Assembly: GCA_030065915.1 (NCBI GenBank)
Contig: JASJCQ010000016.1
Span: 1 to 64,000 of the forward strand
Direction of reading: 5' to 3'
DNA from: Woeseiaceae bacterium
Lineage (GTDB): Bacteria > Pseudomonadota > Gammaproteobacteria > Steroidobacterales > Woeseiaceae
Length of the DNA: 64,000 nucleotides
This document shows positions 1 to 64,000 of this stretch, piece by piece. Numbering within the stretch: position 1 is the stretch's first letter; every line of letters begins with the position of its first letter. The position numbers and the translations under genes are program-made. A model generated the notes under the pieces. The model ran no database searches, was not told the DNA's origin, and saw only the letters and a program-made list of their open reading frames with translations.

Positions 1-5
1 ATTTT

Positions 6-82
6 TGGCGCGCCCGGAAGGATTCGAACCTCCGACCGCCTGGTTCGTAGCCAGGTACTCTATCCAGCTGAGCTACGGGCGC
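6..82 (-). tRNA. tRNA-Arg (anticodon ACG), CCA encoded
   Basis: Reverse complement GCGCCCGTAGCTCAGCTGGATAGAGTACCTGGCTACGAACCAGGCGGTCGGAGGTTCGAATCC...CGGGCGC folds as a cloverleaf; anticodon loop CTACGAA; CCA at 6-8. Confidence 0.96.
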
Positions 83-277
83 TTTGTCTGTAGCGGCACG
101 GGCGAGATTGGCCCTGCCTGAATAGGGTCGCACATCTTACTGATCGCGGGGCGGGAGGACAAGGTGGAATCGGCCGGTTTTGTGATTTTATTTTCAGGCG
201 GCGATTTCCGGAAATCGCTTCAAAAGCAGTAGCTTCCGGCCCATACTAGCCGCTTCTGTCGCCGTACCGGCTTATTG

Positions 278-1333
278 ATGACCCTGATTCCCGGATTCTT
301 ACTGGCCCTTGGGCTCGCCCTGGCGGGTCAGTTCCTGTCCGAACTCGTTGGCGAGGACATGATGGGCATGCCAAAAAGCCCGGTTTCGCCGATCATGATG
401 GCGATCCTGCTCGGCATCCTGGTGCGAAATCTGCTGCCTGTCCCTGCCCTGTTAGAGCCAGGAATCCGTTTTGGTCTGGTGCATGTCCTCAGGCTCGGCA
501 TTGTCCTCCTCGGTATTCGCTTGAGTCTCGGTGAGGTCGGCGAGATCGGTCTGAAGAGCCTGCCGGTCATCATCGGCGCCGTCGCTGCCGCCCTGGTCAT
601 CGTCGCCTACCTGGCGAAGCGCCTGGGCATGAGCGGCAAGCTGGGGACTCTGATCGCCGTGGGCACCAGCATCTGCGGCGCAACGGCGATTGTGGCAACG
701 GCGCCGACGATCGCCGCGAAAGACAACGAGGTCAGCTACGCGGTCGCTTGTGTCACGTTGTTCGGCGTCGTCGCTATGCTCGTCTATCCGTTCGCCGGTC
801 ACTACATCTTCGGCGGAGACACATTTGCAGCCGGGCTCTTCCTGGGCACGTCGGTGCACGAGACAGCGCAGGTTGCGGGAGCCGGACTGGTCTATCAGCA
901 GTACTACGGTGAGCCTGCCGCGCTCGACGTGGCCACGGTGACGAAGCTGGTACGTAACCTGGGCATGATCATCGTCATCCCATTGATGTGTGTCCTGTAC
1001 CACCGGAATCACTCGGACGGCGAGGAACACCCGAGCTGGTACTCGATGATCCCGCTGTTCATCGTAGGTTTCGCCTGCATGAGTCTGCTTCGCACCATCG
1101 GGGATATGGGCGACAGGCCTTTCGGTTTGTTATCGGAAGATCAGTGGCAGTGGTTGGTCGGTCAGACGAAGTCGGCAGCCGAGCTGTTGCTCGCGATCGC
1201 GATGGCGTCTGTGGGCCTCGGAACGAAGCTGAAAGATCTCGTCGCAATTGGCTTGAAACCACTGGGCGTGGGGCTGTTCTCAGCACTTCTCGTCGGTGCT
1301 GTCAGCATCGGGCTGATCAGCCTGTTCTATTGA
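278..1333 (+). CDS. YeiH/UPF0324 family putative sulfate exporter (membrane protein)
   Basis: ORF with many TM segments and YeiH-like motifs (GTSICGATAIVATAP, FLGTSVHETAQVAGAG). ATG at 278; TTG at 275 also possible. Confidence 0.85.
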   Translation: MTLIPGFLLALGLALAGQFLSELVGEDMMGMPKSPVSPIMMAILLGILVRNLLPVPALLEPGIRFGLVHVLRLGIVLLGIRLSLGEVGEIGLKSLPVIIGAVAAALVIVAYLAKRLGMSGKLGTLIAVGTSICGATAIVATAPTIAAKDNEVSYAVACVTLFGVVAMLVYPFAGHYIFGGDTFAAGLFLGTSVHETAQVAGAGLVYQQYYGEPAALDVATVTKLVRNLGMIIVIPLMCVLYHRNHSDGEEHPSWYSMIPLFIVGFACMSLLRTIGDMGDRPFGLLSEDQWQWLVGQTKSAAELLLAIAMASVGLGTKLKDLVAIGLKPLGVGLFSALLVGAVSIGLISLFY

Positions 1334-1573
1334 TCGATCGTCGAAAACCGGTAGCCGAGATCCAAAGGCCAACGGCGTAGTCGTGATCAACACGCACGCC
1401 GGGCGCTCTATTCATTGATCCAGCCGTTTGACCTCCACTTCGGATATACGCCCTATCGATGGTTTTTCAACGCTCTACGTAGTCTCAAGCGTTACGAATG
1501 CTACGTACATTCACGGGCTGCCGCCGGCGCGACAATAGGACGAATCCTGTCAACAACATCAGGAGGAGCAGTC

Positions 1574-2200
1574 ATGAAACTGAAGAAACTTTCGCTGTCA
1601 GTAGTACTTCTGCTCACGGCGGGACTGGTAAGCGCGCAGGAGTTCTATGCCGGCGCCGGCCTGGGCATCGTACACGTCAAAGACTCGGACAGCTTTGTCG
1701 AACAAGGCACGAGCGTCGAAATTAAGATCCAGGACAAGACGTTCGGCGGACGCATCTTCGGCGGCGTTGAATTCACCGAGAACTTCGCCGCGGAAATCGC
1801 ATATATCGAGAGCGGAACCGCCAAAGACGACGCACGCATCTTTATCGACGGCGAGGAGTTCGCCACAACCCCGATTGAGACTGAACTTTCGGCCACCATG
1901 GTGTCACTGATTGGGATGGTTCCACTGAATGACGATGTTCGTCTGTTTGCGAAGGCCGGTTACTATGACGGTGAACAGAAAGCATCGACGCCGGGTGGTT
2001 TGACGCTTCCTGGCGATGTCGTTCTCTCGACACCGGGTGCAACGGTCAAAGAAGACTCCGACGGCGCTACATTCGGTCTCGGCGCTCGCGCGCAAGTGAC
2101 TGAAAGCTTCACCGTACGCGTCGACTACGACTGGTTCGACACGGACATCGATACGGTTCAATCGTTCGGACTCAGCCTGCAGTTCGGTTTCGGCAACTGA
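1574..2200 (+). CDS. Outer-membrane beta-barrel protein (porin/OmpA-like small barrel)
   Basis: ATG at 1574 preceded by aggaggag RBS; signal peptide MKLKKLSLSVVLLLTAGLVSAQ; alternating beta strands and C-terminal ...LSLQFGFGN. The ORF upstream of 1574 is not needed. Confidence 0.75.
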   Translation: MKLKKLSLSVVLLLTAGLVSAQEFYAGAGLGIVHVKDSDSFVEQGTSVEIKIQDKTFGGRIFGGVEFTENFAAEIAYIESGTAKDDARIFIDGEEFATTPIETELSATMVSLIGMVPLNDDVRLFAKAGYYDGEQKASTPGGLTLPGDVVLSTPGATVKEDSDGATFGLGARAQVTESFTVRVDYDWFDTDIDTVQSFGLSLQFGFGN

Positions 2201-2225
2201 GCCTGAAGGACTCTGCTCGAACGCG

Positions 2226-2249
2226 GCGCACCTTGCTTGCAAGGTGCGC
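2226..2249. terminator. Hairpin between the barrel gene and the next CDS (no U-tract)
   Basis: gcgcaccttgc-tt-gcaaggtgcgc: 11-bp perfect inverted repeat just after the stop codon of the barrel gene. Confidence 0.45.
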
Positions 2250-2298
2250 TAGCGGTCTTCGTGTAAGCACTCGCGTGCTAGACTTTTCGAGTGACCTG

Positions 2299-3348
2299 AT
2301 GGAGACCCGAACCATGCGCCCGTTCGCGTGCGTTGCGATGCTGATGATTGCAGGCCCGGTTTTTGGGCAGCACGATCCCCTGTTTCAGTCCGACGAGCCG
2401 ATCAAGGTCACGATCAAGGGTCCGTTCGAGCGACTGATGGAGGACCGTTCTTTCGAAGAAGAACAAGGCACGTTTACCTACATCGACGGCGACGGCGATC
2501 CGCATGAACTCAGTGTGAAGCTCCAGATTCGAGGTAAGTTCCGGAGAAACCCTGCCGTTTGTGAGTTCGCTCCGCTTCGCCTGGAGTTCAAGAAGTCGGA
2601 GGTGAAGAACACGCTGTTCGACAAGCAGGACAAGCTGAAACTGGTAACGCATTGTGACACTCGATCAAAGCGACATACGCAGAGCCTGTTACGTGAGTAC
2701 CTGGCTTACAGAGTGCTCAACATGCTCACGGACAAGAGCTTCCGCGTACGTCTTCTCGAGATCACCTATGAAGAGAGTGACAGGAAGCGCAGGCCCATTA
2801 CCGAATACGCGTTCCTGATCGAACACAAGAACAGACTCGGGAAACGTATCGACGCGAAGCCGGTTGACGGTGTCGACCGCATCAAGGTCCGGAATCTGCA
2901 CGGCGATTACATGAACCTGACGTCGATCTTTCAGTACTTCCTGGCGAATCTCGACTTCTCAGCGATCGCATCCGCCGAAGAAGGTTCTTGCTGTCACAAC
3001 CAGACATTGTTTGGAGAGGGTCAAGAGCTCTACTACTCGATTCCCTACGATTTCGACATGTCGGGGTTTGTACGGGCATCGTATGCGAAGCCCAATCCGA
3101 GATTTGGCGTGAAGAGCATAACCGCCCGGGTCTATCGGGGGCGCTGCGTTAATAACGAACACGTGGCGGAGACGGTGGCGCTGTTTCAGGCCAACCGTGA
3201 GAACATCGACACGCTGCTCGGTTCGTTTCCGTTACTGTCGAGGTTGAGCCAACATCAATTGCAGAAGTTGATACGAGATTTTTACAAGATCATTGATAAC
3301 CCGGAACTGCTGGAGAAGCGGATTACTGGGAAGTGTTTGAAGCCTTAG
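2299..3348 (+). CDS. Secreted protein of unknown function, weak CotH-like pattern
   Basis: Signal peptide MRPFACVAMLMIAGPVFG (ATG 2299 or 2314). Motifs LQIRGKFRR...PLRLEF...KLKLVTHC...YLAYRVLNMLTDKSFRVRLLEITY...YSIPYDFDMSG. Confidence 0.6.
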   Translation: METRTMRPFACVAMLMIAGPVFGQHDPLFQSDEPIKVTIKGPFERLMEDRSFEEEQGTFTYIDGDGDPHELSVKLQIRGKFRRNPAVCEFAPLRLEFKKSEVKNTLFDKQDKLKLVTHCDTRSKRHTQSLLREYLAYRVLNMLTDKSFRVRLLEITYEESDRKRRPITEYAFLIEHKNRLGKRIDAKPVDGVDRIKVRNLHGDYMNLTSIFQYFLANLDFSAIASAEEGSCCHNQTLFGEGQELYYSIPYDFDMSGFVRASYAKPNPRFGVKSITARVYRGRCVNNEHVAETVALFQANRENIDTLLGSFPLLSRLSQHQLQKLIRDFYKIIDNPELLEKRITGKCLKP

Positions 3349-3376
3349 TTGGAGGGTGAGGGGTTTGCGTTAGTTG

Positions 3377-3694
3377 TTGCGGATTGATCTTTAGTCACTC
3401 ATCTGAGGGGAGCGATGGACTCGAATCGCCTTTGGGCGATTCTCGGGGTTACGTCCCGCCGGGCAAGCCGGCGTCTAAAACGCTGGCGCGTTTTGTTGAA
3501 CCCAGTCCGCCCTCGGTGCTAACAGCACCAATTCGGCTCCTTGCGGATTGATCTTCAGTGATTAACCCGACAGTCGGGATTGATTCGAATCGGCTTTGGC
3601 CGATTCTCACCCCTGCGGGGCGCCGGGCAAGCCGGCGTCTAAAACGCTTTCGCGTTTTATCGAACCGGAGGGTTCGCCTCTCCAGCTCTCTTCG
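3377..3694. repeat. Two diverged ~164-bp repeat copies rich in hairpins (copy A from 3377, copy B from 3541)
   Basis: Shared blocks ttgcggattgatctt, gaatcg.ctttgg.cgattctc, cgccgggcaagccggcgtctaaaacgct..cgcgtttt. Offset between copies is 164 bp. Confidence 0.8.
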
Positions 3695-3695
3695 T

Positions 3696-3739
3696 CAGAA
3701 ACAAAAAAGGCCCCTCTCGAGGGGCCTTTTTTGTTTCTG
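3696..3739. terminator. Bidirectional intrinsic terminator abutting the tRNA-Ser 3' end
   Basis: cagaaacaaaaaaggcccctc-tc-gaggggccttttttgtttctg: 21-bp perfect inverted repeat with A6/T6 tracts; overlaps the encoded CCA. Confidence 0.85.
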
Positions 3740-3828
3740 GCGGAGAGAGAGGGATTCGAACCCTCGATACGCTATTAACGTATACTCCCTTAGCAGGGGA
3801 GCGCTTTCGACCACTCAGCCATCTCTCC
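3738..3828 (-). tRNA. tRNA-Ser (anticodon GCU), CCA encoded
   Basis: Reverse complement GGAGAGATGGCTGAGTGGTCGAAAGCGCTCCCCTGCTAAGGGAGTATACG...CGAGGGTTCGAATCCCTCTCTCTCCGCCA; class II long variable arm; loop CTGCTAA. Confidence 0.96.
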
Positions 3829-4144
3829 GAATTCTGGTTTTCAATTTTCGTCAACGCTTAGCCAACTGCACCACAGGTTGCCGGGGAGCGCGTTGACTCG
3901 TCGCTTTGCTCCTCGCCCTTCGGCCGCCCTTCGGGCGTCTGTCGGTGCTTCGCACCTCGGATCGACCACTCAGCCATCTCTCCGAATTCTGGTTTTCAAT
4001 TTTCGTCAACGCTTAGCCAACTGTGCCGCAGGTTCCGGGGAGCGCGTTGACTCGTCGCTTTGCTCCTCGGCCTTCGGCCGCCCTTCGGGCGTCTGTCGGT
4101 GCTTCGCACCTCGGATCGACCACTCAGCCATCTCTCCGAATTCT
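3808..4144 (-). repeat. Tandem ~155-bp repeat (units from 3808, 3963 and partial from 4117), each with the first ~21 nt of tRNA-Ser
   Basis: cgaccactcagccatctctccgaattct recurs at 3808, 3963 and 4117; the first two units share the spacer ggttttcaattttcgtcaacgcttagccaactg...ggagcgcgttgactcgtcgctttgctcctcg..cttcggccgcccttcgggcgtctgtcggtgcttcgcacctcggat. Confidence 0.9.
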
Positions 4145-4222
4145 TACTGTTTTTCACACCCACAAAAAACGGTGCGACCCAAATGGGGCGCACAGTTTAC
4201 TGACCGGGATAAGAGAGGTAAA

Positions 4223-4236
4223 GCCTGCGTGCAGGC
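4223..4236 (-). terminator. Hairpin immediately after the csrA stop codon
   Basis: GCCTGC-AC-GCAGGC followed by TTT on the minus strand, directly after the TAG stop. Confidence 0.5.
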
Positions 4237-4440
4237 CTAATCGCCTCCAGCGGAGGCTTCCGCTGAATCTCCAGACTGTTCGCTCTGGATTCGCTCAAAT
4301 ATCTCTTCGCGGTGCACGGCAACGTCTTTTGGCGCGTTGATGCCGATGCGCACCTGATTCCCTTTCACCCCTAAAACGGTGATCGTTACATCGCTCCCGA
4401 TCATGACCGTTTCACCGGCGCGTCGCGTAAGAATCAGCAT
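4237..4440 (-). CDS. csrA: Carbon storage regulator CsrA
   Basis: [51 protein letters not shown]: canonical CsrA, adjacent to alaS as in many gammaproteobacteria. Confidence 0.98.
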
Positions 4441-4663
4441 GATTTCCTGCTCCTGCTATTTCCGAGGGCCAACCGCCCCCTTTTTGTACGCGTCGTACTC
4501 CCTAAACCGTTGTAATACTAGCGATTGTTGTCGGACATGAACAGCCAATTGGGGAAATAAGTCCACAATCGGCAAACGGGAAAAGTCTCGTTCGCAACAA
4601 AAAGGACGGTGCGTCGTGATACGGGCGCGGATCGGATCCCGGCTCTGAGGTAGCCGGCAGTCG

Positions 4664-7273
4664 TCAGGATGCGAGTCGGTCGGCGACCCAGGCGGACACG
4701 GAACCCAATGCCGAGTCCAGTGACGCGACATCGGTGCCACCGGCTTGTGCGAAGTCCGGGCGCCCTCCTCCCTTGCCGCCGACCTGCTCGGCCACCGGCT
4801 TGATCAGGTCGCCGGCACGGATCTTGTCCGTATTGTTTTTCGTGACGCCAGCGGCTAGCCGGACTTTGCCGTCGTCCACGGAACCGACCACGACAACGGC
4901 GTTCTGCAGCTTATCTTTGAAGCGATCGACGGCATCGCGCAGCGTCTTGGCATCGGCGCCGTCCATGCGTGTTGCGAGCACCTTGATGCCGGAGACCTCC
5001 TCGATATCGTCAGTCGGGTCGCCAGCCTTGCCGGTCAGCAATGCCTGGCGCGCGGCAGCGAGTTCTTTCTCGAGCTCCTTGTTGCGCTTCGACAGCGCGT
5101 CGACCTTCGCAACCACCTGGTCGGGCTGGGCCTTCAGCAGTGCTGCGATGTCGGCCATCGTCTGTTGGCGAGATTCGATCCATTCGAGCGCGCCCCTGCC
5201 GGTCACCGCTTCGATGCGACGCACGCCGGAGGCTACGCCGCCTTCAGACGTGATCTTAAACACGCCAATGTCGCCGGTGCGGTCCACATGCGTGCCACCG
5301 CACAGCTCGACGGAAAAACCGCCGAAGCGCAACACACGCACTTCGTCGCCGTATTTCTCACCGAACAACGCCATGGCGCCCGACTCGATGGCGTCGTCAT
5401 AACTCATATGCCGAACGTCAGCCGCGCGATTCGCTCGAATCTCATCGTTGACGATGTCTTCGATCTCCGCGATCTGCCCCGGTGTGACAGCTTCGTAGTG
5501 TGAGAAGTCGAATCGCAGTCGATCCGGCGCGACGAGCGAACCCTTCTGCGTGACATGCTCGCCCAGCACGTTTCGCAAAGCAGCATGCATCAGGTGCGTC
5601 GCCGAGTGATTGAGCACGATGGCCTGGCGCCGGTCGGCATCGACAATAGCCTCTATTTTCTGGCCAGGGTGTAGCTCCCCCTCCTCGACCGCACCGTAGT
5701 GAACGATGGCCTTGCCGCTCTTCTGTGTGTCATCGACGCGGAAGATGCAGCCATCCTCCGCAAGAATGCCCTTGTCACCGATCTGCCCGCCGCTTTCGGC
5801 ATAGAAGGGTGTCGTCGACAGCACGACGGCGCCGTCCTCGCCCGCCTGCAGGACGTCGACCGGATCGCCATCCTTGTAGAGTTCAACGATCTTGCTGACG
5901 GCATCGGTGCCGTCATAGCCGAGGAAGTTGCTTTCGGCCTCTGACTTCAGGTTGGCATCGCCGACGGCCCCGAACTTGCTCGCCGCTTTAGCTTTCTCCT
6001 GCTGGCCGCGCATGGCCGCTTCGAAGCCGGCCTGATCGATCGTTAGCTCCCGCTCGCGCGCGACATCGGCCGTCAGATCGATCGGAAAACCGTACGTGTC
6101 GTACAACTTGAAGACGACATCGCCCGGGATTTCCCTACCCTTGAGTTCAGCAATAGCCGACTCGAGAATCTCCATGCCCTGGTCCAGCGTCTCGGCGAAG
6201 CGGCGCTCTTCCTTCTCAAGCACCTTCTCGACATGCGCCTGTGCTTTGACGAGCTCGGGGTACGCGTCACCCATCTCGGCCGCGAGCGGTGCGACGAGCT
6301 TGTGGAAAAACAGGTCGTCCTGACCGAGCTTCTTGCCGTGTCGAATGGCGCGGCGAATGATGCGACGCAGCACGTAGCCCCGGCCTTCGTTGCCGGGCAG
6401 TACGCCGTCGGTGACGAGGAACGCGCACGCACGAATATGGTCAGCGATGACATTCAGCGAACTCGATCCATCGTTGGAAACGCCGAGTGTCTTCGCCGCG
6501 GCATCGATGAGGTTCGCGAACAGGTCGATCTGGTAGTTGCTGTGCACGCTCTGCAGCACCGCGGAGATGCGCTCGAGCCCCATGCCGGTGTCGACCGACG
6601 GCTTCGGCAGATCTTTAAGCTCTCCGTCCGCGGAGCGATCGAACTGCATGAAGACCAGGTTCCAGACTTCGACGTAGCGATCACCGTCCTCGTCGGGCGA
6701 GCCCGGGGGTCCGCCTGCGACGTCAGGGCCGTGATCGTAGAAAATCTCGCTGCAGGGACCGCAGGGTCCGGTGTCACCCATCGCCCAGAAATTGTCTTTC
6801 TCTCCCATGCGCGTGAAGCGCTCGGGATCGACCTTCATTTCATTGAGCCAGATGTCGGCGGCTTCGTCATCGTCACGGAACACCGTGACCCAGAGTCTCT
6901 CCGGCGGCAGCCCGACCGTCTCGGTCAGGAACTCCCACGCGTACTGGATCGCTTCTCGCTTGAAGTAGTCGCCGAAGCTGAAGTTGCCCAGCATCTCGAA
7001 AAACGTGTGATGCCTGGCCGTGTAGCCGACGTTCTCCAGGTCGTTGTGTTTACCGCCGGCGCGGACACAGCGTTGTGACGACACGGCGCGCGAGTAGCTG
7101 CGCTTGTCATCGCCTAGAAATACGTCCTTGAACTGCACCATGCCTGCGTTCGTAAACAGCAGGGTCGGGTCGTTGCCCGGCACGAGCGGCGAGCTCGCGA
7201 CCACCTCGTGGCCGCGCTCGGCGAAGAAGTCCAGGAAGGCCTGGCGCAGCTCATTGCTCGTCATGGTTTTCAT
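4664..7273 (-). CDS. alaS: Alanyl-tRNA synthetase
   Basis: 869 aa; [52 protein letters not shown]-terminal [14 protein letters not shown]. Confidence 0.98.
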
Positions 7274-7350
7274 TCGATCGGTCTGGGGTTCACCAGCGGC
7301 TTTTCAACCGGCGTAGTGTACGGGAGATCGCGGGCCGGATTAAAGGATTG

Positions 7351-7857
7351 TCAGCGTTCGCCGACCGCCGCCATGATCTGGTCCTGCTCGAAGCCCCGGT
7401 ACTGCAGGAAGCGCATCTGGCGGGCTTTCTCCTTGAACTCGCGCGGCAGTTCGGCGCCAAACTTGCGTTCACGCGTGTGCCGCGCCAGCGCCTTCCAGTC
7501 CGCATCGAACTCGGAGACCGCGACATCGACCGTCGCTGCGGCGACGTCCCGCTCTCGGAGCTCCTGGCGGATGCGTACCGGACCCTTGCCCTGGTTGTAA
7601 CGTGACTGGACGAAGGCCTCGGCGAAGCGCGCGTCACTCTGCAGGTTATCTGACTGAAGCTTGAGGATGGCGTCGAGCGCGATACCTGACTCGAAGCCCG
7701 CTTTCTCGAGCTTGGCGAGGAGCTCGCCGCGAGCGTGTTCGCGGCGAGCCAGCAGGTCCATCGCTTTTTTACGCGCCTCGATGGGGCCGCGCCTGGGTTC
7801 GTCGGCTTTTTTTAGCTCGGCGATCTCATCGGACAGCGACTGCGTGTCCTCGATCAT
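7351..7857 (-). CDS. recX: RecX regulatory protein
   Basis: LQSDARFAEAFVQSRYNQGKGPVRIRQELRERDV motif; directly downstream of recA. Confidence 0.93.
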   Translation of the reverse strand: MIEDTQSLSDEIAELKKADEPRRGPIEARKKAMDLLARREHARGELLAKLEKAGFESGIALDAILKLQSDNLQSDARFAEAFVQSRYNQGKGPVRIRQELRERDVAAATVDVAVSEFDADWKALARHTRERKFGAELPREFKEKARQMRFLQYRGFEQDQIMAAVGER

Positions 7858-7866
7858 GCGTGAGCT

Positions 7867-8907
7867 TTAGGCCTCTTCAGCGAGCTGCTCGCCGTCGGTA
7901 TCAAGCTCTTCGACCTTGGACGGCAGGAGAGCGGCACGGATCTTCTCCTCGATCTCATGCGCGACCTCCGGATTCTGCTTCAGAAATTCGCGAACGTTCT
8001 CCTTGCCCTGGCCGATGCGGTCGGACCCGTAGCTGTACCAGCTGCCGGCCTTGTCGACGAGGCCCTGGGCCACGCCGTGCTCGATGATCTCCCCTTCGCG
8101 AGAGATGCCCTCGCCGTAAAGGATCTCGAACTCGGTCTGCTTGAACGGCGGTGCGACCTTGTTCTTAACGACCTTGACGCGCGTCTGGTTGCCGATGACC
8201 TCGTCACCTTTCTTGATCGCGCCGATTCGACGAATGTCGAGGCGGACGGATGAGTAGAACTTAAGCGCGTTACCGCCGGTCGTCGTCTCGGGGCTGCCGA
8301 ACATGACGCCGATCTTCATGCGAATCTGGTTGATGAAAATAACCATCGCGTTTGAACGCTTGATGTTGCCGGTCAGCTTGCGGAGCGCCTGGGACATCAG
8401 TCGCGCCTGCAGGCCGACGTGCGAGTCACCCATCTCGCCTTCGATCTCCGCCTTCGGCGTCAGTGCGGCCACCGAGTCGACGACGATGACGTCGACGGCG
8501 CCGGAGCGAACCAGCATGTCAGTGATTTCCAGGGCCTGCTCGCCGGTGTCCGGCTGCGAGACCAGCAGTTCGTCCACGTTGACACCCAGTTTCTCGGCGT
8601 ACTGCGGGTCGAGCGCGTGTTCGGCGTCGACGAAAGCCGCCGTGCCGCCCATTTTCTGCGCCTCGGCGACGACCTGCAGCGTCAGCGTCGTCTTGCCGGA
8701 AGACTCCGGTCCATAGATCTCAACCACGCGGCCTTTTGGCAGGCCACCGATACCCAAAGCGACGTCGAGGCCAATAGATCCGGTGGATACGGCTTCGATG
8801 TCCTTGGCGGCATTGGCATCGCCCATACGCATGACGGAGCCCTTGCCGAACTGCTTTTCAATCTGGCCGAGGGCCTGTGCGAGCGCTTTTTTGCGGTTGT
8901 CGTCCAT
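7867..8907 (-). CDS. recA: Recombinase RecA
   Basis: [40 protein letters not shown] Walker A; the extended ORF start (8958) is unlikely because it overlaps the LexA-like box. Confidence 0.98.
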
Positions 8908-8928
8908 TTTTCGTGTCTTCCCAAAGTA

Positions 8929-8944
8929 CTGTACGGATGAACAG
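8929..8944 (-). promoter_or_regulatory. LexA (SOS) box upstream of recA
   Basis: CTGTTCATCCGTACAG on the minus strand fits CTGT-N8-ACAG, 22 bp upstream of the recA ATG. Confidence 0.8.
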
Positions 8945-9012
8945 GGATTATCACACATTGGTTTCGGGGAGTCAGCCCTTTATTTGGGGCGATTCCTAAG
9001 AGTTTCTGAAGA

Positions 9013-9537
9013 TTATTCCAGAAGCTGTTGTTTCAGCGGGATGTATACCCGCTCGCCTCTGCGCTCTATCGACTCCATCAGTTCGAAGTGCGTCCACTCA
9101 GGCGTAGCCGGTTGCGCCAACCGCTGAGTTTCGAACGGCCGCGCCTGCCGGCAGACGGTCATGTGCGGTCGGAACTGGTTGGTCTCGAGCGTGAATCCCG
9201 CATCGTCGAGGATGTTCTGCAGCAGCTGGTGAAGGCGAGCGAGCTCGGTTGGAATCGACGTCGGTACCAGGCAGGCAATCCGGGGACGCGGCCAGAATTC
9301 CACGCGATCCAGGCGCGTTCGAAACGGCTCCACGTGAATTTCAGAGGTCTTTCTCAAGAGCCCCGGGATCGCCGTCTCGGGGAAATCGCCGAGGTACAAG
9401 AGCGTTATGTGCCAGTTACCCCTCGGCACGGCGCGGCCGTCGATGAGGCGGGTTGCCGGGCTGATGACGTCTCGTAACCTGTCGCGCTGTCGGCTGTCGG
9501 GCCACAACGAGAAAAACAGTTTGCGTGTCGCGCTCAT
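9013..9537 (-). CDS. thpR: RNA 2',3'-cyclic phosphodiesterase (2'-5' RNA ligase family)
   Basis: Two HxTx motifs: WHITLLYLG and RPHMTVCR; LFFSLWPD N-terminus. Confidence 0.88.
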   Translation of the reverse strand: MSATRKLFFSLWPDSRQRDRLRDVISPATRLIDGRAVPRGNWHITLLYLGDFPETAIPGLLRKTSEIHVEPFRTRLDRVEFWPRPRIACLVPTSIPTELARLHQLLQNILDDAGFTLETNQFRPHMTVCRQARPFETQRLAQPATPEWTHFELMESIERRGERVYIPLKQQLLE

Positions 9538-10025
9538 GCCCGGCCTGCCAGTCTTTCCTGGACGCCGCGTATGGCGTGAGCGACCGTCATCGATCGAACC
9601 TCGTCGCGGCCGCCTGGAAACACCTGGCGATCCGTCTCAACGGCGCCAGCGGTCGACCACGCAAACCAGACGGTGCCGACCGGCTTGTCGTCGCTGCCAC
9701 CGTCCGGGCCTGCGATGCCGCTGACCGCGACGCCGATGTCGCTGCCGGCGAGCTGCCTGACGCCCTCGGCCATCTCGATAACGACCGCTTCGCTGACGGC
9801 GCCGTGTTCATCGAGCGTTGCCTCGCTGACATCGAGCATGCTGGCCTTGGCTCCGTTACTGTAACTGACAACGCCGTAGCCGAAGACCGATGAGCTGCCA
9901 GCGATATCGGTCAGCACCTTGGCGATCCAGCCGCCGGTGCAGGACTCCGCGGTAGCCACGGTTTGGCCGGCGGTCTTCAGCGTGTTGACGAGCGTCTCGC
10001 CGAGCGAAAACAGGGTCTCAGTCAT
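9534..10025 (-). CDS. pncC: Nicotinamide-nucleotide amidohydrolase (CinA C-terminal family)
   Basis: TVATAESCTGGWIAKVLTDIAGSSSVFGYGVVSYSNGAK...VSGIAGPDGGSDDKPVGTVWFAW. Confidence 0.93.
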   Translation of the reverse strand: MTETLFSLGETLVNTLKTAGQTVATAESCTGGWIAKVLTDIAGSSSVFGYGVVSYSNGAKASMLDVSEATLDEHGAVSEAVVIEMAEGVRQLAGSDIGVAVSGIAGPDGGSDDKPVGTVWFAWSTAGAVETDRQVFPGGRDEVRSMTVAHAIRGVQERLAGRA

Positions 10026-11103
10026 TCAGTATCGACTCGTACAGCGCGATATGCTTCTCGACCATCGAGTCGATGGAAAACTCGGCCCGCATCCGTTCGC
10101 GCGCGGCCCGCGAGTAGTTCGCGCGAAGTTCGTCGTCGTCGGCGAGCCGGATGATCGCGCGCCTGAGCGCGTCGGAGTCCTCGGGTTTCACGAGCAGGCC
10201 CGTCTCGCCGTGCAGGACCGCTTCCGGCAGGCCTCCGCTTTCGAAGCCGACGACCGGGACGCCGGCCGCCTGCGCCTTCAGCGTCGCGACGCCCAGACCT
10301 TCGGCGAGCGCCGGATGCACGAACAGGTCAAGGCAGGCGAAATAGCTGTCGAGATCCTCCCGGAAACCGGCAAACGTCACTCGATCGGTAATGCCAAGAG
10401 ACTCCGCCTGCTGCTTCAGCTCAGCCTCCAGCGGACCCTGCCCGAAGATAGCGAGATAGATGTGCGGGTGTGTGGACTTGATGTCCGCCATGGCCTTTAA
10501 CAGGAATCGATGCCCCTTGCGCGGGATCAACTGCGCAGCAGACGCGATGACGAAGGCATCTTCGGGCACGTGAAACTGGTCGCGCATATAGACACAGTCG
10601 GAGGGCTCGGCGAATTGCTCGGTATCGACCGCGCTGCGGATGACCGAGATGCGTGACGCCTCGACATCATGCTCGCGCAGAACGGCGGCGATTTTTTCGG
10701 AAATCGCGACGATGCGGCTGAACGGCCGGTAGCGCAGTGCCGCCACGAGTTTCATCTCGGTGTTGTCAACACGGCGGGATACGACGGCCGGCACGTCGGC
10801 GAACTTCGCCGCCAGCCCCCCGAGCACGTCGGCGCCCCGGCGGCTGTGGCAGTGCACGATATCCGGCTTGTAGTCGTTGATGAACTGGACGAGGCGATAG
10901 GCGAACGGCAGGTCCAGATCGCCGGCGCAGAACAGGTTTCGGACAGACAACCCCTTCGCCCGTCCTGCGGAATCGATGCCGGAGCCTGGTGGGCACACCA
11001 GCGTGCATTCGTGGCCTCGCTCAGTCAGGCCCTGCATCAGGTACAGGACCTGCTGTGGTCCGCCATAAAGATGGCGTCCCGTTTCCACATGCAGTATTTT
11101 CAT
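10018..11103 (-). CDS. Glycosyltransferase, GT4-like
   Basis: MKILHVETGRHLYGGPQQVLYLMQGL; GHRFLLKAMADIK; HPALAEGLGVATLKAQAAGVPVVGFESGGLPE. ATG at 11103 (ORF extends upstream). Confidence 0.85.
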   Translation of the reverse strand: MKILHVETGRHLYGGPQQVLYLMQGLTERGHECTLVCPPGSGIDSAGRAKGLSVRNLFCAGDLDLPFAYRLVQFINDYKPDIVHCHSRRGADVLGGLAAKFADVPAVVSRRVDNTEMKLVAALRYRPFSRIVAISEKIAAVLREHDVEASRISVIRSAVDTEQFAEPSDCVYMRDQFHVPEDAFVIASAAQLIPRKGHRFLLKAMADIKSTHPHIYLAIFGQGPLEAELKQQAESLGITDRVTFAGFREDLDSYFACLDLFVHPALAEGLGVATLKAQAAGVPVVGFESGGLPEAVLHGETGLLVKPEDSDALRRAIIRLADDDELRANYSRAARERMRAEFSIDSMVEKHIALYESILND

Positions 11104-11149
11104 CGAAAGAAAATCAAAGCCGCTCCTCGAGCGTCCATAATAGCCCCCG

Positions 11150-13690
11150 ATGACCGCTGAAGTAAGTTCCGTGCACACTCCGATGATGCGCCAGTACCTG
11201 CGCATCAAGTCCGATTACCCGGACATGCTCGTGTTTTATCGCATGGGCGATTTCTATGAGCTGTTCTACGATGACGCGAAGCGAGCCGCCACGCTGCTCG
11301 ATATCACGCTGACCTCGCGCGGAAAGTCCGGCGGCGAGCCGATCCCGATGGCCGGCGTCCCCTACCACGCGGCCGAAGGCTACCTGGCGCGACTGGTCCG
11401 AAAAGGCGAGTCGGTCGCGATCTGCGAGCAGGTCGGCGATCCGGCCACGAGCAAAGGACCCGTGGAACGAGAGGTCACCCGCATCGTTACGCCGGGCACG
11501 CTGACCGACGAGGCCCTGCTGGCCGACACCCGCGACAACCTCGTCGCGGCGCTTTTTCGCGGCAAAGACCGCATCGGGCTCGCCTGGCTGGATCTGGCAG
11601 GCGGGCGCTTCCGCATGACCGAGGTCCTGACCAACGAAGCGCTGCTGAGCGAAGTCGAGCGGCTCCGGCCTGCCGAACTGATTATCGACGAAGATGAGCG
11701 GCTCTCGATGCCGGACGGCATTCGCGTCAGCCGCCGGCCACCCTGGCACTTCGAGGAGGACACGGCCGAACGCCTGCTGTGCAAGCAGTTTGGCACGCAG
11801 GACCTGCTGGGCTTCGGTTGCGAGGGACTGACGCTGGGCGTCGCCGCAGCGGGTGCACTGCTGCAATACGTCGCCGATACGCAGAAGGCTGCGCTGCCCC
11901 ACCTTCAATCGATCACCGTCGAGCGGCATGACGACGCCGTCATCATGGACGCGTCGACGCGCCGCAACCTCGAACTCGAACACTCTCTCAGCGGTCATGA
12001 CGATCACACGCTGGCGGGTGTTATCGATCGCTGCCAGAGCCCGATGGGCAGCCGCCTGCTCAGGCGCTGGCTGCAGCGCCCGTTGCGGGACCACGCAATA
12101 CTGCGCACGCGCTACCAGGCCGTGGAGGCACTGTCGTCGATCCGGCCCGAGCTGCAGGAGCGGCTGAAGGGCATCGGCGATGTCGAGCGAATCCTTTCAC
12201 GCGTTGCGCTGCGTTCCGCCCGACCCAAAGACCTCGCGCAGCTTCGGGAGGCACTGTCACGCCTGCCGGCGCTGCGTCAGCTGCTGTCGGGTCTCGACTC
12301 GCCGCTGATCACGGAACTGCGATCGGACTGCAGCGATCACGACGACGAGTTCGGCCTCCTGGGACGCGCGATTATCGACAACCCGCCGATGCTGATCCGC
12401 GATGGCGGCGTTATCGCCGAAGGTTTCGATCCTGAGCTCGACGAGCTGCGCCAGATAGCCGACAACGCCGACCAGTATCTCGTCGATCTCGAATCGCGCG
12501 AACGCGAACGCACAGGCATCTCCACGCTGAAGCTCGGCTACAACCGCGTGCACGGCTACTACATCGAGATCAGCAAGGGACAGTCCGACCGCGCACCGGT
12601 GGACTACACGCGCCGGCAGACGCTGAAAGCCGCGGAGCGCTACATCACGCCGGAACTCAAGGCCTTCGAGGACAAGGTCTTGAGCGCACGCGAACGTGCG
12701 CTGACGCGCGAGAAGCTACTGTACGAGGGCCTGCTCGACAGCCTGCTCGAGGTTATTGGCGTCTTGCAACGGTCCGCGGCGACGCTCGCGCGCCTCGATG
12801 TGCTGGCCTGTTTCTCGGAGCGCAGCGAGGCACTGGCGCTGAGCAAGCCGGAGCTGACCGCGACACCCTGTCTCGACATCACCGCGGGTCGCCATCTCGT
12901 TGTCGAGCAGGTCATCGATACGCCGTTTGTCGCCAACGACCTGAGCCTCGATGAAAAGACCCGGCTGCTGGTTCTGACCGGCCCGAACATGGGCGGCAAA
13001 TCGACCTACATGCGCCAGACGGCCCTGATCGTGATCCTGGCGCACATCGGCTGCTTCGTGCCGGCCGACCGGCTGAAGGTAGGCCCGATCGACCGGATTT
13101 TCACGCGCATTGGCGCGTCCGACGACCTGGCCGGCGGACGTTCGACGTTCATGGTCGAGATGACCGAGACGGCGACGATCCTGAACAACGCGACGCCACA
13201 CAGCCTTGTACTGATGGACGAGATCGGCCGCGGCACCAGCACCTTCGACGGATTGTCGTTGGCCTGGGCGGCCGCGCATTTCATGGGTGAAACCTCGCGG
13301 GCATTCACGTTGTTCGCGACGCATTACTTCGAGCTGACGACGCTGGCCGAAGACCTCGATGCCTGCGCGAATGCGCACCTGGACGCCACCGAGCACCAGG
13401 GCCGGCTCGTGTTCCTGCACACCGTCAGGCCGGGACCCGCCAACCAGAGTTACGGCCTGCAGGTCGCGTCGCTCGCTGGCGTGCCGAAACCCGTGATTCG
13501 TCGCGCGGGCGACTACCTGAAGAAGCTCGAAGCTCAGCGCCAGTCACAGAGCCCGCAGGCAGAATTGCCGCTGGTCATCGACGACGGAGAACCCGACGCA
13601 GCGCTACGGGATGCGCTCGATGATATCGATCCGGATGAACTAACGCCGAAGCAGGCGCTCGAGGCGCTCTACGAACTGAAGAAACTCTGA
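11150..13690 (+). CDS. mutS: DNA mismatch repair protein MutS
   Basis: [68 protein letters not shown]. Confidence 0.98.
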
Positions 13691-13717
13691 CGCGATCGCC
13701 GACCGGCGACGTCGTAT

Positions 13718-14410
13718 TCAGTACAACGGATTGCGCAGGAATTCGCCGCGCTTCAGGAAGGCTGCCGCCTGGTCGGCGACGGCGCGCGAAATCAGCATGC
13801 CCATGTGACTGACGGCCATCGTGATATGGTCGTGCGCGCCGTCGAGCTGCGTCTCACTAACGGCGACCGTGCCGTCACTGGGTTCGTCGAAGCCGCCGGC
13901 GATCTGGCCGATGCCGACCGGAATCGAACCTGCGACGACGCCGACCTCGACGCGCTCACAGACCTCACCAGCCCATTCGTTGGCGACCGAGTGGATCGTG
14001 CCCTCCGGCAGGCTGCGCCCGAGGATCTGTTCGGCCCAGTTCTGGCGCGACAGGAATTCTGCCGCTCGCGAACCAGACAACGGCGAGCCGAGGCAGACGA
14101 CGCGCCCCTCAAAATCCCGGTATGCACGGGACAGCATGCGCAGCGTCACCACGCCGCCGAGGCTGTGGCCGACGATGTGACAACGATCGAGCCCTTCGTC
14201 CTCGATGAACTTTGCCAGCAAGTCGGCATTCTCGTCGAGTGAACCTTTGACGGACGGGTACGAGAAGGTCATGGCATTCCAGCCGTACTCGTTCTCGAAG
14301 TGCCGCTTGACTAGCACCATGCCGTTGCCGTGCCACCAGAAGCCGTGCACGCAGATGACTGTGTCGATGGGCGTCACGCCCGGCGAGTCGGCCGTCTCTT
14401 CGCTCATCAC
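13718..14410 (-). CDS. Alpha/beta hydrolase (esterase/lipase-like)
   Basis: [14 protein letters not shown] oxyanion region and GHSLGG nucleophile elbow. Confidence 0.8.
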
Positions 14411-16179
14411 TCGGTGCGCGGTGTCCGCAGCCGGATGCCCGTTTCCTTGAGCTGCTCGGCCGACACTACGCCCGGCGCATCGGTCAGCGGGTCGGCCGCC
14501 GACTGCGTCTTCGGAAACGCGATGACGTCGCGGATACTCTCGGCACCGGCCATCAGCATGACGATGCGATCGAGACCGAAGGCGATACCGCCGTGCGGTG
14601 GCGCACCGTATTCGAGCGCGCGCAACAGGAAGCCGAACTTCTCTTCGGCCTCCTCCTTGCTGATGTCGAGCAGGTCGAAGACGGCCGACTGCATGTCCTG
14701 GTCGTGGATACGAATCGAACCGCCGCCGATTTCGGAACCGTTCAATGCCATGTCATAGGCACGCGACAGCGCGTTGCCCGGGTCGGCACGCAGCGCCTCG
14801 GCGTCATTGACGGACGGCGCCGTGAACGGGTGGTGCAACGCGGTCCAGCGCTTCGTCTGCTTGTCCTTCTCGAACATCGGGAAGTCGACGACCCAGAGCG
14901 GCGCCCAGCCTTCGGCGACGAGCCCGCGGTCCTCACCCAGCTTCACGCGCAGCGCGCCCAGCGCGTCGTTAACGACGTGGGCCTTGTCGGCGCCGAAGAA
15001 GATCAGGTCACCGGTCTTCGCACCGGTACGCTCGACGATGCCGGCGACGGCGTCGTCGGGCAGGAACTTCAGGATCGGCGACTGCAGGCCGTCCCGGCCG
15101 GCATCGACGTCGTTGACCTTGATGTAGGCAAGCCCACGCGCACCGTAACGTCCGACGAAGGCCGTGTAGTCGTCGATCTCCTTGCGGCTTAAGGACGAGC
15201 CGCCCGGCAGGCACAGCGCCGCAACGCGGCCTTCGGGATCGGCCGCGGGTCCTGCGAACACCTTGAATTCGACGGACCCCATCAGGTCGGAGACCTCGAC
15301 CAGTTCGAGGTCGATGCGCAGATCCGGCTTGTCCGAACCGAAGCGCTGCATCGCCTCCGAATATGGCATGCGCGGGAACGGGTTCGGCAGGTCGACGTCC
15401 AGCACGGTCTTGAATACATGGCGGATCAGCTCTTCCATCGTGTTCGTGACGTCGGCCTCGTCGACGAAACTCATCTCGAGGTCGAGCTGCGTGAACTCGG
15501 GCTGGCGATCCGCTCGCAGGTCCTCGTCGCGGAAGCAACGGACGATCTGGTAGTAGCGATCGAGCCCGGACATCATCAACAGCTGCTTGAACAGCTGCGG
15601 CGACTGCGGCAGCGCGAAAAACTTACCCGGATGCGTGCGACTCGGAACGATGTAGTCTCGCGCGCCTTCGGGCGTCGCGCGCGTCAACATCGGCGTCTCG
15701 ACATCGACGAAGCCGTGGCCGTCTAAGAAGTCGCGCATCGCCATCGTGACCTTGTGACGGAGTCTTAAATTGTTCAGCATGTCGTCGCGACGCAGGTCGA
15801 GGTAGCGGTACGTCAGGCGCAGCTCCTCGTTGACCGTCTCATCGTGATGAAACGGCGGCGTCTCGGAGCGGTTCAACACCTCGAGTTCGTGCGCCAGCAC
15901 CTCGACGTGGCCGGTCGTCATGTTCGGGTTGATCGTGCCTTCCGGCCGCTCGCGCACGAGGCCTTTGACCTTCAATACGAATTCGCCGCGGATGCGCTCG
16001 GCTTCGGCGAAGATCTTGGCACGATCGGGGTCGAAGACGACCTGCAGCAGGCCTTCGCGATCGCGCAGGTCAATGAAAATGACGCCGCCGTGGTCGCGAC
16101 GACGATGTACCCAGCCGCACACTTCGACGTGCTCGCCAATCAGCGACTGTTCGACTTGTCCACAATAATGAGTTCGCAT
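14407..16179 (-). CDS. aspS: Aspartyl-tRNA synthetase
   Basis: [52 protein letters not shown]-terminal [27 protein letters not shown]. Confidence 0.98.
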
Positions 16180-16251
16180 GACGCTCGCCGGAACCGGCCA
16201 AAAAAAGAGGCGGAATGTTACGGCTTGGGGGCTTTCAGGGCAAGCGGGCGG

Positions 16252-16938
16252 CTAGTCGCCAGCGTCAATCGACGGTGCCGGGACTTTGCTGGGGTCGTTG
16301 CGCCACGGCGGCACGACGACGCCCAGCGAGATAATCAGCTTCAACGCCTCGTCGACTTCCATGTCCAGCACGGTCACGTCTTTTCGCGGCACGATGATGA
16401 TGAAGCCGGAGGTCGGGTTCGGTGTCGTGGGCACGAAGCAGCCGACCACTTCCTCGCCGGTGCGCCCCTGCACCTCGCCGAGCTGCGTCGACGTCTGGAA
16501 TGCCAGGCTATATATCCCCTTCCTCGGGTACTCGACGAGCAGCACATTCTTGAAGGCATGGCCCGAATCCGAGAAGACGATCTCGGCGAAGTTCTTTGCC
16601 GCCGAGTAGATCGAGCGAACGACCGGGATGCGCTCCATGAGCCGTTCCCAGCCACCGAGAAACGCGCGACCCATGAAGTTCGCTGCCAATACACCGGTGA
16701 TCAGCAGGATCATGAAGACGAGGATGACGCCGAGTCCCGGGATATTGATCGGGTCGGGCGCCGCAACGAAGCCCAGCTGGTGCAGCAGCTGACCGAGCAG
16801 CAGCTCGGGCTGATACCGCGCCGGGATGATGCCCAGCGTCTTGTCCATCTGCCGAACGGCGAACGAGATCAGCAGGATCGTCAGGCCGAGCGGGATCCAG
16901 ACGAGCAGGCCGGCAACGAGGTAGCGGCGCAGGTGCAC
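16252..16938 (-). CDS. DUF502 family membrane protein
   Basis: LRRYLVAGLLVWIPLGLTILLISFAVRQMD; ERIPVVRSIYSAAKNF; GCFVPTTPNPTSGFIIIVPR: typical DUF502, adjacent to aspS. Confidence 0.9.
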   Translation of the reverse strand: MHLRRYLVAGLLVWIPLGLTILLISFAVRQMDKTLGIIPARYQPELLLGQLLHQLGFVAAPDPINIPGLGVILVFMILLITGVLAANFMGRAFLGGWERLMERIPVVRSIYSAAKNFAEIVFSDSGHAFKNVLLVEYPRKGIYSLAFQTSTQLGEVQGRTGEEVVGCFVPTTPNPTSGFIIIVPRKDVTVLDMEVDEALKLIISLGVVVPPWRNDPSKVPAPSIDAGD

Positions 16939-16941
16939 GGG

Positions 16942-17271
16942 TCAGGACGTCGCCGCGTCGTTCGATGACTTGGCGGGCTTGGACGACTTGCTGTCTTTGG
17001 CCGGCTTGCTGACGGACGATTTCGAATCGGACTTGCCGTCGGCCGACTTTCCATCGGCCGGTTTTCCATCGGCAAGGTTTCGTTGATTGTCTTTCTTGAA
17101 ATCGGTCTCGTACCAGCCCTGGCCTTTCAGCCGGAACCGCGGTGCGGACAGCTGGCGCTTCAGGCCGGGCTGACCGCAGGCGGGGCAGTCGACCAACGGT
17201 TCGTCAGAGATCTTCTGAAGCGCGTCCAGCGTGTGGCCGCACTCCTGGCACTGGTATCCGTAGATGGGCAT
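16942..17271 (-). CDS. FmdB family zinc-ribbon protein
   Basis: MPIYGYQCQECGHTLDALQKISDEPLVDCPACGQPGLKRQLSAPRFRLKGQGWYETDFK; Lys/Ser-rich tail. Confidence 0.93.
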   Translation of the reverse strand: MPIYGYQCQECGHTLDALQKISDEPLVDCPACGQPGLKRQLSAPRFRLKGQGWYETDFKKDNQRNLADGKPADGKSADGKSDSKSSVSKPAKDSKSSKPAKSSNDAATS

Positions 17272-17337
17272 CGTCGATCAAACCTCTGAAAAAATGCTCG
17301 CGCATTATATAGGAATGCCGTTTTCGTGCGCGCCGAC

Positions 17338-19917
17338 TCAAGCAGCGTTCTGAAAATCGAGGCGATTCTCGGACACGCCGACCTCGATCACGTCGCCCGG
17401 CTTAAACTTGCCTTGCAGGATCTCCTGCGCCAGCGGGTTCTCGACCTGCTGCTGGATCGCACGCTTAAGCGGCCTTGCGCCGTACACCGGGTCGAAACCG
17501 GCCTCGGCCAGCTGGTCCCTGGCGGCATCCGACAGGTGAATCTGCATGTCGCGATCGGCGAGCCGATCGTGCAGGTAGCCAAGCTGGATGTCGACGATCT
17601 TGCGGATGTGCTCCTTGCCGAGCGGGTGGAAGACGACGACGTCATCGACGCGGTTGATGAACTCCGGTCGGAAGTGCTGGCCGACGACCTCCATGACCGC
17701 CGACTTCATCTCGTCGTAGCGTTCCTCTCCGGCCAGCTCCTGGATCAGGTGCGAGCCGAGGTTCGATGTCATGACGATGACGGTGTTGCGGAAATCGACC
17801 GTGCGGCCCTGGCCGTCGGTCAGGCGACCGTCATCGAGCACCTGCAGCAACACGTTGAACACGTCCGGATGGGCCTTTTCGACTTCGTCGAGCAGGATGA
17901 CCGAATACGGACGACGGCGGACGGCCTCCGTCAGGTAGCCGCCTTCTTCGTAGCCGACGTAACCCGGCGGTGCGCCGATCAGCCTCGCCACGGAGTGCTT
18001 CTCCATGAACTCGGACATGTCGAGCCGCACCATCGCGTCGTCGGTGTCGAACAGGAAGTTGGCTAACGCCTTGGTCAGCTCGGTCTTGCCGACGCCGGTC
18101 GGTCCGAGGAACAGGAAGGAACCGATCGGGCGGCGCGGGTCGGACAGGCCGGCGCGCGAGCGACGAATGGCATTGGCGACGGCGGTGACCGCCTCGCCCT
18201 GGCCGACGACGCGCTCCTGCACGACGGACTCCATCTGCAGCAGTTTTTCTTTCTCGCCTTCGAGCATCTTGGACACGGGGATGCCGGTCCACTTCGAGAC
18301 GATCTCCGCGACCTCCTCCTCGGTCACGTTGTTGCGGAGCAGCGTCATTTCCTTGCCTTCCACCTGCATCGCGTCCTCGAGCTGCTTCTCCAGTTCCGGA
18401 ATGCGGCCGTACTGCAGCTCCGACATACGCGCGAGGTCATTCGCTCGATGCGCGGTCTCGAGCTCGAGTCTTGCGCGCTCCAGCTCTTCTTTAATGTGCG
18501 ACGTGCCAGCGAGCGACGACTTCTCGGCTTTCCAGACTTCCTCGAGGTCGGAGAACTCCTTCTCGAGACCTTCGAGTTGTTCTTCGAGGTCACCGAGACG
18601 CTTCTTCGATGCGTCATCCGACTCCTTGCGCAGGGCCTCCCGCTCGATCTTCAGCTGGATGATGCGCCGTTCGAGTCTGTCCATCGCCTCCGGCTTCGAG
18701 TCGATCTCGATGCGGATGCGCGACGCCGCCTCGTCGACGAGGTCGATGGCCTTGTCCGGCAGTTGGCGATCGCTGATGTAACGGTGCGACAGCGTGGCCG
18801 CAGCGACGATCGCCGGGTCCGTGATCTCAACGCCGTGGTGCACCTCGTAACGTTCCTTGAGTCCGCGCAGGATCGCGATCGTGTCTTCGACCGTCGGCTC
18901 ATTGACGAGTACCTTCTGGAAGCGACGCTCTAGCGCCGCGTCCTTCTCGACGTACTGGCGATACTCGTCGAGCGTCGTCGCGCCGACGCAATGCAGCTCA
19001 CCGCGCGCCAGCGCCGGCTTCAACATGTTGCCGGCATCCATCGAGCCCTCGGCCTTGCCGGCGCCCACCATCGTGTGCAGCTCGTCGATAAACAGGATGA
19101 TCTGCCCTTCCTGCTTGGCAAGGTCGTTCAACACGGCCTTGAGCCGCTCCTCGAACTCGCCGCGGAACTTGGCGCCTGCGATCAGCGCGCCCATATCGAG
19201 CGACAGGATGCGCTTGCCGCGCAGGCCCTCCGGTACTTCATTATTGACGATGCGCTGCGCGAGGCCTTCGATGATCGCGGTCTTGCCGACGCCGGGCTCA
19301 CCGATCAGCACCGGGTTGTTCTTCGTACGGCGCTGCAGAATCTGGATCGTACGGCGGATTTCCTCGTCGCGACCGATGATCGGGTCGAGCTTGCCCTGCT
19401 CGGCGCGCTCGGTCAGGTCGATCGTGAATTTCTCCAGCGCCTGCCGCGTGTCCTCGGCGTTTGGATCGTTGACCTGCTGGCCGCCGCGCAGGTCGTCGAT
19501 GGCCTTCTCGACCGCGCCGCGCACAATGCCGGCGGCATCGAAGACATCCTTCAACGGCGACTTGTCGTCCAGCGCAGCAAGAACGAACAGTTCGCTTGAG
19601 ATGTACTGGTCTTCACGCTGCTGAGCGAGCTTGTCCGTCAGGTTTAAGAGTTTATTCAGCGGATTGCTGATGTGTACGTCGCCGCCGGCGCCCTCGACGC
19701 TTGGCAGCCGGTCGATGGCGTCGCCCAGCTGCGACCGCAGCAGGTTGACGTTGCCGCCCGCCTTGGTCAGCAGGCCGCGTACGCTGCCACCCTGCTGGTC
19801 GAGCAGTGCGACCATCAGGTGAGCCGGTTCAATGAACTGGTGATCCAGGCCAACCGCCAGCGACTGGGCCTCGCCCAGCGCCATCTGGAATTTGCTTGTC
19901 AGTTTGTCCATTCGCAT
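17338..19917 (-). CDS. clpB: ATP-dependent chaperone ClpB
   Basis: [41 protein letters not shown] and [15 protein letters not shown] Walker A motifs. Confidence 0.98.
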
Positions 19918-19945
19918 GACGCGCTCCGGAAATGCTATGCGCAAT

Positions 19946-19973
19946 AAATAGCGCCGTTGCGGCGTTTTTCAAG
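19946..19973 (-). promoter_or_regulatory. Candidate sigma-32 heat-shock promoter of clpB
   Basis: Minus strand CTTGAAA - 13 nt - CGCTATTT about 28 bp upstream of the clpB start; resembles CTTGAAA-N11-16-CCCCATNT. Confidence 0.6.
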
Positions 19974-19997
19974 CAATCCGGAGGCTGCGACTTGTAC

Positions 19998-20744
19998 TTA
20001 CGGGCGCCTGGCGATGATGCTCGCCATGCGACCGCAGGCAGCGTCGCGGCGATAGGAGAAGAACCGATCCACATCCGTGTAGGTACAGAAGTCACCCCCG
20101 AAGACGTCATCGATCCCCGCGTCCGCCAGTTGCCATCGGGCGATGCCGTACAGGTCGGCTTGCCAGCGGCCTCGCGCGTTCTCCTCGAAGCAGTCGGACA
20201 ACGCATCGCTAAGACGGACGAATGCGTCGCGAACCTCCCCGCCGACCTCGAAAGACGGTTGCGCGATCGCAGGCCCGAGCCACGCGAGCAGATCGGCGGG
20301 CGGAGCCGCCATCGCGCCGACTGTCTGCGCGAGGATACCGTCGGCGAGGCCACGCCATCCGCCGTGCGCAGCCGCGATGTGTCGGCCATCCCGGCTGCTG
20401 AACAACACCGGCAGGCAATCGGCGGTCATGATAGCCAGCGTGTTGAGTTCGCCCGATCCGACGGCCGCATCGGCCGGGTCCCGCGCATCGTCGACTGAGC
20501 GAGCGACGCGCGTGCCGTGGACCTGTCGCAACCACAGAGGCTCCTGCGGCAGCGACAAGTGCGCTTTCAGTCGCCGTCGGTTTTCGCTAACGGCCTCCGC
20601 CCTGTCGTCAACGTGCGCACCGAGGTTCAGCGACGAGAAAGCGCCCTCGCTGACGCCGCCCATTCGAGTCGTCGTGCCGGCGACGATGTTGCGAGGTACC
20701 GGCCAGTCGGCGGCTATCCAGCCGAAGGCGCTGTCCGTGTTCAT
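19998..20744 (-). CDS. pgeF: YfiH/PgeF family protein (peptidoglycan editing factor; polyphenol oxidase/LACC1 fold)
   Basis: TTRMGGVSEGAFSSLNLGAHVDD; ADCLPVLFSS; AAAHGGWRGLADG; between rluD and clpB as in many gammaproteobacteria. Confidence 0.92.
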   Translation of the reverse strand: MNTDSAFGWIAADWPVPRNIVAGTTTRMGGVSEGAFSSLNLGAHVDDRAEAVSENRRRLKAHLSLPQEPLWLRQVHGTRVARSVDDARDPADAAVGSGELNTLAIMTADCLPVLFSSRDGRHIAAAHGGWRGLADGILAQTVGAMAAPPADLLAWLGPAIAQPSFEVGGEVRDAFVRLSDALSDCFEENARGRWQADLYGIARWQLADAGIDDVFGGDFCTYTDVDRFFSYRRDAACGRMASIIARRP

Positions 20745-21682
20745 GCGTCCTCCCGCAACACGTCGAGCAGCGCGAGAAAATCGTCCGGCGGTTCCGCGCG
20801 AACGTCCACTGCTTCGCAGGACACAGGATGTTCGAACGCGAGCCTCGCCGCGTGCAGGGCCTGCCGACGGAAGGATCGCAACGCGTCGATCAACGCGTCA
20901 CTTGCACCGGACGGCAAGGCGAGACGCCCACCGTAGACCGGGTCGCCAAGCAACGGGTGCCTTCGGTAGGCAAAGTGCACGCGAATCTGGTGGGTACGCC
21001 CGGTCTCAAGCTTCACATCGATGAAGGTGTGAGCACGAAAACGCTCGATAACCGTGTAGTGTGTCACGGCGGGGCGTCCATTGTGCTGAACGCTCATCCG
21101 CGTCCGGTCGCCCGGGTGTCGACCGATCGGCTCATCGATGCGCCCGCCGCCGGTCAACACGCCGTTGCAGACCGCGACGTAGTGCCGCGATATTTCCCTG
21201 TCGGCCAGCATGCGCGTCAATTGCGTATGGGATTCGAGCGTCTTGCCGACCAGCAACAGGCCGCTGGTGTCCTTGTCGAGACGGTGCACGATGCCTGCAC
21301 GCGGCAGGCTCTCGAGCCCGGGGTCGTGATGCAGCAGGCCGTTCATCAGCGTGCCGCGCGTATTCCCGGCCCCCGGGTGCACCACCAAGCCTGCCGGCTT
21401 GTTGACGACCAGCAGGTGCTCATCCTCGTAAACCAGGTCCAGCGCGATGGGCTCGGGTTCTGACGTTACCGCCGGTTCTTCCTGGGGCCGTACGTCGACC
21501 TGCTCTCCACCGCCCACGGCGTCGCGGGGTTTCCAGACGCTGCCATCGACCAGAATTGCGCCCGCCAGCAGCCAGTTCTTGAGCCGGCTGCGTGAAAACT
21601 GGGGGAACATCTGGGCGAGTGCCTGGTCCAGACGTACTCCTGCCAGTTCGTCAGGCACGGTGCCAGAGAGGATTTCTGTCAT
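20741..21682 (-). CDS. rluD: 23S rRNA pseudouridine synthase RluD
   Basis: S4 domain RLDQALAQMFPQFSRSRLKNWLLAGAILVDG; GIVHRLDKDTSGLLLVGKT. Start at 21682 preferred over the 21943 extension. Confidence 0.94.
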   Translation of the reverse strand: MTEILSGTVPDELAGVRLDQALAQMFPQFSRSRLKNWLLAGAILVDGSVWKPRDAVGGGEQVDVRPQEEPAVTSEPEPIALDLVYEDEHLLVVNKPAGLVVHPGAGNTRGTLMNGLLHHDPGLESLPRAGIVHRLDKDTSGLLLVGKTLESHTQLTRMLADREISRHYVAVCNGVLTGGGRIDEPIGRHPGDRTRMSVQHNGRPAVTHYTVIERFRAHTFIDVKLETGRTHQIRVHFAYRRHPLLGDPVYGGRLALPSGASDALIDALRSFRRQALHAARLAFEHPVSCEAVDVRAEPPDDFLALLDVLREDA

Positions 21683-21772
21683 CGCGGCTCGCGGGGCAGA
21701 CCCGCCATCGGTATACTTGCGGATTTTGTCGGGTCGGCGGAGCCGGCTTTTTGGTTGAAAGAACGGAAATTC

Positions 21773-22540
21773 ATGATCGACAGTGTAATTCAAAAGCTGA
21801 CACGCGGGCTCAAACACGCCACCCTGCTCTCGCTGTTCGTGCTGATGGCAGGCTGCGCCGGCAACGATGAGCAGAAGACGATCATCCAGGACCTGCAGGA
21901 CGGCTACACGGCGGCCAAGGAAGCGGCGCTGCGTGGCAACCACCGGCGTGCCATCCAGATCTACGAGCTGATCCAGGCACGCTACCCGTTCAGCAACCTG
22001 TCCAAGCAGGTCCAGCTGGAACTGATGTACTCCTATTACAAGATCGGGCAGCCGGAACTCGCGGTGGAGTCGGCCGACACGTTCATGCGAGAGAACCCGA
22101 TCGACCCCCGCGTCGATTACGCGCTGTACATCAAGGGGCTGACGTATTTCGAGAACGACCCGAGCATCGTCGAGCGGGTATTCAAACGTGACATCAACAG
22201 GCGACCGCCGAAGGATGCTGAACTCGCGTACTCCACCTTCGCGCGCCTGATTGAGCGCTACCCGGCCAGCAAATACGCCCCGGATGCCCAGCAGCGCATC
22301 GTCTACCTGAAAAACCGGCTCGGTGCTTACGAGAACACGGTTGCAGACTACTACTTGAGGCGTGGCGCTTACGTAGCCGCGCTGAAACGTGCGAAGACAT
22401 CGCTGGAAGAGTTCAACGGCGCCAGCAGCAATGCCCGTTCACTCGAGATCATGGCCGAGGCATACGAAGAGCTGGGCATGATGGACATGGCCGCCGACAC
22501 ACGTCGAATCCTGCAGAAGAACTTCCCCAATCGAGGGTGA
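21773..22540 (+). CDS. bamD: Outer membrane assembly lipoprotein BamD (YfiO/ComL)
   Basis: Lipobox LMAGC; ARYPFSNLSKQVQLELMYSYYKIGQPELAVESADTFMRENP. Confidence 0.95.
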   Translation: MIDSVIQKLTRGLKHATLLSLFVLMAGCAGNDEQKTIIQDLQDGYTAAKEAALRGNHRRAIQIYELIQARYPFSNLSKQVQLELMYSYYKIGQPELAVESADTFMRENPIDPRVDYALYIKGLTYFENDPSIVERVFKRDINRRPPKDAELAYSTFARLIERYPASKYAPDAQQRIVYLKNRLGAYENTVADYYLRRGAYVAALKRAKTSLEEFNGASSNARSLEIMAEAYEELGMMDMAADTRRILQKNFPNRG

Positions 22541-22559
22541 GTTCTACCCGCGTTAGGCC

Positions 22560-22719
22560 CTGGCCCGAATACATTACCGACTGCGCGGGCTCCCGCTGGC
22601 CCATTGTCTGTGCAAGGACTTTTCCTAACTCGGAAATACACTCGGGTACTCCGCTCAGTCGGAAAACCTCTCGTGCAGAAAGCGGACTGACCCGCGAATC
22701 GGTGAGATAGTCGGGCTAG
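22560..22719. other. Long imperfect inverted-repeat region (candidate structured RNA or palindromic element)
   Basis: Nested complementary segments paired by hand: 22560-70/22709-19, 22577-80/22699-702, 22584-89/22691-96, 22593-97/22681-85, 22607-14/22674-79, 22615-25/22661-69, 22628-34/22650-59. Confidence 0.55.
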
Positions 22720-24338
22720 CCGGGGAAGCGGTACCAGCTCGTGATCGGGTAGCGCCAGTCGCGGCCAAACGCCCGGCCGCTGATCCGGATGCCGGGTGGC
22801 GCCTGCCGGCGCTTGTATTCGTTTCTCTTGACCATTTCGAGTACGCGGATCACCGTGCCGCGTTCAAACCCCTGTGCCTCGATCTCGTTGACCGACAGGT
22901 CGTCTTCGATGAACGCCTCCAGTATAGGGTCGAGCACGTCGTAGTCCGGGAGCGAGTCCGTGTCCTTCTGGTCCGGCCGCAGCTCGGCGGACGGTTCACG
23001 CGTGATGACGCGCTCCGGGATCGCCTCACCGAGCGTGTTGCGATAGCGCGCAAGCCGGTAGACCAGCGACTTGCTGCAGTCCTTGATCGGCGCGAACCCG
23101 CCGGCCATATCGCCGTACAGCGTTGCATAACCGACAGCCATCTCGCTCTTATTGCCGGTCGTCAACAGCATCCAGCCGGTCTTGTTGGAGATCGACATCA
23201 GTATCAGGCCGCGGCAGCGAGACTGAATGTTCTCTTCGGTGACGTCTTCCTCGCGCCCTTCGAACACCTCTTCTAATTGCGCCACCGTCGCGTCATAGAT
23301 GGGCGCGATCGGTATCAGGTCATGCCGGACGCCGAGCAGGCTTGCCTGCGACGCCGAGTCCTCACGACTCATCTCGGACGTATAGTGAAACGGCATCTGC
23401 ACCGTGCGGACGCGCTCTTTGCCGAGTGCATCGCAGGCGACCGCCAGCACCAACGCCGAATCGATCCCTCCGGACAGGCCTATGATGACGCCGGGAAAGC
23501 CGTGCTTGCGGACATAGTCGCGCGTACCGGTAACGAGCGCCTCGTAGACCCGCGCTTCGGTCGAGTCCAGGTCGCGGACGACGGTCTCGGTGCCGAATTC
23601 GATCCCGTCGTTCGAGCGCTCAATCGTGAGCGCGTACAGGCCCTCGACAAACGACTCGCCTCTGAAGACAAGCTCGCCGTCACCGTGCATGGCAAAGCTG
23701 CCGCCGTCGAACACGAGCTCGTCCTGCCCGCCAACCATGTTGGTATAAATGAGCGGCAGGCCCGTTTCCTCCGCCCGCTTGCGTGCCTTCGATTCACGAT
23801 TGACCTGGCTGTCTATTTCGAAAGGCGAGCCATTGATCGCGATCGCGAGTTCCGCCCCGGCGTCCCTGAGATCGGCAAGGGGCTCCTGCTGCCAGATGTC
23901 CTCGCAGATCGTCAGACCGATCGTCAGTCCGCCCATCTCGAAGACCACCGGTTCCGAGCCGGGCGTGAAGTAGCGCTGTTCGTCGAAGACGGCGTAGTTC
24001 GGCAGACAGCGTTTCCGGTAACAACAAAGCTGCTCGCCCTCGAAGAAGACGGCGGCACTGTTGTACAGGCGTCCTTCCGACCACTCGGGGAAGCCAACCA
24101 GCAGGGCGATGCCGCTGGCCGCCTGCCGGATGTCCTCGACGGCGGCTTCGACGTCTTTACGCAGACCCGCGTGCAGCAGCAGGTCCTCCGGCGGGTAGCC
24201 GCAGATACTGAGTTCCGGGAAAACGACAAGCTGGGCGCCGAGCTCATCTCGAGCACGCGCCGCGCACTCGAGAATGCGTTCCTTGTTGCCGGAAACGTCG
24301 CCGACAATCAGATCCAGTTGGGCTAACGCGACTTTCAA
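22716..24338 (-). CDS. nadE: Glutamine-dependent NAD+ synthetase
   Basis: Nitrilase domain KVALAQLDLIVGDVSGN...VFPELSICGYPPEDLL plus synthase GLSGGIDSALVLAVACDALG. No in-frame ATG near the conserved N-terminus; TTG at 24338 proposed. Confidence 0.95.
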   Translation of the reverse strand: MKVALAQLDLIVGDVSGNKERILECAARARDELGAQLVVFPELSICGYPPEDLLLHAGLRKDVEAAVEDIRQAASGIALLVGFPEWSEGRLYNSAAVFFEGEQLCCYRKRCLPNYAVFDEQRYFTPGSEPVVFEMGGLTIGLTICEDIWQQEPLADLRDAGAELAIAINGSPFEIDSQVNRESKARKRAEETGLPLIYTNMVGGQDELVFDGGSFAMHGDGELVFRGESFVEGLYALTIERSNDGIEFGTETVVRDLDSTEARVYEALVTGTRDYVRKHGFPGVIIGLSGGIDSALVLAVACDALGKERVRTVQMPFHYTSEMSREDSASQASLLGVRHDLIPIAPIYDATVAQLEEVFEGREEDVTEENIQSRCRGLILMSISNKTGWMLLTTGNKSEMAVGYATLYGDMAGGFAPIKDCSKSLVYRLARYRNTLGEAIPERVITREPSAELRPDQKDTDSLPDYDVLDPILEAFIEDDLSVNEIEAQGFERGTVIRVLEMVKRNEYKRRQAPPGIRISGRAFGRDWRYPITSWYRFPG

Positions 24339-24369
24339 TGTTTGCCCCAAGGCCGGCCATGTGGCCTGG

Positions 24370-25236
24370 TTACATGATTTCCAGCATCTTGCTGCCCAGC
24401 TCGGCAGGCGAGCGGACCGTCGCGACGCCGGCCGCCTCGAGCGCGGCGAACTTCGCGTCGGCCGTGCCCTTGCCGCCGGCGACAATCGCGCCGGCATGAC
24501 CCATGCGCTTGCCCGGCGGCGCCGTCACGCCGGCGATATACGCGACGACCGGCTTGCTGACGCTGGATTGGATGAACTCTGCGGCGGCTTCCTCGTCGGT
24601 GCCGCCGATCTCGCCGACCATGATCATGCCGTCGGTCGCCGGGTCCGCCTCGAACAGCTCCAGGCAGTCGATGAAATTCATGCCGCGGACCGGGTCGCCG
24701 CCAATGCCAATACAGGTGCTCTGGCCGAGGCCGTTTTGCGTGGTCTGGTACACCGCCTCGTAGGTCAGCGTCCCGGAGCGGGAGACGACGCCGATGCGTC
24801 CCGGCTGATGGATCATGCCGGGCATGATGCCGATCTTGCATTCTCCGGGTGTGATGATGCCCGGGCAGTTCGGACCGATCAGTCGGCAGTCGAAGTCGCG
24901 CAGGGCCGACTTCACGCGGATCATGTCGTTGACGGGGATGCCCTCGGTGATACAAACGACCAGCTTCACGCCGGAGTCTGCCGCTTCGAGTATCGCATCG
25001 GCCGCAAACGGTGCCGGAACGTAAATCATGCTGACATCTGCGCCTGTCGCCGCGACGGCGTCGCGCATCGTGTTGTAGACGGGCAGCCCCAGGTGCTCCT
25101 CTCCGCCGCGGCCCGGCGTTACGCCGGCAACGACTTGCGTGCCGTAGGCCAGGCACTGCTCGGTGTGGAAGGACCCCTGGTTGCCGGTCAGGCCCTGGCA
25201 GATGATCTTGCTGTCTTTATTTACTAGTACGCTCAT
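24370..25236 (-). CDS. sucD: Succinyl-CoA ligase alpha subunit
   Basis: [45 protein letters not shown]. Confidence 0.97.
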
Positions 25237-25248
25237 GTCTCAAAGGCC

Positions 25249-26409
<1,161 letters not shown>

Positions 26410-26582
26410 TACGTATCGACCTGTCAGGAGCTATTGCATTGGAAGACGCGCATTCTGGATCAAACGCAGTGATGACGCAAAGGCGCGCGGGCTTGAGCGC
26501 TCGAGAATTCGACGCCCCGACCGATACCGCATCGGGACCCGGTATCGTCTACAATCCACGCTGACCGGCTTCAAGCGCCCTG

Positions 26583-28250
26583 ATGAACACAGAAACGGCC
26601 AATACGCACAGTTATACCGCAGCGCCACAGGCGGTGGCCCGGCCGGGCGAGACAGACGACCTCCGCTGGCGAATCCTGACGACACTGAGCGGCTTCCGTC
26701 TTTTTGTAGCGGCGACCCTGATCATCCTGTTCCTCGTCGGCACCGAGCCGCATATCTTCGGCGACCGGCATCCACAGTTATTCATCGCTGCGACGATCGG
26801 CTACCTGCTATTCTCGGTAGTCGTCCTGCTTGGCATCCGGTATCGCAACCTGTCGATCACGACGCTGGTCGCAGGTTCATTGCTCGTCGACGTCGTCGCC
26901 GTGACGATGCTGATGCACATGAGCGGCGGCATCAGCACCGGGCTGGGCGGACTGTTGATCGTGTTCATCGGCGTCGCGAGCCTGATACTGCCGCTGCGAA
27001 CCCCGCCAGTGTTTGCCGCGATCGCGACTTTCGCGATTCTCGGGGAACAGCTCTTCTCACAGGTCGGTGGTTTGCCGGTCAACTACCCGGCGGCGGGATT
27101 GTTGTGCGGCATCATCTTCATGATGGCGCTCGCGAGCCAGACGCTGTCGAAAGGCATTCGCGCGAGCGAGGCGCTGGCGATTCAACGCGGCGTCGACCTG
27201 CAGAACCTGTCAGAGCTCAACGAGTACATCGTCCAGCATCTTCGGGAAAGTATCCTGGTCGTCGACAGCGACAATCGTATTCGCCTGAACAACGCGTCGG
27301 CGGCAAGGCTCCTGGGCGCCAGCAAGCGCCTGGCGGGACGGCCGCTGGCCGAAGCATCGGAAGAACTGGCCAGTCACATTGGCAACTGGCGGACGGACTT
27401 TTCGCTGTCCTCACACCCGGAGATGGTGTTGTCGGGTAATGACTCGGCATTGCGCATCACTGCTCACCTGGCGCCGCTGGTCAAGGATGGCGAGAGGAAC
27501 GGTCCGATACTGATCTTCCTCGAAGACTCGAGCCTCCTGAACGAGCGCGTGCAGCAATCCAAGCTCGCATCGCTGGGGCGCCTGAGCGCGAGCATCGCGC
27601 ACGAGATTCGCAATCCCGTCGGCGCAATGAGTCACGCGGCTCAGCTGCTGGCTGAATCGGACGGCGTCGATGACAGCGACAAACGCCTCACAGACATCAT
27701 CCAGTCGAATTCGGAACGTGTCAGTCACATCATCGACAATGTGCTGCAGCTATCGAGGCGCGACTCCGGCGAGCCGGAGCGGCTCGCACTCGGTCCGTGG
27801 CTCGACGATTTCGCGTCGGAATTCTTAAGAACGCTCGAGCTGCAGGAAGGTGAATTGCACGTGCACGACGTCGATCCCGACCTGTTCGTCAGGATCGATC
27901 GAAGCCACCTTCGGCAGGTCATGTGGAACCTGTGCGATAACGCCGTGAAGTACGCGAGTGAGACCGGCGGCATCCACGTCGAGATTCGCGCAGGGCGTCT
28001 GGACGGCCGCGAGCGTCCGTTTCTCGAGGTCATGGATCGTGGCTTCGGCGTTGACAAAGCAACGGCGGACAAGATGTTCGAACCGTTTTTTACCGCGCGT
28101 TCGGGCGGAACCGGACTGGGACTCTACATATCTCGCGAGCTCTGCGAACTAAACCGTGCGACGCTGCTGCACCTTGACCGCGCCGACGGGGGCAGTATCT
28201 TTCGCATAGTTTTTGCGGATCCGGATCGCTGGGGGAATAAATCATCATGA
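26583..28250 (+). CDS. pilS: Type IV pilus two-component sensor kinase PilS
   Basis: Six N-terminal TM segments, PAS, HisKA SIAHEIRNPVGAMSHAAQLL, HATPase NLCDNAVKYA and GGTGLGLYISRELCELN; followed by pilR. Confidence 0.93.
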   Translation: MNTETANTHSYTAAPQAVARPGETDDLRWRILTTLSGFRLFVAATLIILFLVGTEPHIFGDRHPQLFIAATIGYLLFSVVVLLGIRYRNLSITTLVAGSLLVDVVAVTMLMHMSGGISTGLGGLLIVFIGVASLILPLRTPPVFAAIATFAILGEQLFSQVGGLPVNYPAAGLLCGIIFMMALASQTLSKGIRASEALAIQRGVDLQNLSELNEYIVQHLRESILVVDSDNRIRLNNASAARLLGASKRLAGRPLAEASEELASHIGNWRTDFSLSSHPEMVLSGNDSALRITAHLAPLVKDGERNGPILIFLEDSSLLNERVQQSKLASLGRLSASIAHEIRNPVGAMSHAAQLLAESDGVDDSDKRLTDIIQSNSERVSHIIDNVLQLSRRDSGEPERLALGPWLDDFASEFLRTLELQEGELHVHDVDPDLFVRIDRSHLRQVMWNLCDNAVKYASETGGIHVEIRAGRLDGRERPFLEVMDRGFGVDKATADKMFEPFFTARSGGTGLGLYISRELCELNRATLLHLDRADGGSIFRIVFADPDRWGNKSS

Positions 28251-29554
28251 GTGCGCCCGCTGCACTGGTCATCGACGACGAACCGGACATCTGCGAGCTG
28301 CTGACGCTGACGCTTGGCCGCATGGGTATCGAGACGGACTCGGCCCTGGACCTGGCCAGCGGCAAGGAGCTACTCCAGTCCAAGACCTTCGACCTGTGCC
28401 TGACCGACATGCGCCTGCCCGACGGTGACGGGCTCGAACTCGTTGAGTGGATGCAGCAGAACGTCCCGCAGGTGCCGGTCGCGGTCATCACGGCCCATGG
28501 CAATGTAGAGACGGCCGTGACAGCTTTGAAGCTCGGCGCCTTCGACTTCCTGTCCAAGCCGCTGGACCTGAACCACCTGCGTGACATCATCGAGAACGCG
28601 CTGAAGCTGAACCGGCCGGCGGAGGGAATGCAGTCCAACCTGCTCGGGCAGTCCGCTCCGATGCAGGAGCTTCGGGCCATGATCGACAAGGTCGCCAGGT
28701 CGCAGGCGCCAGTTCACATCTCGGGAGAGTCGGGTACCGGCAAAGAGCTCGTCGCACGACTGATCCATGAAAGCAGCGCTCGATCAGGCGGTGCCTTCGT
28801 TCCGGTCAACTGCGGCGCCATCCCGTCCGAACTGATGGAGAGCGAGTTTTTCGGTCATCGAAAAGGCAGCTTCACCGGCGCCGATTCCGATAAGACCGGC
28901 CTGATCCAGAGCGCGGAAGGCGGTACGTTGTTCTTAGACGAGATCGCCGACCTGCCGCTCGCCATGCAGGTCAAGCTGCTGCGAGTTATCCAGGAGAAGT
29001 CCGTGCGGCCCGTCGGCGCGTCGAAGGAAGAATCGGTCAACGCGAGGTTGCTGACGGCGACGCACAAGAACCTCAGGCAGATGGTCAAGGACGGCCAGTT
29101 TCGAGAGGACCTCTACTACCGTGTCAACGTCATCGAACTGAACGTGCCGGCGCTCAGAGAACGCGGCGACGATGTGCTCGAGCTGGCGGAGCACATCCTC
29201 AACAAGCTGGATCGCAATGCTCGGTTGAATGACGCGGCGAAAGCTGCACTACTGACATACGACTTCCCGGGCAACGTCAGGGAACTCGAGAACATGCTGG
29301 AACGCGCCGTCACGTTGTGTGCGACGGGCGTCATCGATGTCGACGATCTTGCGCTCAGAAACGAGACGCCATCGGAGCCAGGGACGGGGCAACCAGTGGC
29401 TGGCAATCTCGGAGACCAGATCGAGGATGTGCAGCGCCAGGCCATCATCGATGCGCTTGAAAAGACGCGTTACAACAAGACGGCTGCGGCGAAACTGCTC
29501 GGCTTGTCATTCCGGCAATTGCGCTACCGAATCGAGAAGCTCGGTATTAAATAG
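28247..29554 (+). CDS. pilR: Sigma-54-dependent response regulator PilR
   Basis: Receiver domain, ESGTGKELVARLIHESS, GSFTGADSDKTGLIQSAEGGTLFLDEIADLPLAMQVKLLRVIQE; Fis-type HTH C-terminus. Confidence 0.94.
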   Translation: MSAPAALVIDDEPDICELLTLTLGRMGIETDSALDLASGKELLQSKTFDLCLTDMRLPDGDGLELVEWMQQNVPQVPVAVITAHGNVETAVTALKLGAFDFLSKPLDLNHLRDIIENALKLNRPAEGMQSNLLGQSAPMQELRAMIDKVARSQAPVHISGESGTGKELVARLIHESSARSGGAFVPVNCGAIPSELMESEFFGHRKGSFTGADSDKTGLIQSAEGGTLFLDEIADLPLAMQVKLLRVIQEKSVRPVGASKEESVNARLLTATHKNLRQMVKDGQFREDLYYRVNVIELNVPALRERGDDVLELAEHILNKLDRNARLNDAAKAALLTYDFPGNVRELENMLERAVTLCATGVIDVDDLALRNETPSEPGTGQPVAGNLGDQIEDVQRQAIIDALEKTRYNKTAAAKLLGLSFRQLRYRIEKLGIK

Positions 29555-29594
29555 TAACGCGTGACATAAGCACTGTTACCGTTTGGCGAACGGA

Positions 29595-29639
29595 CTGACA
29601 AAAATTGTCAGGTTGCGACAAAAGCGTCACTTTTTGTCG
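29595..29639 (+). promoter_or_regulatory. Cluster of TGTC/GACA inverted repeats upstream of the pilA1 promoter (candidate PilR sites)
   Basis: CTGACAA-AAA-TTGTCAG (29595-29611) and CGACAAAA-7-TTTTTGTCG (29616-29639), roughly 80-125 bp upstream of the -24/-12 element. Confidence 0.6.
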
Positions 29640-29719
29640 GTGATTGGGCACAATCGTCCCGGGCGCAGAAAACCACTATTTTTATTAGAATCAGATACTT
29701 AACGTGGTTCTTCCTATCT

Positions 29720-29735
29720 TGGCACGCTGCTTGCT
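29720..29735 (+). promoter_or_regulatory. Sigma-54 promoter of pilA1
   Basis: TGGCACG-CTGC-TTGCT matches TGGCACG-N4-TTGCW exactly; 63 bp upstream of the pilin ATG. Confidence 0.92.
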
Positions 29736-29798
29736 TCATATCCATGCACAGACGATTTAGTCGAACAACACATTCTCACATTCATGGAGATACGAGAA

Positions 29799-30233
29799 AT
29801 GAAGAAGCAGCAAGGTTTTACTCTTATCGAACTGATGATCGTTGTCGCGATCATCGGCATTCTGGCCGCGATTGCTATCCCGGCTTACCAGGACTACACG
29901 ATCCGCGCGCAGGTCTCTGAAGGTCTGAACCTTTCAGGCGGTGCCAAGACGGCTGTCGCTGAGTTCTTCCAGGACTCTGGTGCACTGCCGGGCAACAACG
30001 CCCAGGCTGGCCTGTCTGCAGCTACGGATATCACCGGTAAGTACGTCACGCAGGTTGTCGTCAACAACGGTGCTATCTCCGTAACGTATGGCGATGAAGC
30101 TAACAGCAACATCACGAACGCAATACTGACATTGACGCCGGATACGTCTGGCGGCGGTTCTGTTGAGTGGGACTGCGCTGGCGGCAACATTCTTAGCACC
30201 AACGCCAAGTGGCTGCCTGCTGCTTGCCGTTAA
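29799..30233 (+). CDS. pilA: Type IVa major pilin (PilA-like), copy 1
   Basis: [42 protein letters not shown]: class III signal; C-terminal Cys pair WDCAGGN...PAACR. Confidence 0.95.
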
Positions 30234-30261
30234 TATTGCAAGCTTGGGCTTTTGCCTGACG

Positions 30262-30296
30262 AAAGCCCCGGGACCTGAACCCCGGGGCTTTTTTTT
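30262..30296 (+). terminator. Intrinsic terminator after pilA1
   Basis: aagccccggg-acctgaac-cccggggctt followed by T-run. Confidence 0.93.
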
Positions 30297-30310
30297 GAAA
30301 AACAGAAGAA

Positions 30311-30332
30311 TTTTGTGACGCAGGTCACAAAA
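30311..30332 (+). promoter_or_regulatory. CRP/Vfr-type palindrome between the two pilin genes
   Basis: TTTTGTGAC-GCAG-GTCACAAAA; contains perfect TGTGA-N6-TCACA. Confidence 0.7.
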
Positions 30333-30423
30333 CCATGTGCCTGCCAGAACGGCACTGGAACGCACAGAATTGGTGCGATATAACGACGAATTGATCGGGA
30401 GTATGGCGTTGAACACCGCTACC

Positions 30424-30915
30424 ATGAAACGACTGAACCGCGGATTCACGCTGATCGAGCTGATGATCGTCGTGGCCATCATCGGTATCCTCGCCTCTCT
30501 TGCGACCTCTGCTTACCAGACGTATACGATTCGGGGACAAGTGTCCGAGGGCGTCTTGATGGCCGCCGGCGCCAAGACACCGGTTGTCGATGCCTACCTG
30601 AACGATGGCGTCGCTCCCGCTGACCGCATCGCCGCGGGTATGTCCGCCAATGCGACTGACACGCGTGGCTCTTACGTAAGCCAGGTCGCGATCAACGACG
30701 GTCGCATCGAAATCACGTTCGGCAACATGGCGAACCAGGAGATCAACGGCGAAACCATGTTCATGACGCCGTACGAGACGGACGGAAATACGTTCGTCTG
30801 GCGCTGTGGCCAGGCGGGTGTCCCGGCGAACGGCAACCTGCTGAATGGTGGCTCCGACCACGGCACAGGTGGCTCCGTCGAGGGCCGTTACTTGCCAAGC
30901 GTCTGCCGCCAGTAA
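30424..30915 (+). CDS. Type IV pilin-like protein, copy 2
   Basis: [45 protein letters not shown]-terminal Cys pair WRCGQ...PSVCRQ. ATG 30403 also possible. Confidence 0.92.
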   Translation: MKRLNRGFTLIELMIVVAIIGILASLATSAYQTYTIRGQVSEGVLMAAGAKTPVVDAYLNDGVAPADRIAAGMSANATDTRGSYVSQVAINDGRIEITFGNMANQEINGETMFMTPYETDGNTFVWRCGQAGVPANGNLLNGGSDHGTGGSVEGRYLPSVCRQ

Positions 30916-31197
30916 GCAGGCGGCATCCGGCAAATCGAAATTTTTGCCCTGATCCCAGCGGAATCGAGCGCGCCCAAGCCCATTTCACGGCGCTCCAACA
31001 CGACCGTCGTCGCACCCACCTGAATATCGATTCGGGCGCCCAAACCCCCTGTTTAAGCCGGTTTTGAGGCCTCTCGGCACCTTTTACTTAATGAATTTCC
31101 GTTTGTGTGAAGGCGCGCACAAAATGCGGTTGATCCCGACCCGTAGATCAACGAGACTGTGGCACTCCGGTGTATTCCGCATAACGACAAGAGCTTC

Positions 31198-32925
31198 ATG
31201 GTAGCGACGGCTTCACAGACCAATCTCGCAGGCCTGCCGAGACGACTCGTGCAGGACGGCATCGTGACCGAACAACAGCTGCTGGAAGCCACCGAAGCAG
31301 CCAAAAGCGACAAGATGTCGCTGGTCGCCTACCTCGTCAATCAGGACCTGGCCGACGCTCGCGCCATCGCCGTAGCCGCCTCACACGAATTCGGTGTCCC
31401 GTTGCTGGACCTGGATGCCATCGAGGACGACCTCGACGTCGTCAGGGCCGTGAAGGCCGACCTGATCACGAAGCACCGCGTGCTGCCGCTGGTCCGTCGA
31501 GGACAGAAGCTGTTCATCGGTATCGCCGATCCGACGAACCTGGCAGCCATTGACGAGATCAAGTTCCAGACCTCGCTGAAGATCGACCCGGTCGTCGTCG
31601 AGCAGGACAAGCTCGAAGACAGGATCAATCGGGCCATCGAGGCCGTCGATACGTCGCTCGGAGATCTTGGCGGCGATGACGACTTCGACCTCGAGAGCCT
31701 CGATATCGCCGGTGAGGAAGAGGCGGAAGACGACGTACAGCGTGACGACATCGAAGACGCGCCAGTCGTTCGCTTCGTCAACAAGATCTTGCTCGACGCG
31801 ATTCAGCGTGGCGCGTCGGATATTCACTTCGAGCCGTACGAGAAGTTCTTCCGCGTAAGGACGCGCCTCGACGGCGTTCTGTCAGAGGTGGCCAAGCCGC
31901 CCGTTGTGTTGGCCAACAAGGTCTGCGCTCGCCTCAAAGTCATGTCGCGCATGGACATCGCCGAACGACGCGTCCCGCAGGACGGCCGCATCAAGATGCG
32001 GCTGTCGAAGAACCGCGCGATCGACTTTCGTGTCAACACCTGCCCGACGTTGTTTGGCGAGAAGATCGTACTGCGTATTCTCGACCCGTCCAGCGCGAAG
32101 CTCGGTATCGAGAAACTCGGCTACGAGGACGAGCAGCGCGCCCTGTACGAAAAGCACCTGGCCAAGCCGTACGGCATGATCCTCGTCACCGGCCCCACGG
32201 GCTCCGGTAAGACGGTTTCGCTGTACACCGGCCTGAACATCCTCAACGAGGAATACCGCAATATCTCGACGGCCGAGGATCCGGCGGAAATCAACCTGCC
32301 GGGCATCAACCAGGTCAACGTGAACCCGAAAGTCGGGCTGACCTTCGCATCGGCGCTGAAAGCCTTCCTGCGCCAGGATCCGGACGTGATCATGGTCGGT
32401 GAGATTCGTGACCTCGAGACAGCGGAGATCGCGATCAAGGCCGCCCAGACGGGTCACCTTGTCCTCTCCACGCTACACACCAATGACGCGCCCAAGACGC
32501 TGACCCGTATGGTTGACATGGGCGTGAAGCCCTACGCCATCGCGACCTCAGTCAGCCTGATCATCGCGCAGCGCCTGGCTCGTCGACTCTGCGACGGCTG
32601 CAAGGAAGTCAAGGACGTACCGAAAGAGGCCCTGCTGAAAGAGGGCTTCACTGAAGCGCAGATTGACGGCGGTCTGACGATCTTCGGGCCCAAATCCGGG
32701 GGCTGCAAGGCCTGCAACGACGGCTACAAGGGCCGTGTCGGCATTTTCCAGGTGATGGAGGTCTCGGAGACGATGGGTCGGATCATTATGGAAGGCGGCA
32801 ACGCCATGCAGATCGCTGACCAGGCCACGAAGGAGGGCGTCATCGATCTCAGGAATGCCGGATTGAACAAAGTCAAGGACGGGGTTACCAGCCTTGAAGA
32901 GGTCAACCGCGTTACTATTGAGTGA
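31198..32925 (+). CDS. pilB: Type IV pilus assembly ATPase PilB
   Basis: T2SE N-terminal domain, VTGPTGSGKTVSLYTGLNILN, DPDVIMVGEIRDLETAEIAIKAAQTGHLVLSTLHTNDA, C...C zinc motif. Confidence 0.96.
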   Translation: MVATASQTNLAGLPRRLVQDGIVTEQQLLEATEAAKSDKMSLVAYLVNQDLADARAIAVAASHEFGVPLLDLDAIEDDLDVVRAVKADLITKHRVLPLVRRGQKLFIGIADPTNLAAIDEIKFQTSLKIDPVVVEQDKLEDRINRAIEAVDTSLGDLGGDDDFDLESLDIAGEEEAEDDVQRDDIEDAPVVRFVNKILLDAIQRGASDIHFEPYEKFFRVRTRLDGVLSEVAKPPVVLANKVCARLKVMSRMDIAERRVPQDGRIKMRLSKNRAIDFRVNTCPTLFGEKIVLRILDPSSAKLGIEKLGYEDEQRALYEKHLAKPYGMILVTGPTGSGKTVSLYTGLNILNEEYRNISTAEDPAEINLPGINQVNVNPKVGLTFASALKAFLRQDPDVIMVGEIRDLETAEIAIKAAQTGHLVLSTLHTNDAPKTLTRMVDMGVKPYAIATSVSLIIAQRLARRLCDGCKEVKDVPKEALLKEGFTEAQIDGGLTIFGPKSGGCKACNDGYKGRVGIFQVMEVSETMGRIIMEGGNAMQIADQATKEGVIDLRNAGLNKVKDGVTSLEEVNRVTIE

Positions 32926-32960
32926 TTCGATCAGCGAAAGCAGAGTAATGGAAGAGAGCA

Positions 32961-34178
32961 ATGGCTGAATCTGCAACAGTTAGCACACCGTTTCTTTGGG
33001 AAGGAACGGACCGTAAAGGCGCCAAGGTCAAGGGCAAGAGCCTGGCTTCGAACGAGGCGGCCGTTCGCACCGAGCTTCGGCGCCAGGGTGTCGTTCCAAC
33101 CCGTATTCGCAAGCAGCGGCCCAAGCTGTTCTCCGGCAGCCAAAAAATCACGACCGGCGACATCGCGATTTTCAGTCGTCAGCTGGCGACGATGCTCGCC
33201 GCCGGTATTCCGCTGGTCCAGTCGTTCGAGATCGTCGGCAATGGTCACGAGAACGCGGCGATGCAGAAGCTGATTCTGTCGATCAAGGCCGATGTCGAGG
33301 GCGGTAGCTCGCTGGCGGAAGCCATTGCGAAGCACCCGCTGTACTTCGATGACCTGTTCGTCAATCTCGTCGAGGCCGGTGAGCAGGCCGGTGCCCTCGA
33401 GACGCTGCTGGACAAGATCGCTACCTATAAAGAGAAAACCGAAGCCATCAAGAAGAAGATCAAGAAGGCGCTGACCTATCCGGCGGCCGTTCTTGTTGTG
33501 GCATTCGTCGTAACCACGATTCTGCTTATCTTCGTTATCCCCGCGTTCGAGGACCTGTTCAAAGGGTTTGGCGCCGACCTGCCGTCGTTCACCCGCATGG
33601 TGATCGACTTGTCAGTCTTCGTGCGAACGCAGGGCTACATCCTGGCGCTGATGATCGGCGCCGGCATTTTCGCGTTCTTCTACTTCAAGAAGCGCTCCCG
33701 GGCGATGCGCCAGTTCCTCGACAAGACGACGTTGAAGGTCCCGGTCATCGGACCGATCATGCAGAAGGCTTCGATCGCGCGCTACGCGCGGACGCTGTCG
33801 ACGATGTTCGCCGCCGGTGTACCGCTGGTTGAAGCACTCGAGTCGGTCGCCGGCGCCACCGGCAACATCGTCTATGAGAATGGCGTTCTTGAAATGCGCG
33901 ATGAGGTCGCTACCGGCCAGCGTCTGCAGCAGGCGATGGAAAACACCGAGCTGTTCCCGAACATGGTCATCCAGATGATCGCCGTCGGTGAAGAGTCTGG
34001 CTCTCTCGACGAGATGTCGGCCAAGGTTGCCGACTTCTACGAAGAGGATGTCGACAACGCCGTCGACAACCTGAGCAGCCTTCTCGAGCCGATGATCATG
34101 GCCATCCTTGGTGTGCTGGTTGGCGGACTCGTTGTCGCCATGTACCTGCCAATCTTCAAGATGGGTTCCGTCATCTGA
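32961..34178 (+). CDS. pilC: Type IV pilus inner-membrane platform protein PilC
   Basis: FLWEGTDRKGAKVKG; IFSRQLATMLAAGIPLVQSFEIVG; LSTMFAAGVPLVEALESVAGATGN; LLEPMIMAILGVLVGGLVVAMYLPIFKMGSVI. Confidence 0.97.
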   Translation: MAESATVSTPFLWEGTDRKGAKVKGKSLASNEAAVRTELRRQGVVPTRIRKQRPKLFSGSQKITTGDIAIFSRQLATMLAAGIPLVQSFEIVGNGHENAAMQKLILSIKADVEGGSSLAEAIAKHPLYFDDLFVNLVEAGEQAGALETLLDKIATYKEKTEAIKKKIKKALTYPAAVLVVAFVVTTILLIFVIPAFEDLFKGFGADLPSFTRMVIDLSVFVRTQGYILALMIGAGIFAFFYFKKRSRAMRQFLDKTTLKVPVIGPIMQKASIARYARTLSTMFAAGVPLVEALESVAGATGNIVYENGVLEMRDEVATGQRLQQAMENTELFPNMVIQMIAVGEESGSLDEMSAKVADFYEEDVDNAVDNLSSLLEPMIMAILGVLVGGLVVAMYLPIFKMGSVI

Positions 34179-34205
34179 CGCGAAGCCTGCGTATTTGCAA
34201 ACAAG

Positions 34206-34241
34206 CGGCGTTCAGAGGACACTCCGAACGCCGTTTTTTTT
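34206..34241 (+). terminator. Intrinsic terminator between pilC and pilD
   Basis: cggcgttc-agaggacactcc-gaacgccg followed by TTTTTTTT; ends 11 nt before the pilD ATG. Confidence 0.88.
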
Positions 34242-34252
34242 GAAGTCCTCCG

Positions 34253-35137
34253 ATGATTGAACTGCTTGCCGAGTTTCCTATCGCCTTCATCGCGATCGTA
34301 TTCGCATTCGCATTGTTGTTCGGCAGCTTTATCAACGTCGTTATCTACCGCTTGCCGATCATGATGGAACGCGATTGGCGGGAACAGTGCAAAGAGCTCG
34401 CCGACATGCCGGTCAACGACGTGCCGGAAAAAACCTTCAACCTTCTCGTGCCCCGCTCGCGCTGCCCTTCCTGTGGCGCGCAGATCAGCAGCCTGGGGAA
34501 CATCCCGGTGATCAGTTACCTCGCACTCAGGGGTCGTTGCGGCAATTGCGGCACCAGCATTTCGATGCGCTACCCGATCGTCGAGTTCGTCACGGCAAGC
34601 CTGTGTGCGTTTGTCGCGTGGCGCTTTGGTTTCTCAGCCGAATCGATGATGGCGATTGTCATGACGCTCGCACTCGTACCCATCACGATGATCGATGCGG
34701 ACCATCAATTGATTCCGGATTCTATTGTGTTGCCGCTCCTTTGGATCGGTCTTGCGATGAGCCTCTGGCATCCGTTGGCGGGCACCGAGGTGCTATTCAT
34801 TGAACCGCAGCAGGCGATCATCGGTGCCATGGTTGGATACCTGAGCCTGTGGAGTGTCTACTGGCTGTTCAAGCTCGTGACAGGCAAGGAAGGCATGGGG
34901 CACGGTGACTTCAAGTTGTTGGCGGCGCTCGGTGCCTGGCTCGGCTGGCAGGCACTGCCTACGATCATCCTGATGTCGGCTGTCGTCGGCGCCGCTTTCG
35001 GTTTGTCGATGATCCTGTTCCGCGGCCGTGACCGCGCCGTCCCGATGCCGTTCGGCCCTTTTCTCGCGGCGGCCGGCTGGATTACGATGCTCTATGGCGA
35101 GGCGATCAAGGACGCCTACGTAGGAACATTTTTCTGA
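34253..35137 (+). CDS. pilD: Prepilin peptidase / N-methyltransferase PilD
   Basis: FGSFINVVIYRLPIMMERDW; CPSCGAQ...CGNCGTSISMRYPIVEF; IDADHQLIPD; GMGHGDFKLLAALGAWLGWQALP. Confidence 0.97.
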   Translation: MIELLAEFPIAFIAIVFAFALLFGSFINVVIYRLPIMMERDWREQCKELADMPVNDVPEKTFNLLVPRSRCPSCGAQISSLGNIPVISYLALRGRCGNCGTSISMRYPIVEFVTASLCAFVAWRFGFSAESMMAIVMTLALVPITMIDADHQLIPDSIVLPLLWIGLAMSLWHPLAGTEVLFIEPQQAIIGAMVGYLSLWSVYWLFKLVTGKEGMGHGDFKLLAALGAWLGWQALPTIILMSAVVGAAFGLSMILFRGRDRAVPMPFGPFLAAAGWITMLYGEAIKDAYVGTFF

Positions 35138-35156
35138 GAGCAAGTTCCGGGGGACG

Positions 35157-35789
35157 ATGAATCTACACTCCGATCATCCATTCAGGGTCGGCCTGACCGG
35201 CGGTATCGCAAGCGGCAAGTCTACCGTCGCAGATCACTTTGCCGCGCTTGGCGTTCCCGTCATCGATACCGATGTCATCGCTCGTGAGGTCGTTGAACCG
35301 GGTCAGCCTGCGCTGAAAGATATTGCGGAGGCTTTTGGCAACGGCGTCATTACCGACAGTGGCGCGCTCGACCGGGCCGCGCTGCGCGAGCTGATTTTCG
35401 CTGTCGACGATGCAAGAAAACTGCTCGAAGCTATCCTGCATCCGATCATTCGCGAAGAGACTGTAAGGCAGGCCAACAATGCCGGCGGTGACTACCAGGT
35501 CATCGTTGTACCGTTATTGACCGAGTCCCCGTTGAAACTGTTTGTCGACCGCGTGCTCGTCGTCGACTGCGATAAGGAGACTCAGCTCAGACGACTCATG
35601 AGCCGGGATGGAGAGACGCAGGAGAGTGCCGAACGCATCCTGTCCGCTCAATCGAGTCGCGAGGAGCGGCTGGAGATCGCCGACGACGTCATCAAGAACC
35701 AGGGCGAACTCAACGAACTGGCCAAGCAGGTGGCGGAGATGCATGAGCAGTACCAGGCGCTGGCGAGGGCTCACAGACAGGGCTTTTAA
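35157..35789 (+). CDS. coaE: Dephospho-CoA kinase
   Basis: VGLTGGIASGKSTVADHFAALGVPVIDTDVIARE. Confidence 0.96.
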   Translation: MNLHSDHPFRVGLTGGIASGKSTVADHFAALGVPVIDTDVIAREVVEPGQPALKDIAEAFGNGVITDSGALDRAALRELIFAVDDARKLLEAILHPIIREETVRQANNAGGDYQVIVVPLLTESPLKLFVDRVLVVDCDKETQLRRLMSRDGETQESAERILSAQSSREERLEIADDVIKNQGELNELAKQVAEMHEQYQALARAHRQGF

Positions 35790-35827
35790 ATCAGCCGTTT
35801 GCGGTCAATGCCGGCAAAGCGCAGAAT

Positions 35828-36634
35828 ATGAGCATGCCGAAACCTGCAGGAAACCTGAACCAGGAAACCGCCCTCGAGCGAGCCAACTACGAGCTCCCGC
35901 TGAACGAGCGTATGCGGACCTTCCTGCGTCTCGACTTCCTGCATCAGCAGATGCTGCACAACAACGAAGACACGGCCGCCTGGGGTACCCGGGCGACGAT
36001 CGCGACACTCTTAGACATCCTGGCGATCCTGTCCCGGGGTGATATCCGAAGCGAAGTACACAAGGAAATTGATATACAGATCAATCGCTTGCAGCGCTTC
36101 ACGAGCCAGCCCGGAGTCGATACCAGCGCCCTGGACAGCGTCTTGAAGAACCTGATCGACAGCCGGGCCCAGATCGGGGCAATCGGCACGCAGTTCCTGA
36201 CTTCGCTGAAGGACAGCGTGTTCCTGAATGCGATCAAGCACCGCAGCACGATCCCGGGCGGCACCTGCGAGTTTGATCTTCCCGAATACAGCCACTGGCT
36301 CCGCCTGCCCTACGAGAAGCGCGAGCAGGACATGCGCGAGTGGATGGACGCGACGCGTCCGGTCTGCGACGCCGTCGCCGAAATTTTGTGGCTGATTCGT
36401 GAAAGCGGCCAGTCGGAGAACAAGACGGCCATTAACGGCATGTTCCAACACAGCATGCAGAAAGATGCGCATTGCCGGCTGCTTCGCGTCTCGCTGCCCG
36501 GTAACAGCTCGTTGTTCCCGGAGATCAGCGGCAGTCAGCACCGCTTTACGATCCGCTTCCTCGAGTGGTCATCGTTTGAGAGTCGCGCCGTCCAGACCGG
36601 CCACGACGTCAAGTTTCAGCTGAGCATCTGCTGA
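35828..36634 (+). CDS. zapD: Cell division protein ZapD
   Basis: YELPLNERMRTFLRLDFLHQQ; C-terminal ISGSQHRFTIRFLEW; adjacent to coaE. Confidence 0.92.
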   Translation: MSMPKPAGNLNQETALERANYELPLNERMRTFLRLDFLHQQMLHNNEDTAAWGTRATIATLLDILAILSRGDIRSEVHKEIDIQINRLQRFTSQPGVDTSALDSVLKNLIDSRAQIGAIGTQFLTSLKDSVFLNAIKHRSTIPGGTCEFDLPEYSHWLRLPYEKREQDMREWMDATRPVCDAVAEILWLIRESGQSENKTAINGMFQHSMQKDAHCRLLRVSLPGNSSLFPEISGSQHRFTIRFLEWSSFESRAVQTGHDVKFQLSIC

Positions 36635-37020
36635 CCCTGTAAGGCGCTCACAACGGGCGCATCCGCTGGCAACAGCTTCGCGCCCTCGAGCTCATCGACA
36701 GAGATCCACTGAAGCTGCTGGCCCTCGAGCCCGCTTGGCTCGTCTTGCCATTCCGTTACGAGAAAGAAGTCGATCGTCACCCTGCGGTCCGGGTACTCGT
36801 GACAGAGATTCATAAAGTGTTCGAACGTCGTTGCCCGTATGCCGAGTTCCTCGACGAGTTCTCGTTGCAGCGCGTCGGTCGCAGATTCGTGCTGGCCGAT
36901 CTTGCCACCGGGAAACTCCCACATACCGTGAAAAGGGCCGTCGCCTAGCCGCTCGGCGATCAGGACATTGCCACTGCCGTCGACGAGGATGCCGGCAGCC
37001 ACTCGAAAGTGTCTGATCAA
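36616..37020 (-). CDS. mutT: 8-oxo-dGTP diphosphatase MutT (Nudix)
   Basis: [28 protein letters not shown] Nudix box; downstream of secA. Confidence 0.93.
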
Positions 37021-39935
37021 TTAAGCTTGCCGTGGCACTGCTTGTATTTCTTGCCCGACCCGCAGGGACAGGGCTCGTTGCGCCCGACCTTGCGGCCCTC
37101 TCGCACGAAAGGCGCTGCCTCCTGCTGTCGAGGAGGCTGGGCTCCGCCGCGCTGTGGCCGGGCAGCGGGCTGTTCGCTGCTGCCTATCGTCTGTGCCTGC
37201 GCATGCTGGAACTGCATGGCCTTCTCCTGCGCCAGCCTGCGTTGCCGCGCGAGTTCGTCCACCTCTTCCTCACTCTGGATTCGTATGCGCGACAGAATGC
37301 TGATCGTCTGCTGTTTGACCTGTTCGAGCATGTCGCCAAACATCTCGAAGGCCTCGCGCTTGTATTCCTGCTTCGGGTTCTTCTGCGCGTAGGACCGGAG
37401 ACCGATACCCTGTCGCAGGTGGTCCATTGCGGCAAGGTGCTCTTTCCAGTGATGGTCGAGCTGTCGAAGCATGATCTGCTTCTCGACGCTGCGCATCAGG
37501 TCGCTGCCGATCTGCTCTTCTTTTTCTTCGTAGGCCTTGTTGACCGCGTCGATACACCGGTCGCGGATGTCGTCGGCATTGATGTTCGGTTCGTCGCGAA
37601 CCATCTTCGTAATCTCGAGACTCACGCCATAGTCGGACTCGAGCGCTGAAGCGAGACCGTCAGTATCCCACTGCTCGTCAAGGCTGCCGGGCGGGATGTG
37701 CATCGCAACCGTCTCCTCGATGACCTCCTCGCGAATAGCGGCGACGGAATCCTTGATCTCGTCGGCCTCCATTAACTCGGCGCGCTGATGATAGACAACC
37801 TTGCGCTGATCGTTGGCGACATCGTCATATTCGAGCAGGTTCTTTCGGATGTCGAAGTTGTGCGCCTCAACCTTTCGCTGCGCGCGTTCGATCTGTCGCG
37901 ACAGCAGCTTGCTTTCGATGGCCTCGCCTTCGCGCATGCCTGCTCTCGACAGCAGGTTCTTCGTACGCTCGGGATCGCCGAATATCCGCATCAGCTGGTC
38001 TTCCATCGACAGGTAGAAGCGGCTCGAACCCGGGTCGCCCTGGCGGCCCGAACGTCCACGCAACTGGTTGTCGATTCGGCGAGACTCGTGACGCTCGGTG
38101 CCGATGATGTGCAGGCCGCCGGCATCCAGCACCTGCTGGTGACGCTGTTCCCACTCGGCACGAGTCGATGACTCGTCGCCGGTCTCCTGCAGCTCCGCGT
38201 CAAGCTTGCCGCCGAGCACAATGTCGGTGCCGCGACCGGCCATATTGGTCGCGATCGTGATCTTGCCCGGTCGGCCGGCGTTCTGGACGATGTGCGCCTC
38301 GCGCTCATGCTGCTTGGCGTTCAGTACTTCGTGGTCGATCTTGCCCTTCTTCAGAAGCCCGGACAGGTACTCGGAGGTCTCGATCGACGTCGTACCGACC
38401 AGCACCGGCTGGCCGCGCTCCGCACAGTCCGTGATGTCCTCGATGATGGCGTCGAACTTGTCTTTTTCCGTCAGGTACACGAGGTCGGCGGAATCGTCGC
38501 GCACCATCGGCCGGTGCGTCGGAATGACGACGACCTCGAGCCCGTAAATCGACTGGAACTCGAAGGCCTCGGTATCCGCCGTTCCGGTCATGCCCGACAG
38601 GTTCTGGTACAGGCGGAAGTAGTTCTGGAACGTGATTGACGCGATCGTCTGGTTTTCGTGTTTGATCGAGACACCCTCTTTGGCCTCGATCGCCTGGTGC
38701 AGGCCATCCGACCATCGGCGTCCCGGCATCGTCCTGCCCGTGAATTCGTCGACGATGACGATGTTTCCGTCCTGGACGATGTATTCGACGTCCTTCTGGT
38801 AGATTGCGTGAGCACGCAGTGCCGCATTCAGGTGGTGCAACAGCTTGATATTGCCGGCATCGTAGAGGCTGTCACCTTCCTCCAGCAGGCCGGCCTGCTG
38901 CATCAGGCCCTCGACCTTCTCCTGGCCGTCCTCGGTCATATGCGCCTGCTTGGCCTTCAGGTCAATCGTGAAATCACCGCGCGGCACCAGCTTGCACTTC
39001 GCCGTCTTCTCGCTGTCGTCGACAAGCACGACGTCCGCACCGCGGTCTTCGGCAAGCCGAACTGCCTCGTCGATGCTGAACGTGTCCTGCGAATCCTCGC
39101 CTTCCCCTGTGGTCACGGGCTTGCCGTTGTCGTCGGTCAGGCTCAGCTTCTTCGCGAGGATGTCGTAATTGGTGGGCTGGTCCTGCTCTTCGTGCTTGTT
39201 GAGCTTGGGAATCAGCTTGTTGATACGCGCATAGAGGTCGGTACTGGTCTCGGCCGGGCCTGATATGATCAACGGCGTGCGCGCTTCGTCGATCAGGATT
39301 GAGTCCACTTCGTCGACGACTGCGAAATTCAGGTTTCCCATCACGCGGTCGTCGGAGCCGAACGCGAGATTATCGCGCAGGTAGTCGAAGCCGAGCTCGT
39401 TGTTCGTTGCGTAGGTGATGTCACTGCCGTAGGCAGCTTTCTTCTCTTCCTGCGTCTGGCCGCTCTTGGCGACACCGACCGTCAATCCGAGAAACTCGTA
39501 GGCCGGGCGCATCCAGTCAGCGTCGCGCTGCGCGAGGTACTCATTCACGGTAACGACGTGCACGCCGTCGCCGCTTATCGCGTTCAAGTAGGAAGGCAGA
39601 GTAGCTACGAGCGTCTTGCCCTCGCCGGTTCTCATCTCGGCGATGTTGCCGTCGTGCAGGACCATGCCGCCGATCAGCTGGACGTCGAAAGGACGCATGC
39701 CGAGTGTTCGAACGGATGCCTCGCGTGCAACGGCAAAGGCTTCCGGCAGCAAGCTGTCCAGGCTTTCTCCGTCTTTGTAGCGTTGCCGGAACTCGTCGGT
39801 CTTGGCCGCCAGGGCAGCGTCGTCAAGCGCTTGCAGGCCCTCTTCGAGGGCGTTAATCCGGTTTACGATTTTCCCGTATTGTCTCAACATTCGCTGGTTG
39901 CGACTGCCAAAGAGACGGGTCAGAAAGTTCGCCAC
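37017..39935 (-). CDS. secA: Preprotein translocase ATPase SecA
   Basis: [51 protein letters not shown]-terminal zinc motif [19 protein letters not shown]. Confidence 0.98.
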
Positions 39936-39983
39936 TCACTACTCCTGCAGGGCCGGACACAAAGCCCGGTATTCTAAGCGCTT

Positions 39984-40021
39984 GGGGACAAATTTGATAT
40001 TCTGACCCCGGTTTTGGGGTC
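39984..40021. repeat. REP-like element with GGGGACAAATTTGATATTCTGACCCC core
   Basis: GGGGACAAATTTGATATTCTGACCCC-GGTTTT-GGGGTC; GACCCC/GGGGTC hairpin between secA and the M23 gene. Confidence 0.5.
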
Positions 40022-40044
40022 AAAATTCCCGGTCACAAGGCGGT

Positions 40045-40977
40045 TTAGCGGGAGGACTTGCGAATGAAGTTGACGGGGTTGACGCGCCGTCCGTCGCGGA
40101 GCACCTCGAAGTGCAGGTTCGGGCCCGTTGCGCGCCCGGATTCGCCCATCTTGGCGATGACCTGGCCTTTACGGACCTCGTCGCCGACAGCCACAAGGTT
40201 CTCGGAGTTGTGTGCGTAGCGGGTCGCATAGCCGTTGCCGTGCTTGACCTCGACCATCAGACCGTAGCCATAACGATCGTCGGACCAGCTGACGACGCCG
40301 TCTGCGACGGCGACGATCGGGTCACCATGACGACCGGCGAAGTCGATGCCCGTGTGGTTGGCCGGCTTGCCGGTAAACGGGTCGGTCCGCTTGCCGAAGT
40401 AAGATGAAATCCAGCCCGAATTGACCGGACGTCCCTGCGGGTAGACGCGGTCCGTCAGGTTCTGTCGTGCCAGTACCGACTCGAGAACGCCCAGCTGAGC
40501 CTCACGATCGCCGAGCTGTGCGTCCAACGAAGCCATCGCTTCGACGACGTCGGGCACGGCGGCCATCGAGCCATGGGACAACGGTTCTTCGGGACCACCG
40601 ACGGCGGGCGGCGTGTCGAAATCGAATTCGCCGTCTTCAAGATCGGCCATGACCGTCAGGCGTCTGCCCAGCGCGTCGAGCCGGATCATCCGGGCGTTCA
40701 TCTGGGCGATCCGGATCGCGAGAGCGTCGAGCTTGTCTTCTTTATCTTGGCGAATGGCTGCGATCGTGTCTCGCTGCCCGTCGAGTTCGTCCTGCAATTC
40801 GACGACCGTATCGGCGCTGACGCCAGATCCGGTCTGCGATGAATAGAGGTAGCCAACACCGAAACCCACGAGGCCGAGAACGAGCGTCAGTGACATCGCC
40901 ATCACGCCGGCAGCCCAGCCGGACACATTGATTTGTCGGGACTTTCCCAGTCCTTTGCCAAAAATGACAACGTTCAT
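40045..40977 (-). CDS. M23 family metallopeptidase, membrane-anchored
   Basis: N-terminal TM; GWISSYFGKRTDPFTGKPANHTGIDFAGRHGDPIVAVADGVV...NGYATRYAHNSE...HFEVLRDGRRVNP. Confidence 0.93.
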   Translation of the reverse strand: MNVVIFGKGLGKSRQINVSGWAAGVMAMSLTLVLGLVGFGVGYLYSSQTGSGVSADTVVELQDELDGQRDTIAAIRQDKEDKLDALAIRIAQMNARMIRLDALGRRLTVMADLEDGEFDFDTPPAVGGPEEPLSHGSMAAVPDVVEAMASLDAQLGDREAQLGVLESVLARQNLTDRVYPQGRPVNSGWISSYFGKRTDPFTGKPANHTGIDFAGRHGDPIVAVADGVVSWSDDRYGYGLMVEVKHGNGYATRYAHNSENLVAVGDEVRKGQVIAKMGESGRATGPNLHFEVLRDGRRVNPVNFIRKSSR

Positions 40978-41277
40978 CGAGTTAGCCTCAGATGGATCCT
41001 TTTGGAATCTGGCAAGCTCGAGCACGGTTTGGTCGACACGCGGCACGGAAGCCGACCGTTTCGAATTATGTGTGTGTGCTCAATCATTGCCTGGCAGCCC
41101 CGCTGTCGTAGGAAAATTCCCTTAGACCGGTGGTTTTGCGCCCTCAGCTTTCGCTGAGTTTGCCCTTATCTGGCGCACAATATGCATAATGTCGGTTTCC
41201 ATTACAAGAACAGGGTCTTGCATTGGTGACTTCGCGCACCCGCGGAAGGCCCGAATAGCCAAATCGGTCACACTTTT

Positions 41278-41577
41278 ATGACGGCAAAGAGCCTCGAATC
41301 CCTTCTGAACCCCGGCAGCGACGGCGATCTGGGCGGTATCGTAAGGAAAGCCAGGACCCTGGCCGACCTGACGACCGGGCTAAAGTCGGCCCTGGCAGAC
41401 GATCTCGCTTCCGGGATTATCGCCGTAAACCTCAGGGAAGACGCGCTGGTACTGGTCTGTTCGAGCTCGGCGTGGGCGTCGAGGCTGCGTTTCGAGGAGC
41501 AGCAGGTCAGGGAAGCGGCGGCTTCGATCGGCCAGGCGGTTGAACACGTCGTCGTCCGCGTGTCGCGGGACGCCTGA
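41278..41577 (+). CDS. DUF721/DciA-like protein
   Basis: 99 aa; ...LTTGLKSALADDLASGIIAVNLREDALVLVCSSSAWASRLRFEEQQV resembles the DUF721 core; between lpxC and secA neighbourhoods. Confidence 0.75.
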   Translation: MTAKSLESLLNPGSDGDLGGIVRKARTLADLTTGLKSALADDLASGIIAVNLREDALVLVCSSSAWASRLRFEEQQVREAAASIGQAVEHVVVRVSRDA

Positions 41578-41587
41578 GCGTCCGCCG

Positions 41588-42496
41588 TCAGGCGTAGGCC
41601 GGCGTCGCGTAGGAGATGGGCGCCTTGCCGGAATCCTTGAAAGTAGCCTCTTCCCAGGATCCCGTTTGCTCGAGCAGTGCACGCAACAGTTTGTTGTTCA
41701 GGTCGTGACCCGACTTGTAGGCGCGGAACTCGCCGATCAGCGTATGGCCCAGCAGGTAGGCATCACCGATGGCGTCGAGAATCTTGTGAATAACGAACTC
41801 GTTCGAATAACGGAGGCCGTCCTCATTGAGGATGCGATAGTCATCGAGCACGATCGCGTTGTCCATGCTCCCGCCCAGGGTCAGATTTCGTTCACGCAGC
41901 GCCTCGACGTCGCGCAGGAAACAAAAGGTCCTCGCCCGGCTGACTTCCTTCAGGAACGACGTCGATGAAAAATCGATGGTCGCAGTCTGGTTGATCTTGT
42001 TGAATACCGGGTGATTGAAGAAGACTTCGAAGTTCACCTTGAAGCCGTTGAAAGGCACAAGCTCTGCCCACTTGTCGCCGTCTTCGACCCGTATCTTCTT
42101 CTTGATCCTGACAAACTTCTTCGGTGCGTTCTGCTCCTCGATGCCCGCTGACTGCAGCAGGAACACGAAGGGCCCGGCACTCCCGTCCATGATCGGCACC
42201 TCGGCAGCGGACAGATCGATGTAGAGATTGTCGATGCCGAGACCGGCCAGCGCCGACATAAGGTGCTCGACGGTCGCTACCTTGACGCCATCCTTGACCA
42301 ACGTCGTTCCGAGCATCGTCTCGCCCACCAGTGTCGGGTCCGCCTTGATGTCGACGGGATCGTCCAGGTCGACGCGGCGAAAAACGATCCCCGTGTTTTC
42401 TGCGGCGGGTCGAAGGGTCATGTAGACCTTTTCGCCGTTGTGCAATCCAACTCCCGTCGCACGGATTGCCGTTTTTAAAGTTCTTTGTCGCAGCAT
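41588..42496 (-). CDS. lpxC: UDP-3-O-acyl-N-acetylglucosamine deacetylase
   Basis: [73 protein letters not shown]. Confidence 0.98.
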
Positions 42497-42785
42497 CGCT
42501 ACATTTGCACTCGTATGCGCGTCACGCCGCTGGGGCGAAAAGCGTCTGTTAACTGTTTATTTTCGGGGGACTTACGCCGCGTCCAGTCGACGAAGGTCCG
42601 TTAATGAAGTCGCAAACGTTGAATACGTTGCGAAACTGCCACACCGGCAGCCAAATTTGCACACAGCGAACTTGTTTAGGATAGCCAGAGGTTAGCACAG
42701 CGTAGAAAAACTCTTCAAGATTTTCAGTGCCTTAGGCGAGTTTGTGATGCCGACCGGCAGCTTGTGCCATCGAGAGGCAGGAAGT

Positions 42786-42815
42786 CGCTGGCCCGGCAGC
42801 CAAACCGGGCCAGCG
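42786..42815 (-). terminator. Strong hairpin downstream of ftsZ (no U-tract)
   Basis: cgctggcccgg-cagccaaa-ccgggccagcg: 11-bp perfect stem. Confidence 0.5.
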
Positions 42816-42843
42816 TTGCGGAGAAGAGCCTGCAGGCTTAAGC

Positions 42844-43995
42844 CTAGTCGGCCTGGCGCCGCAGAAACGCCGGAATATCCAGCAGGTCTTCCTGCAGTCC
42901 GGCGTCGTCCAGTCCGTCACCGACGGCTCGCTTGCGCTGCACCGTCGGCTTGTCGAGGCCATGGTAGTTGGGCTCACGCTGCTGCGCCGTCTCGGGACGT
43001 CGAACGATACGCATCGGTGTGTCTGCCGTTCGCGCCAGGCCCTGGCCGAGGCCCGTTGCGACAACGGTGACCCGAATACGATCCGTCATGTCCGGATCGA
43101 TGACGGTGCCGACAACGACCGTCGCGTCGTCGGACGCGAACTCCTTGACGGTGGCGCCGACTTCCTGGAACTCGCCAATCGACAGATCCATGCCAGCCGT
43201 CACGTTCACGAGGATGCCATTAGCCCCGGCAAGGTTGATGTCTTCGAGCAGCGGGCTCGATACCGCAGCTTCGGCAGCTTCGCGTGCCCGGTCTTCACCG
43301 GACGACGAACCTGAGCCCATCATCGCCATGCCCATCTCGGACATGACTGTGCGGACATCGGCGAAGTCAACGTTGATCAGTCCCGGCCGCGTGATCAGCT
43401 CCGCGATGCCCTGTACCGCGCCCTGCAATACCTGGTTGGCGGAACGGAAGGCATCCAGCAGTGTCGTGTCGCCGCCGAGTACGCTCAGGAGTTTCTCGTT
43501 CGGGATGGTGATAAGCGAGTCAACGTACTTGCCGAGCTCACCGATGCCATGATCGGCGATGGCCATACGCTTCCCGCCTTCCATCGAGAAGGGCTTGGTT
43601 ACGACGGCGACGGTCAGTATGCCGAGCTCTCTCGCGACCTGCGCAACAACCGGGGCAGCGCCCGTGCCGGTGCCACCGCCCATGCCGGCCGTAATGAACA
43701 ACATGTCCGCACCCTCGATCGCCTCGTGGATCCGGTCACGGTCCTCCATCGCTGCCTGTCGGCCCGTGTCGGGATCGGCGCCGGCGCCGAGGCCCTTCGT
43801 GATGTTGCAACCGATCTGCAACGACGTTCTTACGCGTGAGCCCTTCAGGGCCTGTGCGTCCGTGTTGGCGCAGATGAACTCGACACCCTCGATTCCGGTG
43901 TCGACCATGTGCGAAACAGCGTTGCCGCCGCCACCACCAACACCGATGACCTTGATGACTGCGCTTTGGCTGTGCGCGTCCATTAATTCAAACAT
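42844..43995 (-). CDS. ftsZ: Cell division GTPase FtsZ
   Basis: IKVIGVGGGGGNAVSHM; GMGGGTGTGAAPVVAQVAR. Confidence 0.99.
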   Translation of the reverse strand: MFELMDAHSQSAVIKVIGVGGGGGNAVSHMVDTGIEGVEFICANTDAQALKGSRVRTSLQIGCNITKGLGAGADPDTGRQAAMEDRDRIHEAIEGADMLFITAGMGGGTGTGAAPVVAQVARELGILTVAVVTKPFSMEGGKRMAIADHGIGELGKYVDSLITIPNEKLLSVLGGDTTLLDAFRSANQVLQGAVQGIAELITRPGLINVDFADVRTVMSEMGMAMMGSGSSSGEDRAREAAEAAVSSPLLEDINLAGANGILVNVTAGMDLSIGEFQEVGATVKEFASDDATVVVGTVIDPDMTDRIRVTVVATGLGQGLARTADTPMRIVRRPETAQQREPNYHGLDKPTVQRKRAVGDGLDDAGLQEDLLDIPAFLRRQAD

Positions 43996-44077
43996 CTAGA
44001 TTTCCTCCGCTGTGTCTTCTCAGACGTTTCCTTGGCAAATGCCAAACCTTTTATCTCTCCCGCGAGCGGGAACGTGT

Positions 44078-45316
44078 TCAAAACTGTCCCGAAAACCACG
44101 CCTTCATCCGATCCCACACGTCGGACAGGCTGCCGCTGACGGGGGTGCTTCTGCGCCCACGCCGCGTCAGGTTTTCATAGCCGTACAACAACAGGCCGAC
44201 GCCGGTTGCATGAATGGGGTTGCGCACGACGTGGCTTAAGCCATCGACGTACTGCGGTGCGCCGAGACGCACCGGCATGTGGAATACTTCTTCCGCCAGC
44301 TCGACGGCGCCTTCCATCTTCGCGCTGCCACCGGTGATGACGATGCCGGCTGCGATCAACTCCTCGAAGCCGCTGCGTCGCAGCTCATCCCGGATCAGGC
44401 CAAAGAGCTCCTCGTAACGAGGCTCGACGATCTCAGCGAGTGTCTGGCGAGCGAGCCGGCGCGGCGGCCTGTCACCGACGCTCGGCACCTCGATCGTCTC
44501 GTCCGGGTTCGCGAGCTGCGACAGTGCGCAGGCGTACTTGATCTTGATCTCCTCGGCATACTGCGTCGGCGTCCGCATGGAGACAGCGATATCGTTGGTG
44601 ACCTGGTCGCCGGCAATCGGGATCACGGCCGTGTGCTGGATCGCACCGCCGAGGAACACCGCGATGTCCGTCGTTCCGCCGCCGATATCGACGATGCAGG
44701 AACCCAGCTCCTTCTCGTCCTCGGTCAGCACCGAGTAACTGGACGCCAGTTGCTCGAGCACGATGTCGTCCACCTCCAGCCCGCAGCGCTGGACGCACTT
44801 GACGATGTTCTGCGCGGCGCTCTCGGCGCCGGTCACCATGTGCACCTTGGCCTCGAGACGAACACCGGACATGCCGACCGGTTCGCGGATACCTTCCTGG
44901 CTATCGATCAGGAACTCCTGCGGCAGGATATGCAGGATCTTCTGGTCGGCCGGAATGGCGACGGCGCGTGCTGCGTCGATGACGCGATCGACATCGTTGG
45001 GCGACACTTCCTTGTCGCGGATCGCAACGATGCCGTGTGAGTTCAGGCTCTTGACGTGACTGCCGGCGATACCCGCGTAAACCGAGTGGATATCGCAACC
45101 CGCCATTAGCTCGGCTTCCTCGACAGCACGCTGAATGGAGTGCACGGTTGACTCGATATTGACGACGACGCCTTTCTTCAGGCCACGCGACGGGTGCGAG
45201 CCGATACCGACCACTTCGATCTCGCCCTCCTCATTCACTTCGCCGACGATCGCCACGACTTTCGACGTGCCGATATCGAGACCAACTATCATGTTCTTAT
45301 CCATACGCTTTGACAC
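44078..45316 (-). CDS. ftsA: Cell division protein FtsA
   Basis: MIVGLDIGTSKVVAIVGEVNEEGEIEVVGIGSHPSRGLKKGVVVNIE. ATG 45304 also possible. Confidence 0.98.
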   Translation of the reverse strand: MSKRMDKNMIVGLDIGTSKVVAIVGEVNEEGEIEVVGIGSHPSRGLKKGVVVNIESTVHSIQRAVEEAELMAGCDIHSVYAGIAGSHVKSLNSHGIVAIRDKEVSPNDVDRVIDAARAVAIPADQKILHILPQEFLIDSQEGIREPVGMSGVRLEAKVHMVTGAESAAQNIVKCVQRCGLEVDDIVLEQLASSYSVLTEDEKELGSCIVDIGGGTTDIAVFLGGAIQHTAVIPIAGDQVTNDIAVSMRTPTQYAEEIKIKYACALSQLANPDETIEVPSVGDRPPRRLARQTLAEIVEPRYEELFGLIRDELRRSGFEELIAAGIVITGGSAKMEGAVELAEEVFHMPVRLGAPQYVDGLSHVVRNPIHATGVGLLLYGYENLTRRGRRSTPVSGSLSDVWDRMKAWFSGQF

Positions 45317-45364
45317 TTAGATGTCTGTTGCCCTTCCAGCTGCTGTGCGCACCTTCCGCATCGC

Positions 45365-46183
45365 TCAGTTCATGCCACTCGAGGCAAGCATCGCTTCGCG
45401 CGCCTCTTCCGGATTCGTCGGATTCGGCTGCGAGCCATCTTTCCAACCGATCGAGAAACCGCTGCCGTAGCGCACATCCACGAAATCAATGTCCGCCGCA
45501 CGGGCGGCAATGAAGTCCGCTACGGCAGTGACCAGCAGCTCTGTGCGCTCGTCGACATTGCGACGCCCCAGCCGCACATCGATGCCGTTACTGAGCGTGA
45601 CTTCCCACGCACCGCGCGCATCGACGGAGACGCGTTTGACGTCGATGCCAGCCGGCACGAGCCGTCGCCGAATATCCAGGTAACGACGCGCGACTTCGGC
45701 AGCTCGATCCTCCGGACCGCTCAGTCTGGGCAGCTCAGCCGGCATGTGTTGTGCCCCGTCGTCGACGAACAGCTCGCCGCGCACGTTCATCAGCCCCGAC
45801 TCCCCCCAGACTGCGGCGGGAACCTGTTCGGTCACTGAAATGGCGATTCGATTCGGCCAGCGCCGGGCGACGGCGGCCTGGTCAATCCACTGCAGCGACT
45901 GAATCCGTTCCCGCATCTGCTTGAGGTCCGATGCGAAGAAACCGGCTTCGATTTCGGGCTCGATCACGTCCTCGATCTCAACGACCGAAACGCGTTGCAT
46001 CGGCCCCATGATTTCGATCGATTTGACCGGCCGTTCGAGCATGCGTGACGACAGGTCGTAGGTAATCAACACCAGCGCAACGGCGAACATGGGCTTCAGT
46101 ATCCGACCCCAGTTGACCCGCGGCATCGAGAGCTTCACGGGTTTCTTCTGGGGCTTACGCTTGCGCGCCTGCTTACGAGCCAT
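45365..46183 (-). CDS. ftsQ: Cell division protein FtsQ
   Basis: Short cytoplasmic basic tail, single TM, POTRA (VKSIEIMGPMQRVSVVEIEDVI), FtsQ domain; upstream of ftsA. Confidence 0.94.
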   Translation of the reverse strand: MARKQARKRKPQKKPVKLSMPRVNWGRILKPMFAVALVLITYDLSSRMLERPVKSIEIMGPMQRVSVVEIEDVIEPEIEAGFFASDLKQMRERIQSLQWIDQAAVARRWPNRIAISVTEQVPAAVWGESGLMNVRGELFVDDGAQHMPAELPRLSGPEDRAAEVARRYLDIRRRLVPAGIDVKRVSVDARGAWEVTLSNGIDVRLGRRNVDERTELLVTAVADFIAARAADIDFVDVRYGSGFSIGWKDGSQPNPTNPEEAREAMLASSGMN

Positions 46184-47159
46184 TGGCAACCTCCTTGCGG
46201 GCCTGCGCGTCAGCCTCGACACTGGTTTCGAGAATGCGCCAGCAGAGCTCGGCGAAATCGATACCGACAGCTTTGGCCGCCATTGGGACCAGGCTGTGGC
46301 TGGTCATGCCCGGGACCGTGTTGACTTCGAGAACCTGCGGCTGGTCATCGCTGTCCACCATGAAGTCGACGCGGCCCCATCCCTCGCAGCCCAGCAGCTC
46401 GAATGCGCGCAGCGCGAGCTCCGCGAACTTCGCCTCGGCGATGTCCGACGTTGTGCCAGGGCAGTGATACTCGGTTCGATCCGACTCGTACTTGGCACGA
46501 TAGTCGTAGAACACGCGCGGGGTCTCGATCCGGATGCTCGGCAGTGCCTCGCCCTGCAGGACGGAAACGGTGATTTCATCACCGACGATGCAGCGCTCGA
46601 CGATGGCGACACTGCCGTAACCCAGGGCCGTTTCGGCGGCCTCAGGCACATCTGCAGGCTCGAATGCCTTGCTCATACCGACGCTGGACCCTTCGCAGGA
46701 CGGCTTGAAGATCAACGGGAAGCCCATCTCCTCGGCGACATGCACTGCCTCGGCGCGGCTGCGAATGATCTCGTAGGGCGGCGTCGGGATTCCGGCCGCG
46801 ACGAAAAGACGTTTGCTGCGCTCCTTGTCCATCGCCAGCGCCGACGCCATGACGCCGCTGCCGGTGTAGGGAATCTGCAGCCACTGCAGCGCCCCCTGGA
46901 TGGCGCCGTCCTCACCGCCGGTTCCATGCAGAGCGATCCACGCACGATCGATGCCGACTTCGGCCAGGCCCTCGACGCCACGCTCCGCGGGGTCCCACAG
47001 CTGCGCATCGACGCCGCGGCTGACCAGCGCATCGAAAACCGCCTTGCCGGTCATCAGCGACACCTCGCGCTCACTCGAGTTGCCGCCGTACAGCACGGCA
47101 ACCTTGCCGAATGAGCCCGGGCTGCTGATCGCCTGCCGTCGCTCGAGTCCGCCCTTCAT
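46173..47159 (-). CDS. ddlB: D-alanine--D-alanine ligase
   Basis: KVAVLYGGNSSEREVSLMTGKAV; EVNTVPGMTSHSLVPMAAKAVG. Confidence 0.96.
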   Translation of the reverse strand: MKGGLERRQAISSPGSFGKVAVLYGGNSSEREVSLMTGKAVFDALVSRGVDAQLWDPAERGVEGLAEVGIDRAWIALHGTGGEDGAIQGALQWLQIPYTGSGVMASALAMDKERSKRLFVAAGIPTPPYEIIRSRAEAVHVAEEMGFPLIFKPSCEGSSVGMSKAFEPADVPEAAETALGYGSVAIVERCIVGDEITVSVLQGEALPSIRIETPRVFYDYRAKYESDRTEYHCPGTTSDIAEAKFAELALRAFELLGCEGWGRVDFMVDSDDQPQVLEVNTVPGMTSHSLVPMAAKAVGIDFAELCWRILETSVEADAQARKEVANGS

Positions 47160-48049
47160 GATTGCGCCTCGCCTACAATTCTCACTTCATGCTTCAGGCG
47201 CACGCCGTGTTGCTCCTCGACGGTGTCCTGGACGTGATTGATCAAAGACTCGATATCCTCGGCCGATGCCGCATCGGCATTGATGATGAAATTTGCGTGT
47301 TTCGGCGACACTTCGGCACCGCCAATACGGAACCCTTTCAACCCGGCCGCCTCGATCAGCCGCGCCGCGTGATCGCCCGGCGGATTCTGGAAAACGGATC
47401 CGCAGCTGGGCTGCCCCAGCGGCTGCGTTTCCTTGCGCCGGTTCAACATCGTGTCGAGCACCTCCTTGCTCGCGGTAACCTCCGGATCGAAGACAAGACG
47501 AGCCTCGAGAAACCACTCACCGGCCGGCCCGCGAACCGTTCGGTAGCCAACGTCGAAGTCTTCCGGCGTGCGCTCGCGGATCCGTCCGCTGCGATCGATC
47601 GTCTTCACTGACTCGACGCGCTCCCAGGTTTCGCCGCCGTGCGCCCCGGCATTCATGGCCAACGCGCCACCGATGGTGCCGGGGATTCCAGCGAAGAATT
47701 CAGAAGGGCCAAGGCCCCAGCGGATGCACTGTCTTGCCAGCTGGGTGCACGGCAGACCGCTGCCAGCGCGGACCCGGAGGTCGTCAATTCTCTCGAGCTG
47801 TCGAAGCAGCTTGCCCGCAGCGATGACAACGCCACGAATACCGCCGTCGCGGACGAGCAGGTTGCTGCCGAGGCCGAACCAGTGCACGTCAACGTCATCC
47901 GGCAGCCCGGACAGGAATGCCTGCAGGTCGTCGATGCTCGACGGCACGTAGAAGCGATCGGCGGTCCCGCCGACTCGCCAGGACGTGTGCCGGCTCATGG
48001 GCTCGTTGAGCCTGAGCTCACCGCCGTGTTGCTGGACCGCGGCCATCAT
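47156..48049 (-). CDS. murB: UDP-N-acetylmuramate dehydrogenase MurB
   Basis: RHTSWRVGGTADRFYVPSS; FFAGIPGTIGGALAMNAGAHGGE; GQPSCGSVFQNPPGDHAARLIEAAGLKG. Upstream extension to 48163 not supported. Confidence 0.94.
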   Translation of the reverse strand: MMAAVQQHGGELRLNEPMSRHTSWRVGGTADRFYVPSSIDDLQAFLSGLPDDVDVHWFGLGSNLLVRDGGIRGVVIAAGKLLRQLERIDDLRVRAGSGLPCTQLARQCIRWGLGPSEFFAGIPGTIGGALAMNAGAHGGETWERVESVKTIDRSGRIRERTPEDFDVGYRTVRGPAGEWFLEARLVFDPEVTASKEVLDTMLNRRKETQPLGQPSCGSVFQNPPGDHAARLIEAAGLKGFRIGGAEVSPKHANFIINADAASAEDIESLINHVQDTVEEQHGVRLKHEVRIVGEAQS

Positions 48050-48098
48050 GAAAACACCTTCGAGGCCACTTCGACGAGATACTTGCAGCAGAGGCTCA

Positions 48099-49523
48099 TC
48101 ATGAGTGCACCTTAAGACTGGGTTTACCCTTAAGGAGCTTCGGCAGCGTCGCCGCGAAGGCACCGATGTCGCCGGCGCCCATCGTCAGCACAAGGTCGCC
48201 TTCCTGCAGAACGTCCGCGAGGACCGCGGGCAATTCGTCCAGTGTCTCCACGAAGACGGGTTCGACGCTGCCGCGCGTTCTGACAGCGCGTGCAATCGCC
48301 CGGCCGTCAGCGCCCGCGATCGGCGCTTCGCCGGCTGCGTAGACGTCGAGCAGGACGAGGACATCGCACTCCGACAGGACCTGCGCGAAATCGTCCATCA
48401 GGTCGCGCGTTCTCGTGTAGCGGTGCGGCTGGAAAACGAGTACGAGCCTGCGTTTCGGCCACCCCGAACGCGCCGCCGACAGCGTTGCGGCCACCTCGGT
48501 CGGATGGTGCCCGTAGTCGTCGACCAGCGTGACTCGCCCGGAGGGTGTGTCGATATCGCCGAGGCTTTGGAACCGGCGATCGATGCCTTCGAAGCCCTCA
48601 AGTGCGCGAACAACAGCCTCGTCGGGAACCTGAAGTTCGGCAGCAACGGCGATGGCGGCCAGCGCGTTGCGCACGTTGTGCAGGCCGGGCAGGCGCAAAG
48701 CGATCCTCAGCGGCTCGCCGCCGTCGCTTCGCTTCACGTCAAAACGCGTGAGCCCCTCGTCGAACTCGATGTTCTCGGCCCGGAAGTCCGCCTCTTCAGA
48801 CAAACCGTAGCTGCTGATCGCGCGACCAATGCGCGTCTTGATCTCGTCGATGCCGGGATCGTCCATGCAGACGACGGCAAGACCGTAAAACGGCAGGTTG
48901 TGCAGGAACTCGACGAAGCCGTCTTTGAGCTTCTCGATATCCCCGTCGTACGTCGCCATGTGGTCTGCGTCGATGTTCGTGACGACGGCAAGCATCGGCT
49001 TCAGGTGCACAAACGATGCATCGCTCTCATCCGCCTCGGCAACGAGGTAGCTGCCCTGGCCCAGGCGCGCATTCGCATCCGCGCTCTTGAGCCGGCCGCC
49101 AATGACGAAGGTCGGGTCAAGGCCAGCCTCTGCGAGCACGCTCGCCACCAGGCTTGTTGTCGTGGTCTTGCCATGTGTGCCGGCAACGGCGATCGAGTAG
49201 CGGAAGCGCATTAACTCCGCGAGCATCTCGGCGCGCCGCACAACGGGCATTAGCTGTTCGATCGCCGCAGCGACCTCAGGATTGGTTTCATCGACCGCGC
49301 TGGAGACGACGACCGCGTCTGCATTTTTAATGTGGTCTGCAGCGTGGCCGATGAATACGGTGGCGCCCTGCTCTTCAAGGCGCTTTGTCTGTTTGTTCGG
49401 TTTGATGTCAGAGCCCTGCACGGCGTAGCCCAGGCTGAGCATCACCTCTGCGATGCCGGACATGCCTGAGCCCCCGATCCCGACGAAGTGCACGCAGTTA
49501 ATGCGGCGCATTCGGTTAATCAT
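48099..49523 (-). CDS. murC: UDP-N-acetylmuramate--L-alanine ligase
   Basis: [48 protein letters not shown]. Confidence 0.97.
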
Positions 49524-50599
49524 GACGCTCTCCCGGCTTGTTCGAGGCACACCGTCGTGATTCGATCGAGCGCATCCGGATGCGCCAGCGCCCGAGCCAG
49601 CTTCGCGCGATGCAGGAGCCCGGCCCGGTCAGACCAGCCGCGGATTTCGTCGGCGAGCATCGCAGGCGTCAGTTCTTTCTCGTCGATGATCAACGCGGCA
49701 CCCGAATCCTGCATCGCTCGCGCATTCGCCGTCTGGTGGTCGTCCACGGCGGCCGGGTAAGGAATAAAGATGGCGCCGAGTCCGGCCGCGCAGAGTTCCG
49801 CAACGGTCAAGGCGCCCGCTCTGCAGATAACAAAGTCGGCCCAGCCGTAGGCTTCGGCCATGTCCTCGATGAACTCGGGCAGCTCGGCGTCGACGCCCAG
49901 TCGCTGGTATTGCTGCCGGGCCATATCGAGTGTCCGTTTGCCACACTGGTGCCGGACGACGGGCCGTGACGACACGTCCAGGAGGGCCAGCGCTTCCGGC
50001 ACCGTGCGATTCAGCGCCAGCGCGCCCTGGCTTCCGCCGAGCACGAGCAGTCGTATCGGACCGCTGCGGTCTTCGAAGCGCTGCTCGGGCGCAGGCAGGT
50101 TGGCGATGGTCTTGCGCACCGGATTCCCGACCGTCTCGGCGAGGCGGTTAAAACTGCCCGGGAAGGCTTGCAGCACAACCCGGGCAAGACGCGCCAGAAG
50201 TCGGTTGGTAAGGCCAGGTACGGCATTTTGTTCGTGAATGATCAATGGACGCAGCGTCAGCCATGCCGCAAGTCCGCCCGGTCCGCTGGCGAAACCGCCC
50301 ATGCCGAGGACGGCGCTTGGGCGTCGGCGACGAATGACGTTGAGTGACTGGATCAGCGCCCAGGCGAGTTGCAGCGGCGCTATGACCAACGCCAGCAGGC
50401 CTTTGCGTCGAAGACCTTTAATGCTGATCCATTCGATGTCGATGCCCGCGGCGGGCACGATTCTCGACTCCAGGCCACGCTGCGTGCCCAGCCACACGAC
50501 TTCCTGCGAACGCTCGCGGAGATTCTGCGCGACGGCGAGCGCCGGGTAGACATGCCCGCCCGTGCCACCCGCCATGATCAGTATCGGCCGGGCGCTCAT
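49520..50599 (-). CDS. murG: UDP-GlcNAc transferase MurG
   Basis: [40 protein letters not shown]. Confidence 0.97.
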
Positions 50600-51789
50600 C
50601 GCTTCACCTGTCTGCGCCTGCGGCGTGTGTTCACGGGTTTCGCATCGACGCTGAGTTCATGATGGATGCGAAGCAATATGGCGATTGCGATCATCGTCAT
50701 GATCAGGCTGGATCGTCCGTAGCTGACGAGTGGCAGCGTCAGACCTTTTGTCGGCAGCACACCCATGTTGACGCCGAGGTTGATAAAAGCCTGCATGCCG
50801 AGCCAGGTACCGATGCCGATGGCGACATAGGCCTCGAAAACGCGCTCCGACGCAGACGCCTGCATCGCGAGACGGAAGATTCTCCAGACCAGCGCGCCGA
50901 ACAGGAAGATGACCAGCATCGAGCCGAGCAGTCCGAATTCCTCGGCGAACACGGCAAAGATGAAGTCCGTGTGGGCCTCTGGCAGGTAAAACAACTTCTG
51001 AACGCTGTTGCCAAGCCCGACCCCGAACCACTCGCCGCGACCGATAGCGATCAGCGAGTGAATAAGCTGATATCCGGAGTTGAACGGGTCTTCCCACGGA
51101 TTCAGGAAGCCGGTCAGGCGCCTGACACGGTACTCGGCGGTCACAGCAAGCAACGCAAAGGCTGCGATGCCCGCCAGGAAAAACAGCAGGAAATCGCGGA
51201 AACGTGCGCCAGCTGCAAACAGCATCGTCAGTACGACAGCCATCAGCACCATCGCCGCGCCGAAGTCCGGTTCCGCGAGCAGCGCCACGGCCGCAAGACT
51301 CATGACGAACATGGGCCGTAAGAAACCGGAGAAGCGTTCGCGCAGGTCCTTGTTGCGTCGCACGAGGTAGCCGGCGAGGTAGAGGATGAAGCAGAGTCGG
51401 GCCGGTTCGGAAACCTGCAGGTTGATGACGCCTAACCGTACCCAGCGACGGCTGCCGTTGACCTCGTAGCCGACGCCCGGGATGAGCACGACGAGCAGCA
51501 ACGCGAGGCCGGCCAGCAACAGCACCGGGCCCATGTTGCGCCAGAAGCTCATTGGAATGTAGAGCACGACGGCTCCCGCTGCGACGCCGATGGCGGCGGC
51601 CAGCAGCTGCCGTTGCAGGTAGTGCATCGGGTTGCCGACAGCGCTATCGGAAATCGCCGTGGATGCAGACGCCAGCACGACGAAGCCACCCAGCAACAGC
51701 GTCGCGACGATGACGACAAGGCCCGGGTCAAACTTGAGCGAGGTCTTCAGTCGCACCGGGAATGGCATCGTCACGTTACTGACACTCAT
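50596..51789 (-). CDS. ftsW: Septal peptidoglycan glycosyltransferase FtsW
   Basis: SEDS family: GVGYEVNGSRRWVRLGVINLQVSEPARL; EAHTDFIFAVFAEEFG; LPLVSYGRSSLI. Confidence 0.97.
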   Translation of the reverse strand: MSVSNVTMPFPVRLKTSLKFDPGLVVIVATLLLGGFVVLASASTAISDSAVGNPMHYLQRQLLAAAIGVAAGAVVLYIPMSFWRNMGPVLLLAGLALLLVVLIPGVGYEVNGSRRWVRLGVINLQVSEPARLCFILYLAGYLVRRNKDLRERFSGFLRPMFVMSLAAVALLAEPDFGAAMVLMAVVLTMLFAAGARFRDFLLFFLAGIAAFALLAVTAEYRVRRLTGFLNPWEDPFNSGYQLIHSLIAIGRGEWFGVGLGNSVQKLFYLPEAHTDFIFAVFAEEFGLLGSMLVIFLFGALVWRIFRLAMQASASERVFEAYVAIGIGTWLGMQAFINLGVNMGVLPTKGLTLPLVSYGRSSLIMTMIAIAILLRIHHELSVDAKPVNTRRRRRQVKR

Positions 51790-53132
51790 GACGCAATCCT
51801 CCGCGCCGCCTCGGCGAAGGCCTCACCGCGTGCCATGTAGTTGGGGAACTGGTCGAAACTCGCGCAAGCCGGTGCAAGCAACACAACGTCGCCGGGCTCC
51901 GCGCAACGGCTCGCCTGGTCCACCGCGTCTTCCATGTCGCTCGCGAAGAACCGCGGGCCAACCGGGTCGATAGCCTTTGCGATCGCCCGGGCGTCCGTCC
52001 CGATCAGTACGGCGGCCCTTAAGCGATCTTCCAACGCGGGCTTTAGGAGCGAGAAGTCTCCACCCTTACCCTCTCCGCCGGCAATCAAAACGATCGGGTT
52101 CTCGACCGAGTCGATCGCGGCCAGTGCCGCGGCTACATTGGTCGCTTTCGAGTCATCGATGTAGTCAACGGACGCATGCCGGGCAACGCGCTGCATGCGG
52201 TGAGGCAGCCCCGGAAACTCGCAAAGCACTTGCAGCATGCTGTCGAGCGGCAGCTCCATCAGCGTTCCGGCGGCCAGTGCGGCCAGCGCATTCGCCTGGT
52301 TGTGGATGCCGAACATCGCCATGTCGGCCACGTCGAACAGCATCGACTGGCCGCGTGCCAGGTAGGTCTTGCCGTCCTCGATGCGCCGTCCATACGCTTC
52401 GGATTCCGGCTCGCCGAGACCGAAACTCAATCGACGCTCGACAGCCTGTGCGTGGCCTGCGATGTCGGCTTCGTCGCGGTTGAAGACGACCGCATCCGCC
52501 TGGTCGAAAATCCGGTACTTGGCGGCACGATACTCGGCTTCGTCCGCATGCCAGTCGAGGTGGTCCGGCGAGATATTCAGCAGGACCGCCACGGCGGCCG
52601 GCAGACTTTTCGTTCGCTGCAGCTGGAAGCTCGACAGTTCAAGCACATACCAGTCAGGCGTGTCTTCGTCGAGGAGATCCAGCGCCGGACAACCGAGGTT
52701 GCCGCCGGCCAGTGCGCTCTTGCCGGACGCGAGACACATGTGGTGCAGCAACGTCGTCACCGTGCTCTTGCCGTTGGAACCGGTTATCGCGGCGAAAGGC
52801 GCCTCTGCCGCGGCGACGAACAGGTCAATGTCGGAGACAATCTCGATGCCTTCGGTCCTGGCCTCCTCCAGCAATGGATGCGAATCCTTGACGCCGGGTG
52901 ACACGACAATCCGATCGATGTCGGAAGGAAGACCGTTGATCTCGCCGGTGTCGATCTCGGCATCCGGCCACAGTGCCTGCAGTTCCTCGATGCCCGGCGG
53001 TTCGTCGCGCGTGTCAAAGAAACGCGCATCGCGACCCGTCCGTTGCAGGAAGCGTGCGACAGACAAGCCGGTCGCGCCCAGCCCGACGACGAGGTCCTTT
53101 TGAAGCGGCTGTCTTTTGCGGACGGCGCTCAT
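51786..53132 (-). CDS. murD: UDP-MurNAc-L-Ala--D-Glu ligase
   Basis: [45 protein letters not shown]. Confidence 0.97.
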
Positions 53133-54211
53133 CGTATTTTCAAGCTCGCGAGGCCAATCAGGACGAGAATGACCGTGATAATCCAGAAGCGGACGATGAC
53201 CTTCGGTTCCGCCCAGCCCTTCAATTCGAAATGGTGGTGGATCGGCGCCATGCGGAAGACACGCCTGCCGGTCAGTTTGTAGGACGCGACCTGGATCATG
53301 ACCGATAACGTCTCCATGACGAAGATGCCGCCCATGATCGCGAGCACGATCTCCTGGCGCGTCACCACGGCGACGACGCCCAGGGCCGCACCGAGCGCCA
53401 GCGCACCGATGTCGCCCATGAAGACCTGCGCCGGGTAGGTGTTGAACCAGAGAAAGCCCAGCCCGGCGCCGGTCAACGTGGCACAGAAGACGAGTATTTC
53501 ACCGGTGCCAGCAACGTAAGGAATGTCGAGGTAATCCGAGAAATTGACGTTGCCGGTCACATAGGCGAAGACGCCGAGCGCGCCACCGACCAGTACCGTC
53601 GGCATGATCGCAAGGCCATCCAGTCCGTCCGTGAGGTTCACGGCGTTACTGAAGCCAACAATAAAGAAGTACGTTACGACGACCTGGAACATTCCCAGCG
53701 GAATGGAAAGGTCCTTGAAATACGGTATCAGGAGCGATGTCGATACTGAGTCCGTCGCCGTAACGTACAAAGCAATGGCAGCGACGAGAGCCGCTGCAGA
53801 CTGCCAGAAGAGCTTTTGTTTGGCGGAGATGCCCGCCGGGTCCTGCAGAATCAGCTTCTTGTAGTCGTCGACGTAGCCGATAGCGCCGAACGAAAGCGTG
53901 ACAAACAGGACGATCCAGACAAAGCGGTTGCCGAGGTCAGCCCACAGCAGTGTGCCGGCCGCGATAGAAACAAGAATCAGCAGGCCACCCATCGTCGGCG
54001 TGCCCGCCTTTGGCAGGTGTGTAATCGGCCCGTCTTCTCGAATGGGCTGACCCATCTGCCTGGAGCTCAGGCGCTCGATCATTCTCGGGCCCAGGACGAA
54101 GCAGATGACCAGCGCCGTCAGCGCGCCGAGAATGGCGCGCATCGTCAGGTAGTTGAATACGTTGAAGCCGGACTCGAACTGGCTCAGGTATTGTGTCAGG
54201 TAGAGCAGCAT
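53129..54211 (-). CDS. mraY: Phospho-MurNAc-pentapeptide transferase
   Basis: [76 protein letters not shown]. Confidence 0.98.
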
Positions 54212-55566
54212 CAGCTATCGCCCTCCTGATCCGAACGCAAGGCCTCAACGACGCGCTCCATGCGCATGGAGCGTGAGCCTTTGACGAGCACGTTGCTGTC
54301 CTTGCCGATGGTCGGAGCCAGCGCCTTGATCAGCTTCTCGACGGAGTCAAACCAGTGCGCGTCGGCTCCGAAACCTGACACCGTGTGCTTCGACAGCGCG
54401 CCTGTCGCCAACACGCGATGGATGCCGGCCTCCCTGAGCTCAGTCCCGAGACGGGTATGCAGCGCAGCTTCGTCGGGACCGAGCTCCAGCATGTCGCCGA
54501 GCACCATGACGCTGTCACCGTCCAGCGACGCGAGATACTCACCCGCGGCCAGTACCGACGTCGGGTTTGCGTTGTAGCTGTCATCGAACAGTCGCGAACC
54601 TTCAGGACCCGGTATCGGCTTGAGGCGGCCGTCGACGGCCTCGATCGTTGCGAGACTGGATGCGATCTCATCGGCATCGAGGCCGATGCGATGCACAACA
54701 GCCGCCGCTGCGCACGCGTTCCTGACGTTGTGAATGCCGGGCAGAGGCAGTTCGACCGTCACGTCGCCTGTCGCCATGCTGAGTCGGAAACGGCTGCCGC
54801 GATCGTGCAACTCCACGTCCGTTGCGCGAACGTGAGCGCCTTCGCCGAGACCGAAGCTTACGAAGTCGATATCGGTGACCAGCGTCTGCCAGTACTCGAA
54901 GTAATGATCGTCGGCGTTCAGGAAGGCACATTCCGGCCTCGGCTCGCCGGCGAAAATCTCGCCCTTGGCCCGGGCAACGCCGTCCAATGAACCGAAGCCC
55001 TCGAGATGCGCGGGTCCCGCATTGCTCAGCACGACGTATTGCGGTTTGACCAGCGACGTCAGGTACGCGATCTCGCCGGCGTGGTTCGCGCCCATTTCAA
55101 ACACGCCGAATTTGTGACTGTCGTTAAGCTTCAGGAGCATCAACGGGACGCCCAGCTCGTTGTTCAGGTTGCCCTGCGTAATCAGTGTCTCGGCCCGCGA
55201 GGCAAGGCATGCGCCGATCATCTCTTTCAACGTTGTCTTGCCATTGCTGCCGGTGATGCCGACAGTCACGACATCGAACTGGTCGCGCCACGCGGTGCCG
55301 AGGCGTCCCAGCGCGGCGCGCGTGTCTTCGACGATAATCTGGTTGATCGACGCATCGCACTCATGCGTAACAACGGCCGCGACCGCTCCCTGCTCCGCTG
55401 CGCTCGCCACGTAATCGTGGCCATCGAAATTCGGCCCGCTGATCGCGAAGAACAGCTGGTCGCGTTCGATCGTCCGCGAATCGATGCTGACACCGTTGAA
55501 ACTTGCGTCGCTGCCAACGAGCTGCCCGCCCATCGCGTTGCTGACATTCATGAGCGTCGCGTTCAT
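54211..55566 (-). CDS. murF: UDP-MurNAc-tripeptide--D-Ala-D-Ala ligase
   Basis: [49 protein letters not shown]. Confidence 0.97.
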
Positions 55567-57047
55567 GTGAACGCTCCGCTTTTCCTGGCCAGGAACGCAC
55601 GTGCAACGTCGACGTCCGAGAACGGGATTCTCTGGTCGCCAATAATCTGCACCGATTCATGTCCCTTGCCCGCAATGAGGACGATGTCGTCACGATCGGC
55701 TTCAGCGATCGTCCAGCCGATGGCGCTGCCACGATCCTCGATGACTACGGCCAGCCCGGGCGCTTCGAGACCGGCGACGATCCCGTCAATAATGTCGGAC
55801 GGTGACTCCGAGCGAGGGTTGTCGTTCGTAATGACGATTCTGTCTGCGAGACGCTCGGCGGCACGCCCCATCTGGGGTCGCTTACCGCGATCTCGGTCGC
55901 CTCCGCAGCCAAACACGCACCAGATCCTGCCGTCGCAGTTAACGCGCAAAGCTGAAAGGGCCGATTCGATGGCGTCGGGCGTGTGCGCATAGTCGACGAG
56001 CACCTTCGGCACTGACTCACCCACAGACTGCAGCCGTCCCGGCGCGGAACGCGCGCTCTCGAGCGCACGACTGGCGTCGCTGACCGGCACGCCAAGAGAC
56101 AGCATGACCGCGAGAACGAGCGCTGCATTCTCTACGTTGAAGCGACCGTAAAGCGGCAAGCTCAGGTCTCCGTGGCCCCAGGCGCTGTCGAACACGAGGT
56201 CGAAACCAGCCGCCGTCGGTTCGGCGCCGCGAATAACCACTGAGGCATCTGAGTCCGGTGCCATCGAAACGGTCACGATCGATCCCTGGCACTGCCCTGC
56301 GAGCTCGACACCAGCCGGCGTATCGACGTTGATGATGCGAATCTCGGAATCGTGCTCGAGGAACAGACGCGCCTTCGCGGCCGCATAGGACGCCATGTCG
56401 CCGTGGTAGTCGAGATGGTCGCGACTCAGGTTGGTGAACACGGCCGCCTTGAAACGGATGCCGTCGACGCGCCCCTGGTCGAGAGCATGTGACGACACCT
56501 CCATCGCCGCATGGCTCGCGCCCGCCGCGCGCAGCGCAGCCAGTCGCCGATGGCACTCGACGACATCCGGTGTCGTCATGCCGGAATCATCGTCTATCTC
56601 CTGCAGGCCGAAACCGAGCGTGCCGGAGTAGGCACAGGGCATGTCGAGCAGCTGCAGGCATTCGGCGACCAGCCATGCGACAGTGGTCTTGCCGTTGGTG
56701 CCCGTGATACCGATGACGTCGACGTCGGCTGATGGTCGGCCGTAGAAACGATCCGCGATGTCACCAAGTTGCTGCCGAAGACCGGGAACCGCGATTGACG
56801 GAACGCTGGCCGGAACGGCGTCGGCCCGCAGCGCGTCGTCGGGCTCGTAGACGACGGCGGCGCAGCCAGCGGCCATCGCAGCATCAATGTGGTCAAGCCC
56901 ATGGCCGCTCAACCCCCGGCAGGCCAGGAAAGCATCACCCTCAGTCAGGCGACGGCTATCCATCGCCAGGCCGGAAACGACGACGTCAGGGGCCTCCGGC
57001 TGCGCGAGCAGGCTGGGCAAGCTGGCAGTTGTCACGCCAGGGCTCAC
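55563..57047 (-). CDS. murE: UDP-MurNAc-L-Ala-D-Glu--meso-DAP ligase
   Basis: VIGITGTNGKTTVAWLVAECLQ; CVFGCGGDRDRGKRPQMG; TNDNPRSE (meso-DAP specificity motif DNPR). Confidence 0.97.
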   Translation of the reverse strand: MSPGVTTASLPSLLAQPEAPDVVVSGLAMDSRRLTEGDAFLACRGLSGHGLDHIDAAMAAGCAAVVYEPDDALRADAVPASVPSIAVPGLRQQLGDIADRFYGRPSADVDVIGITGTNGKTTVAWLVAECLQLLDMPCAYSGTLGFGLQEIDDDSGMTTPDVVECHRRLAALRAAGASHAAMEVSSHALDQGRVDGIRFKAAVFTNLSRDHLDYHGDMASYAAAKARLFLEHDSEIRIINVDTPAGVELAGQCQGSIVTVSMAPDSDASVVIRGAEPTAAGFDLVFDSAWGHGDLSLPLYGRFNVENAALVLAVMLSLGVPVSDASRALESARSAPGRLQSVGESVPKVLVDYAHTPDAIESALSALRVNCDGRIWCVFGCGGDRDRGKRPQMGRAAERLADRIVITNDNPRSESPSDIIDGIVAGLEAPGLAVVIEDRGSAIGWTIAEADRDDIVLIAGKGHESVQIIGDQRIPFSDVDVARAFLARKSGAFT

Positions 57048-58771
57048 CGGTCCAGCGCCTGTGCAACGGTGGTTGGAGAAGCCGCTGGCACGGCGTCAGG
57101 CGCAACGGCAAGCAGACGCAGCGCCTCCGCCATGACGTCGGAAAACACCGGGGCTGCCACATCGCCGCCGTAGTAAAGTTCGCCACGCGGTTCGTCGATG
57201 ACGACGACGACCGCGAGCCGCGGATCGGTCGCGGGCGCGAGCCCGGCAAAGATAGAAATGTACTCATCCTTCGAGTAGCTGCCACCCTCGGCCTTCCACG
57301 CGGTACCGGTCTTGCCGGCGACCCGATAACCGGTCACGGCGGCTTCGATGCCGGTGCCAGCCGGGCGAACGACTTCTTCCAGCATCCGCCGGACAGCATC
57401 CGCCGTAGCCGCACGGACGACGTTGCTCTCCGTCGTGTCTTCTTCGAGCGCCAGCAGCGAGACCGGGTGCGCGATGCCGCCGTTGCCGATGGCGGCGTAG
57501 GCCTGCGCCAACTGCAGCGCGCTGACCGACAACCCGTAACCGTACGCCATCGTGGCCTGGCTGATCGGGCGCCAATCCTCGTACGGTCGCAACGAGCCGC
57601 GAGTCTCGCCGGGAAACGCACTGCCCGTCAGCTGGCCGAGCCCGAAGCGGGACAGCGTTGTCCACATCTGCTCGGGCGGCAGCGTCATCGCGAGCTTGGT
57701 GATACCGACGTTGCTCGAGCGGGCGAGAATCGTCGTCAGGCTGATCTCGCCGAGATTGCGCTTGTCCTCAATACGCTTTGGTCCGACCTCGACGAATCCG
57801 GGCGCCGTGTTGACGACGCTGCTCGGGCGGTATTCGCCGCTCTCCAGCGCGGATGCGATGATCAGCGGCTTGATGCTCGAGCCAGGCTCGAACAGGTCGG
57901 TCACGGCGCGGTTACGATAGCGTTCGGGCAGGTACTGCGAACGATCGTTCGGGTTGTAGCCTGGCTGGTTGGCCATGCCCAGCACCTCACCCGTCTTAAC
58001 GTCGAGGACGACAATGGAACCGGACTCAGCCGTGTAGCGCTGGATCGCACTCTTTAGCGTGCGATAGGCGAAGTACTGGACGCGAAGATCGATGCTTGTC
58101 CTGAGTGTCTTGCCGTGCTTCGCAGGCCGGATACTGGCAACGTTTTCTATCGAGCGACCGTAACGATCCTTTAATACCTGCTTCTTGCCGGGTTCGCCGG
58201 CCAGCCAACCGTCGTAAGCCTGCTCGAGACCTGCCTGTCCCTCGTCATCGATGTTGGTAAAGCCGACGAGATGCCCCGCGACCTCGCCCGACGGGTAGTA
58301 GCGACGATATTCACGCAGGCGATTGACGCCCGGCAGCTCTAACGACAGGACCCGCTCCGCATCGGCGGGGCTCAGGTGTCGCTTCAGGTAGATAAATTCC
58401 TTGTTCGCACCTGCGGCGATACGAACGATCAGGTCCTCCTGGTCCATGCCGAGCAGCTTGGCCAGCGGACCGACCTTGTCGATGGCTGTAGCGAGCTTTT
58501 TGGGCTCGGCCCAGATACTGTCGACCGGTGTGCTGATCGCGAGCGGCTCACCGTTCCGGTCCGTAATTGCACCGCGATGCGCCGAGATCTTTTCCGTTCG
58601 CAGGTGACGGCTATCAGCCTGGTCGTTCAGGAAGTCCTTCGATAACACCTGCAGATGCACAGCACGGCCGGCCAGGGCCACCCCGGTCGCCGCGAACACG
58701 AACATCAGGAGCATGACTCTGCCCTTGAAAGAACGTGCTACCTGGTCTTTGGTCTGAGCGCCTCGTGTCAT
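57044..58771 (-). CDS. ftsI: Penicillin-binding protein 3 (FtsI)
   Basis: FEPGSSIKPLIIASALESG (SxxK), SSNVG (SxN), AGKTGTAWK (KTG). Confidence 0.97.
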   Translation of the reverse strand: MTRGAQTKDQVARSFKGRVMLLMFVFAATGVALAGRAVHLQVLSKDFLNDQADSRHLRTEKISAHRGAITDRNGEPLAISTPVDSIWAEPKKLATAIDKVGPLAKLLGMDQEDLIVRIAAGANKEFIYLKRHLSPADAERVLSLELPGVNRLREYRRYYPSGEVAGHLVGFTNIDDEGQAGLEQAYDGWLAGEPGKKQVLKDRYGRSIENVASIRPAKHGKTLRTSIDLRVQYFAYRTLKSAIQRYTAESGSIVVLDVKTGEVLGMANQPGYNPNDRSQYLPERYRNRAVTDLFEPGSSIKPLIIASALESGEYRPSSVVNTAPGFVEVGPKRIEDKRNLGEISLTTILARSSNVGITKLAMTLPPEQMWTTLSRFGLGQLTGSAFPGETRGSLRPYEDWRPISQATMAYGYGLSVSALQLAQAYAAIGNGGIAHPVSLLALEEDTTESNVVRAATADAVRRMLEEVVRPAGTGIEAAVTGYRVAGKTGTAWKAEGGSYSKDEYISIFAGLAPATDPRLAVVVVIDEPRGELYYGGDVAAPVFSDVMAEALRLLAVAPDAVPAASPTTVAQALDR

Positions 58772-59049
58772 TGCTGCTCGATCACGTAAATGTCTTCGGA
58801 ATCAGGGCGAATCAACTCGAGGTCTTCGCTTGCGAGCTTTTCGATCCTTGAATGCGTCGCCCACATGCTCTGTTCGATCTGCAGTTGTCCGTATTCGATA
58901 TTCAGGTCGTCACGCTCCTGAGACAGCCCCTGCAGCTCGATGAACAGCGTCCGGCTCTCGTGTTTCGTATAGACGAGTGCCAGCGCGCTAAGCACGCAAA
59001 CCACGGCAAATACGGAAATCAGGAAGACGGGAGACCTGGCGATAGTCAT
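58768..59049 (-). CDS. ftsL: Cell division protein FtsL
   Basis: Small single-TM protein between rsmH and ftsI; VYTKHESRTLFIELQGLSQERDDLNIEYGQLQIEQSMWATHSRIEKLA. Confidence 0.93.
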   Translation of the reverse strand: MTIARSPVFLISVFAVVCVLSALALVYTKHESRTLFIELQGLSQERDDLNIEYGQLQIEQSMWATHSRIEKLASEDLELIRPDSEDIYVIEQQ

Positions 59050-59981
59050 GCGACCTTCTCCGCGACACGAAGCCGGGCGCTGCGCGCCCTTGCGTTTGCT
59101 TCTACTTCGTCTGCAGTGGCTGCCCGCTGCTTGCCGACCAGCTTCAGGCGAGGACGAAACTCGGCGGGCACGTCCGGCATGCCCCGATACTGCTCCGTCT
59201 CCTGCGACTCGTCGCGCATAAAGCGCTTCACGATTCGGTCCTCGAGCGAGTGAAAACTGATGACACACAGCCGACCGCCCGGCGCCAGGACGTTGACCGC
59301 CTGCCGCAATCCATCTTCAAGTTGTCCGAGCTCGTTGTTGATCACTATTCGAATTGCCTGAAATGTTTTTGTCGCCGGATGCTTTCGCGATCCGTGTGCG
59401 GGTGCCGCGGCGGCCACGACGTCCGCCAGTTGCACCGTTGTCTTCAGGGGAGCAGTTTCTCTGGCCGCTACGATCGCCCTTGCAATCTTCGCGGCGGATT
59501 TTTCTTCGCCGTACGTCTTTAGGACTCGCCTCAATTCCTTTTCTTCCACTGCAGCCAGCCAGCTGGCGGCGCTGGTCCCTGTTCCCGGATCCATTCGCAT
59601 GTCCAGCGGTCCGTCCCTTTTGAAGCTGAAACCTCGTTCCGCCTCGTCGAGCTGCGGTGAGGAGACTCCGAGATCCATGAGTACTCCGTCGACACGTCCG
59701 ACAAGTCCTCTTGCTGCAATGAAAGCCTCAAGCTCCGCATAATCGCCCCTGATGATTTCGAACCGCTTATCGTCTTTAATTGACTCGTTCGCCGACGCCA
59801 CCGCCGCCGGGTCCCGATCTATCGCTATCAGTCGACCGGCATCGCTCAACCGGTCAAGAATCGCCCTGCTGTGTCCGCCGCGTCCGAACGTGGCGTCGAC
59901 ATAGCATCCGCTCGCAACTACATCCAACCCCTCTAGAACAGGTTCGAGCAGGACCGGCACATGGGTGCCGTTCTCCACCAA
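59046..59981 (-). CDS. rsmH: 16S rRNA (cytosine1402-N4)-methyltransferase
   Basis: HVPVLLEPVLEGL; YVDATFGRGGHSRAIL; MDLGVSSPQLDEAERGFSF; GGRLCVISFHSLEDRIVK. Confidence 0.97.
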   Translation of the reverse strand: MVENGTHVPVLLEPVLEGLDVVASGCYVDATFGRGGHSRAILDRLSDAGRLIAIDRDPAAVASANESIKDDKRFEIIRGDYAELEAFIAARGLVGRVDGVLMDLGVSSPQLDEAERGFSFKRDGPLDMRMDPGTGTSAASWLAAVEEKELRRVLKTYGEEKSAAKIARAIVAARETAPLKTTVQLADVVAAAAPAHGSRKHPATKTFQAIRIVINNELGQLEDGLRQAVNVLAPGGRLCVISFHSLEDRIVKRFMRDESQETEQYRGMPDVPAEFRPRLKLVGKQRAATADEVEANARARSARLRVAEKVA

Positions 59982-59987
59982 TGACCT

Positions 59988-60437
59988 CTAGAACGACAGG
60001 GATTCGAGTTCGGCCGGAAGACTTAAGTCTTCGTCTTCACCGAGCCACGCATCCCGCTTTTCAACCCAACGCTCTTCGTCCCAGAGTTCGAACTTGTTCC
60101 CCTGTCCAATCAAAATCGCCTGTTTCTGGAGCTCGGCAAAATCGCGAAGCTCCCGTGAAATCAGGATGCGCCCGCTTGCGTCCAGCTCGACCTCCGTCGC
60201 GTAACCGACCATAATCCGCTGGATACGACGGGCGACCTTGTTCATGCTGGGTAACCGGATGAGTTTGCGTTCCAGCTCTTCCCAGTCCGGCAACGGGTAA
60301 ATCAGGAGGCAGTAGTCTTTGTCGACGGTGACAACAATCTGGCCATCACAACGCGCAGTCAGCCGCTCCCGGTACCGGGTCGGCACGGCCATGCGGCCTT
60401 TTGCGTCCAGCGTGACTTTGGTTGCACCTCGAAACAC
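59988..60437 (-). CDS. mraZ: Transcriptional regulator MraZ
   Basis: GTG start then FRGATKVTLDAKGRMAVPTRYRERL; upstream ORF extension (to 60566) runs through the promoter. Confidence 0.95.
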   Translation of the reverse strand: MFRGATKVTLDAKGRMAVPTRYRERLTARCDGQIVVTVDKDYCLLIYPLPDWEELERKLIRLPSMNKVARRIQRIMVGYATEVELDASGRILISRELRDFAELQKQAILIGQGNKFELWDEERWVEKRDAWLGEDEDLSLPAELESLSF

Positions 60438-60490
60438 GACGACTCGGGCTGGTCCAGAAGCGCTTTTCAGGCGCCTTTTCCGGGCCGAAT

Positions 60491-60515
60491 ACCCATTTCC
60501 TCCCACTTTTTTCCA
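60491..60515 (-). promoter_or_regulatory. MraZ operator (three TGGRN direct repeats, 10-bp period)
   Basis: Minus strand TGGAA-AAAAG-TGGGA-GGAAA-TGGGT between promoter and mraZ start. Confidence 0.85.
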
Positions 60516-60524
60516 CTTTTCGAC

Positions 60525-60553
60525 ACTATAGGTCTGAGTCCCGGAAGCGTCAA
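60525..60553 (-). promoter_or_regulatory. Sigma-70 promoter of the dcw cluster (Pmra-like)
   Basis: Minus strand TTGACG-17 nt-TATAGT directly upstream of the MraZ boxes. Confidence 0.8.
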
Positions 60554-60820
60554 CAGAGCGCGACAATTATTGTTTGTTGTACAGGGACTTAAGCGCGTTT
60601 CCGTGGCGAAATTGTGGCGAAATATGGTGTTCTTCGCGCATATAGATCAGTAGGTTAGACACGCTTCATCATGTGAAACATGAGAAAATTGGCTGCCAGG
60701 GTAAGAATCGGGCAGCCGCGGGGCTTTGCCACCGGTCCCGGGTCGGTCCGCGCGCGGGACTTTCCCGACTGTCGCAAAATGGCGACAGGTTATTGATTTT
60801 GAAAGGGAAAGAGAGAACGT

Positions 60821-61178
60821 CGAAGCCGGCCGTAAGCCGGGTTCTGTCGAGGACAATCATTCATCTGGGACGGACGTCGCCATCCGCCTCTAGCGACCTA
60901 CCCGGGAGCCCGCTCGGGACCGGCGGCGGCAGTTGCCTGCCTGCTCCCCTATTTGGTCTTGCTCCGGGCGGGGTTTACCGTGCCGCGGCCTGTTACCAGT
61001 CGCGCGGTGCGCTCTTACCGCACCTTTTCACCCTTACCAGGGAGACCCTGGCGGTATATTTTCTGTGGCACTTTCCATGGGCTTACACCCTCCAGGCGTT
61101 ACCTGGCGCCCTGTCCGAAGGAGCCCGGACTTTCCTCTGTCTTGAAGACAGCGATTGCCTGGCCGACTCCGGCGTTCT
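60821..61178 (-). ncRNA. rnpB: RNase P RNA, bacterial type A
   Basis: Minus strand contains GAGGAAAGTCCGGGCTCC near 5', CGGTAAGAGCGCACCGCGC, and 3' CAGAACCCGGCTTACGGCCGGCTTCGACG; TACAAT -10 at 61186-61191. Ends approximate. Confidence 0.95.
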
Positions 61179-61243
61179 CTTTTTAATTGTAGCACCGCGA
61201 GCGCCAGCACAAGGATGCAAGCCGGCGGCGGAGCTCACGGTGA

Positions 61244-61624
61244 CTAGCCCTTGCCGAGCTGCTGCTCGATCGATCTGGTCTGTTCGGTGACCACATCGCC
61301 CGTGTGCTTGGTCGTCACCGTTTCGATCAGGGCGATCCAGCACTCGTCTTCTGCGACGGGATTATGCATCGTCCCCTTTGGCACGACGTGCATGTCTCCT
61401 TCTTGCAGCAGCACGCGATCTTCCTCGTACTCGATAAGCAACTGACCCTTTAGCACGTAAAACAGCTCGTCTTCGTCATCGTGTTTGTGCCACGTGAACG
61501 TGCCCTTCACTTTGGCAACCTTGATGTATTGATTATTGACCTCGCCGACAACGCGCGGCGACCAATACTCTTTAACGTGTTGAAGCTCGTTCAATAGGTT
61601 TGTCGCTTTCAAAGGAGTCGTCAT
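61244..61624 (-). CDS. Cupin domain protein
   Basis: FTWHKHDDEDELFYVLKGQLLIEYEEDRVLLQEGDMHVVPKGTMHNPVA. Confidence 0.88.
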   Translation of the reverse strand: MTTPLKATNLLNELQHVKEYWSPRVVGEVNNQYIKVAKVKGTFTWHKHDDEDELFYVLKGQLLIEYEEDRVLLQEGDMHVVPKGTMHNPVAEDECWIALIETVTTKHTGDVVTEQTRSIEQQLGKG

Positions 61625-61707
61625 GTTGGTTCCGGAGCAAGCAATGAGGTTTATCAGCAGTGAGACTACGTCTGTATGAGAGGAGATCTCCTACTCGAAC
61701 TGACGGC

Positions 61708-62316
61708 TCACCACATTCTTTTCTTTGCGTAGTCTGCGTAGCCTGTGTCATAGGCGTTCGCATCGAAGTCATCCGTGATCGCCTTGATGAACTGACCGGC
61801 GGACGGTACTCGCTCACTCTCATCGTCAGCCTCCCACAGGCGCGACCGCATCAGTGCCTTCGCACATTGGAAGTAGATCTCTTCCACCGAAATAACGATA
61901 ACGGTCTTCGGGTACTTCCCATTCCTTTCGAAGCTCACCTTGATGTCAGCGTCTGCTGTGAGAACGGCAGAGCCGTTGATGCGCACGACATTCTTGCACC
62001 CCGGCACCATGAACATCAGGCTCACGCGGCCGTCGCGGACGATGTTGCGCAGTGAATCGATGCGGTTGTTCCCCTGCCAGTCGGGCAGCCAGAGCGTTTC
62101 GTCGTCGACGACGCGAACGACTGGACCTTTGTCGCCTCGCGGGCTGCCATCGGTACCTTCCGGACCCACCGTCGAGAGCACGACAAAACGTGACGCGTCT
62201 ATCCACTGTCGGTAGAGCGGGCTGACTTTGTCCAGCACCTTGGCAACAGATGCCGGAACGGCTGCATCGTAAAGCTCTTCGAGCTCAGCGGTGGAGTTGA
62301 TCGTCTGCATAGTCAA
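61708..62316 (-). CDS. Pyridoxamine 5'-phosphate oxidase family FMN-binding protein
   Basis: FVVLSTVGPEGTDGSPRGDKGPVVRVVDDETLWLPDWQGNNRIDSLRNIVRDGRVSLMFMVPG; C-terminal CAKALMRSRLW. Confidence 0.85.
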   Translation of the reverse strand: MTMQTINSTAELEELYDAAVPASVAKVLDKVSPLYRQWIDASRFVVLSTVGPEGTDGSPRGDKGPVVRVVDDETLWLPDWQGNNRIDSLRNIVRDGRVSLMFMVPGCKNVVRINGSAVLTADADIKVSFERNGKYPKTVIVISVEEIYFQCAKALMRSRLWEADDESERVPSAGQFIKAITDDFDANAYDTGYADYAKKRMW

Positions 62317-62353
62317 TATCTGATTTATGGAGCCAGGTTACCGGGGTGCTTCA

Positions 62354-63121
62354 TCATAATCCGCTGCACTCTCGATAAGCGACAGCATAGGATTCCTCGA
62401 AACAGTCAACGAATCCGTTGACGACGCTCATATTCGGAGGCCACTGCATCTCGACCGGTTTACCGTCACGATCTACTGCACGAAAGCTGCCCGGCTTTGG
62501 CAACGCCGCCAGCGCATCCCGAGCTTCGATGAGCCGTTGTTTGTCCTTTTCAAGGAATGCGATCGTCGCATCGATGTAGAAATTCCAGCCGAAGTAGCTG
62601 TTCTGCCCGTCGGGCTCGCGGGTGCTGAGCATTAATTCGATCGCACGTGCCGTCTGCCCACCTTTGGCCCTCATCTGGCCCTCGTGAAACACGATGATCG
62701 TTTCGTCGGACTCGTGACGGTCAATGTACTCCCGAATCAGGTCGGCAGCGATGAGCGTGCAGTCTTCGTCTTTCGCGACCGCCCGCCACCCGCCATCGAA
62801 ACCCTGGTCGAACGCGTTGAAATCGAGTGTGAGCATCGCCTCGCGATCGAACGCGCACTTGCCAGTGGACGGATTGTCCGCCTCCCCTGATTTCGCCGTG
62901 TCCGGAAGCACGGAAGCCGAGGCGAGCATGAGGGCAGCGATGAGAAGGGTGAGACGCAAGTGCAGAATGCCGTTTCGGGAACAACCCGGGTTGGATACCA
63001 GTAACGGAAGATACCGCAGAGACTCAGAAATTGCCGCTTTAGCGAAGACACCTGCCACCAGCTTGCGGTATATGGCGAGCGGATTGATGGGCGACCCATC
63101 GTCGGGGTATCCGCTTTCCAC
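62354..63121 (-). CDS. Conserved secreted/hypothetical protein
   Basis: Long ORF with internal signal-like segment LHLRLTLLIAALMLASASVLP; true start uncertain. Confidence 0.55.
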   Translation of the reverse strand: MESGYPDDGSPINPLAIYRKLVAGVFAKAAISESLRYLPLLVSNPGCSRNGILHLRLTLLIAALMLASASVLPDTAKSGEADNPSTGKCAFDREAMLTLDFNAFDQGFDGGWRAVAKDEDCTLIAADLIREYIDRHESDETIIVFHEGQMRAKGGQTARAIELMLSTREPDGQNSYFGWNFYIDATIAFLEKDKQRLIEARDALAALPKPGSFRAVDRDGKPVEMQWPPNMSVVNGFVDCFEESYAVAYRECSGL

Positions 63122-63186
63122 GGGGTGCCGGCAAGCTGGCAGCAGGAATCAGTTCAGCCCTCTGCGCTATGGGTGATAAGGGGTGT

Positions 63187-63726
63187 TCAGCCCCCATTGC
63201 TCACGGCCAGTTCGGCAGGCGTGATCTCGGCGTCCTGCTCCAGGGACAGCATCGCCGTTGCCTTGATGCGCTCAATCTGGTCGCGGTACTTCTGCACGTC
63301 GTCGGCGGCATATGGCGACTCGAGGATCAGCCGGTACTGCTGCAGCGCGACGGCATAGTCGCCCTGCTTGTGTGCCTGCTGGGCAAGCGCCAGGTTACGC
63401 ATATCGACCTTTCGCGACAGCGCGACGGCACGCTCGAAGCTCTGTCGGGCCGCTTCATCCCGCCCTTGTGCGCGTTCGATCAAGCCACGGTTGTAGAGCA
63501 CGATGGACTGGTCGTTACGAGTCAGTGAATGCTGCCGCAGCGCTCGCGCGCAGGCGACGGTGCTGAGGGTCTCCGGCGCAGCACCTGCTGCGGCGTCGAG
63601 CGTCTCCTGGTAGCAGAGATCGGCTTGCCCGCTGACCGGTCGCGTCTCTGTGACCGGGGCTGCAGTCGCTGCCTGGGCCAGGCCCAGGATGGCGGTGCTT
63701 AAAACGATTTTGAATAAGGCAGTCAT
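63187..63726 (-). CDS. TPR-containing secreted protein
   Basis: Signal peptide MTALFKIVLSTAILGLAQAATA; TPR-like helices IVLYNRGLIERAQGRDEAARQSFERAVAL and LALAQQAHKQGDYAVALQQYRLIL. Confidence 0.75.
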   Translation of the reverse strand: MTALFKIVLSTAILGLAQAATAAPVTETRPVSGQADLCYQETLDAAAGAAPETLSTVACARALRQHSLTRNDQSIVLYNRGLIERAQGRDEAARQSFERAVALSRKVDMRNLALAQQAHKQGDYAVALQQYRLILESPYAADDVQKYRDQIERIKATAMLSLEQDAEITPAELAVSNGG

Positions 63727-63932
63727 GGGGAAACTCCTTGGGTCGTCATAGTTGGGAGGTACAGACTAGTCAGGGCAACGACAGCTGACGCCCGGCTAGG
63801 CGCAACCGCGTGCTCGCGTACGTTCGACTGCACGCAATGCGCGTAGCCGCACGCATCCTCTCTGGCTATTTCGCCTGCCGCGATGTTCAATGACAGTCCG
63901 CGCAAATCCGGTGAATTCTTCTGTCTGGACTA

Positions 63933-64000
63933 TTGTTCAACTTGCACGACGTCATGTTGCTGCTGACCGCAGCGCTGGCGGTATTGCTCGCCTTGCCGAT
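63933..64000 (+). CDS. 5' end of a CDS truncated by the window edge (membrane N-terminus)
   Basis: Open frame LFNLHDVMLLLTAALAVLLALP running off the end; resembles the N-terminus of membrane-anchored AraC-type regulators, but too short to be sure. Confidence 0.3.
   Translation, partial: MFNLHDVMLLLTAALAVLLALP

Follow-up and report, generated by a model that had tools for sequence, protein, structure and literature searches.

A hairpin array beside a Woeseiaceae tRNA-Ser gene as a candidate RtT-type element in the loops of partial tRNA copies

We describe a hairpin array beside the tRNA-Ser(GCT) gene of a Woeseiaceae bacterium and interpret it, with a probability of roughly 0.55, as a set of RtT-type, tRNA-linked elements, in which partial copies of the neighbouring tRNA carry, in a hairpin loop, a self-folding DNA module that has a fixed orientation and may spread by selfish copying. 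The module has a constant frame, with four hairpins standing between GGTTCGA (or GGTTCAA) and GARTCA-ATCC. Evidence for this reading comes from the split tRNA copies that enclose the modules, the balance of mismatches in their stems, the composition of their loops and their patchy distribution.

Hairpin arrays on both sides of tRNA-Ser(GCT)

In the window, by which we mean the whole 64,000-nt stretch that was analysed, the anchor gene is an intact tRNA-Ser(GCT) at 3738..3828 on the minus strand (ARAGORN; Rfam tRNA 63.4 bits), and the sense strand of every module is the tRNA strand, here minus. The earlier note had placed the array beyond a strong terminator on that strand, and indeed a terminator-like strong palindrome with T runs on both sides, GGCCCCTC..GAGGGGCC at 3700..3735(-), separates the tRNA from the first module, B. 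This palindrome is also the centre of a 36-nt inverted repeat (3681-3716 with 3719-3754, 89% complementary) that covers both the terminator and the tRNA-Ser 3' end. Next comes an inverted remnant complementary to the 3' part of the tRNA (3663..3699(-), inverted repeats I1 and I2), which runs into a GAACC-CTCC-GGTTC hairpin (3663-3675) ahead of module B. E. coli tyrT and loci from the class show the same arrangement, an inverted tRNA remnant and a hairpin before a module.

Modules were searched for in two ways, by a DNA search and with R1, a covariance model whose seven input modules all come from this genome. Module B (3576..3666(-), R1 108.7 bits) consists of GGTTCGA, four hairpins at plus-strand coordinates 3641-3658, about 3621-3637, 3610-3620 and 3587-3606, and GAATCA-ATCCC. 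Module A (3412..3502(-), R1 97.1 bits) is a second four-hairpin copy with compensatory changes relative to B, and the two lie 72-236 nt downstream of the tRNA, forming a 126-nt direct repeat of 78% identity at a spacing of 164 nt. All hairpins quoted in the earlier note, which had reported two copies about 164 bp apart with a compensatory stem change, were located again, including GCCGG/CCGGC, AAAACGC/GCGTTTT and the hairpin that reads GAATCGCC-TTTG-GGCGATTC in copy A (3423-3442) and GAATCGGC-TTTG-GCCGATTC in copy B (3587-3606). Between the modules lies a linker (3504..3549(-)), recognised by sequence comparison, closed by an AATCCGC..GCGGACT stem (plus 3543-3549 with 3504-3510) and recurring at the tRNA-Met and tRNA-Gln copies of the same genome. 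Against shuffles, the single-strand fold of copy B has a z of -4.4 when computed as RNA and of -5.3 when computed as DNA, and that of the copy A region has a z of -4.8; no shuffle folded as well as either copy. The copy of the tRNA 3' end that follows each window module has decayed, with 6/16 and 7/16 matches.

Two simpler accounts were rejected. Protein coding fails, as the earlier note had held, in that the ORFs over the array are mechanical and extend across the tRNA and its terminator. Nor are the hairpins of the modules simple intrinsic terminators, with no T runs after them on the tRNA strand and loops unlike those of true terminators. The open frames over arrays and tRNA at 3558-3896, 3878-4240 and 4023-4340, all on the plus strand, are likewise mechanical and could get annotated as spurious hypothetical proteins. 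Separately, Rfam sX4 (RF02223, 'Proteobacterial sRNA') matches the tRNA-Ser gene with its trailer at 3672-3845(-), with 45.9 bits against a cut-off of 70, and the sX4 family model itself resembles a tRNA-Ser locus.

A second hairpin array, missed by the earlier note along with the nature of the copies as split-loop tRNA remnants, occupies about 3838-4144(-) on the upstream side of tRNA-Ser. It comprises two 154-bp units, each of which opens with the first 22 nt of tRNA-Ser, split in the D loop. In the proximal unit the partial tRNA copy (3962..3983(-), direct repeat D3, 94% identity) ends in the D loop with GGTCGA and is followed by a D-loop-splitting module (3894..3961(-)) and then by ACGCGCTCCCC, where the intact tRNA has GGTCGAAAGCGCTCCCC; in the distal unit the partial copy lies at 4116..4137(-) and its D-loop-splitting module at 4048..4115(-), within a 110-nt repeat of 99% identity (D2). 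The upstream array apparently sits between a conserved tRNA promoter region (TTTACC..CAGTAAACTG, present also in loci L010 and L011) and the intact tRNA, a position from which it would probably be transcribed in the leader.

Split tRNA copies and their distribution

Of the 119 modules examined, 94 share the strand of a tRNA no more than 500 nt away, 79 of them downstream (median 71 nt) and 15 upstream; a single module has the opposite orientation relative to the tRNA, and the 24 for which ARAGORN gives no tRNA mostly show tRNA or tmRNA remnants by eye. Such strict orientation means that the underlying process tells strands apart. A downstream module has as its right flank the 3' end of the tRNA at that same locus, perfect over 16 nt in 28/79 cases; the mean match is 11.8, against 7.4 for other isotypes, and 0/1000 permutations reached as high a value. 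CCA-bearing tRNA 3' ends follow many modules, and an intact tRNA 3' copy is present at tRNA-Ser(TGA) of the same genome. Pairing in an outer helix that involves the tRNA 3' copy includes 49 G-U and 31 A-C mismatches; a fully conserved acceptor-like outer helix was considered and found partial support only.

On the other side of the module, pseudo-tRNAs equal the intact neighbour up to the cut, as in L144 (73/73) and L183 (58/58). A partial tRNA copy stands beside an intact tRNA, and its usual split site is the T loop, giving the order GGTTCGA, module, ATCC..CCA. Other copies are split in the D loop or in the anticodon loop (CTTGGA/AAGCGAG and CCTGATTCGA/AATCAGG, the slash marking the split), and in the pseudo-tRNAs of L177 and L137 the D, anticodon and T loops are all split while the anticodon and T stems stay intact. 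Left-flank positions were checked with a second model, R2, that lacks flanks: strong matches fall in loops rather than stems, and in the same loops as before, and weak matches (11/14), which shuffled controls also yield (21/120), were not relied on. A pseudo-tRNA plus its module reads as an intact tRNA interrupted cleanly, bar one ambiguous A, and free of target-site duplication. Insertion points lie just 3' of an A in loops, with no fixed 4-5 nt target beyond that final A.

R1 finds 27 places in this genome, where modules adjoin tRNA-Met, Ser, Gln, Glu, Arg and Pro genes as well as the tmRNA 3' end. By AlaS, the genomes nearest to this one (78-81% identity) are Woeseiaceae. Within the family, modules occur in 79/101 genomes and 11/12 genera, and R1 found none in a genus with small genomes (1-2 Mb). 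They are scattered through 49/370 genomes of the class Gammaproteobacteria, and a phylum sample added 12 module-bearing genomes, all of a single family from outside the class. Since some contigs end inside arrays, the copy numbers are minimum values. Orthologous loci differ in whether they carry a module. For example, tRNA-Ser(GCT) carries none in two Woeseiaceae relatives, and tRNA-Arg carries one in only one of these two.

Several single loci deserve mention. In a Woeseiaceae relative, the tandem unit at tRNA-Arg(ACG) (L010, 10380-10800) repeats the tRNA 3' end together with the terminator and shows the downstream type clearly and intact. In this genome, tmRNA-like 3' ends (GAGTTCGATTCTCGCC..CCACCA) are followed by modules at two loci (L105, about 1200-1800, on contig C36; L107, 1-700, on contig C23), which suggests two ssrA copies or an assembly split. 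In the family outside the class, one module lies downstream of tRNA-Ser(GGA) (L296), and sequence resembling a 4.5S RNA gene follows the module in L295 and L296.

Signatures of pairing and competing explanations

The earlier note had proposed a whole-genome search for copies followed by covariance analysis. Carried out on 133 distinct modules, this found changes on both sides in 30/31 pairs; double-change cells numbered 446, where shuffles gave 123 +/- 9. For 65 modules of genomes outside the family the corresponding figures were 423 and 105 +/- 8. These alignments were fitted to a model that favours pairing, with slid controls and shuffles far lower. The excess shows that hairpin pairing is preserved, and to that extent the earlier suggestion of selection on RNA or hairpin structure stands; selection on RNA was not established, given the equal G-U and A-C counts and DNA-type loops described below.

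A hairpin kept for its RNA is expected to tolerate G-U over A-C mismatches. Module stems hold 35 G-U and 38 A-C mismatches (95% interval of the G-U share 0.36-0.60), and intact tRNAs at the same loci, taken as a control, hold 26 and 3 (Fisher p = 1e-4 against the module stems). Outside the family the counts are 13 G-U and 6 A-C, small and underpowered numbers that lean the RNA way. Most loops have the form C(GNA)G or C(GNNA)G: 106/153 triloops are GNA (13/118 in shuffles) and 105/211 tetraloops are GNNA (14/112 in shuffles), just 27 of these GNNA loops being GNRA, and one loop being UUCG. Neighbouring terminators have no GNA or GNNA loops. Loops of these two kinds form extraordinarily stable DNA mini-hairpins (PMC4686876), and they are not confined to DNA. 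Taken together, mismatch symmetry, loop type and patchy presence at orthologous tRNAs favour a DNA-level element. We therefore consider a DNA hairpin module with a set strand orientation, one that invades the hairpin loops of tRNAs, a better account than a conserved regulatory RNA.

How such a module might behave can be outlined. The module itself (C-H1-H2-H3-H4-GARTCA) would be self-folding, non-coding and probably selfish DNA. Its copies would enter, without duplicating the target, loops that extrude from the non-template strand where tRNA genes are heavily transcribed; the route could be strand-specific insertion, or else template switching at the TTCRA/ATC loop sequence that module and target share. 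Copies would survive only where an intact tRNA persists, and arrays would grow afterwards by tandem duplication. Stem arms could remain perfect because palindrome-directed repair or copying, or else selection on the hairpin as DNA, restores pairing on both strands, and an RNA product such as E. coli RttR may be a by-product or a secondary use.

The chief competitor, possible though distinctly on the improbable side, is a functional structured RNA, in which module and tRNA-derived 3' end are freed from the pre-tRNA by tRNA-processing enzymes and serve as a regulator or decoy, a role reportedly proposed for the E. coli rtT RNA. Covariation in 30/31 pairs, the single orientation on the tRNA strand and the CCA-ended tRNA 3' ends after many modules would all suit it, as would the annotation of the E. 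coli repeats that R1 finds with RttR and the sRNA name carried by RF02902. The G-U lean of both the outer helix (49 vs 31) and the stems outside the family (13 vs 6) counts against our own reading. Against it count the want of a G-U excess in module stems as a whole, loops that are not of RNA type, modules placed past a strong terminator, the loss of the tRNA 3' end in the window copies (6/16, 7/16) and the patchiness across orthologous tRNA loci. Perfect palindromes with pair flips and few wobble intermediates, strand-symmetric mismatches and the 36-nt inverted repeat over terminator and tRNA 3' end could also be read as by-products of replication, in which inverted repeats arise and become perfect through template switching and unequal exchange provoked by terminator and tRNA palindromes, the module having neither function nor dedicated mobility. 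We consider this unlikely: one module, its four hairpins always in the same order, is found at different isotypes, in all three kinds of tRNA loop (D, anticodon and T) and across many families, so that a defined unit must have been copied.

Movement by a Y1 (TnpA/RAYT) transposase, as a non-autonomous element of REP or IS200/IS605 type, would account for clean insertion just 3' of an A in loops without target duplication and for the one strand orientation, and a single Y1 gene does occur in this genome. We nevertheless rate it less likely still, since several module-rich genomes have no detectable Y1 gene and the insertion points share no fixed 4-5 nt target past the final A. In the survey of 101 family genomes, Y1 genes were present in 64 and went undetected in module-rich G039 (10 modules) and G061 (12 modules), and the survey identified no mobilising enzyme. 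Recent within-genome bursts were considered as well and rejected: modules are no more alike within a genome than between genomes, in a comparison biased by weak matches kept for this genome only, and show no clustering by genome that would point to such bursts. This result and the failure to identify a mobilising enzyme both count against our own reading.

Relation to RtT, AaHKsRNA22 and other elements

The window array is best filed as RtT kind, on the strength of shared architecture and with scores below the RF00391 threshold: against a gathering score of 45 bits, RtT reaches 17.1 over module B, 26.8 over the proximal upstream unit (3879-3994) and 23.4 over the distal one (4031-4148), and its search of this genome gave no match at E<=1e-3. 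In the opposite direction, R1 matches three E. coli tyrTV repeats at E 0.0007-0.0035 and a fourth at 0.29, in register with RtT. The E. coli tyrT repeats, which are annotated with an RNA product, RttR, run from the tRNA 3' end through a spacer, an inverted tRNA part with GGATGAGAA, then GGTTCGAC, hairpins and GAGTAATCC, to a copied tRNA 3' end. The window modules resemble them in their location beside the tRNA, their tRNA strand and their GGTTCGA, the 3' tRNA copy having decayed, and differ from RtT in that modules occur at many isotypes and also split anticodon and D loops. These tRNA-side repeats of E. coli and the modules appear to be of one kind. RtT itself matches in 51/276 class genomes, 18 of them above cut-off, with tRNAs at nearly all RtT loci examined, and several R1 matches coincide with RtT or RF02902 matches in other genomes; the RtT kind is apparently much wider than recorded.

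The earlier note had found no known RNA family for the array, a statement overturned by AaHKsRNA22 (RF02902), which matches copy B at 3571-3671(-) with 45.8 bits against a cut-off of 39.8; copy A falls short, with 24 bits over 3391-3505. RF02902, named as an Aggregatibacter sRNA, has four hairpins in the same order as the modules, but in the genome richest in it (G321) the copies are dispersed, 12/13 having no tRNA in the fetched locus, whereas the copies described here are tRNA-linked. The G321 copies begin with a Pasteurellaceae-type uptake-signal word, AAGTGCGGT (L264-L293), and L275, L281 and L286 seem to have the module inside the loop of a terminator-like hairpin formed by that word.

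Other small elements offer looser parallels. REP/BIME palindromes and IS200/IS605 MITEs are also small intergenic hairpin DNA of single orientation and without target duplication; the modules differ as four ordered hairpins inside tRNA loops, for which a linked transposase was not established. Integrative elements that target tRNA genes leave displaced tRNA 3' ends beside intact tRNAs and use T-loop and anticodon-loop sites, as the modules do, yet a module measures 70-90 bp, carries no integrase and is enclosed by a split tRNA copy, not by attachment sites. We found no description of loop-split tRNA copies or of these repeats in the open-access papers searched, among which older tyrT work is sparse.

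More tentatively, and at clearly worse than even odds, these observations may delineate a hitherto unrecognised group of DNA hairpin modules, mobile or spreading by copying, whose targets are hairpin loops (those of tRNAs, all three of them, the T-loop of tmRNA and perhaps the loops of terminators). The group would extend across the Gammaproteobacteria and a second class of the phylum, and RtT and RF02902 would be two isolated sightings of it. The two Rfam families (RF00391, RF02902) may need joint reconsideration. The strong covariation found here can accompany a DNA-type signature, and covariation is by itself insufficient to call an RNA gene. For the E. coli tyrT repeats we know of no accepted function or origin; placing them within a broad set of loop-splitting tRNA elements would supply many natural examples in which both origin and function become testable.
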